A stretch of 39,826 bases of DNA, from the NCBI GenBank assembly GCA_900258555.1, contig LT984854.1:1145705-1185530 (forward strand), given 5' to 3'. Both the position numbers and the translations under genes were made by a program. Source of the stretch: an uncultured Desulfobacterium sp. Its GTDB lineage: Bacteria; Desulfobacterota; DSM-4660; Desulfatiglandales; Desulfatiglandaceae. Below are positions 1-39,826 of the stretch, piece by piece (within the stretch, counting starts at the first letter, position 1; every line of letters starts with the position of its first letter). Below the pieces are notes generated by a model that was not told the DNA's origin, ran no database searches, and worked only from the letters and a program-made list of their open reading frames with translations.

Positions 1-165
1 GATCTCTATCCGAGAAGAAAACCAGCGGCATTCCAGGTCATCAATGCATGACCACAACATATTGGGGTCACCCACACAAATGTGCGATGCCCCATTAAAA
101 ACAACCAGAATGGTGATACTCACAAACGCTTTAACCCGTAAAAAATGATTGACAATTTTTGTCAT
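1..165 (-). CDS. Partial hypothetical protein, left end cut off
   Basis: An open frame of 55 codons runs on the minus strand from an ATG at 163-165 out of the left edge with no stop. The first ~28 residues look like a secretion signal or membrane anchor: MTKIV start, basic residues, then a hydrophobic stretch with AFVSITILVVF. A purine-rich GAGGGG lies 13 nt upstream of the ATG, a long spacing. No family is recognised from so short a piece. A good plus-strand promoter (149-177) overlaps the start codon, so one of the two calls may be wrong. Confidence 0.33.
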   Translation of the reverse strand, partial: MTKIVNHFLRVKAFVSITILVVFNGASHICVGDPNMLWSCIDDLECRWFSSRIEI

Positions 166-177
166 CAAATATATTTT
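149..177 (+). promoter_or_regulatory. Putative sigma-70 promoter
   Basis: A perfect -35 TTGACA (149-154) is separated by 17 bp from a -10 TATTTT (172-177, 4 of 6 consensus). It points rightward into a gene-less interval ending at the terminator at 474-508, then rpsU. Predicted start of transcription is near 184. Seen in sequence; activity is inferred. Confidence 0.42.
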
Positions 178-393
178 ACACCCCTCTATGTGGAAAATCT
201 TGGACTTCGGCAAGATAATGATAGAGCCTTTCTGAGTTGTTTTGGAATAGGTTATACAAAAGGGGGTGATCATATTTGACCGGAAAAAACCAGGGCAAAT
301 TATGCGTGAACCAATTGATTGGTCCCACAGAATCACCATGCCCCTTTATTTCATATATTTTTATTGAGAGTTTTCCATCCCTTATGTCCGATC

Positions 394-417
394 AGGAGGT
401 GAATTTTCATGTGCTGA
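394..417 (+). promoter_or_regulatory. Perfect Shine-Dalgarno with two-codon mini-ORF
   Basis: AGGAGGTGA at 394-402, nine consecutive matches to the usual anti-SD, is followed after 6 nt by ATG TGC TGA (409-417): Met-Cys-stop. An overlapping reading is GTG CTG ACG TAG from 411. A strong ribosome site on a near-null ORF upstream of a terminator suggests a ribosome-dependent regulatory leader, although chance is possible. Confidence 0.3.
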
Positions 418-473
418 CGTAGCGAGTTGAATTAACCTGTGTGAAGGACATTCTCGTTTTTAAGGGGTAGGAA

Positions 474-508
474 AGCATCTCAAAATTTAATTGAGATGCT
501 TTTTTTTT
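474..508 (+). terminator. Rho-independent terminator
   Basis: The ten-base stem AGCATCTCAA (474-483) pairs perfectly with TTGAGATGCT (491-500) around a 7-nt loop and runs directly into a tract of eight T (501-508). It lies 88 bp before rpsU and terminates whatever is transcribed from the left, or attenuates rpsU. Confidence 0.88.
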
Positions 509-596
509 GTAACATTTAGCCGGTGGTCTTAACCCTGAGTGATGTCATGGAAGGGGAAAGAGACATAGACCCGGCTCCAAAGAGGTTTAAAAAAAT

Positions 597-782
597 ATGA
601 AAGTCATTGTCCGTGAAAACCAGATTGAAAAGGCCATTAAGGACCTTAAGAGAAAATTGACCAAGGAAGGTTTTTTTTCCGAGATGAAAGAGAGACGCTT
701 TTACGACAAGCCAAGCGTACAGAAGAAGAAGAAACAGGCAAAGGCCGCTAAAAGACGTCGCAAGAGGATGAGAACATTTTAA
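597..782 (+). CDS. rpsU: 30S ribosomal protein S21 (bS21)
   Basis: Sixty-one residues, the normal length of bS21, a small-subunit ribosomal protein near the anti-Shine-Dalgarno region of 16S rRNA. The start MKVIVRENQIEKAIKDLKRK, the central FFSEMKERRFYDKPS block and the strongly basic tail ending KRRRKRMRTF are all diagnostic. An AGAGGT ribosome site lies about 11 nt before the ATG. It is preceded by an intrinsic terminator and followed by a GC-rich hairpin, so it is probably its own transcription unit or a leader-controlled first gene. A 101-codon frame on the opposite strand covering the gene is only a shadow. Confidence 0.97.
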   Translation: MKVIVRENQIEKAIKDLKRKLTKEGFFSEMKERRFYDKPSVQKKKKQAKAAKRRRKRMRTF

Positions 783-791
783 ATTCCTCGG

Positions 792-820
792 TGCCCTCCC
801 CGGATATCCTGGAGAGGGCA
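792..820 (+). terminator. Hairpin after rpsU, possible weak terminator
   Basis: TGCCCTC (792-798) pairs with GAGGGCA (814-820); the interior GGATATCC is itself palindromic. No clear T run follows (TATCACTTTG), so termination would be inefficient. It may instead be an mRNA 3'-end stabiliser. Confidence 0.33.
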
Positions 821-929
821 TATCACTTTGTGCAATTTATCGTACGTTCGTCCAACACACCCTTGACACCCCACTGCGGCTTTTTTTATATTCCGATCGC
901 TTAACAACACCAATTAATGGAAGGTAGAG

Positions 930-2216
930 ATGAAGGTATTAGTTATTGGAGGCGGCGGCAGGGAGCATGCCCTTGCATGGAAGGCGGCCCGATCCGACCT
1001 GGTGGAGATGGTCTTTGTAGCGCCGGGAAATGCAGGAACGGCCCATGAGCAAAAGGTGGAAAATATCAGCATTGATTCCTCGGACATTAATAGGCTCTTT
1101 GCATTTTCAAAAGATAAGGGCATAGAACTTGCCATTGTCGGGCCAGAGGCGCCTCTTGTGGAAGGGATTACGGATGTCTTTAACCGGGGAGGCGTTCACT
1201 GTTTCGGGCCGACAGCAGGCGCTGCCAGGCTTGAGGGTTCCAAGGTATTCTGCAAGGATTTTCTGGCCCGCCACCGAATCCCATCTGCAACATACGAGAC
1301 ATTTACAGAGACAGCCCCTGCAAAGGCCTATATCCGTGAGCATGGGGCTCCCATAGTAGTCAAGGCGGACGGGCTTGCAGCGGGTAAAGGGGTAATTGTG
1401 GCGAGGACCGAAGATGAGGCCGTGGCGGCAGTTGAGGCCATGCTGAGTAAAAACGCCTTTGGCGAGGCGGGAAGGCGCGTGGTTATAGAGGAGTGTCTTA
1501 TTGGAGAAGAGGCGAGTTTTATTGTCATGGCGGACGGCAAAAACATCCTCCCCCTTGCCACATCGCAGGATCACAAGGCCCGTGACAACGGAGACCTCGG
1601 CCCGAACACAGGCGGGATGGGCGCTTATTCACCGGCCCCTGTCATAACCCCGATAGTATATGATCGTATTATTAAAGAAGTCATAGAACCTACACTAAGG
1701 TGCATGGCCGAAGATGGCTATCCTTACACGGGTTTTTTGTATGCCGGCCTCATGATATCTGCTGACGGCACGCCAAAGGTGTTGGAATACAATTGCCGCT
1801 TCGGCGACCCTGAGACCCAACCGATTCTGCTTCGTTTGAAGTCGGATCTAATAGAGATGTGCATGGCGGCCTTGGAAGGAAGGCTGGACCGGATAGAGTC
1901 ACAATGGGACAAGCGGGCCGCACTGGGCGTGGTGATGGCAGCGGGCGGCTATCCGGAAGCCTACCGCAAAGGAGATGTGATATCCGGCCTGCCGCAAGAA
2001 GAAACCGAGGGGACCAAGGTCTTTCATGCAGGCACTAGAATGGAAAATGGCCGGGTTGTTACAAGCGGCGGCAGGGTATTGTGCGTGACTGCAATGGGGG
2101 ACACTGTCGCTCAAGCCCAGACAAGGGCCTATGAACTGGTAAATAAGATCACATGGGATAATGTATGTTATCGTACTGACATAGGATATCGTGCGGTCTT
2201 AAGGGAGAAGTCCTGA
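930..2216 (+). CDS. purD: Phosphoribosylamine-glycine ligase (GARS)
   Basis: Catalyses the ATP-dependent joining of 5-phosphoribosylamine and glycine, the second step of de novo purine synthesis, in the cytosol. The 428-residue length is normal. The N-terminal MKVLVIGGGGREHALAWK fold, VGPEAPLVEGI, the ATP-grasp signature QDHKARDNGDLGPNTGGMGA and the metal-site motif YNCRFGDPETQ are all intact. GGAAGGTAGAG gives a ribosome site just before the ATG. The ligase gene at 2270 follows 53 bp downstream in the same direction, probably co-transcribed. Confidence 0.97.
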   Translation: MKVLVIGGGGREHALAWKAARSDLVEMVFVAPGNAGTAHEQKVENISIDSSDINRLFAFSKDKGIELAIVGPEAPLVEGITDVFNRGGVHCFGPTAGAARLEGSKVFCKDFLARHRIPSATYETFTETAPAKAYIREHGAPIVVKADGLAAGKGVIVARTEDEAVAAVEAMLSKNAFGEAGRRVVIEECLIGEEASFIVMADGKNILPLATSQDHKARDNGDLGPNTGGMGAYSPAPVITPIVYDRIIKEVIEPTLRCMAEDGYPYTGFLYAGLMISADGTPKVLEYNCRFGDPETQPILLRLKSDLIEMCMAALEGRLDRIESQWDKRAALGVVMAAGGYPEAYRKGDVISGLPQEETEGTKVFHAGTRMENGRVVTSGGRVLCVTAMGDTVAQAQTRAYELVNKITWDNVCYRTDIGYRAVLREKS

Positions 2217-2269
2217 CAATGAAAAAAAAGAGTTACGAACAGGAAGTATTTTAGGAGAAAATTACAAGA

Positions 2270-3223
2270 ATGGCCAAGGTCAAGGTTGCCATATTGGCAG
2301 GGGGTTGGTCAAGCGAGAGCGGAGTTTCGACCAAGAGCGGAAAGGCGGCTTATCACGCCCTTGACAGGGAAAAATATGATGTCACCATGTATGATCCGAA
2401 ATATGACCTTGATAAAATAATCGCCAATAAGGACAGGATTGATGTCGCTTTTATCCTGCTTCATGGCAGATACGGGGAGGATGGAAGGATTCAGGGCCTG
2501 CTTGATATCCTGGGCATACCATTTGTCGGCTCCGGGGTCCTAGCGAGCGCCATGGCCGTAAATAAACGTGTTGCAAAGATGATCTACAGGGCGGAAGGAC
2601 TCAAGGTGGCCAGGGATATGTTTATTACCAGGAAAGGCGACATGTCTTTGGACAGCCTTGCTGACAACATTGTTGATACCCTGGGCCCCAATGCAGTGCT
2701 AAAGCCTGTAGAGGAGGGCTCCAGCATCGGGATGTCGGTGTGCAGCAACAGGGAGGAGATATTGGATGGGCTCAAAAAGGCATTTGACTATGGAAAAGAG
2801 ATAATGGTGGAGGAATACATAAAGGGCACTGAGATCACCTGCTGTGTGATAGGAAACCAGGAGCTTGAGACCCTTCCCCTGATTGAAATTGTTCCGAAAT
2901 CCCAATACAGGTTCTTTGACTATGAGGCAAAATACAAGGCGGGCGCAACCGATGAGATCTGTCCTGCCCGCATTGAAAAGGGCCTTGAAGAAAGGGCCGG
3001 GGCGATTGCCTTAAGGGCACACACGGCGCTTGGGTGCAATGTCTGGAGCAGGAGTGATATGATAATAAGGGACAATGACATCTACCTGCTTGAGACAAAC
3101 ACTATCCCCGGCATGACCGAAACAAGCCTTTTCCCGCTAGCCGCAGGAAAGGCAGGGGTGTCGTTTTCAGAGCTCCTTGATAAACTGATCTCACTTTCAA
3201 TAACATCTTTTTCTATTATGTAG
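2270..3223 (+). CDS. ddl: D-alanine-D-alanine ligase
   Basis: ATP-grasp enzyme forming the D-Ala-D-Ala dipeptide of peptidoglycan precursors in the cytoplasm. The 317 residues match the family. Visible hallmarks: N-terminal ILAGGWSSESGVSTKSG, LHGRYGEDGRIQGLLD, GSSIGMSV, the central-domain segment FFDYEAKY with KAGATDEICPA, and the C-terminal LLETNTIPGMTETSLFP that places the metal and substrate. AGGAG at 2253 lies 12 nt before the ATG. It follows purD closely. The last residues (SITSFSIM) are less conserved, as usual. Paralogous ddlA/ddlB naming cannot be decided. Confidence 0.93.
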   Translation: MAKVKVAILAGGWSSESGVSTKSGKAAYHALDREKYDVTMYDPKYDLDKIIANKDRIDVAFILLHGRYGEDGRIQGLLDILGIPFVGSGVLASAMAVNKRVAKMIYRAEGLKVARDMFITRKGDMSLDSLADNIVDTLGPNAVLKPVEEGSSIGMSVCSNREEILDGLKKAFDYGKEIMVEEYIKGTEITCCVIGNQELETLPLIEIVPKSQYRFFDYEAKYKAGATDEICPARIEKGLEERAGAIALRAHTALGCNVWSRSDMIIRDNDIYLLETNTIPGMTETSLFPLAAGKAGVSFSELLDKLISLSITSFSIM

Positions 3224-3477
3224 AATAATATTGCCCTTTCTTCTTGTGAATAGGCCGGCGGGTTAACTGGTCTATGCCTATCCCTTAATGTTGAGCAAGA
3301 TGGCCGTCCGGTCAATGTCTTGTCCAAGATAAAATTGGTGGTGATCGCGCAAAGACTATTATTGCTGTGCATCTTAAGGTTCTTTCGGAAATGCCGATAT
3401 AAAGTCTAGCCAGACTTTAGAATTACAAGGGCTTGCCATGGATATGCCGTGCGGCATTGACTTGAGCCAGCTTTTGA

Positions 3478-3505
3478 TTGACACTAACCCCAATATATGT
3501 AATTA
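3478..3505 (+). promoter_or_regulatory. Possible sigma-70 promoter of the EPS regulator gene
   Basis: TTGACA at 3478-3483, 16-bp spacer, TAATTA at 3500-3505. The predicted start (about 3512) falls 2-3 nt before the ATG of the next gene, which has no Shine-Dalgarno; the transcript would be essentially leaderless. Nothing else was recognised in the 291-bp gap 3224-3514. Confidence 0.3.
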
Positions 3506-3514
3506 TTTGCCACC

Positions 3515-4537
3515 ATGGAACATATTCTGATAGGGAATCATCCTTCTATTCAGAAGATTCGCGAACTGATCGCGATGGTCTCCGACACGGCCTTTAATGT
3601 TTTGCTGTTGGGTGAGACCGGTACAGGCAAGGAGGTTGTTGCCCGGCTTCTCCACCAGGCATCCTCCAGGCGCAATAAAAAATTTATCAAGGTAAATTGT
3701 GCGGCCCTTCCGCTAACTCTTCTAGAGAGTGAGCTTTTCGGCTATGAAAAGGGGGCCTTTACAGGGGCATTACACTCCAAGCCCGGAAAATTCGAGCTTG
3801 CTTCTGATGGCGTGATCCTCTTGGATGAGATCGGAGATATGCCTCTGGTGCTCCAGGCCAAGCTGCTTCATGTGCTTCAGAGTGGGGAATTCAACCGGCT
3901 GGGTGGCACACAGGATGTTAAGGTAAATTCCTGGGTCATTTCATCAACCAACCATGATCTTGAAAAAGATATGGCGCAGGGCCTATTCAGGGAGGACCTA
4001 TATTATCGTTTAAACATAATAAAGGTTGAATTGCCTGCTCTATGGGAGAGAAGGGAAGATATTCCCCTGTTGACCGGGCATTTTTTACACAAGTGCCAGC
4101 AGGAGCTCAATCTTGATGTGCCGTTAACCCTGGACTCCGATATACTGGAGCTGTTTCAGGAATACCACTGGCCGGGAAATGTCAGGGAACTGGCCAATAC
4201 GGTTCTTAGATTGGCAGTGGGAGATGATCCTGAAAAGGTTAAGGGGGAGCTCGCAAAAAATATGTTGATGGACGGTCTGACGCCACCCAAGGGCTTTATT
4301 TCAACCCGGCCTGAGCCTGCTATTGGGGATGGAGAAAAGGAAAATGATCAGACCGGGGGCATTAGATCACTTAAAGATATTAAGTCAGAGGCCGCCGGTT
4401 ATATTGAGAGGAAGACCATCATGCATGCACTGAATATGACCGGATGGAATAAGAGAAAGGCAGCGAAGCTACTTAAGATCAGCTATAAGACACTGTTCTA
4501 TAAAATGGATGACTTCGGGATAGGACAAGAGGCTTAG
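3515..4537 (+). CDS. Sigma-54-dependent transcriptional activator without receiver domain
   Basis: NtrC-family AAA+ activator that would remodel the RpoN holoenzyme to open -24/-12 promoters. Walker A GETGTGKE (residues 33-40), the sigma-54 contact loop GAFTGA (80-85), Walker B LLDE (102-105) and WPGNVREL are intact. A Fis-type helix-turn-helix follows at the C terminus (NKRKAAKLLKISYKTLFYK). At 340 residues it lacks an N-terminal receiver or sensor, beginning directly with the AAA module. Exosortase-A loci usually carry a two-component regulator, PrsK/PrsR; this may be a trimmed PrsR analogue, with control by expression level or a partner protein. The ATG lacks a ribosome site; alternative starts would cut the domain. 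Confidence 0.9.
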   Translation: MEHILIGNHPSIQKIRELIAMVSDTAFNVLLLGETGTGKEVVARLLHQASSRRNKKFIKVNCAALPLTLLESELFGYEKGAFTGALHSKPGKFELASDGVILLDEIGDMPLVLQAKLLHVLQSGEFNRLGGTQDVKVNSWVISSTNHDLEKDMAQGLFREDLYYRLNIIKVELPALWERREDIPLLTGHFLHKCQQELNLDVPLTLDSDILELFQEYHWPGNVRELANTVLRLAVGDDPEKVKGELAKNMLMDGLTPPKGFISTRPEPAIGDGEKENDQTGGIRSLKDIKSEAAGYIERKTIMHALNMTGWNKRKAAKLLKISYKTLFYKMDDFGIGQEA

Positions 4538-4577
4538 AGTACCAATTAGTGTATAATTCAGTAGAGGAGACGTGATA

Positions 4578-5150
4578 ATGAACAGGGTAAAATTAATGCA
4601 TTTATTTTTGTTTTTAATATTTTTCATTTTGATAATCCCAAACGCACATTCAGCGGAAAAAGACTCGCCCGATTATCGGATAGGCGCTGATGATGTCCTG
4701 AATATATTCGTCTGGAAAGAGGCCGAGCTTACAAGGGATGTCACAGTCATGGCCGATGGAAAGATAAGCTTTCCCTTGATTGGAGATATCATGGTCCAGG
4801 GAAAGACTGTGGCAGAACTCAAAGAAATTATCACTGCAAAACTGAAGAACTTCATTGACGCCCCGGAGGTCACTATTATCGTAAACGAAAGCCGGAGTCG
4901 CCGCATATATACCATTGGTAACGTCAGGACCCCCGGCCCATACCCCTTAGCACCCAACATGACGGTCCTCCAGGCCCTTTCTGCGGCAGGGGGATTTGCC
5001 GAATGGGCGGACACAAAAAACATCCTAATTATCCGTAAGGAAGGAGGCAAAGAGATTCAACTCAATTTTAATTATAAGGATGTAGTAGCAGGCAAAAACA
5101 TAGAACAGAATATTACACTCAAGGCAAATGATACGATCGTCGTTCCATAA
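4578..5150 (+). CDS. Polysaccharide export protein (Wza-like, Poly_export plus SLBB)
   Basis: Periplasmic or outer-membrane part of the exopolysaccharide export channel. A signal peptide (hydrophobic LFLFLIFFILIIP, cleavage likely after HSA) has no lipobox Cys, unlike classical Wza. The Poly_export domain begins YRIGADDVLNIFVWKE and includes DGKISFPLIGDI; one SLBB unit follows (IYTIGNVRTPGPYPL, then LQALSAAGGF). At 191 residues it lacks the second SLBB and the C-terminal amphipathic helix of Wza, matching the short export protein of exosortase/PEP-CTERM EPS loci. The ATG at 4578 is preferred over GTG 4572 because AGAGGAG (4563-4569) is then 8 nt away. First gene of a tight EPS operon after the regulator. 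Confidence 0.9.
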   Translation: MNRVKLMHLFLFLIFFILIIPNAHSAEKDSPDYRIGADDVLNIFVWKEAELTRDVTVMADGKISFPLIGDIMVQGKTVAELKEIITAKLKNFIDAPEVTIIVNESRSRRIYTIGNVRTPGPYPLAPNMTVLQALSAAGGFAEWADTKNILIIRKEGGKEIQLNFNYKDVVAGKNIEQNITLKANDTIVVP

Positions 5151-5187
5151 AGATTATCCCTGGAAAGAGAAGAAAGGTGGAGTGCTG

Positions 5188-6495
5188 ATGAAAATAGGAT
5201 TTTTTAAATTCGGATATGGTCTGTGTGCGGGTTTGTGTGTTATTATTTTCTCTGTCATGCTGCATACGCCCTCCTTTGGGCAGATCCAGATGGAGTTGAC
5301 CCCATCTGTTTCACTCTCTGAGGAATATGATGACAACCTTGATCTTGAAAGTTCAAACGAAGAGTCAGACTACATAACTACCATCTCACCCGGCGTCAAC
5401 TTCAGTCTGCTTTCCGAGAACACGCAGTTGGGCCTTATGTATTTCCCTGGTTTTGTATGGTATGCAGACAATACCGAGTACGATACTACAACCCACGACG
5501 GGAGCCTCACCCTTGGTCAAGCCATTTCAGAACACCTGAGATTTGATTTTACTGATACAATTGTTAAATCGGATGAGCCATTGGAATCCACTGAAGGGGT
5601 GGAAGGTGTAAGACACACCAGGGATACTTATTGGAGAAATACCGGCAATGCGGATTTAAGATATATCTTTGGTCCTGAAAATTCATTACGAGTTGGCTAT
5701 TCAAACTCATATTTAAAAAATGAGGCGGAAGATGTTGATGATGGGACAATCCAACGTCCTAACACCTCTATACTGTATCATTTTGATATTAGGAATGCAG
5801 TTGAACTTAATTACGGATATACCAAGGCAAATTTTTGGCGGGATGAATTGCTCCCCGGCGATGAGGCGGAAAGCGACTACACCGGTCACGAGCCCGGGCT
5901 TCGTTACATATACACCTTTTCGCCCCATACAACAGGCAGCCTGGGTTATGTTTTTACCACCCGCAGGTTCAAGGATGATACCGAGGAAGAGGACTACGAT
6001 GTCCACGATGGCACGGTTGGTTTGGAGCACGCATTTTCATCGGATTTGTCCGCCTCTGCCTCAGTTGGTTACTTTATACAAAAAAATGATTTTTCCGATG
6101 ACGAGGATGGTTACTCATATGACGCGGCCCTGACCAAGACATTCAGGCGCGGCAGCATGAGCATCGGGGGAAGAGGCGGATGGGATGAATCCACACTACA
6201 AGCCGAAAGCAGGGGATTTACCAAATTCTGGAGCGCCGATACCTCAATGGAATATCAAATTCTGGAACCCTTAACAGGTTATGCCGCAGGCTCTTACAGA
6301 CACGACAAGGATGAAGACGACCAAAAATGGATTACTACCCGGGGAAACTGCGGACTAAGATGGGAATTCCTTCGCTGGTATTCACTTTCTCTGGACTATA
6401 GCTATGCCGAAAGAGATGATGATGTTGACATGGATGACTACAGTGTAAACAGGGTTATGATGATCTTTACAGCCAGCAGGCTTATTCGATGGTAG
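5188..6495 (+). CDS. Outer-membrane beta-barrel protein of the EPS locus
   Basis: About 435 residues with a signal peptide (cleavage near SFG-QIQ) followed by alternating aromatic/polar strands typical of a barrel, for example LRYIFGPENSLRVGYSNSY and YSLSLDYSYAERD, plus acidic Asp/Glu-rich turns. Position between export protein and chain-length protein matches the PEP-CTERM-system associated outer-membrane protein. It may form or assist the outer-membrane exit pore for the polymer. The frame is open upstream to 5128, overlapping the previous gene, but the ATG at 5188 gives a proper signal peptide and lies behind AAAGGTGGAG. No enzymatic motif is seen. Confidence 0.82.
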   Translation: MKIGFFKFGYGLCAGLCVIIFSVMLHTPSFGQIQMELTPSVSLSEEYDDNLDLESSNEESDYITTISPGVNFSLLSENTQLGLMYFPGFVWYADNTEYDTTTHDGSLTLGQAISEHLRFDFTDTIVKSDEPLESTEGVEGVRHTRDTYWRNTGNADLRYIFGPENSLRVGYSNSYLKNEAEDVDDGTIQRPNTSILYHFDIRNAVELNYGYTKANFWRDELLPGDEAESDYTGHEPGLRYIYTFSPHTTGSLGYVFTTRRFKDDTEEEDYDVHDGTVGLEHAFSSDLSASASVGYFIQKNDFSDDEDGYSYDAALTKTFRRGSMSIGGRGGWDESTLQAESRGFTKFWSADTSMEYQILEPLTGYAAGSYRHDKDEDDQKWITTRGNCGLRWEFLRWYSLSLDYSYAERDDDVDMDDYSVNRVMMIFTASRLIRW

Positions 6496-6549
6496 GGAAC
6501 AATCCTTAATGTTGAATTATAAATGTTGAATGGTTAATTAAAGGAGACC

Positions 6550-8124
6550 ATGACTCCTACTGAAATAACAAAATATCTGGATATGGCACAGAAGAGGAAG
6601 TGGTGGATCATTCTGCCTTTTCTTCTCGTCTGCCTGGCGGGGCTTACCTATTTGATGATTACCCCCAAGATCTACGAGGCCCAGACACTTATAGTGGTGC
6701 AGTCTCAAAAGGTGCCGGAGGATTTTGTCAGGTCAATCGTATCAAGTGATGTGGAAGACAGGGTCAGGACTATCACCCAAGAGGTGACCAGCCGGACGAA
6801 TCTGGAAAAGATTATACAGGAGTATAGCTTACAGGGTGAATTTTATAAGGGGCTGGACGTTGACAGGACTGTTATGGCGTTGAGGGAAAGTATCAAAGTA
6901 ACAGTAAGCGGCACCAGCAGGGCGGGGGCACCGGAGGCCTTTACCATCTCCTTCAGCGGCAAAGACCCTAAAAAAGTAGCGGATGTGACCAATTCTCTGG
7001 CATCCAATTTTATAACTGAAAATCTCAAGATCAGGGAATCACAGGCCATAGGCACATCGGCTTTCTTGGCAGATGAACTTGAGTCTATGGAAAAACGCTT
7101 GAAAGAGAAGGAAGCACAACTAAAAGACTACCGTGAAAAAAACATGGGGGGCCTGCCCGAACAGCTCGATACTAACTTGAGAATAATTGAAAGACTTCAA
7201 ACACAGTTGGATCAGATCAACAACAATCTCAGGGATGCTGAAGGCAGGAGGATTATTCTTCAAGCGCAGATTTCAGACCTGCAAAGAGGTGGTCCTGTCG
7301 CAACAACCCCTTCCGCTCCTGGCACCCAGGGGGGTCCAAGGGATCTTTTGTCTTTAAAAAATGAACTCGCCTCCCTTGAATCCAGGTATACACAGAATCA
7401 CCCTGATGTTATTCGCCTCAAGAGTATGATTGCCAGGATGGAAGCGGAAAGACCTTCTTTAACCGCAGATTCAACTGAAACCGATTCCGCCCTTTCACCC
7501 GCTGAGCAGAGTCTAAGACGCCAGTTGCAGGACGTATTGCAGGAAATTAAGTCGCTTAAGGAAGAAATAGACAAGGTACAGGCACAAATAAAATTTTATC
7601 AGACAAAGGTGGAAGAGACTCCCAAAAGAGAGCAAGAGTTGTTGACCTTGAATCGTGACTATGACAACGAAAAAACACTGTATGATTCCATGTTGGCCAG
7701 AAAGCTGGAGGCCGAGATCGCAGTAAGTATGGAGAAAAAACAGAAAGGAGAACAATTCCGGGTTGTTGATCCGGCAAAAACGCCGACTATCCCTATAAAG
7801 CCGGATGTCAGAAAAATTATTCTGATGATTTTGGCCATCGGCCTTGGATTGGGAGGGGGTCTGGCATTTTTGATGGAGACACTGGACACATCCTACAAGA
7901 CACCGGAAGAGGTAAAGAATGAGGTCCAACTTCCTATACTGGTCTCAATTCCCTTGATACGCACTGAAAATGAATTGAAAAGTATCAAAAGGAAAGAAAT
8001 CCTTGCCTATGCAGCCACCGGAGTCGGTTTTTTCCTGTCTGCCGCAAGTATAGTCCTTGCCACAAAAGGGATAGATAAGACCATGGAGTTTTTTAAAAAC
8101 CTATTCCAGGGATCTCCTTCTTGA
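6550..8124 (+). CDS. Wzz-like chain-length determinant protein of the exosortase/EPS system
   Basis: Inner-membrane polysaccharide co-polymerase, 524 residues. An N-terminal membrane segment (WWIILPFLLVCLAGLTYLM, about residues 18-36) and a second near 418-437 (IILMILAIGLGLGGGLAFLM) bracket a long periplasmic part with heptad-rich coiled coil (LESMEKRLKEKEAQLKDYRE; later LQEIKSLKEEIDKVQAQI). The proline-rich TPTIPIKPD just before the second membrane segment is a Wzz hallmark. A third hydrophobic segment (GVGFFLSAASIVLA) is near the C terminus. No kinase domain is fused; a separate tyrosine kinase is at 10330. AAGGAG precedes the ATG. Likely sets polymer length together with that kinase. Confidence 0.9.
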   Translation: MTPTEITKYLDMAQKRKWWIILPFLLVCLAGLTYLMITPKIYEAQTLIVVQSQKVPEDFVRSIVSSDVEDRVRTITQEVTSRTNLEKIIQEYSLQGEFYKGLDVDRTVMALRESIKVTVSGTSRAGAPEAFTISFSGKDPKKVADVTNSLASNFITENLKIRESQAIGTSAFLADELESMEKRLKEKEAQLKDYREKNMGGLPEQLDTNLRIIERLQTQLDQINNNLRDAEGRRIILQAQISDLQRGGPVATTPSAPGTQGGPRDLLSLKNELASLESRYTQNHPDVIRLKSMIARMEAERPSLTADSTETDSALSPAEQSLRRQLQDVLQEIKSLKEEIDKVQAQIKFYQTKVEETPKREQELLTLNRDYDNEKTLYDSMLARKLEAEIAVSMEKKQKGEQFRVVDPAKTPTIPIKPDVRKIILMILAIGLGLGGGLAFLMETLDTSYKTPEEVKNEVQLPILVSIPLIRTENELKSIKRKEILAYAATGVGFFLSAASIVLATKGIDKTMEFFKNLFQGSPS

Positions 8125-8174
8125 TATTGATTTTATCGTCTTTCCAGCCTCTTGTCCGTGACTGATTAGATAAA

Positions 8175-9920
8175 ATGTATACTGATTTCTATAACCTTAG
8201 AGAAAAACCTTTTGAGCTCAACCCCTCTTCCCGGTTCTTATACCTGGGGGAGGTTCACAAGGAGGCCCTTGCCCTGCTGGCCTATGGGGTTTCCGAACGT
8301 AAGGGCTTTACACTCCTTACCGGCGAGGTCGGCACCGGCAAGACCACGATGGTTCATGCCCTGATCTCAAGACTGGATGAAAACTGTCAATATGTCTATC
8401 TTTCTAACCCTGTGCTTTCCATAAGGGAATTTTTCTCATATCTGTCTGCAGCGGTATTTAAGCAAAAGATACGATTCCGCACAAAAGCGGATTTCCTCAT
8501 TGAATTTGAGGCGTTCCTAAGAGAGTGTCAGCAGCATCAAAAAAACTTCATCCTGATTATTGACGAGGCGCACAAGCTTTCCTTTGAACTCCTGGAAGAA
8601 ATCAGACTCCTGTCCAATATGGAGACTGCCGATGAAAAATTGATCAATATCTTTCTTGCCGGCCAACCCGAGCTTAATGAAAAACTAAACAGTCCCGAGT
8701 GCAGGGCTCTTCTTCAGCGCATCAACACCAGATACCATATAAGCCCCTTGGACTTAAGGAGCACTCAGGAATACATTACAACGCGCCTCAGGATGGCAGG
8801 AGGCCCTCTGGATGTTCAACACATATTTTCCAACGACGTTGTTAAGGCCATTCACAAATACTCCGAGGGATTTCCAAGGATGATTAATATCCTTGCAGAC
8901 AATGTGCTCCTCCTTGGTTATTCAAGGGGGGCAAAGAAAATTCTACCCTTGATGGTAAAGGAATGCTTTGATGACCTTAGACTGGATAGGTTTTTTGAAA
9001 AAGGCCGTCCATCGGAACCGGAAGGAGAGACATCAAAAAAGGCCCATAACTCCGTCAGGATATGGAAATGGGCCACAGCAGTCTTATCTCTTGTTTTAAT
9101 ATCATCTTTTGCCTTTTATTATTACAAGGAAGATCTCTTTGACAGGTCGGTTCCCCTTGGCCCATCGAATAATAATACAGCATTGGAGAATAGTTCTGAA
9201 AATTTCCTCTCGACTAAAAACAATGTGGAACATGAACAGCAAAAGTCTACTAATAGTGTTTCTCCTGGAGGGCAGGGAACCTCTGTCTCTCTAATGAATA
9301 CAGAACAGGTGGACAAACAGGTCTCATCTACTGCGGCAGGTATTGAAGATTCAGAGGTGGAGAAGGGCAAACAGGACATCGGACAGGTTCCGCCTTTATC
9401 ATCTACAGCAAGCTCAGCCTCTGATGATCAAGGCCCGGAAGGGCCTAGAAATCTGATTGAAAGCCCCTCAGAAGAAAACAAATCGGTTGCAGAGATGACG
9501 GTGAGTGTAAAGGCAGGAGATACCCTTATAGGTCTTGCAACGGAGATATATGGTAGGTCTGGTGAGGATATCCTAAGACTTTTAAAGGAGCGCAATCCTG
9601 AAATTAATCAGTTGGACCGGATTGAAATTGGACAAAAAATTGTCTTTCCTGTGTTGCCTGAAATTAATCAGGGGCTAACATTTACAGTTGATATCGCATC
9701 GTATGAGCCATTTGAGAGTGCCAAAAGTCTGTTCCAGGAATTACTCAAACAGGGATATGAGGCATACCTGATGCCCGTCTATAACACACAGAAGGGAAAG
9801 TTTTTTCGCATAACCCTGGGTAATTTTAAGACCAGTGAAGAGGCGGAAGCCTATGCAAAAAAGGTTATGGAGGATAAGGTCTCAGATTATGCCAAGGTTA
9901 TCCAATTGGAAATGAGGTAG
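8175..9920 (+). CDS. Exosortase-locus AAA ATPase with C-terminal LysM and SPOR domains
   Basis: The first ~270 residues are an ExeA/GspA-type AAA ATPase: start YNLREKPFELNPSSRFLYL, Walker A GEVGTGKTT (50-58), Walker B FILIIDEAH, and FPRMINILADN in the lid. A single membrane segment (about 295-315, ending SFAFYYY) follows, then a ~120-residue Ser/Asn/Glu-rich linker. After it come a LysM domain (VKAGDTLIGLATEIYG to IGQKIVFP) and a terminal SPOR-like domain (FTVDIASYEPFESAKSLF to FFRITLGNFKTSEEAEAYA). Family members from such loci are often only ATPase plus short tail; here the periplasmic half should bind peptidoglycan. This suggests a cytoplasmic ATPase coupled to the cell wall near the export machine. 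No ribosome site precedes the ATG. Confidence 0.88.
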   Translation: MYTDFYNLREKPFELNPSSRFLYLGEVHKEALALLAYGVSERKGFTLLTGEVGTGKTTMVHALISRLDENCQYVYLSNPVLSIREFFSYLSAAVFKQKIRFRTKADFLIEFEAFLRECQQHQKNFILIIDEAHKLSFELLEEIRLLSNMETADEKLINIFLAGQPELNEKLNSPECRALLQRINTRYHISPLDLRSTQEYITTRLRMAGGPLDVQHIFSNDVVKAIHKYSEGFPRMINILADNVLLLGYSRGAKKILPLMVKECFDDLRLDRFFEKGRPSEPEGETSKKAHNSVRIWKWATAVLSLVLISSFAFYYYKEDLFDRSVPLGPSNNNTALENSSENFLSTKNNVEHEQQKSTNSVSPGGQGTSVSLMNTEQVDKQVSSTAAGIEDSEVEKGKQDIGQVPPLSSTASSASDDQGPEGPRNLIESPSEENKSVAEMTVSVKAGDTLIGLATEIYGRSGEDILRLLKERNPEINQLDRIEIGQKIVFPVLPEINQGLTFTVDIASYEPFESAKSLFQELLKQGYEAYLMPVYNTQKGKFFRITLGNFKTSEEAEAYAKKVMEDKVSDYAKVIQLEMR

Positions 9921-10258
9921 TCTGAAATTGGCGCTATTGCCATATAATTGACAATGATTCCAGGCCTGAATTATCCTGAAAAAAGCAGTTAGTCCCGCCA
10001 CGGCGGGGTTAGCCTTTAGCTATTAGGCAAGGAATTTCGATATGTTGACAATCTCAATTGGTGCCCCAGTTGGTGAAGATATGAATTGGTGCAATTTCCT
10101 GATTTTTTTAAGCTAACGGCTAATTGCTGAAAGCCAACAGCCTTTCTTAGGTTAATATTCATGCTCAACTGGCGAAAACACGAGTTCATTCAACATGTTA
10201 AATTTATTCTGCCAAAGACCCTTTTTTGGTTAACAGGATAAGCAAATATGAATATAAA

Positions 10259-10275
10259 AAGGCATGCTTTTTGCT
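10259..10275 (+). promoter_or_regulatory. Putative sigma-54 (-24/-12) promoter
   Basis: AAGGCATGCTTTTTGCT has GG at 10261-10262 and GC at 10273-10274 with exactly 10 bp between, as RpoN requires; flanks GGCATG and TTTGCT are close to consensus TGGCAC-N5-TTGCW. The predicted start is 10286. It lies 55 bp upstream of the tyrosine autokinase gene in a locus that encodes its own sigma-54 activator. Confidence 0.6.
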
Positions 10276-10285
10276 GATCCAATAC

Positions 10286-10304
10286 GTCTGTGTGGGTCTA
10301 TGGC
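10286..10304 (+). repeat. Solo copy of the GTCTGTGTGGGTCTGTGGC repeat
   Basis: GTCTGTGTGGGTCTATGGC differs at one base from the family sequence. It begins at the start site predicted from the -24/-12 promoter and ends 25 nt before the ATG of the kinase gene. Its orientation is the same as all other copies that precede a gene start. Confidence 0.65.
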
Positions 10305-10329
10305 GAATTGAAACTTAAAGGGGCAACCC

Positions 10330-11121
10330 ATGGGAAAATTATCCGACGCACTGGACAGACACCAGAGCGAAAGAGCTGTTAAGACACTGATGTTCAGACC
10401 CGAAACCGATCATGGTCTCGGGACTGTTATGCAGAAGGAATTTGATCCGAAGCTGGTCGTCCTGACGGCGCCGGAATCAATGGATGCTGAGAATTTCAAG
10501 GTCTTAAAGGGCCAGATCTTTTTTCCAAAAGACGGGATAAGACCCAGGACTATCTTGGTCACCAGTGCCTTTCCGGGTGAGGGAAAGAGTTTTATCGCAG
10601 CCAACCTCGCAGCCAGCATTGCGCAGGGCATGAATGAATATGCCCTGTTGGTGGACTGCGACTTCCGGCGTCCCAGGATTCATAAGATACTTGGCTATTC
10701 CAATAAAGAAGGCCTGAGTGACTATTTGACAGGGAAAAAGCCCTTGCATGAACTGCTTATCAAGACAAAGATAGAGAAGCTGTCGTTGTTGACCTCCGGC
10801 ACGTCACCCTCTAAGCCCTCGGAACTCCTTTCCTCAAACATGATGAAAGAGCTCTTTCAGGAGTTCAAAGAGAGATATGACGACCGGTATGTTATCGTTG
10901 ATACGGCTCCAAGCCATGTGATTTCCGAGGTCAACATCTTGGCCAAATATGTTGATGGTGTCATATTCGTAGTAATGGCGGGAAAATCACCCAGAGAGGT
11001 CATACAAAAAAGCATTGAGGCGATTGGAAAGGAAAAGGTATTGGGCATTATCTTTAATGGATATGAAAAGGCCTATAAGCCCTATGACAGGTATTACAGA
11101 AATTATTACAAAAAGGATTGA
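10330..11121 (+). CDS. Exosortase-locus tyrosine autokinase (CpsD/BY-kinase type)
   Basis: Cytoplasmic bacterial tyrosine kinase that partners the Wzz-like protein and controls polymer length and export by cycles of autophosphorylation. Walker A SAFPGEGKS, Walker A' LLVDCDFRRPR and Walker B YVIVDTAPS are intact. The C-terminal cluster YEKAYKPYDRYYRNYYKKD carries seven tyrosines, the expected autophosphorylation tail. At 263 residues it is a stand-alone kinase domain, matching the PEP-CTERM-associated type. AAAGGGG gives a ribosome site. Likely transcribed from the sigma-54 promoter at 10259. Confidence 0.93.
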   Translation: MGKLSDALDRHQSERAVKTLMFRPETDHGLGTVMQKEFDPKLVVLTAPESMDAENFKVLKGQIFFPKDGIRPRTILVTSAFPGEGKSFIAANLAASIAQGMNEYALLVDCDFRRPRIHKILGYSNKEGLSDYLTGKKPLHELLIKTKIEKLSLLTSGTSPSKPSELLSSNMMKELFQEFKERYDDRYVIVDTAPSHVISEVNILAKYVDGVIFVVMAGKSPREVIQKSIEAIGKEKVLGIIFNGYEKAYKPYDRYYRNYYKKD

Positions 11122-11153
11122 ACCATAACTGTAGATTTTTCTGAGGTGCAATC

Positions 11154-12551
11154 TTGATACGTTTATCCAGACAATATTTTTCTCCAAGAAAGATGATATT
11201 CGTCCTTGGCGAAGGAGTATTGATATTTCTTGCTGTCACTCTTGCATCCTATCTGTTTCTAAGTAAAGATATTGATTTTAAAGGCATGATGGAGATGGTA
11301 TGGCCGAAGATACTTCTCGTTTCACTTGTTACTCAGCTTTGTATGTATCACAATGACCTCTATGAGCTTGACGCCATACATAGCGCCATTGATCTTGCTT
11401 ACAAGCTTGCACAGTCTATTGGTGTTACTTCTATTGTGCTCGCAATCTGTTATTTCCTTTGGCCGGACATGATTATTGCGAAGTGGGTATTTTTTGCAAA
11501 CCTGTTGTTCCTCCTGGTTTTTCTGGTTTGTTGGAGGCTCCTTTACTCAATTATCATCAAAAAGAGGTTGTTTACTGAAAAGGCTATTTTACTGGGTGCA
11601 GGAGAACTCGCCAAAAACATTTTACACGAAATGGCTGAAAAGAAGGATGTCAGCTATGACATCAGCTCTGTTGTCGCCAGGGAAAAAGGCGATTACTCTG
11701 ATATCGGGTCAAAAATAGCGAAGATCCATTATGGCTTTGACAATATCTGCGACCTGGCCCAGGCCGATAATGTTGGAAATGTGATAGTCGCCCTGGATGA
11801 AAAGCGAAATGTATTGCCGTATGATCAACTCCTTGCATGCAAGGTAAGGGGGATAAGGATCATTGACGGGGAAACTTTTTATGAAAGGATTACCGGGAAA
11901 CTACTGGTGGAGAAGATAAACCCCAGTTGGCTGATTTTCTCTGATGGTTTTGTAAAATCAAAAATCGCTCTTTTTACAAAGAGATTAGTAGGTCTTCTTA
12001 CATCAACCGCACTACTGGTTATCCTGTTTCCTGTTTTTGTTCTTGTAGCAACCGCCATAAAAATTGATTCACGGGGTCCTGTTCTGTTTTCACAGAAAAG
12101 GGTAGGTAAGGATGGCAAGTTGTTTACCCTGTATAAATTTCGCTCCATGAGGGCTGATGCGGAAAAAGAGACCGGGCCTGTCTGGGCTGAAGAAGATGAT
12201 CCAAGGATCACTAGGGTGGGAAAGATAATCAGAAAGCTGCGAATAGATGAGCTGCCGCAGTTGTGGAACATTTTTATCGGAGATATGAGCTTTGTAGGTC
12301 CCAGACCGGAAAGGCCGTTTTTTGTGGATCAGCTCAAAAAGACCATCCCCTATTACAAAGAGAGAATGAGTGTAAAACCTGGTGTAACAGGCTGGGCGCA
12401 GGTAAAATATCCATATGGCGCTACAGAAAAAGACGCATTGGAAAAACTGAAATACGATCTTTATTACATCAAAAATATGTCTATCGTTATAGATATGCTG
12501 GTTATCTTTCATACGGTTAAGATCATGCTCCTTGGGAGAGGTGCAAGGTAG
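11154..12551 (+). CDS. Polyprenyl-phosphate glycosylphosphotransferase (EPS priming enzyme)
   Basis: Transfers the first sugar-1-phosphate to undecaprenyl phosphate, starting repeat-unit assembly at the inner membrane. The N-terminal third has several membrane helices, the middle is a Rossmann-like domain (KAILLGAGELAKNILHEM), and the C-terminal domain is the bacterial sugar transferase. That domain carries its membrane helix (LLTSTALLVILFPVFVLVATA), then GPVLFSQKRVGKDGKLFTLYKF, LRIDELPQLWNIFIGDMSFV with GPRPERP, and PGVTGWAQV. The 465-residue length fits the exosortase-linked family. The start is TTG at 11154, supported by GAGGTG about 6 nt upstream. A hairpin terminator follows the stop. 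Confidence 0.93.
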   Translation: MIRLSRQYFSPRKMIFVLGEGVLIFLAVTLASYLFLSKDIDFKGMMEMVWPKILLVSLVTQLCMYHNDLYELDAIHSAIDLAYKLAQSIGVTSIVLAICYFLWPDMIIAKWVFFANLLFLLVFLVCWRLLYSIIIKKRLFTEKAILLGAGELAKNILHEMAEKKDVSYDISSVVAREKGDYSDIGSKIAKIHYGFDNICDLAQADNVGNVIVALDEKRNVLPYDQLLACKVRGIRIIDGETFYERITGKLLVEKINPSWLIFSDGFVKSKIALFTKRLVGLLTSTALLVILFPVFVLVATAIKIDSRGPVLFSQKRVGKDGKLFTLYKFRSMRADAEKETGPVWAEEDDPRITRVGKIIRKLRIDELPQLWNIFIGDMSFVGPRPERPFFVDQLKKTIPYYKERMSVKPGVTGWAQVKYPYGATEKDALEKLKYDLYYIKNMSIVIDMLVIFHTVKIMLLGRGAR

Positions 12552-12554
12552 GCG

Positions 12555-12588
12555 GTGTCTGAACAAAAAGGCTTTTCAGACACAATTT
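12555..12588 (+). terminator. Probable Rho-independent terminator
   Basis: GTGTCTGAA (12555-12563) pairs perfectly with TTCAGACAC (12575-12583) around an 11-nt loop and is followed by AATTTTG. It begins 3 bp after the stop of the priming transferase; the T-tract is short. Confidence 0.5.
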
Positions 12589-12632
12589 TGAATTCTTAGT
12601 TGTGAATTTTTAATTTTCATCTGTGACGCCAA

Positions 12633-12662
12633 TGGGTTACGCAATTCTTTCCATGTAACCCA
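12633..12662. repeat. Inverted repeat upstream of the PP-loop gene
   Basis: TGGGTTAC (12633-12640) and GTAACCCA (12655-12662), 14-nt loop, 27 nt before the ATG at 12690. It could be an operator or the end of another small repeat; no protein match is proposed. Confidence 0.4.
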
Positions 12663-12689
12663 AGGGGCGGAGCTGTAAGGAAACAAGGT

Positions 12690-13697
12690 ATGCAGCATGC
12701 AATCTGTAAGAAATGTATTCTCCCTGAGACATTTCCAGGTATCAGTTTTAATGATCAGGGGGTCTGCAGTTACTGCCAAAAAGAGGAATCAATACTGGCA
12801 AAGGCATCGGAAAAAAAGGCTGAATATAGGAACAATTTTGACAGGATCATGCTGGAGACAAAAGGCAAGGCCCCTTCCTACGATGTTATAATGGCATATA
12901 GTGGCGGCAAAGACTCCACCTATACCATAAAGCTCCTTAAAGAGCTTTATGGCCTCAATATCCTGGCAGTCACCTTTGATAATCATTTCGTCTCTCCTGG
13001 TGCATGGAAAAATATTGAAAAGGTTACCGACACACTTACCGTTGATCATATTCGCATCAGGCCCCCTTGGCCGGTCATTCAGAAAATGTTTTGTCTTACA
13101 GCAAACAACGATATATTTTCAAGAACTACCCTTTTGAGGGCAAGCAGCATTTGTACTGCCTGTATCGGGCTGGTAAAAAGCCTTGCCCTAAAGGCCGCGC
13201 TTGAAATGTCCATACCTCTTGTTGCATTTGGCTGGTCTCCTGGGCAGGCGCCTATCCAGTCTGCTATTATGAAGACCAATCCGGCCCTTATCCGTCAGAC
13301 CCAGTCAGCCCTTATCAAGGCATTTCCGGAAGATTTAGGGCATGAGTTGCGTAACTTTTTTTTACCGGGAAGCTACTATGATTTTTATAAGGATAGGTTT
13401 CCACAGAATATCCACCCCCTTGCCTTTTTCGACTACAACGAAGACCGGATAATAAATGAATTGGCCGGCATGGGATGGCAGGCGCCGAAAGATACGGACA
13501 CCAATTCTTCAAATTGTCTCTTGAATGCCTTTGCAAACCAGGTTCACATAACCCGTAATGGTTTTCATCCCTATGTATGGGAGATTGCCAATATGGTAAG
13601 GCAGGGTGTCATGGAGAGGCAGGAGGGGATAGAAAAGATCTACACTGAGCAAGATTCTCAAATGGTTAAATATGCAAAAGATAGGTTGGGGTTATGA
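12690..13697 (+). CDS. PP-loop ATPase, N-acetyl-sugar amidotransferase-like
   Basis: Adenine-nucleotide alpha-hydrolase fold protein of 335 residues. Four cysteines in two CxxC pairs (C6, C9, C26, C29) form a probable zinc knuckle around LPETFPGISFNDQG. The PP-loop SGGKDST is at 71-77, and another CxxC occurs in SICTACIG. This layout resembles WbpG/LegG-type sugar amidotransferases, which adenylate a substrate and use ammonia, but no HisH/HisF-like partner is in the window. It overlaps the acyl carrier protein gene by 4 bp (ATGA) and is followed by an AMP-forming ligase. A joint role in amide or acyl modification of an EPS sugar is inferred. Exact substrate unknown. Confidence 0.8.
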   Translation: MQHAICKKCILPETFPGISFNDQGVCSYCQKEESILAKASEKKAEYRNNFDRIMLETKGKAPSYDVIMAYSGGKDSTYTIKLLKELYGLNILAVTFDNHFVSPGAWKNIEKVTDTLTVDHIRIRPPWPVIQKMFCLTANNDIFSRTTLLRASSICTACIGLVKSLALKAALEMSIPLVAFGWSPGQAPIQSAIMKTNPALIRQTQSALIKAFPEDLGHELRNFFLPGSYYDFYKDRFPQNIHPLAFFDYNEDRIINELAGMGWQAPKDTDTNSSNCLLNAFANQVHITRNGFHPYVWEIANMVRQGVMERQEGIEKIYTEQDSQMVKYAKDRLGL

Positions 13698-13936
13698 GCG
13701 AACTTAGAGATAAAGTCAGGAACTTCATCATTGAAAACTTCCTTTTCGGGAGCGATAACGGTCTGAAGGATGAGACATCATTTTTGGATGAAGGCGTTAT
13801 TGACTCAACCGGGGTGCTGGAACTGGTCAGTTTTATTGAAGAAACATTCGGAATTGCGGTGGAGGATGAGGAGCTTATCCCTGAAAACCTGGATTCCATA
13901 AAGAATATCGTCGGATACCTGGAGCGAAAGATTTAA
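13694..13936 (+). CDS. Acyl carrier protein
   Basis: Eighty residues, the normal size of a stand-alone carrier protein. The phosphopantetheine attachment site is Ser38 in GVIDSTGVLELV, where the usual DSL is DST. The acidic helical surroundings (FIEETFGIAVEDEELIPENL) are typical. Start overlaps the stop of the PP-loop gene, so the two are translationally coupled. With the ligase at 14466 it forms a charging pair: the ligase would adenylate an acyl or aminoacyl group and load it on this carrier. It is unlikely to be the fatty-acid synthase ACP, given context and divergent site. Confidence 0.88.
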   Translation: MSELRDKVRNFIIENFLFGSDNGLKDETSFLDEGVIDSTGVLELVSFIEETFGIAVEDEELIPENLDSIKNIVGYLERKI

Positions 13937-13939
13937 TTG

Positions 13940-14054
13940 GCCACAGACCCACACAGACAGACACAGACGTTATTTTAATGTGTTATTTCGCGAAGCGACT
14001 GAAATTTTTGTTCGGCCAAGTCGGCCGAACAAAATGTCTGTGTGGGTCTGTGGC
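13940..14054. repeat. Structured repeat element, 19-bp perfect inverted ends
   Basis: GCCACAGACCCACACAGAC (13940-13958) and its exact complement (14036-14054) close a 115-bp unit. Inside are a TCGC-GAA-GCGA hairpin (about 13988-13998) and a 12-bp stem TTTTGTTCGGCC/GGCCGAACAAAA (14006-14034). The same modules occur, inverted, in the element at 16028-16195, so these are two members of one family. Confidence 0.75.
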
Positions 14055-14072
14055 TAAAATAAATAATAACTT

Positions 14073-14435
14073 ATGGATCTCAATGAGATCACTTATCTTA
14101 TTAATGGTGCAATTTTTGAGATTAACCGTGAGTTAGGGTCAGGTTTTCTTGAAAAAGTCTATGAAAATGCATTGTTGATTGAGCTTAGAGAGAGGGGCCT
14201 TAAGGCCGAAAAACAGGTTTCAATTAAAGTAGAATACAAAGGCCATCATGTGGGAGATTATTTTGCAGATATTGTTGTTGAAAATCAGATCATCATGGAA
14301 ATCAAGGCCGTCAGCTCATTGGATAAAATTCATGAGGCCCAAATACTGAATTATCTCAAGGCGACGGGGCTAAAAATCGGCATTTTGGTCAATTTCACCC
14401 ATCCAAAGGCCGAGATAAGGCGTTTCATTGTCTAA
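14073..14435 (+). CDS. GxxExxY protein (PDDEXK_3 nuclease-fold family)
   Basis: One hundred and twenty residues, full length for the family. The naming motif is GSGFLEKVYENAL (G-x-x-E-x-x-Y). Nuclease-fold residues are visible in DYFADIVVENQIIMEIKAV, which supplies the D...ExK core, followed by HEAQILNYLKATGLKIGILVNF. The family has a predicted PD-(D/E)XK fold but no established function. The ATG lies 18 nt after the 19-bp repeat. It is unrelated to the EPS enzymes around it and sits in a repeat-bounded cassette, so it is probably a passenger or a component of the repeat's own mobility or maintenance. Confidence 0.88.
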   Translation: MDLNEITYLINGAIFEINRELGSGFLEKVYENALLIELRERGLKAEKQVSIKVEYKGHHVGDYFADIVVENQIIMEIKAVSSLDKIHEAQILNYLKATGLKIGILVNFTHPKAEIRRFIV

Positions 14436-14465
14436 CCAGCCTGAAAAGTCTGTGTCTGTCTGTGT

Positions 14466-16028
14466 GTGTCTGTGGCAAATACCCTAATCCATAATTTCCT
14501 GGAACAAAGCGCAGAGCAATATCCAGACAAGATCGCTTTGATCCATGAGGATGTCCGCGTAAATTATGCAGACATTAATGCATCTGCAAACCGCCTTGCC
14601 CACTGGCTGATAAAAGATGGAATCAGAATCGGCGACCGAGTCGCCTTGATCTTTGAAAACAGTCTTGAATATGTCGTTGGCTATTACGGTATTCTAAAGA
14701 CCGGTGCCGTTGCAGTACCTCTGAGTACTGATTTGAAGCCCGATGGTCTGGGACGTCTCGTTTCTGAACTGGAGCCGAGGGGCATAATTACATCTTCAAG
14801 ATTTGAAAGGCTTGTCCAGGCAACAGACATCAGTGGCGTAGATATACAATCATTGATAATCAAGGATTTCAAGCTTGACTGGCATTCAGCGTCTTTTCCT
14901 GTCTTTGGCTGGAGAGAGGTTGTTACTGGCGGCGATTCTTCTAATCCTGACATATCAATTAACGATGGATCACTTGCAAGCATCATCTATACATCAGGCT
15001 CGACAGGCGCTCCCAAGGGTGTGATGCTTTCCCACGGAAACATTGTTTCCAATACCCATTCCATCTGTCAGTACCTTTGCCTGACTGATCAGGATATCCA
15101 GATGACTGTCCTGCCGTTTTTCTATGTAATGGGTAAATCCCTTTTGAATACGCACTTTGCTGTTGGTGGAACCATTGTAATCAACAATAAATTCGCGTTT
15201 CCAGCCACTGTAATAAAACAAATGGTTGAAGAGCATGTAACCGGCTTTTCTGGTGTTCCTTCAACCTATGCATATCTCCTGCATAGATCTCCCCTGGAAA
15301 AATATCGCGATCAACTGACCTCCCTGAGGTATTGCTCTCAGGCAGGCGGACACATGTCAAAGAAGATCAAGGAAGAACTCAGGTGCGCCCTGCCTGCACA
15401 TACAAAAATCTTTATTATGTACGGAGCTACAGAGGCCTCGGCCCGGCTGACATATCTGGAACCTGATCACTTTACGGAAAAGATCGAGTCCATTGGTAAG
15501 CCCATTACCGGGGTTACGCTTAAGATATTGGATGAAAACGGACGAGAAGTTCCCGGAGGTCAAACTGGAGAACTGGTTGGAAATGGTCCCAATATAATGC
15601 AGGGATATTGGAGGGATCAGGATGCAACCGCAAGCGTATTGGATCGCCATGGATACCATACCGGCGACCAAGGCTACAAGGACGAAGATGGTTGTTTTTA
15701 CGTAACCGGTAGAAAAGACAAACTGCTAAAAGTCGGGGGTCACAGGATAAATCCACAGGAGATAGAAGATACCCTGATGGAGTCAGACCTTGTGATGGAG
15801 ACAGCGGTAATGGGCGTTGCAGACGCCTTGCTTGGTCACAGGCTGATTGCCCTGGTTGCGCCAAAAAACGGCAACTGCAGTGAGAACATGATCCTTGGCC
15901 GATGCGCGGAAAGAATGCCCAAATATAAGATGCCCTCTGAGGTGAAACTGGTTCGAACACTGCCGAAAAATACCACCGGTAAGATTGATATGTTCAAATG
16001 CATGGAATTGGCAGAAAAGAATGTTTAG
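14466..16028 (+). CDS. AMP-forming acyl/aminoacyl ligase
   Basis: ANL-superfamily adenylating enzyme, 520 residues. All core motifs are present: A3 IIYTSGSTGAPKGVMLSH, A5 YGATEASARL, A7-A8 YHTGDQGYKDEDG with TGRKDKLLKVGGHRINPQEIE, and the A10 lysine in LPKNTTGKID. It should activate a carboxylate as adenylate and load the neighbouring carrier protein. The apparent start is GTG at 14466 (or GTG 14472); both lie inside the right end of the repeat cassette, with no usual ribosome site. The native 5' end was probably replaced by the insertion. Family resemblance is to ligases of exosortase-type EPS loci. The stop TAG shares its G with the next repeat element. Confidence 0.9.
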   Translation: MSVANTLIHNFLEQSAEQYPDKIALIHEDVRVNYADINASANRLAHWLIKDGIRIGDRVALIFENSLEYVVGYYGILKTGAVAVPLSTDLKPDGLGRLVSELEPRGIITSSRFERLVQATDISGVDIQSLIIKDFKLDWHSASFPVFGWREVVTGGDSSNPDISINDGSLASIIYTSGSTGAPKGVMLSHGNIVSNTHSICQYLCLTDQDIQMTVLPFFYVMGKSLLNTHFAVGGTIVINNKFAFPATVIKQMVEEHVTGFSGVPSTYAYLLHRSPLEKYRDQLTSLRYCSQAGGHMSKKIKEELRCALPAHTKIFIMYGATEASARLTYLEPDHFTEKIESIGKPITGVTLKILDENGREVPGGQTGELVGNGPNIMQGYWRDQDATASVLDRHGYHTGDQGYKDEDGCFYVTGRKDKLLKVGGHRINPQEIEDTLMESDLVMETAVMGVADALLGHRLIALVAPKNGNCSENMILGRCAERMPKYKMPSEVKLVRTLPKNTTGKIDMFKCMELAEKNV

Positions 16029-16195
16029 CCACAGACCCACACAGACTCACATGGACATTTTGTCCGGCCAACATGGCCGAACAAAAAATGCAGTCGCTTC
16101 GCGACAGAACTTTACTTTGCCCGAAGGGCATGCCATTTTCCGTCGAGCATGTCGCTCGACGGAAATGTCCGTGTAAGTCTGTGTGGGTCTGTGGC
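16028..16195. repeat. Structured repeat element, 33-bp inverted ends and four hairpins
   Basis: Ends at 16028-16060 and 16163-16195 are inverted repeats with about two mismatches; the outer 19 bp (GCCACAGACCCACACAGAC) are perfect. Between them lie four successive hairpins: TTGTCCGGCC/GGCCGAACAA with one mismatch; GTCGC-TTC-GCGAC; TGCCC-GAA-GGGCA; and TTCCGTCGAGC-ATGTC-GCTCGACGGAA. It fills the gap exactly from the last base of the ligase stop to 27 nt before the dehydrogenase ATG. Non-coding. Confidence 0.8.
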
Positions 16196-16222
16196 TAATA
16201 AAAAAATCAGGAGGATGATTTA

Positions 16223-17863
16223 ATGCAACATTCCGTAAGCCCGGATGGCGAAAAATTCAAGCTGCCGGAAGAAGATGATTATACCAGTGAATATGACAGG
16301 CTCTTAAATCTGGTGACTGCCCGGAGAAAAGAGGGCAAGGAAATAGTTGTGGTCATGGGCCTTGGTTTTGTGGGTGCTGTGATGGCCGGCGTTGTGGCAG
16401 ACTCTGTTGACAAAAAAACAGGCGAACCGAAAAAATTTGTAATAGGCATGCAGAGGCCAAGCACCAGGAGCTACTGGAAGATCCCTTTATTTAACAGGGG
16501 GATATCGCCTGTTACTGCTGAAGACCCTGAAGTGGCACCTATGATTGAACGATGTGTAAATCAGAAAAAGACCCTTACCGCTACATTTACATATGATGTC
16601 CTTGGCCTTGCAGATGTCCTTGTTGTGGATGTCCAGTGTGATTTTCTCAAGCAGGAATTGGGAAATCTTAAGAGCGGACACGCGGACATAAGCGCCCTTG
16701 AGCAGAGCTTCAAGATAATTGGGGAAAGGATAGATCCCAGGTGTCTGGTATTAATCGAGACAACTGTACCCCCTGGGACAACGGAATATATCGCCCATCC
16801 TCTGATAAAAAAGGCCTTTGACAAACGCAATATCAAAGAAGAGCCCCTGCTGGCCCACAGCTACGAAAGGGTGATGCCCGGCAGAAACTATGTCAGTTCT
16901 GTAAGGGATTTCTGGCGTGTATGCAGTGGAATCAATGATGAAAGCCGAAAAAAAGTGACCAGATTTCTTTCAGAGGTCTTGAATGTTGAGAACTATCCCC
17001 TGACAGTCCTTGACAGGCCCATTGAAAGCGAGACATGTAAGATAGTGGAAAACAGCTACAGGGCGACCATACTGTCCTTTCTGGATGAATGGAGCGTTTT
17101 TTCCGAGACCAACGGCGTTGACCTGATGAAGGTAATAAGCGCCATCAAGGTGCGGCCCACCCATAACAATATCATTTTCCCCGGTCCCGGCATCGGCGGA
17201 TATTGCCTTCCCAAGGATGGGGGGCTAGGGATGTGGGCCTATAAACACCTGTTGGGATTTGAGAGGGATCTATTTAAAATTACAGCAGAGGCCATTAATA
17301 TCAATGATACAAGGGCGCTTCGCGCGGCGCAGCTTGTACGCGATGCCTTAAGAAACATGGGCTATATTGTCGCTTCCTCCGAGGTTACTGTCCTTGGTGC
17401 ATCTTATCGTGAGGATGTGGGTGACACCCGTTACAGCGGATCAGAGATCATCGTCCGTAAATTGACGGAGATGGGCGCGGAGGTAAAGGCCCATGATCCC
17501 TACGTACAGCACTGGTGGGAGCTTGAAAATCAGGCATCATACCCTGCGGTAGGCGCCAGTTGGTCAAGGTTTTTCCGCAACCAGGAGCACCTGAACGAAT
17601 TCCGTATGACCCCTGACCTCGCCGATGCCCTGCGGGGCGCTGACGCTGTTGTATTTGCAGTCAGGCACCAGGAATATCTGGGACTAGACCCTGAAAAGGT
17701 AGTTGAGATGATCGGAAAGCCCGCAGCCATTATTGATTGCTTCGGAATACTGGATGATGCCGGGATAGAAAGGTATTTTGAGCTGGGATGCGAGGTAAAA
17801 GGCCTTGGCCGTGGACATATCCAGAGGATAAAGGATGCGGTTCGTAAGAGAAAGAAGTCCTGA
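16223..17863 (+). CDS. Nucleotide-sugar dehydrogenase, divergent long form
   Basis: UDP-glucose/GDP-mannose dehydrogenase superfamily, 546 residues against the usual ~430-450. It has a ~40-residue N-terminal extension. Rossmann motif is GLGFVG (46-51); TTVPPGTTEYIAHPL, SYERVMPG, ESETCKIVENSYRATILSF and the catalytic-cysteine block GPGIGGYCLPKDGG follow in order. The C-terminal UDP-binding-like domain ends LGRGH. After the second beta strand the usual acidic Asp that binds the NAD ribose is absent (IGMQRPSTRSYW), so cofactor preference may differ. Probably oxidises an NDP-hexose to a uronic acid for the polymer. AGGAGGATG gives a clear ribosome site. Confidence 0.87.
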   Translation: MQHSVSPDGEKFKLPEEDDYTSEYDRLLNLVTARRKEGKEIVVVMGLGFVGAVMAGVVADSVDKKTGEPKKFVIGMQRPSTRSYWKIPLFNRGISPVTAEDPEVAPMIERCVNQKKTLTATFTYDVLGLADVLVVDVQCDFLKQELGNLKSGHADISALEQSFKIIGERIDPRCLVLIETTVPPGTTEYIAHPLIKKAFDKRNIKEEPLLAHSYERVMPGRNYVSSVRDFWRVCSGINDESRKKVTRFLSEVLNVENYPLTVLDRPIESETCKIVENSYRATILSFLDEWSVFSETNGVDLMKVISAIKVRPTHNNIIFPGPGIGGYCLPKDGGLGMWAYKHLLGFERDLFKITAEAININDTRALRAAQLVRDALRNMGYIVASSEVTVLGASYREDVGDTRYSGSEIIVRKLTEMGAEVKAHDPYVQHWWELENQASYPAVGASWSRFFRNQEHLNEFRMTPDLADALRGADAVVFAVRHQEYLGLDPEKVVEMIGKPAAIIDCFGILDDAGIERYFELGCEVKGLGRGHIQRIKDAVRKRKKS

Positions 17864-17927
17864 AGACCAGTGGACTAATCCGATGGATACAGACAACCGT
17901 TTCTAATAGTCTATAATTCCTGAGTGT

Positions 17928-17946
17928 GTCCATGTGAGTCTGTGGC
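17928..17946 (+). repeat. Solo intergenic repeat, variant copy
   Basis: GTCCATGTGAGTCTGTGGC matches the right end of the element family with one internal unit (TGTGGGTC) missing. It ends 18 nt before the ATG at 17965, the same distance as at 14073 and 18802. Confidence 0.55.
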
Positions 17947-17964
17947 TAACAATTGGAAACAAAT

Positions 17965-18528
17965 ATGTCGCCAAATCCAATAGTCATTGCACTTGCTTCC
18001 ATTACGGAGTTTTTTGCAAAGATGGGTATCCCTTATATGGTATTCGGCGGCATAGCCAACAGTATTTACGGTAATCCCAGACAAACATTTGATATAGATA
18101 TAAAGCTCGTTTTGGAAAAGGATATTAATCCTTTTCTTGAAGAGATAACTAAAATTGGAAGAATTGTCCCAGAAGATCCAAAAGAATTCCTCTCAGAGAC
18201 AAATGTCCTGCCTGTTGATATTCATAGCGTCAGGGTGGATCTTGTGGTTGCTGAATTACCTTTTGAAAAAGAAGCAATTCGGAGAAGCCAGCTAATAAAC
18301 TTTTTTGGTGTTGAGGTAAAGGTGTGTACACCTGAGGACCTTATTATCCAGAAGGCAGTATCAGTTCGAGAGAAAGACTGGGTGGACATTAAATACATCA
18401 TTGAAAATCTTAAAAATGACTTGGACTGGGATTACTTGCTTGGACACTGCCGAGATCTTGCAGATTTGTTGGAAACTCCAGAAATATTCCATCGCATAAA
18501 GAGATACAGAAATGGATCGGAGAGTTAA
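17965..18528 (+). CDS. Nucleotidyltransferase-fold protein (DUF6036-like)
   Basis: Small polymerase-beta-type nucleotidyltransferase, about 187 residues from ATG 17965 (a TTG at 17953 is less likely). The signature VFGGIANSIYGNPRQTFDIDIKL provides the GG motif and the paired acidic DxD; a further DLVVAELPF strand and VCTPEDLIIQKAVSVREKDWVD fit the AbiEii/DUF6036-like families. Such proteins usually form toxin-antitoxin-like pairs with a small neighbour, here the overlapping ORF at 18512. It separates the dehydrogenase from the EpsI/exosortase pair and is bracketed by two same-orientation repeat copies. Function as a toxin is inferred. Confidence 0.78.
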   Translation: MSPNPIVIALASITEFFAKMGIPYMVFGGIANSIYGNPRQTFDIDIKLVLEKDINPFLEEITKIGRIVPEDPKEFLSETNVLPVDIHSVRVDLVVAELPFEKEAIRRSQLINFFGVEVKVCTPEDLIIQKAVSVREKDWVDIKYIIENLKNDLDWDYLLGHCRDLADLLETPEIFHRIKRYRNGSES

Positions 18529-18805
18529 AGTTCTTCGTAACAAAATGCAAAGATACAATGAATGGGAAGCTGACAATCGCCGGATGCTTCCCATTGAAAA
18601 CCGCCTGGAGCAGTTCGCTGCTCTTTATGATTTGAAGAATATGTATGCAGATGAAACTGTAAATCAATTGCATGAAGAACATTTAAACAGCCTTATTAAT
18701 ATAACTGGAAGATTGAAGAAGTATAATTTAATGATTAGGCCAGGCCAACAAAATGTCAATGTGTGTCCGTGTATGTCTGTGGCTGACCCAGCCAGAATCC
18801 TATGA
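18512..18805 (+). CDS. Small partner protein of the nucleotidyltransferase, repeat-derived C terminus
   Basis: Ninety-seven codons overlapping the preceding gene by 17 bp, implying coupling. Residues 1-77 are charged and helical (MQRYNEWEADNRRMLPIENR, HEEHLNSLINITGRLKKYN); no family is recognised. From about residue 78 the frame runs into the intergenic repeat (18755-18783), giving an odd Cys/Val-rich tail with VNVCPCMSVAD, and it stops 4 bp inside epsI. The native stop was probably lost when the repeat inserted. By position it would be antitoxin or accessory to the nucleotidyltransferase; this is inference. Confidence 0.55.
   Translation: MDRRVKVLRNKMQRYNEWEADNRRMLPIENRLEQFAALYDLKNMYADETVNQLHEEHLNSLINITGRLKKYNLMIRPGQQNVNVCPCMSVADPARIL
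18755..18783 (+). repeat. Intergenic repeat copy within gene 3' end
   Basis: Variant right-hand end finishing GTATGTCTGTGGC, preceded by GGCCAACAAAATGTC, which matches the hairpin arm of the complete elements. It lies inside the end of the ORF at 18512 and finishes 18 nt before the ATG of the EpsI gene. Confidence 0.55.
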
Positions 18806-19479
18806 CGCAAGGAATAAAGCCTTCTTCAATTTCCTTTAGCCGTGCCCTATTGGCCTCAGCCATGATGCTAATTACCCTGTTAGTTGTAAACTATTTCGTT
18901 CTATTCAAAGAGGTTAATCCTATAAAACCCCTTGCAGAATTCCCGACCCGAATAGGATCATGGTCAGGAAAGGTGGACCATTTTGAACAGAGAATATATG
19001 ATATCCTGGGTGTTGATGATGCCTTTTTGTGCGATTATCGGCTTCCGGATGGCGGACAAATACAATTGTATATCGGTTACTATATGAGTCAAAGGCAAGG
19101 AGACATGATCCATTCCCCTAAGCACTGTATGCCCGGCGCCGGTTGGGACATCACAAAAACTTCAATAGAGCCTTTAAGCGTGCCGGGAACAAACCCGGCC
19201 AGGAAACACATCATAAGACTTATCCTGGAAAAGGATGGTAAAAAGCAGGTGGCCCTTTACTGGTTCCAGTCCAGAGGTCGTATTATTTCATCCGAATACT
19301 GGGAAAAGGTGTATCTTGTATGGGATGCGATTATTAAGCATCGGACGGACGGATCATTTGTGCGTCTCATCTCACCAATAATTGAAGATGAAGCTGAAAC
19401 AACAAGGGATATGACTCAATTTGCTAAAGAGCTTTTTCCAATACTTGATCAATTCCTACCGGGATCGGAAGCCTCTTAG
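18802..19479 (+). CDS. EpsI-family exosortase-associated protein, first copy
   Basis: EpsI/DUF3485 protein of 225 residues. One N-terminal membrane helix (ALLASAMMLITLLVVNYFV) anchors a periplasmic domain with conserved FLCDYRL, IQLYIGYYMSQRQGDMIHSP and HCMPGAGWD, the HSP..C.PG.GW core of the family. EpsI domains are found either fused to or beside exosortases in EPS loci; biochemical role is unsettled. Gene order here is epsI then exosortase (19495), 15 bp apart. The start ATG overlaps the previous ORF by 4 bp and lies 18 nt after a repeat. Confidence 0.9.
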   Translation: MTQGIKPSSISFSRALLASAMMLITLLVVNYFVLFKEVNPIKPLAEFPTRIGSWSGKVDHFEQRIYDILGVDDAFLCDYRLPDGGQIQLYIGYYMSQRQGDMIHSPKHCMPGAGWDITKTSIEPLSVPGTNPARKHIIRLILEKDGKKQVALYWFQSRGRIISSEYWEKVYLVWDAIIKHRTDGSFVRLISPIIEDEAETTRDMTQFAKELFPILDQFLPGSEAS

Positions 19480-19494
19480 AAAGGATTAACAGGT

Positions 19495-20343
19495 TTGGTC
19501 CGACTGAAAATGATCAAAACTTGGCTTTCTATAATAATTCTGGTCTTTTCTTTTTTCGGACTTTATCATGATATAATTTTCAAACTGGTGCAGGACTGGA
19601 TATCCGACGACAATTACTCCCATGGCTTTTTAATCCCCATCATAGCAGCCTATCTTGTGTGGCAGCGAAAAGAAAGGCTCTCAATAATCCAGGCTAGGCC
19701 GTCAAATGCAGGTATGATCATCTTTCTTGGAGGCCTTTTTATTTTTCTTTTCTCATACATCGGCGCTGAACTTTTCACCATGCGATTTTCCATGCTGATC
19801 GTCATCTTTGGTCTGGTTGCTTTTCTCATGGGGATTGAATTTGGAAAAGCAGCGTTGATTCCAGTGGCGTATCTAGTCTTTATGATCCCCATTCCGGCCA
19901 TTATCTGGAATAAACTCGCCTTTCCGTTAAAGCTGTTCGCAACAAAGATGGCTGTGGGTACAATAGGTCTGCTTAACATCCCTGTTTATCGTGAGGGAAA
20001 CATTATTCATCTGAGTAATACTACACTCCAGGTGGTGGATGCCTGCTCAGGCATGCGCTCTCTTGCTTCGCTTTTAGCCTTGAGCGCCGCCTTTGCCTTT
20101 ATTACGAATCATTCGAAAACAAGGAAGTGGTTGCTATTTATTTCAGCGATACCAATTGCCATCTTTCTGAACATTGTCCGGCTGTCCGTTACCGCTGTGT
20201 TGGCTCAACACTACGGCCCCCAGTCTGCAGAGGGGTTTTTGCACGAGTTCTCCGGCCTATTCGTTTTCGCCTTTGCAATCCTTTGCCTGTATCTTGTGCA
20301 CGCCGCCCTTCAGAAACTATCTCCTGTGCCTCATCATGCGTGA
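19495..20343 (+). CDS. Exosortase, first copy
   Basis: Polytopic inner-membrane cysteine transpeptidase-like enzyme that processes C-terminal sorting signals of exported proteins. It has 282 residues and about eight hydrophobic helices. The catalytic triad is visible as Cys184 (VVDACSGMRS), Arg229 (NIVRLSV) and His250 (FLHEFSG). The family opening YSHGFLIPIIAAYLVWQRK and the EGNIIHL turn are typical of exosortases near XrtA. Start TTG 19495 is supported by AAAGGA 8 nt upstream; ATG 19510 is the alternative. Forms a pair with the EpsI gene just upstream. No PEP-CTERM substrate gene is visible in the window. Confidence 0.93.
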   Translation: MVRLKMIKTWLSIIILVFSFFGLYHDIIFKLVQDWISDDNYSHGFLIPIIAAYLVWQRKERLSIIQARPSNAGMIIFLGGLFIFLFSYIGAELFTMRFSMLIVIFGLVAFLMGIEFGKAALIPVAYLVFMIPIPAIIWNKLAFPLKLFATKMAVGTIGLLNIPVYREGNIIHLSNTTLQVVDACSGMRSLASLLALSAAFAFITNHSKTRKWLLFISAIPIAIFLNIVRLSVTAVLAQHYGPQSAEGFLHEFSGLFVFAFAILCLYLVHAALQKLSPVPHHA

Positions 20344-20415
20344 CAAGATAAAAACAGTATTCATACAGGATTAATGGGACATATTGCTGATTGTTATTTC
20401 ACCGCCCGCTTCGCT

Positions 20416-20436
20416 AGAGACGCAGAGAGTGCAGAG
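20416..20436 (+). repeat. GACGCAGAG-type repeat fragment
   Basis: The stretch contains GAGACGCAGAGAGTGCAGAG, a second type of intergenic repeat word related to CGCAGAT and CTCTGCGG units elsewhere in the window. The surrounding 224-bp gap (20344-20567) holds no gene; a CGTGAATCCGTGAAATCT word lies just before the next start. Confidence 0.4.
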
Positions 20437-20567
20437 AAATCTTGTTTTTTTGCCTTGCTGATGCAGGCCGGAATAAAACAATTCCTTAGTGTCCTCTTTT
20501 TATTCGTATCAAAAAGTTCGCAAGCTCTACTTATTACGTGAATCCGTGAAATCTGGTTGTGACCCTC

Positions 20568-21062
20568 ATGGAACTTGATTATAGACGTTTTTTTAAAGGA
20601 ATCAGCAAAGAACGCATTGATTACTTGGTGGTAGGAGGCTTGGCGGTCAATTTACACGGAATTCCTCGCATGACTTATGACATTGATCTGATGATCTTAC
20701 TGGATACAGAGAATATAATAAGACTCATTAGGGTATTAAAGCGCTGGGGATATTCCCCGAGAGTGCCGGTCCAGGCGGAAGAGTTGGCTGATAAAAAAAA
20801 GAGAGAGACCTGGATTAGAGAGAAAAATATGAAGGCTTTCACATTTATCAATGACAAAGAGCCCCTTGGTGAAATAGATCTGATTATTGATTCCCCGATT
20901 CCATATAACTTATTGAGAGAAAGGGCTGTTTTATTTAATATCGCAGGAGTGGAGGTGCCGGTTATCTCGATATCCGATCTTATTGCGCTAAAAGCCCTAT
21001 CTGGTCGGAAACAGGATCTGTCGGATATTGAACACCTGAGGACTATTATCGAAAAGGGATGA
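20568..21062 (+). CDS. Nucleotidyltransferase-fold protein, intact copy
   Basis: About 164 residues from ATG 20568 (GTG 20559 also possible). DYLVVGGLAVNLHGIPRMTY followed by DIDLMI is the GG...DxD nucleotidyltransferase signature; a further acidic strand is LGEIDLIID, and VPVISISDLIALKALSGRKQ closes the domain, as in AbiEii/DUF6036-like toxins. Its last 105 bp plus the small ORF downstream are duplicated at 25161-25456. The two-gene unit (20568, 21072) is probably a toxin-antitoxin-like cassette. Unrelated to EPS enzymology. Confidence 0.78.
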   Translation: MELDYRRFFKGISKERIDYLVVGGLAVNLHGIPRMTYDIDLMILLDTENIIRLIRVLKRWGYSPRVPVQAEELADKKKRETWIREKNMKAFTFINDKEPLGEIDLIIDSPIPYNLLRERAVLFNIAGVEVPVISISDLIALKALSGRKQDLSDIEHLRTIIEKG

Positions 21063-21256
21063 GAAATAATCATGGGTGACTGCAAAAGAGGCTTCACCTA
21101 TTCTGTAGATCCGGAGCAATTGAAGCGGTATGGCAAATGGCCGTTGGAACGGCGTCTAAGGTGGCTCTTTTGGGGCAACAAAATGAGAAAAAGCCTGCCC
21201 CCTAAAACCATCTCAATCCAAGAAGCATTCCGACGCGGAGAGATATAGAAGATAGC
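20958..21256 (+). repeat. Segmental duplication, copy A (about 0.3 kb)
   Basis: From the codon for Val in VISISDL of the nucleotidyltransferase to just past the stop of the small ORF, the sequence matches 25161-25456 at roughly 95% by eye (about a dozen substitutions and a 3-nt gap). Direct orientation, 4.2 kb apart. Copy A has both reading frames intact. Confidence 0.93.
21072..21248 (+). CDS. Small basic protein, partner of the nucleotidyltransferase
   Basis: A 58-codon gene starting 9 bp after the nucleotidyltransferase stop, with GGATGAG overlapping that stop as ribosome site. The product is basic and aromatic: MGDCKRGFTYSVDPEQLKRY near the start, then GKWPLERRLRWLFWGNKMRK and QEAFRRGEI. 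No family is named with confidence. Its retention next to the nucleotidyltransferase, and the joint duplication of both, suggest a functional two-gene unit such as an antitoxin or adaptor. In the second copy the frame is broken by a stop at codon 34. Confidence 0.6.
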   Translation: MGDCKRGFTYSVDPEQLKRYGKWPLERRLRWLFWGNKMRKSLPPKTISIQEAFRRGEI

Positions 21257-21423
21257 TATGCCCTGGTGCGCCTGTGGAGGCGAAAGAATCTGCGAAAGTC
21301 CGTGAAATCTGCGGATATATTTTTTTGTGAACAATCAGACTAACACCCTTTGAAATTCAGGTCATTGAAGATGCGACCTATTCTCTTGACTCCGGTGCAT
21401 CACTTAACCCTTAATCCTTATGA

Positions 21424-21711
21424 ATGATGGAAAGTAAACTGTCTATTGATTTGATTCTTGCCAAACGGGCTGTTTGGGATATGGCCTTAGAGCCGGAAGA
21501 TTTTCTAAAGATCGTTCGCGGTGAGTTGAGTGTTGATTGGCCATCACGGCCATTTTGTGTGGCGCGGCTTCTTGAAAGTGCAAGCTGGTATGATGTCGTA
21601 AGGATATTATCTCCACAGGAAATTTGTTCCATGTGGCCGGAGGCGAAGCATTTTGTTCGTTCAAAATCTATAAAACTCGGAATGGAATATGCCTGCCGAG
21701 TATTACACTAA
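21424..21711 (+). CDS. Putative antitoxin-like partner of AbiEii-type protein
   Basis: Ninety-five residues, helical (LSIDLILAKRAVWDMALEPE; SWYDVVRILSPQEICSMWPE). It overlaps the next gene by 23 bp, a common arrangement for a non-catalytic protein paired with an AbiEii-type nucleotidyltransferase. No DNA-binding motif is evident by eye, so antitoxin activity is inferred from position only. Starts at ATG 21424 or the adjacent ATG 21427. The 175-bp gap upstream has no gene and contains a GAAAGTCCGTGAAATCTGCGG repeat-like word near 21292. Confidence 0.55.
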   Translation: MMESKLSIDLILAKRAVWDMALEPEDFLKIVRGELSVDWPSRPFCVARLLESASWYDVVRILSPQEICSMWPEAKHFVRSKSIKLGMEYACRVLH

Positions 21712-22180
21712 TATCCTATATCCCCTGCAAAACCAAGTATTGGCTATTTTCCGCAAAACGCCTTTTTACCTAACGGGTGGCACGGCCCTATCCCGGGGTT
21801 ATTACCAACACCGTTATTCGGATGATCTTGACCTTTTCGTCAATGGCAATCAAGAGTTTGATGGATTGGTCAACAGCGTTCTCCCGAAACTTCGCGCAGT
21901 GTTTCATCCTGTGGAGATTGTTACCCGTGAGGAGTCATTCTGCCGTCTGTTTGTCGCACAGGAGCAACTAAAAATCGAAATAATCAATGATGTGGCCTCT
22001 CATATCGGGTTGATCGTTGAACACCCGGAGTTAGGTCGTCTTGATTCCCGTGAAAATATTCTTGCTAACAAAATTACGGTTTTTATTGATCGCGCATTAC
22101 CGAAAGACATAGTGGTCATTTATTATTTGCTAAAAGACGGGCTTTCCCTGAAACAAGCTCTTACCGACAGACAGGTGTAG
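21689..22180 (+). CDS. AbiEii/AbiGii-type nucleotidyltransferase (putative toxin)
   Basis: A 163-residue protein with the AbiEii signature FYLTGGTALSRGYYQHRYSD followed by DLDLFV: GGTAL, the conserved Arg/Ser and DLD acidic pair of the nucleotidyltransferase site. Later motifs LKIEIINDVASHIG and SRENILANKITVFIDRALPK with DIVVIYYL are also typical. Members of this family act as type IV-like toxins by nucleotidylating or otherwise disabling cellular targets. The partner at 21424 overlaps it; a DUF2283 gene follows 9 bp downstream. One of four nucleotidyltransferase units between the dehydrogenase and the second exosortase. Confidence 0.85.
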   Translation: MPAEYYTNILYPLQNQVLAIFRKTPFYLTGGTALSRGYYQHRYSDDLDLFVNGNQEFDGLVNSVLPKLRAVFHPVEIVTREESFCRLFVAQEQLKIEIINDVASHIGLIVEHPELGRLDSRENILANKITVFIDRALPKDIVVIYYLLKDGLSLKQALTDRQV

Positions 22181-22189
22181 GGAAATATA

Positions 22190-22399
22190 ATGGGGGATTT
22201 TGGTGTGTATTACGACGAGAAAAGGGATGTCCTTTATTTTGGCAAAGAAGGACAAGAAGAAGAATGCATGGAACTTGCACCCGGTGTGAACGTCGAGCTT
22301 GACGATTCAGGGCAGGTAATCGGCCTTGAGATTTTTGACGCCGCTAGCCGATTCCGTCATGTGATCAAGCCTATGGAGCAAAGAATAGAAGCAGCATAA
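22190..22399 (+). CDS. DUF2283 family protein
   Basis: Sixty-nine residues with the DUF2283 pattern: GVYYDEKRDVLYFGKEG, then APGVNVELDDSGQVIGLEIF and DAASRF. The family is small, widespread, often located beside toxin-antitoxin genes, and of unknown function. AGGGA about 8 nt before the ATG, and 9 bp after the AbiEii-type gene, so it is likely the third gene of that cassette. Confidence 0.82.
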   Translation: MGDFGVYYDEKRDVLYFGKEGQEEECMELAPGVNVELDDSGQVIGLEIFDAASRFRHVIKPMEQRIEAA

Positions 22400-22524
22400 G
22401 AAAAGACCCACAAAGTTGGGCCCATATGGTGAATAACACGGATTGAAGCAGACCTTTCGTGCCAGATCTGGAATTAATGATGACTGGTACCGGCTAAAGG
22501 AGACGACTGCAAGCAAAAAGTATA

Positions 22525-22561
22525 CTGTCCTCTGCCTTCTGTCTTAAACGTTTCTGGTGAA
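22525..22561 (+). repeat. Direct repeat left of the four-helix-bundle gene
   Basis: A CTGTCCTCTGCCTTCTGTC-type sequence ending TTTCTGGTGAA. It matches 23048-23086 in direct orientation at about 35 of 39 positions. Pieces of a third copy (TCCGTCCTCTGG, TATGCGGTGAAC) lie at about 22585-22617. Confidence 0.7.
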
Positions 22562-22659
22562 AAATGTCTTGCTTGTATCTGATCTCCGTCCTCTGGCAAC
22601 TGGTCTATGCGGTGAACAATCAAAGAGGTCAGATATCTCTGAGGCCGGTAATCGGGAGA

Positions 22660-23037
22660 ATGATAATCAAATCCGCTAAAGATTTAAGAGCATATAAACT
22701 CGCCTACGAATTGGCGACGGAAATATACAAGATCAGTAAGCAATGGCCGGTTGAAGAGAGATACTCTCTTACCGATCAAATCAGGAGGGCATCTCGATCC
22801 GTATGTAGCAATTTAAGGGAAGCCTGGGCGAAGAGGAGATACGAAGCGCACTTTGTAAGTAAATTAACCGATGCGGACGGAGAGAATAACGAAACTGACA
22901 CATGGCTGAATTTTGCGCTGGATTGCGGCTACATAAGTAAAGAAGACCATAAACGATTAAGCAGCCAGTGTGCGGGGATCGGAAGGATGCTAGGCGCAAT
23001 GCTAAAGAACCCGGAGAGCTTCTTGCCGAAGTCCTGA
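22660..23037 (+). CDS. Four-helix-bundle protein (23S rRNA intervening-sequence type)
   Basis: One hundred and twenty-five residues from ATG 22660. The diagnostic pattern is DLRAYKLAYELATEIYKIS, then YSLTDQIRRASRSVCSNLRE with AWAKRRYEA, and LNFALDCGYIS. The frame is open back to 22564, but that extension consists of repeat sequence, so the internal ATG is preferred. The family was first found inside 23S rRNA intervening sequences and is common as a lone gene in environmental bacteria; function unknown. Direct repeats flank it at 22525-22561 and 23048-23086, marking it as a separate cassette within the accessory zone. Confidence 0.87.
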   Translation: MIIKSAKDLRAYKLAYELATEIYKISKQWPVEERYSLTDQIRRASRSVCSNLREAWAKRRYEAHFVSKLTDADGENNETDTWLNFALDCGYISKEDHKRLSSQCAGIGRMLGAMLKNPESFLPKS

Positions 23038-23047
23038 CCTCCGACTT

Positions 23048-23086
23048 CTGTCCTCTGTCTTCTGTCCTAAACGTCTCTGCGGTGAA
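23048..23086 (+). repeat. Direct repeat right of the four-helix-bundle gene
   Basis: CTGTCCTCTGTCTTCTGTC followed by CTAAACGTCTCTGCGGTGAA; direct counterpart of 22525-22561. It begins 10 bp after the stop of the four-helix-bundle gene. Confidence 0.7.
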
Positions 23087-23130
23087 TACAGTAAAAGATC
23101 AACTTTAGTAATCAACTTGTGGAGAAAGAC

Positions 23131-23967
23131 ATGCAGTACAGTCTCAAAGTTATAATGCTTATTCTATTCACAGCCACCTCAATAGTCTCATGCAACGGAG
23201 GATCAATGCCTGAACCAAAAGCCCAATTCCCGTCAATTAAAGATGTTTCTGTCGCCAAATGGCAAAGTCTCTCGCAAAAAAAGATCTACTTCGGCCATCA
23301 ATCAGTGGGGTTCAACATCATTGACGGGATAAAAGATGTAATGAAGGAAAATCCCAATGTTAAACTGAACATCATTGAAACTAGCAACCGTGCTGACTTT
23401 AATGCCCCAATATTTGCCCATTCAAGAGTCGGCAAAAATGTAGACCCGAAATCAAAAATTGATTCTTTTGTTGAATCTATAAACCAAGGCATCGGTGAAA
23501 AGGCTGATATGGCTTTCTTCAAGTTTTGCTATGTTGATATTAACGGGGAAACAGATGTTGCATCATTGCTTGAAGATTATAAGACAAAGCTGAAACAGCT
23601 CCAGATGGAATATCCCAACACAAAATTCATCCACATGACGATCCCGCTAAATACCACGAAGAGGACCTGGAAGACCAGGATTAAAGAACTCATTGGAAAA
23701 AAGGACTTATGGGAGTATGCCGGGAACATAAGGAAAAACGAATTTAATGATCTTCTCAAAAAAGAATACGGTGATAAAGGCGTACTTTTTGATCTGGCGA
23801 GCGTAGAATCAACCCATCCGGACGGCACCCATTCGACATTTGCTGCCAACGGGAAAAGCTATTTGTCTCTTGCCACGGAATACACGAAAGACGGAGGTCA
23901 CCTGAATGAAAAAGGGCGAAAGATTATTGCTGAACAGCTTTTGATATTTTTAGCTAATTTGACATAA
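23131..23967 (+). CDS. SGNH/GDSL-like lipoprotein, hypothetical
   Basis: A 278-residue protein with a lipoprotein signal (VIMLILFTATSIVSC, Cys as lipidation site), so probably anchored to a membrane facing the periplasm. IYFGHQSVGFNIIDGI could hold a nucleophile Ser in a GDS-like block; the C-terminal DGGHLNEKGRKIIAEQLL supplies an Asp-x-His dyad of SGNH hydrolases. A role in deacetylating or trimming the polysaccharide is possible, but not shown. ATG 23131 is chosen over GTG 23119 because GGAGAAAG then serves as ribosome site. It lies between the two exosortase pairs, 0.2 kb before the polysaccharide deacetylase. Confidence 0.68.
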   Translation: MQYSLKVIMLILFTATSIVSCNGGSMPEPKAQFPSIKDVSVAKWQSLSQKKIYFGHQSVGFNIIDGIKDVMKENPNVKLNIIETSNRADFNAPIFAHSRVGKNVDPKSKIDSFVESINQGIGEKADMAFFKFCYVDINGETDVASLLEDYKTKLKQLQMEYPNTKFIHMTIPLNTTKRTWKTRIKELIGKKDLWEYAGNIRKNEFNDLLKKEYGDKGVLFDLASVESTHPDGTHSTFAANGKSYLSLATEYTKDGGHLNEKGRKIIAEQLLIFLANLT

Positions 23968-24037
23968 CGAATCCAAGGAAGCTGAGCGAACTTTGGTCCA
24001 TCTGGAGTGGAAGTCAAACGAAAATACAGACAAATTA

Positions 24038-24154
24038 GACAGGATCAACAAGATTAAGAGGATATTGTTTTTTCTGCCGAAGGCTGATTGTATTCACAAT
24101 TTCTTCAGGAATCTGAGCATGAAACAAATAAATCCTGAAAAATCCTGTTAATCC
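24038..24154. repeat. Third repeat type, CAGGATTAAC-like inverted arms
   Basis: Left arm GACAGGATCAACAAGATTAA (24038-24057); right arm (24131-24154) ends AAATCCTGTTAATCC. The arms are imperfect inverted repeats of ACAGGATT units around 73 bp without a gene. The element fills most of the 208-bp gap before the polysaccharide deacetylase and ends 21 bp before its apparent start. Confidence 0.45.
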
Positions 24155-24175
24155 TTTCAACTGAATTCTATAAAA

Positions 24176-25234
24176 TTGACCTCTTCAACAAAAATAACTA
24201 ACTTTCTGACCATTGATGTTGAAGACTACTTTCAAGTTCATGCACTTTCAGAAGTCATTAAACCTGACCAATGGGATAACTACGAATGTCGTGTTGAAAA
24301 AAACACCTATTATATTCTCGACCTCTTGGACTCAGCAAAACCCACTAACCCAAGCAACCCCACAAACTCAAGTAACTCAAGCAACTCAAGCAACTCAACG
24401 AACTCCATCAACCCCAGAGCAACTTTCTTCATCCTTGGCTGGATAGCAGAGCGTTATCCCAAACTGGTAAAAGAAATTCATCGCCGAGGCCACGAAATCG
24501 CCTCTCACGGTTACGGTCATCAGCTTATATCGAGCCAGACTCCGAAAGAATTCCAACATGATATCCAACGTGCCAAAAAGATATTGGAGGATCTGACAGG
24601 AGAAGAGGTCATTGGTTATCGTGCGCCAACCTACTCGGTAACCAAAGAGACTCTGTGGGCATTGAGTATTTTAGCTGAAGAAGGTTACAAATACGATTCC
24701 AGCATATTTCCTATCAGGCACGATTATTACGGTATCCCATCAGCGCCTCGTTTCCCATTTATTTGGAATCTGGGCCAAGGAAATAGCCCGAAAATTGAGG
24801 GACTGGACGAACGTAATTCTGGTACTAGACTGAATAACGATGCAAGGATTCTGGAATTCCCAATGAGCACGATAATTATGTGTAATCACCACATCCCTTG
24901 CTCTGGAGGTGGCTATTTCAGGATTTTTCCATATCTCCTTACTCGTATGTGTCTTGATCGCATAAGCAACGAAGGGAAACCTTTTGTATTCTATCTGCAC
25001 CCGTGGGAACTGGATCCAGGGATTCCAAGGATCAAAAATCTTTCCCTTCTTTCGAGATTCAGGACCTATGTGAGTCTTTCAAGGGCTAAGCCGAGGTTGA
25101 GCAAACTGTTAAGAGACTTTGACTTTGCGCCTTTGAAGACTTTCCTGTTGAGTGGAGCTGGCGGTTATCACGATATCCGATCTTATTGCGCTAAAAGCCC
25201 TGTCTGGTCGGAAACAGGATCTGTCGGATATTGA
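24176..25234 (+). CDS. Exosortase-locus polysaccharide deacetylase with foreign C-terminal tail
   Basis: NodB-fold deacetylase of the XrtA/PEP-CTERM type (with DUF3473 region), 352 codons. TIDVEDYFQVHAL opens the domain; the zinc motif is SHGYGH; RAPTYSV and FYLHPWELDPG follow. It should remove acetyl groups from the exopolysaccharide. Two oddities: a stretch with TNPSNPTNSSNSSNSSNSTN, coded by 9-bp tandem repeats, interrupts the loop before RATFFILGW; and the last ~24 codons, beginning GYHDIRSYC, are an out-of-frame reading of duplicated nucleotidyltransferase sequence. The normal end is near LRDFDFAPLK. The start is uncertain: TTG 24176 is the only candidate before the domain, with no clear ribosome site. 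Confidence 0.85.
   Translation: MTSSTKITNFLTIDVEDYFQVHALSEVIKPDQWDNYECRVEKNTYYILDLLDSAKPTNPSNPTNSSNSSNSSNSTNSINPRATFFILGWIAERYPKLVKEIHRRGHEIASHGYGHQLISSQTPKEFQHDIQRAKKILEDLTGEEVIGYRAPTYSVTKETLWALSILAEEGYKYDSSIFPIRHDYYGIPSAPRFPFIWNLGQGNSPKIEGLDERNSGTRLNNDARILEFPMSTIIMCNHHIPCSGGGYFRIFPYLLTRMCLDRISNEGKPFVFYLHPWELDPGIPRIKNLSLLSRFRTYVSLSRAKPRLSKLLRDFDFAPLKTFLLSGAGGYHDIRSYCAKSPVWSETGSVGY
24347..24409 (+). repeat. Nine-base tandem repeat inside the deacetylase gene
   Basis: Seven consecutive 9-bp units, consensus AACTCAAGC, keep the frame and encode Asn/Ser/Pro/Thr triplets. Outer units have diverged (AACCCAAGC, AACTCCATC). Copy number could vary by slippage without frameshift. Confidence 0.85.
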
Positions 25235-25256
25235 ACACCTGAGGACTATTATCTAA
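25164..25256 (+). pseudogene. Nucleotidyltransferase 3' fragment
   Basis: Thirty codons matching residues 132-161 of the protein at 20568 (ITISDLIALKALSGRKQDLS onward) and then a premature TAA at 25254 where copy A reads GAA. The fragment is embedded in the end of the deacetylase ORF in another frame. Confidence 0.85.
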
Positions 25257-25271
25257 AAGGAATGAGACTTC

Positions 25272-25448
25272 ATGGGTGACTGCAAAAGAGGCTTCACCTA
25301 TTCTGTAGATCCGGAGCAATTGAGGCAGTATGGCAAGTGGCCGTTGGAACGGCGTCTAATGTGGCTCTTTTAAGGCAACAAAATGAGAAAAAGCCTGCCC
25401 CCTAAAACCATCTCAATTCAAGAAGCATTTCGATGCGGAGAGATATAG
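25272..25448 (+). pseudogene. Broken copy of the small basic protein gene
   Basis: Aligns over its full length with 21072-21248. Codon 34 is TAA (25371-25373) instead of TGG, and several missense changes are present (KR to RQ, R to M). Start codon and the original stop remain. It would give a 33-residue peptide at most. Confidence 0.88.
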
Positions 25449-25487
25449 AAGATAGCGATAAAAAGCTGTGGATGAAAACCCAATATC

Positions 25488-25805
25488 ATGAAGCAAGACC
25501 AATTAGAGGAAATAAAAAAGATACTGCACCCTTTTTTCAGACATCTGGGAGTTAATAAGGTCGTTCTGTTTGGTTCTTATTCCAGAGGCTCTGAAACAAG
25601 AAAAAGTGACCTTGATCTTTTGATTGTAACAAATACAGACAAAAGATTTTTTGATAGATATGGGAGTTTCGAAAAAATCTATGAGCTTATCAAAGACAGG
25701 AATATTGATCTGTTGATTTATACCCCTGAGGAGTTGGACCGAATTGCTCATCGGTCTTTCATAAAAAAAATTCTAACTGAAGGAAAAACCATATATGAGC
25801 ATTGA
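25488..25805 (+). CDS. MNT-type minimal nucleotidyltransferase (antitoxin-like)
   Basis: A 105-residue protein with the MNT signature VVLFGSYSRGSETRKSDLDL: the GS-x-x-x-G motif and the catalytic DxD. Pairs with the overlapping HEPN gene (11 bp overlap). In characterised MNT-HEPN modules the nucleotidyltransferase neutralises the HEPN toxin by adding AMP. No helix-turn-helix is fused. It begins 32 bp after copy B of the segmental duplication, and with the HEPN gene is the accessory unit nearest to the second exosortase. Confidence 0.88.
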   Translation: MKQDQLEEIKKILHPFFRHLGVNKVVLFGSYSRGSETRKSDLDLLIVTNTDKRFFDRYGSFEKIYELIKDRNIDLLIYTPEELDRIAHRSFIKKILTEGKTIYEH

Positions 25806-26217
25806 AAAAAGTATGAAAGAAGCGTTGAGATGGTTAAAGACCGCTGAAGATGATCTCGATGCCGCTACTATCCTTAAGAAAAATGGTAAATTCCCGCAAG
25901 CCTGTTTTCATGCCCAGCAAGCAGGGGAAAAGGCTATTAAAGCAGTGTGGTATTCTATAGACGCTGATCCATGGGGGCATTCAATAAAAAAGCTGATAGA
26001 AGATTTGCAAAATGTTGACTTAAGTCTATGTGAGCGTTTTAAAGTCGTCAGACGCCCTGCAATGATTTTAGATCGTTTTTATATTCCAACACGCTATCCA
26101 AATGGACTGCCTGATATAACCCCTGCTGAAGCATATGTTGAAGAAGATGCGAAAATGTGTATAGAATATGCTAAAAAAATCATTCAGGCCGTTAATGTAG
26201 TTCTTCAAACTCAATGA
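25795..26217 (+). CDS. HEPN-domain protein, partner of MNT
   Basis: A 140-residue all-helical HEPN protein: ALRWLKTAEDDLDAATILKK, ACFHAQQAGEKAIKAVW, GHSIKKLIEDL and LDRFYIPTRYPNGLPD are the family landmarks. HEPN proteins are RNase toxins or scaffolds. The RNase R-x4-6-H motif is not obvious in this protein, so catalytic activity is doubtful. The last 4 bp overlap the exosortase start (ATGA), so this accessory unit is translationally joined to the second exosortase pair. Confidence 0.88.
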   Translation: MSIEKSMKEALRWLKTAEDDLDAATILKKNGKFPQACFHAQQAGEKAIKAVWYSIDADPWGHSIKKLIEDLQNVDLSLCERFKVVRRPAMILDRFYIPTRYPNGLPDITPAEAYVEEDAKMCIEYAKKIIQAVNVVLQTQ

Positions 26218-27068
26218 ACCCAAGCAAATACAGCAACCATATTTCTGCTTTCCTCCTTATCCTTATGGTTTCTACATTCATCTTTGCCTTTTATCCGGCA
26301 TGGAAAAACCTCATCCTCGCATGGAGTTCCTCGGACGAGTATTCCCACGGGTTCCTGATGGTTCCAGTCGCCCTGTACATCGTCTGGCGGAAAAAAGCTA
26401 AACTTGTGTCTATGAAAATTCAGCCATCCAACTGGGGCCTTGCATTTATCATTTTTTCACTGTCCTGCTATCTTTTCGCATACTTTGCAGAGATATCAAC
26501 CCTATCATCCTTGTCAATTGTATTGGTCATAATAGGAACCTTGCTTTATCTTCTGGGCTACCCGATTCTCAAAGAGCTGTTCTTTCCGATCTTTTTATTG
26601 CTTTTTATGATACCTATACCAGCGCAGATATATTCATCCTTGACCGTTCCTTTGCAACTCTTTGTAAGCAAAGTTAGTGTCGCTATTGCAGCCCTACTTG
26701 GGGTGCCCATCTACAGAGAGGGAAACGTTCTCCACCTTCCGGATAGGACACTTCAGGTTGTTCATGCGTGCAGCGGTTTAAGATCCATGATTTCCCTGCT
26801 GACTCTCAGTGCTGTCTTCGGATATCTTACTTTGAGGTCTGACGCTCTAAGAACAGTCCTTTTCATTTCCGGTATCCCTGTCTCCATTCTTGTCAATATC
26901 TTCAGGGTGCTCTTGCTGGTTATTGCTTTCTATTATTTCCGCTTTGATCTGACAACAGGCACAGTGCACACTGTGTTTGGAATGTTAATTTTCGTTTTGG
27001 CATTGATATCGCTCTTTGCAATCAAAGGGGCACTCTCTCTTTGGGACAAATCAGCAACACCAGAATAA
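26214..27068 (+). CDS. Exosortase, second copy
   Basis: Polytopic membrane protein of 284 residues. Catalytic Cys186 (VVHACSGLRS), Arg231 (NIFRVLL) and His252 (TVHTVFG) have the same mutual spacing (45 and 21 residues) as in the copy at 19495. The same landmarks occur: EYSHGFLMVPVALYIVWRKK and REGNVLHL. The two are clearly related but divergent, not a recent duplicate. Start overlaps the HEPN stop by 4 bp. The EpsI gene follows with a 28-bp overlap, the reverse order of the first pair. Which of the two is the housekeeping sorting enzyme cannot be told from the window. Confidence 0.93.
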   Translation: MNPSKYSNHISAFLLILMVSTFIFAFYPAWKNLILAWSSSDEYSHGFLMVPVALYIVWRKKAKLVSMKIQPSNWGLAFIIFSLSCYLFAYFAEISTLSSLSIVLVIIGTLLYLLGYPILKELFFPIFLLLFMIPIPAQIYSSLTVPLQLFVSKVSVAIAALLGVPIYREGNVLHLPDRTLQVVHACSGLRSMISLLTLSAVFGYLTLRSDALRTVLFISGIPVSILVNIFRVLLLVIAFYYFRFDLTTGTVHTVFGMLIFVLALISLFAIKGALSLWDKSATPE

Positions 27069-27688
27069 TCGTCTTGATCATCTGCTTTGCCCTGTCAGGA
27101 GCCTTTGTCCATAAGCAAAGAGCATCCAACAACAGTATGAAACGGACATCCTTGAGCCAGGCGTTTTCAGATTTCCAGGGATGGAAAGGACATGGTTCTT
27201 CCTCGTTTGATCAGGAAGTTGTAAAGTCCTTGGCGCTTGATGATTACCTTAACCAGTCCTATTCAAATGGCAGTGAAATTGTCAATTTATATATTGGATA
27301 TTATTTGACCTTGAAAAAGGTGGGGGCAGCTCACTCACCTCTTGTTTGTTTCCCCGGGCAAGGCTGGGTTGTCTCGGATAAAACAACAAAAGAGATAAAA
27401 ACTAAAGATGGTAATATTGATCTTGCAGTCATGCTTGTGACAAGGGGTCAAGAAAAGAATCTGGTTCTTTATTGGTTTCAGGCCTTCGATAAAACTTGCC
27501 CAGGCACCTTCCTTCAAAAAATCTATACCTTTTGGGCCAAGGTTATGCACTGCAGGGAAGACAATGCTTTTGTGCGTGTAACCGTCGATATGAACGGGCG
27601 ATCAATGGAAGAGGCATATGAAAAGGGTCAAAATTTCATTAAGGCATTTTATCCCCGTTTTCTGGAATACGTAAAAGATAAAGTGTAA
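27041..27688 (+). CDS. EpsI-family exosortase-associated protein, second copy
   Basis: A 215-residue EpsI/DUF3485 protein: an N-terminal helix (IIVLIICFALSGAFV), then VNLYIGYYLTLKKVGAAHSP with LVCFPGQGW, and the CREDNAFVRVTV block near the C terminus. Start TTG 27041 lies inside the exosortase gene. Compared with the first EpsI (18802) it keeps the HSP..C.PG.GW core but differs widely elsewhere. It is followed by a repeat element that carries a GxxExxY remnant. Confidence 0.87.
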   Translation: MGQISNTRIIVLIICFALSGAFVHKQRASNNSMKRTSLSQAFSDFQGWKGHGSSSFDQEVVKSLALDDYLNQSYSNGSEIVNLYIGYYLTLKKVGAAHSPLVCFPGQGWVVSDKTTKEIKTKDGNIDLAVMLVTRGQEKNLVLYWFQAFDKTCPGTFLQKIYTFWAKVMHCREDNAFVRVTVDMNGRSMEEAYEKGQNFIKAFYPRFLEYVKDKV

Positions 27689-27696
27689 CATTGTTG

Positions 27697-27865
27697 GGAC
27701 GCAGATGGACGCAGATTTTCAGGATTTTAAATATAAAGAACTAACTGACAAAATTATAAGAAATTTCTACAAGGTCTATAATACGCTGGGATATGGTTTT
27801 CTTAAAAAAGTTTTTGAAAATCATAGAAAGTAAAAATCTGCGCGTATCTGCGTAAATCTGCGTCC
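27697..27865. mobile_element. Inverted-repeat cassette with decayed GxxExxY gene
   Basis: Left arm GGACGCAGATGGACGCAGAT (27697-27716) and right arm ATCTGCGTAAATCTGCGTCC (27846-27865) are inverted with 2 mismatches in 20. The content is a truncated GxxExxY reading frame. It begins 8 bp after the EpsI stop and ends 13 nt before the start of the next gene, the same stop-to-start fit as the GCCACAGAC family. The repeat sequence is different but the cargo family is the same. Confidence 0.62.
27705..27833 (+). pseudogene. GxxExxY (PDDEXK_3) remnant
   Basis: A 42-codon frame. The ATG is inside the left repeat arm, and KYKELTDKIIRNFYKVYNTL plus GYGFLKKVFEN match the first third of GxxExxY proteins (compare GSGFLEKVYEN at 14073). 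The motif Glu has become Lys and Tyr has become Phe. It ends abruptly at a stop formed at the right arm; the nuclease core is gone. Confidence 0.78.
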
Positions 27866-27878
27866 AAATTTAACTAAT

Positions 27879-29027
27879 ATGGATATACTTTTTATAATTT
27901 TATACATTATCACTATTGGCCTTTGCCTTTCCACTTATGCGTTTTATCCGATAATAATTTGGTTGATTGGGAAGGTGGCGCCTTTGAAGGTCCATAAGCA
28001 TGAATTTGTCCCGACAGTATCCATCATCATCCCTGCCTATAATGAAGCGAAAAACATTCTAAAAAAGATTCACAATACCTTGGAACTGGATTATCCCAAT
28101 AAAAAGCTGGAAATTTTGATTGGTTCAGATGGCTCAAAGGACGAAACAGTTGAACTGGCAAAACAGATTATGGATAAGCGGGTCCGCGTATTTGACTTCA
28201 AAGAAAATAGAGGTAAAACGGCCGTCCAAAACGATCTCGTAAGAGAAGCAAAAGGGGAGGTTCTAATTTTTACTGATGCTGCGTCTTTTCTTCCTCTAGA
28301 AGCCATCACTAAGATGGTGCAAAATTTTGCAGACGAGCGGGTCGGATGCGTTGCAGGGAGATTGAGGTTCATTGAAACTGACGCGACCCTAACCACTGAA
28401 AGTCAAGGGCTTTACTGGCGATATGAAATAAAAATTAGGGGATTGGAATCAAGGATTGGTAGACTAATTGGGGTAGATGGCCCTCTATACGCTGTAAGAA
28501 GGGACTGTTATATTCCTCTTGAGAACAACATTATTAGTGATTTGATTTCTCCTTTGTTGGTACTAAAACAGGGGAAAAAAGTTATTTTAGAGCCTAAAGC
28601 ACTGGTCGATGAGGCACCCACGGTGCGGACGGGTCAGGAATTCAAAACCCGCAGGAGGATTACTCTCCGTGGACTGGTTGGCATTGCAGCATACATAGAT
28701 CTAATGAATCCTCTAAGCCATCCATTACTAGCTTTTCAAATATTTTTTCACAAGGTTTTGCGGTGGATTATTGGACCCGTTGTAATAATCAATGGCTTGG
28801 CCTGTCTGGCACTTACTGAGAGATGGTTTTTTAAGGTTTATATTGCTCATTATGTTTTATTTTTTGTGGCTGCGGCGATTGGTGGAATTCTGGAACGATT
28901 TGGCATAAAAATAAGTTTGCTTACCATTCCTTACTATTTCACCCTTGTGAATTTCGCAGCCACCGCAGGGGTATTAGATTTTCTAAGGAAAAAGCAGGTC
29001 ATTTCATGGACTCCAGTCAGAAAATAG
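27879..29027 (+). CDS. Membrane GT2 glycosyltransferase
   Basis: A 382-residue family 2 transferase with an N-terminal helix (ILFIILYIITIGLCLSTYAF), the GT-A domain VSIIIPAYNEAKNI, LIGSDGSKDETVE and FTDAASFLP (the DxD equivalent reads DAA). QGLYWRYEIKIRG and a terminal set of membrane helices follow. Shape resembles processive synthases and EPS GT2 enzymes. It should add a sugar to the lipid-linked unit at the inner membrane. It has no ribosome site; its 5' region is the repeat cassette. First gene of the glycan assembly set. Confidence 0.88.
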   Translation: MDILFIILYIITIGLCLSTYAFYPIIIWLIGKVAPLKVHKHEFVPTVSIIIPAYNEAKNILKKIHNTLELDYPNKKLEILIGSDGSKDETVELAKQIMDKRVRVFDFKENRGKTAVQNDLVREAKGEVLIFTDAASFLPLEAITKMVQNFADERVGCVAGRLRFIETDATLTTESQGLYWRYEIKIRGLESRIGRLIGVDGPLYAVRRDCYIPLENNIISDLISPLLVLKQGKKVILEPKALVDEAPTVRTGQEFKTRRRITLRGLVGIAAYIDLMNPLSHPLLAFQIFFHKVLRWIIGPVVIINGLACLALTERWFFKVYIAHYVLFFVAAAIGGILERFGIKISLLTIPYYFTLVNFAATAGVLDFLRKKQVISWTPVRK

Positions 29028-29992
29028 CGCTGTCAATAAGTGTCATTATTCCCTGCAAGAATGAAGAGGCATATATAGGCTCTTGTATAGGTGCTTTGCT
29101 GAAGCAAAAAGAAATATACCCTGAACTAGAGATTATTGTAGTTGATAATGGATCAACCGATAGAACGGCTGAAATTGTTGGGAGTTTTAAATCGGGAATT
29201 AAAGTGTTTCATCTCGCTAATGTTACAATATCTGAATTGAGAAATTATGGGGTTAATAAATCCAAAAGAGAATTGCTAGCGTTTATAGACGCTGATGTTG
29301 AGGTCGGCTTGGATTGGTATGCGAACGTATTAAACAGCTTGACACGATTGGAAAAAAGGGGCCTTGATTTGCGTAACATTGTTACAGGCTCAACATATGC
29401 TATTCCTGACGAGAGCACCTGGGTTGAGCGCGTTTGGTATAATCAGCTTACAATTCGGGACCGCAAGAAGAATAATTATATTAATGGCGGGAACCTGATT
29501 ATTCATCGCGAACTATTTAATGAAATTGGAGGGTTTAACCCAGGTTATGCAACTGGGGAGGACGTAAAAATATGTCAAGACGCAATATCCAAAGGAGGGA
29601 AAATCATTAAGGACATTTCTATCAACTCCGTTCATCATGGATATCCTAAAACCCTAAGGATGTTTTTTAGGAGAGAACTATGGCACGGAATAGGAATGCG
29701 GCAAAATCTATTAACTCCATGGCGGTCGAGAGACTTGCTGTATGCCATATATAACATTGCAGTAGTTGTACTGTCTAGTGTTGTTTATTGCAGTTATAGG
29801 CATGGGCATTTTCTTGTTCTCGCTTTTGGTCTACTTAGTGTCCCCCCCTTGATTTTTTCAATGACGAGAATAAGTGGTAGAGCTAACCATCTAATTCCAT
29901 TGGCCCTCCTTTTTTTTATTTATGGATTGGCAAGATCATCTTGCCTAGTTGATATCGTTATTAAGGCAACTCGTCGTAATCAAAAAACCTGA
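29006..29992 (+). CDS. GT2 glycosyltransferase
   Basis: Three hundred and twenty-eight residues, overlapping the preceding gene by 22 bp. GT-A signature SVIIPCKNEEAYIGSCIGAL, VVDNGSTDRTAE and the metal motif AFIDADVEV are intact; NGGNLIIHRELFNEIGGFNP followed by GEDVKIC is the acceptor-side block with the ED pair. Two or three hydrophobic helices at the end (IYNIAVVVLSSVVY; ALLFFIYGLA) tether it to the membrane. Specificity cannot be read. Confidence 0.88.
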   Translation: MDSSQKIALSISVIIPCKNEEAYIGSCIGALLKQKEIYPELEIIVVDNGSTDRTAEIVGSFKSGIKVFHLANVTISELRNYGVNKSKRELLAFIDADVEVGLDWYANVLNSLTRLEKRGLDLRNIVTGSTYAIPDESTWVERVWYNQLTIRDRKKNNYINGGNLIIHRELFNEIGGFNPGYATGEDVKICQDAISKGGKIIKDISINSVHHGYPKTLRMFFRRELWHGIGMRQNLLTPWRSRDLLYAIYNIAVVVLSSVVYCSYRHGHFLVLAFGLLSVPPLIFSMTRISGRANHLIPLALLFFIYGLARSSCLVDIVIKATRRNQKT

Positions 29993-30032
29993 GTTTGTTA
30001 AAAATAAAAAGTGGTAGAGAGAATTTAGTGTC

Positions 30033-31154
30033 TTGATCAGAGTCCTGCATGTAATAGACAGTGGCGGAGTGTTTGGAGCAGAGGTTGTTATCTTAAATCT
30101 AATGGACGCTCAAAAAAGCATTGGAATTAAACCTGTACTTTTAAGTCTTGGAAATATTGGTGTTGAACAAAAGAGCGTTGAGATAGAAGCTGAGGCAAGA
30201 GGCCTGGATTGCATCAAGCTCCGTTTGAGGAAAGGTATTGATGTAGGAGGTTTAAAGAATATTCTGTACTATGCAAGAGGTACGGGAGCAAATATCATTC
30301 ACTCGCACGGCTATAAGGGCGATATATTACTTGGTATGCTGCCCAAACGACTTCGCAAAATACCGGTAATTGCAACTCTCCACGGATGGACTTCGACACG
30401 ACCACTGTCAAAGATTTGGTTTTATAATTTGCTTGACTTGCTGTTTCTAAAGAATTTTAACTGTGTTGTTTCAGTATCTCATAGCCATGTAAGGAATCCT
30501 GGTTTAAGATCGCTTCATATTAAACCTACTGTAATCAATAATGGGATCCCCAAGCTAGATTTCAAGCCTAGTTACAGGCACAAGGAAATTGTGGAAAACT
30601 GCAGATGCACATATAAACTCTTATCGGTTGGCAGGTTGTCTCAAGAGAAAGGTTTTGATATCTTAATAAGGGCGCTGGCAATAATAGTATCTCATTCTTT
30701 GGATGCAGAGTTAGTAATTGCTGGAGACGGGAAAGAGAAACGCAGGCTTATAAAATTGGCACAAAGAGAAAATATATTGGAACGAGTTCACTTTGTTGGA
30801 TATGTAGAAAGAGCATTTCGATTGATGCATTATTTCGACGCTTTTATTTTGCCATCAAAAACTGAAGCCTTTCCCATTACTGTTTTGGAGGCGATGCAGG
30901 CTGGGGTGCCAATTATTGCAACAAAGGTGGGAGATGTTCCTATTATTTTAGACTACGGTAGATTCGGAGTCTTAGTAGACACAAGCAATGAAAAGTCAAT
31001 GGCTAATAGCATAGAAGATGTGCTGCTCAAAAGGCAACTCGCGACGGACAAAGCAAAGGCTGCTAAACTTTATGCTCTCAAAGAGTATAGTTGCACCAAA
31101 ATGGCGGATAGATATCTTTTGCAATATAATGACGTTATTGCTAATTCAAGGTGA
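30033..31154 (+). CDS. GT4 glycosyltransferase
   Basis: A 373-residue GT-B family 4 enzyme: N-terminal VLHVIDSGGVFGAEVVILNL, HSHGYKGDILLG; C-terminal LLSVGRLSQEKGFDILIRAL, LVIAGDGKEKRRL and the E-x7-E block SKTEAFPITVLEAMQAGVPI. It uses a nucleotide sugar to extend the repeat unit on the cytoplasmic face. The likely start is TTG at 30033, as the motif begins at once and no in-frame ATG is near; the ribosome site is weak. Confidence 0.9.
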   Translation: MIRVLHVIDSGGVFGAEVVILNLMDAQKSIGIKPVLLSLGNIGVEQKSVEIEAEARGLDCIKLRLRKGIDVGGLKNILYYARGTGANIIHSHGYKGDILLGMLPKRLRKIPVIATLHGWTSTRPLSKIWFYNLLDLLFLKNFNCVVSVSHSHVRNPGLRSLHIKPTVINNGIPKLDFKPSYRHKEIVENCRCTYKLLSVGRLSQEKGFDILIRALAIIVSHSLDAELVIAGDGKEKRRLIKLAQRENILERVHFVGYVERAFRLMHYFDAFILPSKTEAFPITVLEAMQAGVPIIATKVGDVPIILDYGRFGVLVDTSNEKSMANSIEDVLLKRQLATDKAKAAKLYALKEYSCTKMADRYLLQYNDVIANSR

Positions 31155-31183
31155 AAAATGAACTGAGACAATAGGAGAAAATA

Positions 31184-31777
31184 ATGAAGGATTCCTCGAC
31201 TAGGTTAATCCACAATTTAAAGCGAATCAAATGGGATATGACTGGAAATCGGTTTATGTACATTCAGTGTTTTCTTTCCTGGATTCCAGGTCTACCTGGG
31301 ATTATGATTCGCAGAAGCGTTTACAAAAGCTGGTTCAAGCATCTGGGTAGTGATACGGATATATTGCCTGGCGTACTTATTCGAAACCCACAATGTTTAT
31401 ATGTGGGAAAAAAATGTGGATTGGGTGTGGGAGTTCAGATTCAAGCGGCCGGAAATGTGACGATGGAAGACAATGTGATGTTGGGTCCAGGAGTGAGAAT
31501 ATGGTCGGCAAATCATAGGTATCAGGATCCATATACACCAATTAGTGAACAAGGCTACGAATTTAAGGAAGTAATAATTGAAGAGGACACCTGGATTGGT
31601 GCTGGTGCATTTGTGATGCCGGGGGCGCACATTGGCCGAGGGAGTGTAATCGCAGCCCAATCGGTCGTAGGCGCAAAAAAATATAAGCAGTTTTCGATTC
31701 TTGCTGGAAATCCTGCCAGGGTCATTGGTAGTCGTGACAATACATCACCCCCTAAAGGCAATGATCAGACCCGGTAG
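31184..31777 (+). CDS. Hexapeptide-repeat acyltransferase
   Basis: A 197-residue left-handed beta-helix protein. Hexapeptide turns are seen from VLIRNPQCLYVGKKCGLGV through VTMEDNVMLGPGVRIW to VIIEEDTWIGAGAFVMPGAH, with the catalytic His of WSANHRYQD. The ending SILAGNPARVIG is typical of WbbJ/NodL-like O-acetyltransferases. Probably adds an acetyl group to an EPS sugar; the deacetylase at 24176 could act on the opposite step. AGGAG precedes the ATG. Confidence 0.88.
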   Translation: MKDSSTRLIHNLKRIKWDMTGNRFMYIQCFLSWIPGLPGIMIRRSVYKSWFKHLGSDTDILPGVLIRNPQCLYVGKKCGLGVGVQIQAAGNVTMEDNVMLGPGVRIWSANHRYQDPYTPISEQGYEFKEVIIEEDTWIGAGAFVMPGAHIGRGSVIAAQSVVGAKKYKQFSILAGNPARVIGSRDNTSPPKGNDQTR

Positions 31778-31835
31778 TTCAACTTTGCTGTGTGGAATAT
31801 TTGTGCGACCATAGAAACGACAGGAGGGGGTATAA

Positions 31836-32789
31836 GTGGTAAAAAGTGGTGAGAGCCTGATTTTGTCCGTATGTATAGTGAATTGGAATACTAATTTTCG
31901 CCTTCAAAAATGTCTAGAAATGGTTTATTCGAATATTGGGATTGAAGACTTCGAAGTATTTATTGTTGATAATAATTCATCAGATGACAGTCTGACGCGT
32001 ATCCCAAAGAATCTTAGAAACCTTCGTATAATTTGTAACTCTGATAACAGAGGGTTTTCAAAGGCAAACAACCAAATGTTACGGTTGGCAAAGGGGAAGT
32101 ATGCGCTTTTGCTAAATCCTGATGCTTACATTTTACCTGATGCTATACCAAGTCTTATAACATTTATGGAGAGACATCCCAATGTTGGTGCGTGCGGGCC
32201 AAAGTTGCTAAATTTAGATCTTAGTTTCCAGAGATCTTTTTTTGAGTTCCCCACTCTCTATAATGAGGTTAAATCTCATCTTGTGTACAATTTTCCACCT
32301 TTTAGCCGATACTTACGTGGTCTAGATACCTCTCAAACGATCATATCGATGCAAAAAACCATTAGCGAGCCCGTAGGGGTTGACGCGATCCCTGGAGCAT
32401 GTTTTCTTGTTCGACGAAAGACTTACGAAGAAGTTGGGCTTATGGAAGAAGACTATTTCTTGTATTCAGAAGAGAATGACTGGTGTTGGAGAATGATGAA
32501 GGACGAATGGCAAGTGTTTTATTTTCCAGAATCTCAAGTCATACATGAAGGAGGGGAGAGTTCTAAGAATAGTACAAAATCCGTGCTGACTCATAGCTTT
32601 TATTCAAGTAGATATAAGTTCTTTAAGAAACATAAGAGAAAATATGAATATATGATTCTCAAAATGATGAATATTTTTTTCTTTTCTTGGCTTCTAATAA
32701 TTACAACGACTATGATGATTTTAAACAAATATGATCGCAAGCTAATTACTGAAAATATTAACTCGCATTTACGCCTGCTAATGTTTTAG
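31836..32789 (+). CDS. GT2 glycosyltransferase (rhamnosyltransferase-like)
   Basis: Three hundred and seventeen residues starting at GTG 31836, six nt after AGGAGGGGG. SVCIVNWNTNFRLQKCLEMV, FIVDNNSSDDS, NRGFSKANNQMLRLAKG, LLNPDAYI (metal motif) and GACFLVRRKTYEEVGLMEED with FLYSEENDWC form the WbbL/RfbF-type layout. The C-terminal end has a hydrophobic helix (IFFFSWLLIITTTMMIL). Donor and acceptor are not predictable, but family relatives often transfer rhamnose. Confidence 0.88.
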   Translation: MVKSGESLILSVCIVNWNTNFRLQKCLEMVYSNIGIEDFEVFIVDNNSSDDSLTRIPKNLRNLRIICNSDNRGFSKANNQMLRLAKGKYALLLNPDAYILPDAIPSLITFMERHPNVGACGPKLLNLDLSFQRSFFEFPTLYNEVKSHLVYNFPPFSRYLRGLDTSQTIISMQKTISEPVGVDAIPGACFLVRRKTYEEVGLMEEDYFLYSEENDWCWRMMKDEWQVFYFPESQVIHEGGESSKNSTKSVLTHSFYSSRYKFFKKHKRKYEYMILKMMNIFFFSWLLIITTTMMILNKYDRKLITENINSHLRLLMF

Positions 32790-32806
32790 TATGCCCTGTG
32801 TGCCAA

Positions 32807-34285
32807 ATGAGTATCAGCGTTATAAGTGAATCAAAGCTATTAGCAATGCACTCACTGATTTACGGCTTGGGCAACGCATTAAATCGAGTTGTAGCCCTCT
32901 TGCTTCTTCCTATTTACACTCGATTTCTGACACCTCATGATTATGGAATTAAGGAACTAGTCGGTCTATCTACCGATGTTATCGGCATACTGCTTTCAAC
33001 TGCAATTTCGGGGGCCATTTATAGATTCTATTTCGAATATCAGGATGAAAAGGATCGAAATGAAGTTATCAGCTCAGCAATCATCACAATCGGATCCTTT
33101 GGTCTCCTGACACTGACCATTCTATCCTTTGCAACTAAAACAATGGCAAGATATATCCTTGATTCACCGGAACTATATTATTATTTTTTGATCTCATTTG
33201 CCTCTGTTTGGTTTAACTCTCTAAACGATATCGGCTACAATTATTTGCGGGCGAACCATCAGTCTTTAAAATACGTTGTCTTTTCACTGGTAAAATTGAC
33301 TTCAAATATAGGCATGAACATCTATTTTATCTGCTTTCTCAAAATTGGTGTTCTTGGCATTTTGATAAGTACCCTCATTACCTCAATCTTAATGTTTCTT
33401 GTTATGAACGTACCTCTAAGTATTAAAACGGGGATGCGTTTTTCGGCCACCAAGATAAAAGAGATGCTGAGATTCGGGCTTCCAATGATCCCAGGACAGT
33501 TTGGAGCTTTTTTGGTTAATATTTCAGATCGCTTTTTTATCAAAGGATATTGCTCCGTCGCAGATGCTGGCTTATATTCTCTGGGCTATCGTTTTGGGAC
33601 TCTACCTGCCAATTTTATTTCAGAGCCCTTCAACCAGGTCTGGCAACCCAGGAGATTTGAAATATACAAGGAAGACAATTCGGAAAAGATATTTGGTAAG
33701 ATCTTTACATATTTTTTGACGTTCATGCTTTTTGCGGGATTAATTATCGCCATGCTGACCAAGGATATCCTGATGATCATTTCCGATTCAACATTTTGGC
33801 AGGCATACAAAATTGTACCCATCATCGTCCTGGCAACAATTATATTTACTTTCCATTATCACCTGAACATGGGGATATTGATTTCAAAAAAAACCAAATA
33901 CTTAGCATATATAAATTTGTCAAACGGTATTTTTGTTCTGATTTTAAACTTTCTCCTCATCCCAAAGTATGGTGTATTCGGCGCTACTTATGCTACGCTT
34001 TTTGCCTTTATTTATAAAATCGCTTTAACTTATCACTATAGCAGCAAGTATTATAAGATTCATTTCGAATTTCTAAGAATCGGAAAAACCATTATTATCG
34101 CAGCGTTGATTTATTGCGCATCACTTTTTATCGGCCATCCTGTGATCTACCTGAGTATATGCCTCAAAGTAAGCCTTGTTCTATTGTACCCCGTTATTTT
34201 GCTGTTATTGGGATTTTTCACAAAAGAAGAAAAGGCCAAGGCTGCAGACTATTTCAACAGACTTCTTTCCATAATAAAAAATTGA
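32807..34285 (+). CDS. Wzx-type oligosaccharide flippase
   Basis: About 492 residues with 12-14 predicted membrane helices, MATE/Wzx fold. LIYGLGNALNRVVALLLLPI followed by YTRFLTPHDYGI is the family opening. IKEMLRFGLPMIPGQFGAFL and ISDRFFIKGYCSVADAGLYS are conserved internal blocks. It would flip the undecaprenyl-linked repeat unit to the periplasm for polymerisation. ATG 32807 is chosen; GTG 32798 is in the same frame; neither has a ribosome site. The 262-bp gap after the stop (34286-34547) shows nothing but a short GGAG/CTCC hairpin near 34483. Confidence 0.9.
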   Translation: MSISVISESKLLAMHSLIYGLGNALNRVVALLLLPIYTRFLTPHDYGIKELVGLSTDVIGILLSTAISGAIYRFYFEYQDEKDRNEVISSAIITIGSFGLLTLTILSFATKTMARYILDSPELYYYFLISFASVWFNSLNDIGYNYLRANHQSLKYVVFSLVKLTSNIGMNIYFICFLKIGVLGILISTLITSILMFLVMNVPLSIKTGMRFSATKIKEMLRFGLPMIPGQFGAFLVNISDRFFIKGYCSVADAGLYSLGYRFGTLPANFISEPFNQVWQPRRFEIYKEDNSEKIFGKIFTYFLTFMLFAGLIIAMLTKDILMIISDSTFWQAYKIVPIIVLATIIFTFHYHLNMGILISKKTKYLAYINLSNGIFVLILNFLLIPKYGVFGATYATLFAFIYKIALTYHYSSKYYKIHFEFLRIGKTIIIAALIYCASLFIGHPVIYLSICLKVSLVLLYPVILLLLGFFTKEEKAKAADYFNRLLSIIKN

Positions 34286-34547
34286 ATATCTTGAAGGCAT
34301 CGACTTCAAATGCATTCGAAGAATAAATTGAAGCCTGTTTGAACACCCTCTGAATAAAAGATGTTTGCACAAAACTGTTAAAGAAGCTTTTATTTGATCA
34401 AGCATGTGACCATTCCAACGTTTCCACAAGACAAAAGGAAATTTTAGTTGAAACGGTTCATTGTCACTAATGTTTTAATTTTGGAGCTTAACTCCTTGTC
34501 CACTTTGTCGGTGCAACATCATCTTTTTATTAGCATTTTATTGAAAA

Positions 34548-35795
34548 ATGTTTAAGCTTTTCCTAGTCTATTGCACTATTTTCTTCTGCCGGCCAGGAGA
34601 TAGCTTGCTTTTTATCGGCAAAATTAGTTTGCTTGAGAAGATGCGACATGAAGCGCTGACTGGTTTATTATTGCTATTGGTCATATTCCTGAACAATGAT
34701 GCCATAAATAAAATAAAATTAGCTTTTAAAAACGGTGCATGGAAGGCCTATGTCTTATTCGGCTTTGTCACTTTCTTGTCAATACCATTTTCTGTATGGC
34801 CCGGTAATGCATTCCACTTGTTCATAGACTTTTTTAAACTATTTCTATTCTGCTTAATGATCGTTGGCTGTATAAGGGGGGAGAAAGAATTTAACAGTTT
34901 TGTCGTGTTATTTATCATCTGTATGGTTTATGTGACTTTAGGTGCGTTTCAAAACCACCTTACAGGGACCTACGCTTTCGATTATGCTACTGGAACATAT
35001 AGAATTGAAAGTCCTATTAAATTCTATAGAAATTCGAACGTGTTAGCTGTTTCTATTCTTCAATGCTTGCCCTTTATCTATTACAGAATAATTCACAATG
35101 TGATCATTAAAAAGAAAGTTGAAAATGCCCTCCTTTTGATTATAATGGGCTTGATGATGTTTATCGTAGTCCTCACTGGTTCAAGAGGTGGATTTTTAGT
35201 ATTCGCTGGTTTAATGGTATTTATTTCTTATCGGAGCCAATATCGCAAAAGCGCTATGTTAATAATGCTTATAGTGGCAGTCGGAATATGGATTCTGATG
35301 GGGCAAGAGTATCAAAATAGATATTCAACTATAAGTGAGCTAGGGCAAAGCGATAAACCAGCGCATGACCGGATATTAGGATTACAGCATGGCTTCGAGA
35401 TGTTGCTTTCCCGTCCAATTATAGGTGTTGGTATCGGTTGCTACCAGCACGCCAGATGGCACATGTTTAATAACCCCTTGTGGGCTCACAACCTTCCCGG
35501 CCAACTCATGGGTGAGCTAGGAGTTTCTGGCACAATTGTCTTTATCATTTTGCTCTGGCAGTGTTACAGAAACACTATAAAGGCCCGTATACTACTTGCC
35601 GACAATGGATTTCGGTTAAGTAGTCTCTATTCTCACGCAATGGCTATTGAAGCTTCACTTTTTGCACAAATTATAAATGGTATCGGACAGCACAGCCTAT
35701 ATTTGTACGGTTTTTATCTAATGAATGCACTTTCCGTCGCACTGTTGCGCATAACTGAAAACAAAGTCGAGGTTCAAGAGAGCAGTGAAAAGTGA
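34548..35795 (+). CDS. O-antigen ligase/polymerase family membrane protein (Wzy-like)
   Basis: A 415-residue polytopic protein. The large periplasmic loop carries GVGIGCYQHARWHMFNN and WAHNLPGQLMGELGVSGTIV, matching the His-containing O-antigen ligase/polymerase domain; LTGSRGGFLVFAGLM is another landmark. In an EPS locus with Wzx and a Wzz-like protein it is most likely the Wzy polymerase; WaaL-type ligase function cannot be excluded. Its stop overlaps the next start by 4 bp (GTGA). Confidence 0.87.
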   Translation: MFKLFLVYCTIFFCRPGDSLLFIGKISLLEKMRHEALTGLLLLLVIFLNNDAINKIKLAFKNGAWKAYVLFGFVTFLSIPFSVWPGNAFHLFIDFFKLFLFCLMIVGCIRGEKEFNSFVVLFIICMVYVTLGAFQNHLTGTYAFDYATGTYRIESPIKFYRNSNVLAVSILQCLPFIYYRIIHNVIIKKKVENALLLIIMGLMMFIVVLTGSRGGFLVFAGLMVFISYRSQYRKSAMLIMLIVAVGIWILMGQEYQNRYSTISELGQSDKPAHDRILGLQHGFEMLLSRPIIGVGIGCYQHARWHMFNNPLWAHNLPGQLMGELGVSGTIVFIILLWQCYRNTIKARILLADNGFRLSSLYSHAMAIEASLFAQIINGIGQHSLYLYGFYLMNALSVALLRITENKVEVQESSEK

Positions 35796-37180
35796 ATAAA
35801 ATTCTTATTGTAGCCTATTATTTTCCACCGATTCAGTCTGGTGGGGTGTATAGACCTTTGAAGTTCGTAAAATACTTGAGAAGATACGGATGGGAGCCGA
35901 TCGTCTTGACGATTGATCCAGTTTGCGGACATCAGCTTGATAAAGGGCTCCTCCAAGATTTCCCTGAAGGGTTATTTATAAAGAGAACGCCTCAATTAGA
36001 CTTTTACCGTTTGATTAGGCTATTTAAGAGAACAATTGGAGCAGGAAAGAAAGGAGAAACAACTTCGATTGAAGCGCGTGAAGGAGAACAATGGAGTTCA
36101 GGGCGGACTTCCGAATTAACGACCTATTTATCTAAAATTAAAAGTGAACTATCTGTTTTTACAAAAAATGTTTTTTTTATCCCAGACAGCGAGATCCCGT
36201 GGCTCCCTATTGGAGTTACTTGGACGTTAAAACTCATAAAGGAAAAAAAAATAGATGTTTTAATGACAACATCGCCACCTCAAAGCGCACATCTTGTTGG
36301 ACTTCTGGTTAAACTGTTTACCGGAATCCCCTGGATCGTTGATTTTAGAGATCTTTGGATTGATACATTTGATTTTTACGAAAAACCATTTGGCAGGTGG
36401 CGGAAACCGGTTGAAAAGTGGTTTGAAAAGGCTGTCGTTGAACGTGCTGATAGAATTATTAATATATCTCATGGGGAGTCATATTGCCTTCAAAAAAATT
36501 ATGGAAAAGTGTCACCTAAAATATTCAGAGTTATTCACAATGGATTTGACACCGCAGACTTTAGTATGAACGCCGAATCGGGTGGCCCGTTTAACGGCCA
36601 GGCTGATGATAAGTTGACAATTACTTATGTTGGGACGCTATACCCAACAACTGCTGACGAATTTTTTGCTGCACTCGATAGCTTCTTTAGTAAAAATTCG
36701 GCTCAAAAAATCCATGTAACATTCCGCTTTATAGGGCATTTTGATACTGGCTATGAAAAAGTTGTCAAGAAAAGCAGCTATCGAGATGTTATACAAATAG
36801 TTGGCATAAAACCGCATGATGAGGCTATCAGAGAAATGTGTATTGCAGATGTTCTTCTTCTCCTTCAGGGTGGCGAAAAGATGAAGCATTCGGAAATTCC
36901 TGGGAAATTATTCGAATATATGGGTGCGAGTAAACCCATTTTGGCAATGGTTAAAGATGGAGATGTTTCTGCAATTCTGGGGAAGAGCAACCTTGGCCTT
37001 GTTGTTAACCCCAAAGACAGGGATGGTTTTGAAAAGCTATTGCATGATTTGATTGAGTTGAAAAAGACTGGGCATTTAGAAACAAAACCCAATGAGGATT
37101 ATATTAAAACATTTTCACGGGAAGGATTGACTGAAAAACTGGCTCAACTGCTTGACGAAATCGATCCTAACAAAACGTAA
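35792..37180 (+). CDS. GT4-like glycosyltransferase
   Basis: A 462-residue GT-B protein beginning ILIVAYYFPPIQSGGVYRPL, with TTSPPQSAHLVGLLVK, WIVDFRDLWIDTFDF in the N-terminal half and YVGTLYPTTADEFF, VGIKPHDEAIREMCIADVLL and SEIPGKLFEYMGASKPILAM in the C-terminal half. That layout matches GT4 enzymes of EPS and O-antigen clusters. The conserved acidic pair is represented by the E of KLFEYMGA. GTG start overlaps the previous stop. Substrate unknown. Confidence 0.86.
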   Translation: MNKILIVAYYFPPIQSGGVYRPLKFVKYLRRYGWEPIVLTIDPVCGHQLDKGLLQDFPEGLFIKRTPQLDFYRLIRLFKRTIGAGKKGETTSIEAREGEQWSSGRTSELTTYLSKIKSELSVFTKNVFFIPDSEIPWLPIGVTWTLKLIKEKKIDVLMTTSPPQSAHLVGLLVKLFTGIPWIVDFRDLWIDTFDFYEKPFGRWRKPVEKWFEKAVVERADRIINISHGESYCLQKNYGKVSPKIFRVIHNGFDTADFSMNAESGGPFNGQADDKLTITYVGTLYPTTADEFFAALDSFFSKNSAQKIHVTFRFIGHFDTGYEKVVKKSSYRDVIQIVGIKPHDEAIREMCIADVLLLLQGGEKMKHSEIPGKLFEYMGASKPILAMVKDGDVSAILGKSNLGLVVNPKDRDGFEKLLHDLIELKKTGHLETKPNEDYIKTFSREGLTEKLAQLLDEIDPNKT

Positions 37181-37274
37181 CTAAACTACGTGAATCGGCA
37201 GGTAAGTACTGATAATATACCGCCTAATCAGTAAGTTGCGTGTAATAGAAAAATGTATAAAACGCTAAGTCATT

Positions 37275-38540
37275 ATGAATACAGATAGGACATTGCTTGT
37301 ATCGCCTTACCCTTTTGGAAAAGAATTCGCTTTTACAATTATTGATGATACTGATAGATCAACCCTGGAGACCAGCAAACCACTCTATGATTACTTATCA
37401 TCAATAGGGCTTAGAACAACTAAAACGGTTTGGGTAAAAGAAGCTCTTACGAAAAAAGACGAAGATGATTATGGGGATACGACGGAACGACAAGAATACT
37501 TGAGATATGTGCAAGAGCTCCAAAATCTAGGATTTGAAATTGCTCTGCATAACGTGTCTTCAGATGATAACAAGAGAGATGATATAATAAGCGGAATTGA
37601 AACCTTCAAAGCCCATTTTGGCCATTATCCTCGAATAAATGTCATGCATGATGAAAACAAAGAAAACCTCTATTTTGACGCTTTTCTAAAACGTGGCTAT
37701 ATATCTAAGCCTTTTTACGGTAGGTTCTTATCGGCTGTTTATAAAAAATATATGGACTTAAAGAAAAAACGTAAAACTTATTCTGGACCAAAGAGATTTT
37801 TCGGGGAGTTAGAAAGTAGTTTATATTTTTGGGGAGATATATGCAAAGAAAAGATCAAGTATATTAGATCCTATATTAGCTTTCCTGATATTAACACTTT
37901 AAAATGCAATCCAAACATTCCATATTATGAGATGGAAAAGCCATACGTTAACTATTGGTTTGACAGTTCAAATGGGGAAGATAGACATCATTTCAATGAG
38001 TTGCTTGCAAAAGAAAATGTTAGAAAACTCATAAAAGAGAGGGGCTGCAGCATAGTCTACACTCACTTTGGAAGAGGATTTGTGAAGTGTGATTCGAAAG
38101 GCAATTGCTGTCTAAATGACAATTCCATTAGGGCCCTTGATAACATTGCTGCGCAGGATGGCTGGTTCGTTCCGGTTAGTGATATTCTTGACCGCTTGGA
38201 AATGTTAAAAAATCTCGCTGTGCATTATTTGAATGGGATTTTACTAGCAAATCTAAATGATGCTCCAATAGAAGGCCTTACAATTTGTGCTTCTCCGAAT
38301 CAAAGACTATGGACACTCTCGCAGGATATTTACCAAGCTGATGGGAAAGGGAATATAATTATAGATAGAATTATGCCGAACCAAATTGTTTGGCTAATGA
38401 ACGATGCTGGCAAATATCATAAAAATATGAAATTAAAATATTGGACTGATAGACAACTAACCATAACGGCCATTGATATTAGAACATTGATTAATAAGAT
38501 AGCAAATAAAATGAGTATAAATGGCAATAAAGTCAAATAA
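37275..38540 (+). CDS. Divergent polysaccharide-deacetylase-like protein, hypothetical
   Basis: Four hundred and twenty-one residues, cytoplasmic by lack of a signal. FAFTIIDDTDRSTLETSKPL and LQNLGFEIALHNVSSDDNKR resemble the NodB start (T-x-D-D) and the HxxxH neighbourhood, but only one His is kept in the second motif, so metal binding is uncertain. SIVYTHFGRGF and WFVPVSDILDRLEML correspond to the last NodB strands. The final ~100 residues are an extra beta-rich domain. In glycan clusters such proteins often accompany a DegT-family aminotransferase, here overlapping by 20 bp. A role in modifying a sugar precursor is possible. A+T-rich, no ribosome site. Confidence 0.6.
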   Translation: MNTDRTLLVSPYPFGKEFAFTIIDDTDRSTLETSKPLYDYLSSIGLRTTKTVWVKEALTKKDEDDYGDTTERQEYLRYVQELQNLGFEIALHNVSSDDNKRDDIISGIETFKAHFGHYPRINVMHDENKENLYFDAFLKRGYISKPFYGRFLSAVYKKYMDLKKKRKTYSGPKRFFGELESSLYFWGDICKEKIKYIRSYISFPDINTLKCNPNIPYYEMEKPYVNYWFDSSNGEDRHHFNELLAKENVRKLIKERGCSIVYTHFGRGFVKCDSKGNCCLNDNSIRALDNIAAQDGWFVPVSDILDRLEMLKNLAVHYLNGILLANLNDAPIEGLTICASPNQRLWTLSQDIYQADGKGNIIIDRIMPNQIVWLMNDAGKYHKNMKLKYWTDRQLTITAIDIRTLINKIANKMSINGNKVK

Positions 38541-39696
38541 GATTGATGATTATTTCTTGTCGTTTTATGGGAGAAAAAACGTTTTTGTTCCATCCGGAAG
38601 ATTTGGTCTGTATGCAATCTTTAAATGCCTTTTTTCTCCAGGGGACAGAGTAATTATTTCGCCCGTAACTTGTAAATCAGTTATCCTTGCTTTATTTTCA
38701 AGCGGTTTAATTCCTGTTTTCGTTGATATCGATGAAAATAGTGGGAATATCGATGTCGAAAAAATTAGCGATAGAGTTCTCTCAGACGCCAGGGGAATTG
38801 TTACTACCAATTTATACGGGACGCCAGATCGAGCCCGCGAAATAAGGGATAGATGCCGGAGACGTGGCTTATTTCTTATTGAGGACTGTTGTCATATTGT
38901 AGACGCAAAAACCGAAGGCCTTAGAGTTGGGAGTATTGGAGATGCTGCAGTCTTTAGCTTTTCTAAGTTTTTAAAATGCTATGGTGGCGTAGTATTAAGT
39001 TCAAATTTAAACCTATTAAACGAAGTAAGTAGAGTCGTCGAAAGGGAAGGATGTCGTACACCCACATCAGAAAGCCTAATCGAGAGCTTAAAATCAAGCT
39101 TAATTAGAAACACTTCAGGACAATATTTTAAGAAAATTTGCAAAGAAATTCATGGGAAGTTTTCCACTTCGTTGTACCCAAATAAGAAGTTACATACGAA
39201 AGACATCCTATATGATTTACTGACTCCTCTCGAAACCGCGTCTCTTTTACCTTACCATAAATGGCTCTCATACAGCGGAAAGCCATTTGACAAAATGCCA
39301 AGCAAGGGTGTTATGAAAAAAAATGCATCAGCCTTTGATTCTATCAATGAAATGGTATGTAGTAAAAAATGTCTAAACAACGAACTAATACGGATGTGTC
39401 CCTTAGAACTAAAGAAGGCGAAATATGAAGCAGAATACTGCAACCTTGTAGTTCCATATTATACGAAGGACCGTAATGGAATTATTCAAAAAATGGAGCA
39501 AGAAAAAGGCGTTGAAGTATGGTACATTTACGATCCTCCTTTGGATTTGGTATTCGATAAAAACAGTTTCGTGAACGAGCAAATAGCTCCTGAAATTACG
39601 AAGGAGTGGACCAGCCACATACTGCCGATTAATTCCGAATTTGCAGATGATTACTTAGATGTCATTAACTCAGTCGCAAAGAAATGCACAGCATAG
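38521..39696 (+). CDS. DegT/DnrJ/EryC1/StrS-family aminotransferase-like protein
   Basis: PLP fold-type I protein, 391 residues. VFVPSGRFGLYAIFKCL, VIISPVTCKSVILALFSSGL, VFVDIDENSGNID, FLIEDCCHIVDAK (PLP-ring Asp) and the Schiff-base block AAVFSFSKFLKCYGGVVLSS with its lysine are visible. It could aminate a nucleotide-linked ketosugar. The usual loop after the lysine is altered and the C-terminal part is divergent, so activity is likely but not certain. Overlaps the preceding gene, suggesting a two-gene unit; last gene of the glycan set in the window. Confidence 0.82.
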   Translation: MAIKSNKIDDYFLSFYGRKNVFVPSGRFGLYAIFKCLFSPGDRVIISPVTCKSVILALFSSGLIPVFVDIDENSGNIDVEKISDRVLSDARGIVTTNLYGTPDRAREIRDRCRRRGLFLIEDCCHIVDAKTEGLRVGSIGDAAVFSFSKFLKCYGGVVLSSNLNLLNEVSRVVEREGCRTPTSESLIESLKSSLIRNTSGQYFKKICKEIHGKFSTSLYPNKKLHTKDILYDLLTPLETASLLPYHKWLSYSGKPFDKMPSKGVMKKNASAFDSINEMVCSKKCLNNELIRMCPLELKKAKYEAEYCNLVVPYYTKDRNGIIQKMEQEKGVEVWYIYDPPLDLVFDKNSFVNEQIAPEITKEWTSHILPINSEFADDYLDVINSVAKKCTA

Positions 39697-39726
39697 AAAG
39701 TTGACCTTGGCTTCTTAATCGACATT

Positions 39727-39807
39727 TTTCAATTAATGTCCCTTTCAGGGATGGTTGAAATCCCTCGCCTTTAGGCGAAGAAAAGTTAATACATGTCGCT
39801 ATGCGAC
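39727..39807. repeat. Serial short hairpins after the last gene
   Basis: Three palindromes with tiny loops follow each other: TCCCT-TTC-AGGGA (39739-39751) inside a TTTCAA/TTGAAA outer stem (39727-39760), TCGCCT-TT-AGGCGA (39765-39778) and GTCGC-TAT-GCGAC (39795-39807). The style, five-base arms around TTC/GAA/TAT loops, is that of the hairpins in the element at 16028-16195. The right edge of the window cuts the region, and no terminal GCCACAGAC repeat is seen. Confidence 0.55.
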
Positions 39808-39826
39808 GTTATCAACTGGGTGCCCA

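Follow-up and report, generated by a model that had tools for sequence, protein, structure and literature searches.

A truncated GxxExxY gene between repeat arrays in an uncultured Desulfobacterium and a possible unrecognised class of tiny mobile elements

The stretch of DNA analysed here, hereafter the window, comprises 39,826 nucleotides of a contig (LT984854.1) from an uncultured Desulfobacterium sp. It carries, between two genes of the same strand, a short element bounded by repeat arrays and containing the truncated start of a GxxExxY gene, as well as a second cassette with a gene of the same family. The features are as follows, in positions of the window:

13940 to 14055, no strand: mini-element that has CCACAGACCCACACAGAC ends but no gene, immediately 5' of the gene at 14073 (read directly)
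14073 to 14435, + strand: full-length GxxExxY gene of the second cassette (PF13366, 148 bits; AlphaFold2 pLDDT 96)
14448 to 14477, + strand: right array of the second cassette, GTCTGTGTCTGTCTGTGTGTGTCTGTGG (read directly)
27041 to 27688, + strand: upstream neighbour, DUF3485 protein of an exosortase (EpsH) locus, stop codon at 27686-27688
27697 to 27865, no strand: whole element, probably non-autonomous and derived from a GxxExxY cassette by internal deletion, its DNA matching the loci L027-L030 and L284-L303
27697 to 27716, + strand: left arm, GGACGCAGATGGACGCAGAT, i.e., two tandem 10-bp units GGACGCAGAT (read directly; inverted partner at 27846-27865)
27705 to 27833, + strand: truncated GxxExxY open reading frame of 42 codons followed by TAA, its ATG within the left arm
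27836 to 27865, + strand: right arm, three units in inverse orientation, ATCTGCGCGTATCTGCGTAAATCTGCGTCC (read directly and called as an inverted repeat)
27879 to 29027, + strand: downstream neighbour, family 2 glycosyltransferase, starting 13 nt past the element

With the upstream stop ending at 27688 and the next start at 27879, the element fills a 190-nt gap and leaves 8 and 13 nt spare, which bears out the close fit between stop and start pointed out in the first-pass annotation. The window further encodes a HEPN-domain protein (25795-26217; PF05168, 97.7 bits), directly upstream of the exosortase gene. The element is 169 bp long and flanked by two inverted arrays with units of about 10 bp, its borders being known to within a few bases and some stretches being masked; an inverted pair was called at 27694-27716 and 27846-27868 with a complementarity of 87%. 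As originally described, a 42-codon GxxExxY fragment lies between inverted repeats (27697-27716 and 27836-27865) with its ATG inside the arm, where this codon (27705-27707) straddles the end of the first repeat unit and the start of the second. The reading frame is retained up to the motif GFLKKVFEN, after which come HRK and the stop. Folded as RNA or as DNA, the element lies beyond all 200 shuffles (z -6.0 and -5.1, respectively), and in Rfam nothing beyond one hit below threshold (E 0.42) was obtained.

On the models of the GxxExxY family (TIGR04256; Pfam PF13366 PDDEXK_3), a family annotated as uncharacterised, the fragment covers the first 28-29 positions. It matches positions 1-29 of PF13366 with 23.7 bits (E 6.4e-5), above the curated cut-off of 22, and positions 1-28 of TIGR04256 with 22.1 bits (E 1.5e-4), under the whole-protein cut-off of 35, a shortfall to be expected because the piece is only 42 amino acids long. 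As such, the proposed similarity to GxxExxY survives the profile searches in which it might have disappeared. Considering that 42 codons are short, the frame could have been a chance reading of the palindrome, but the PF13366 score over the cut-off, together with a DNA identity of 83% over 125 nt (E 1.3e-31) to an intact cassette and its gene in another genus, leads us to reject this candidate, whose probability is next to nil. While the catalytic PD-(D/E)XK residues are present in intact relatives, they have been deleted from the window remnant, which is, to judge from its sequence, a fragment and no active member of GxxExxY/PF13366 and which, without its catalytic half, is unable to function as a nuclease.

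The element had been counted as the second of two remnants, but the other GxxExxY of the window (14073-14435) turns out to be a full-length open gene, and full-length cassette genes score 136-149 bits on the family models (TIGR04256/PF13366). Based on an alignment of 96 sequences from the window and the fetched loci, the AlphaFold2 model of its product (14073-14432) reached a pLDDT of 96 and a pTM of 0.87, and the best Foldseek matches were the Cas4-like SSO0001 (E 8e-5), LHK-Exo, RecE and lambda exonuclease; a Cas4/lambda-exonuclease-like PD-(D/E)XK fold is thus confidently predicted for full-length GxxExxY. Across the 96 sequences, E27, Y30, D66 and E76 are invariant and K78 nearly so, with D66 and E76-x-K78 matching a putative PD-(D/E)XK site; at L002, the catalytic E of the E-x-K is lost. 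Searches with the window's full-length gene found no viral relatives, and sequence searches found none of solved structure. PADLOC gave one weak hit only for this gene (16.8 bits), on which ground its identification as a known defence protein was rejected. Elsewhere in the same genome, a further GxxExxY remnant lies between CGCGCGGAGACACATGGACAC and GACACTGCGTCTCTGCGCGAG arrays (L007 1430-1690; C2:47034). A tandem pair of GxxExxY genes (L003 and L005; C1:787664-789374) carries TTAGCGTCCTTCGCGCCTTCGCGG arrays in direct orientation, and the open reading frame between the two genes begins MSEDQIVELVQTKIYSIRNKKVMLDRDIAELYG and is ORF6N-like by eye.

When 85 genomes of the same order were searched with the DNA of the element, matches were obtained in 29, and the intact cassette could be reconstructed, as had been advised, by alignment with intact copies from relatives. 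The latter are about 430 bp long, and in them, too, the start codon falls within the left arm. In L027 (genome G045) and L029 (G016), the same arms surround a full 131-codon gene, which starts inside the left arm with ATG-GAC-GCA-GAT or ATG-AAC-GCA-GAT and ends just before the right arm; L030 (G006) is full-length with one stop, and L028 is also among the intact-cassette matches to the element DNA. Relative to the intact 131-codon genes, about 89 internal codons are missing, in frame, from the window copy, about 81 from L055 and about 58 from L033, while L058 comprises an intact cassette and an adjoining shrunken copy. A rule that internal deletions are always in frame was rejected, since it holds for the window, L055 and L033 but is not supported by many shorter derivatives. 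Among the intact genes L027, L029 and L059, dN/dS is 0.09-0.095 (Nei-Gojobori; dS 0.7-1.7, partly saturated); their differences are mostly silent and these genes therefore work as proteins, the intact gene being, on this codon evidence, under purifying selection.

Full-length genes with GACGCAGAT ends, which the first-pass annotation proposed to look for in the same genome, do exist in relatives (L027, L029, L059), but no complete GACGCAGAT-ended cassette was seen in the genome itself, where the nearest candidate (L004; C3:583081) has a full-length gene with a TCTGCGTAATCTGCGGA array 3' and none in the readable upstream part, the sequence farther upstream being masked. Likewise, the suggestion that N-termini of family members are commonly repeat-encoded holds within this subfamily (M(D/N)AD.QD(F/Y)K) but fails for most other families, and the trait looks subfamily-specific because the left arm elsewhere mostly ends before the matched coding region. 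In many contigs of G016, a separate high-copy palindrome, CCTGCCCGCCATGCGAG..GGCGGGCGGGTCTGCGG, occurs and sits within the right arm in some cassettes (e.g., L055 ~1660-1705).

Besides these longer cassettes, twenty further loci were fetched (L284-L303), many of which measure 65-130 bp and have preserved both arms together with the first 7-15 codons (MNAD.(K/Q)DFKYKEL). From the retained first codons, it follows that the short forms descend from a gene-bearing cassette, and near-identical derivatives occupy different sites in genomes that belong to separate families (L296 in G009, L301 in G041). Many short copies in which arms and first codons are kept is, by analogy, the pattern expected of MITEs. 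The window element itself is short, has terminal inverted repeats, lacks a complete mobility gene and originates from a coding element through internal deletion; in genome-wide repeat counts by pattern and homology search, its exact subtype is single in its own genome and present in many copies in relatives, the own genome also harbouring, at L013 and L014, elements without a gene that belong to a sibling subtype (GATCCGCAGATTACGCAGATTTACGCAGAT). The likeness to MITEs thus lies in the shortness, the inverted ends, the internal deletion of a coding element and the many intergenic copies in relatives, whereas the differences reside in ends made of 9-10-bp unit arrays and in a parent gene of the PD-(D/E)XK type instead of a DDE or HUH transposase. 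By eye, no target-site duplication was seen in the flanks of L284-L303 or at empty sites, where exact borders are uncertain, and the signature of transposition is accordingly limited to the arms, the copy number and the polymorphism of sites.

Such polymorphism is found among sister genomes at two conserved junctions between genes. Between hemB and ahb, an intact cassette fills a 490-bp gap in G045 and shrunken copies are found in G058 and G020, while the element is absent from several genomes of the same family, with gaps of 25-77 bp. Upstream of a heptosyltransferase-like gene, copies of the element are present in G006, G009 and G002, the genes nearly abut in G004, G005, G007, G010, G012, G013 and G014, and other inserts are found in G008, G016 and G017. 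This second junction appears as an insertion hotspot (L304-L319), which in sister genomes is empty or occupied by either the GxxExxY cassette or different repeat elements. For the window copy itself, an empty site was sought in relatives, in which the element alone was matched and its flanks were not.

To appraise the generality of the arrangement, 104 GxxExxY loci were considered, namely 75 named loci from many phyla and one archaeal group, picked by query similarity, and 29 loci from the window's phylum, picked by PF13366 score alone. In the flank test, the 220 nt 5' of the gene were aligned to the 220 nt 3' of it, a match being a score of at least 30 in inverted or direct orientation, with cut-offs scripted before the values were known. 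Matching flanks were found at 78 of the 104 loci (53/75 named, 25/29 same-phylum), inverted at 69, the loci not being independent as several genomes are metagenome-assembled and related. At the same loci, neighbouring open reading frames gave 8 inverted and 8 direct matches (at most 16/225), and none of 30 genes for ParE toxins, a small and horizontally moving family taken as a control, had matching flanks. Flanks of different loci, when cross-paired, gave inverted matches in 114 of 1500 cases, which is read as the recurrence of common repeat types. Since L056 and L058 carry the element's own arms yet score only 17, the flank test is conservative and some unmatched loci are false negatives; beyond these, others of the GxxExxY loci found armless in the test (about a quarter) may be truly bare. 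The general association of GxxExxY with short intergenic inverted repeats, initially proposed from the window alone, holds and spans phyla, and relatives of this predicted nuclease, which across many bacterial phyla and in an archaeon usually lie between matching repeats, hint at a class of tiny mobile elements that has gone unnoticed. A normal gene that degenerated where it stood, flanked by two unconnected repeats of the terminator or REP kind, would agree with the window copy being the single decayed copy in its own genome, but is very improbable in view of both-armed intact cassettes, empty sites and short derivatives at many non-orthologous sites, as well as of flank matches far above the neighbouring-frame and ParE controls.

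Regarding the arms, at least two RCRCNRA units are present on the same strand relative to the gene at 36 of the 69 inverted-arm loci, against 1/69 on the opposite strand, while shuffled arms with at least two such units numbered 0.4 on average and 4 at most. Because this pattern was picked after inspection of the arms, a fairer appraisal is given by the contrast between strands and by the spacing, successive units being spaced 9 nt (46 cases) or 10 nt (25 cases). Common forms of the unit are ACGCGGAT, ACACGGAT, ACGCTGAT, ACACAGAT, CACGAAG and GCGCAGAG. The two repeat families of the window had been deemed unrelated, but their arms are variants of one unit with a spacing of 9-10 nt and therefore rather dialects of that common unit. 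Arm similarity correlates with protein identity (Mantel r 0.35, reached in 0/2000 permutations), a correlation confounded by genome relatedness.

The explanation we find the most convincing, and hold to be probable, is that GxxExxY is the single gene of tiny mobile cassettes moved by the nuclease it encodes, of which the window element is a deleted derivative. A cassette of about 430-500 bp would be composed of (i) an inverted array of two to four 9-10-bp units, (ii) one PD-(D/E)XK gene of about 120-130 amino acids, and (iii) the mirror array. The nuclease would recognise the arm units and cut or nick there, and the cutting would move or copy the element into gene-free spacers; internally deleted derivatives keeping arms and first codons would be moved in trans like MITEs. 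In the window element, an in-frame loss of about 267 nt would have removed the catalytic half and left it unable to produce the nuclease or to mobilise itself. Nuclease activity, arm recognition and the driving of mobility by this protein rather than by another enzyme are here what we infer; no 120-aa nuclease is known to transpose DNA alone, and the papers found contain no biochemical evidence for GxxExxY.

MITEs normally depend on DDE or HUH transposases for their movement, and GxxExxY could otherwise be a passenger (e.g., a nuclease of defence or repair) within a MITE-like element whose arms are recognised, and which is mobilised, by an unrelated transposase. Cargo can indeed vary, since S23 genes, which do not encode nucleases, occur in the same kind of shell: these four-helix-bundle genes (PF05635) have matching flanks at 26/33 loci, and the own genome contains eight full-length ones, including one in the window (22678-22995). 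Nevertheless, the repeat type follows the cargo, S23 arms consisting of 7-nt units (lag peaks at 7 and 14) and GxxExxY arms of 9-10-nt units, the arm sequence tracks the GxxExxY sequence, and the cassettes read hold no transposase gene; a passenger role is thus rather unlikely. The S23 genes of the own genome and phylum, including the window copy and L015-L022, lie between arrays of 7-nt units, and the window copy matches bAvd too. As for small GIY-YIG genes, flanking repeats of mixed kinds were found at 11/27 loci, some resembling ordinary intergenic palindromes or gene duplications, and these genes were rejected as equal members. Several single-domain GIY-YIG genes (among L257-L283) lie between GTCATTCCGGCGAAAGCCGGAATCCAG palindromes, which resemble neisserial dRS3-type repeats. 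At L031 (~1600-1890), a GxxExxY gene of the window element's subfamily is split by a GIY-YIG-like open reading frame bearing CCCTGTTAAATA/TATTTAACAGGG as inverted ends, apparently between TTT and ATGAGAATG and without target duplication, which amounts to a small element nested in another.

The presence of S23 brings to mind the 23S rRNA intervening sequences (IVS) of Leptospira and Coxiella, which likewise have one open reading frame of about 120 amino acids in the loop of a long inverted repeat but lie inside rRNA genes and encode S23, a four-helix bundle and not a nuclease (PMC4990558). Action at the RNA level is conceivable by the same token, with the arms pairing in the transcript, RNase III trimming them, the protein serving the RNA and spread occurring by rare recombination. 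That the window element is predicted to fold into a strong hairpin (z -6) and that similar shells surround S23, the IVS cargo, in the own genome and phylum speak for it, as do the inverted-repeat termini of IVS, whose frame has been proposed to serve mobility, the Coxiella S23 intervening sequence being called selfish and possibly mobile (PMC4990558). On the contrary, the cassettes are intergenic and outside rRNA, the window element sitting between DUF3485 and glycosyltransferase genes and not in a 23S rRNA gene, and a strand-specific unit grammar is not needed for pairing alone; this reading is unlikely.

Coming back to cassettes moved by their own nuclease, comparison can be made with REP/RAYT, where the enzyme fold of RAYT and the form of the REP repeats are unrelated to GxxExxY cassettes. 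The likeness to this system (Y1 transposase) lies in intergenic palindromes together with one dedicated enzyme gene (PMC2817692). In the open-access literature, the nearest published idea concerns the hupL MITE of Ca. Thiomargarita nelsonii, which, its authors suggest, may be the first MITE to derive from a PD-(D/E)XK_2 endonuclease element; it differs by its nuclease (PF12784, YhgA-like) and by 10-bp direct repeats plus a 19-bp inverted repeat (PMC4853749). No open-access paper found links GxxExxY, PF13366 or TIGR04256 to repeats or cassettes, and any priority is, on this open-access basis, provisional. Degenerate arrays of 7-nt intergenic units, i.e., the heptamer repeats (TAACTGA) of Beggiatoaceae and cyanobacteria, resemble the arms of S23 cassettes; they are treated as possible regulatory repeats in PMC4679880, where looking for S23 or four helix turned up no gene tied to them.

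In a wider reading, which is held tentatively, a single Cas4/RecB-like nuclease of about 120 amino acids acting on 9-10-bp arrays would be the entire mobility apparatus of a phylum-crossing minimal transposable element, and, together with S23 elements (7-bp unit), this would explain many orphan intergenic repeats of environmental bacteria. Repeats of the ACGCGGAT, ACGCAGAT or CACGAAG type in the spacers of uncultured bacteria are thereby offered an origin as element ends and deleted copies. For annotation, the warning is that short hypothetical GxxExxY or S23 genes in spacers would usually be element cargo and that some annotated N-termini are repeat-derived. As to PF13366/TIGR04256, a widespread family without known role, the link with repeat arrays suggests a testable one, namely that of the nuclease of a tiny mobile element.
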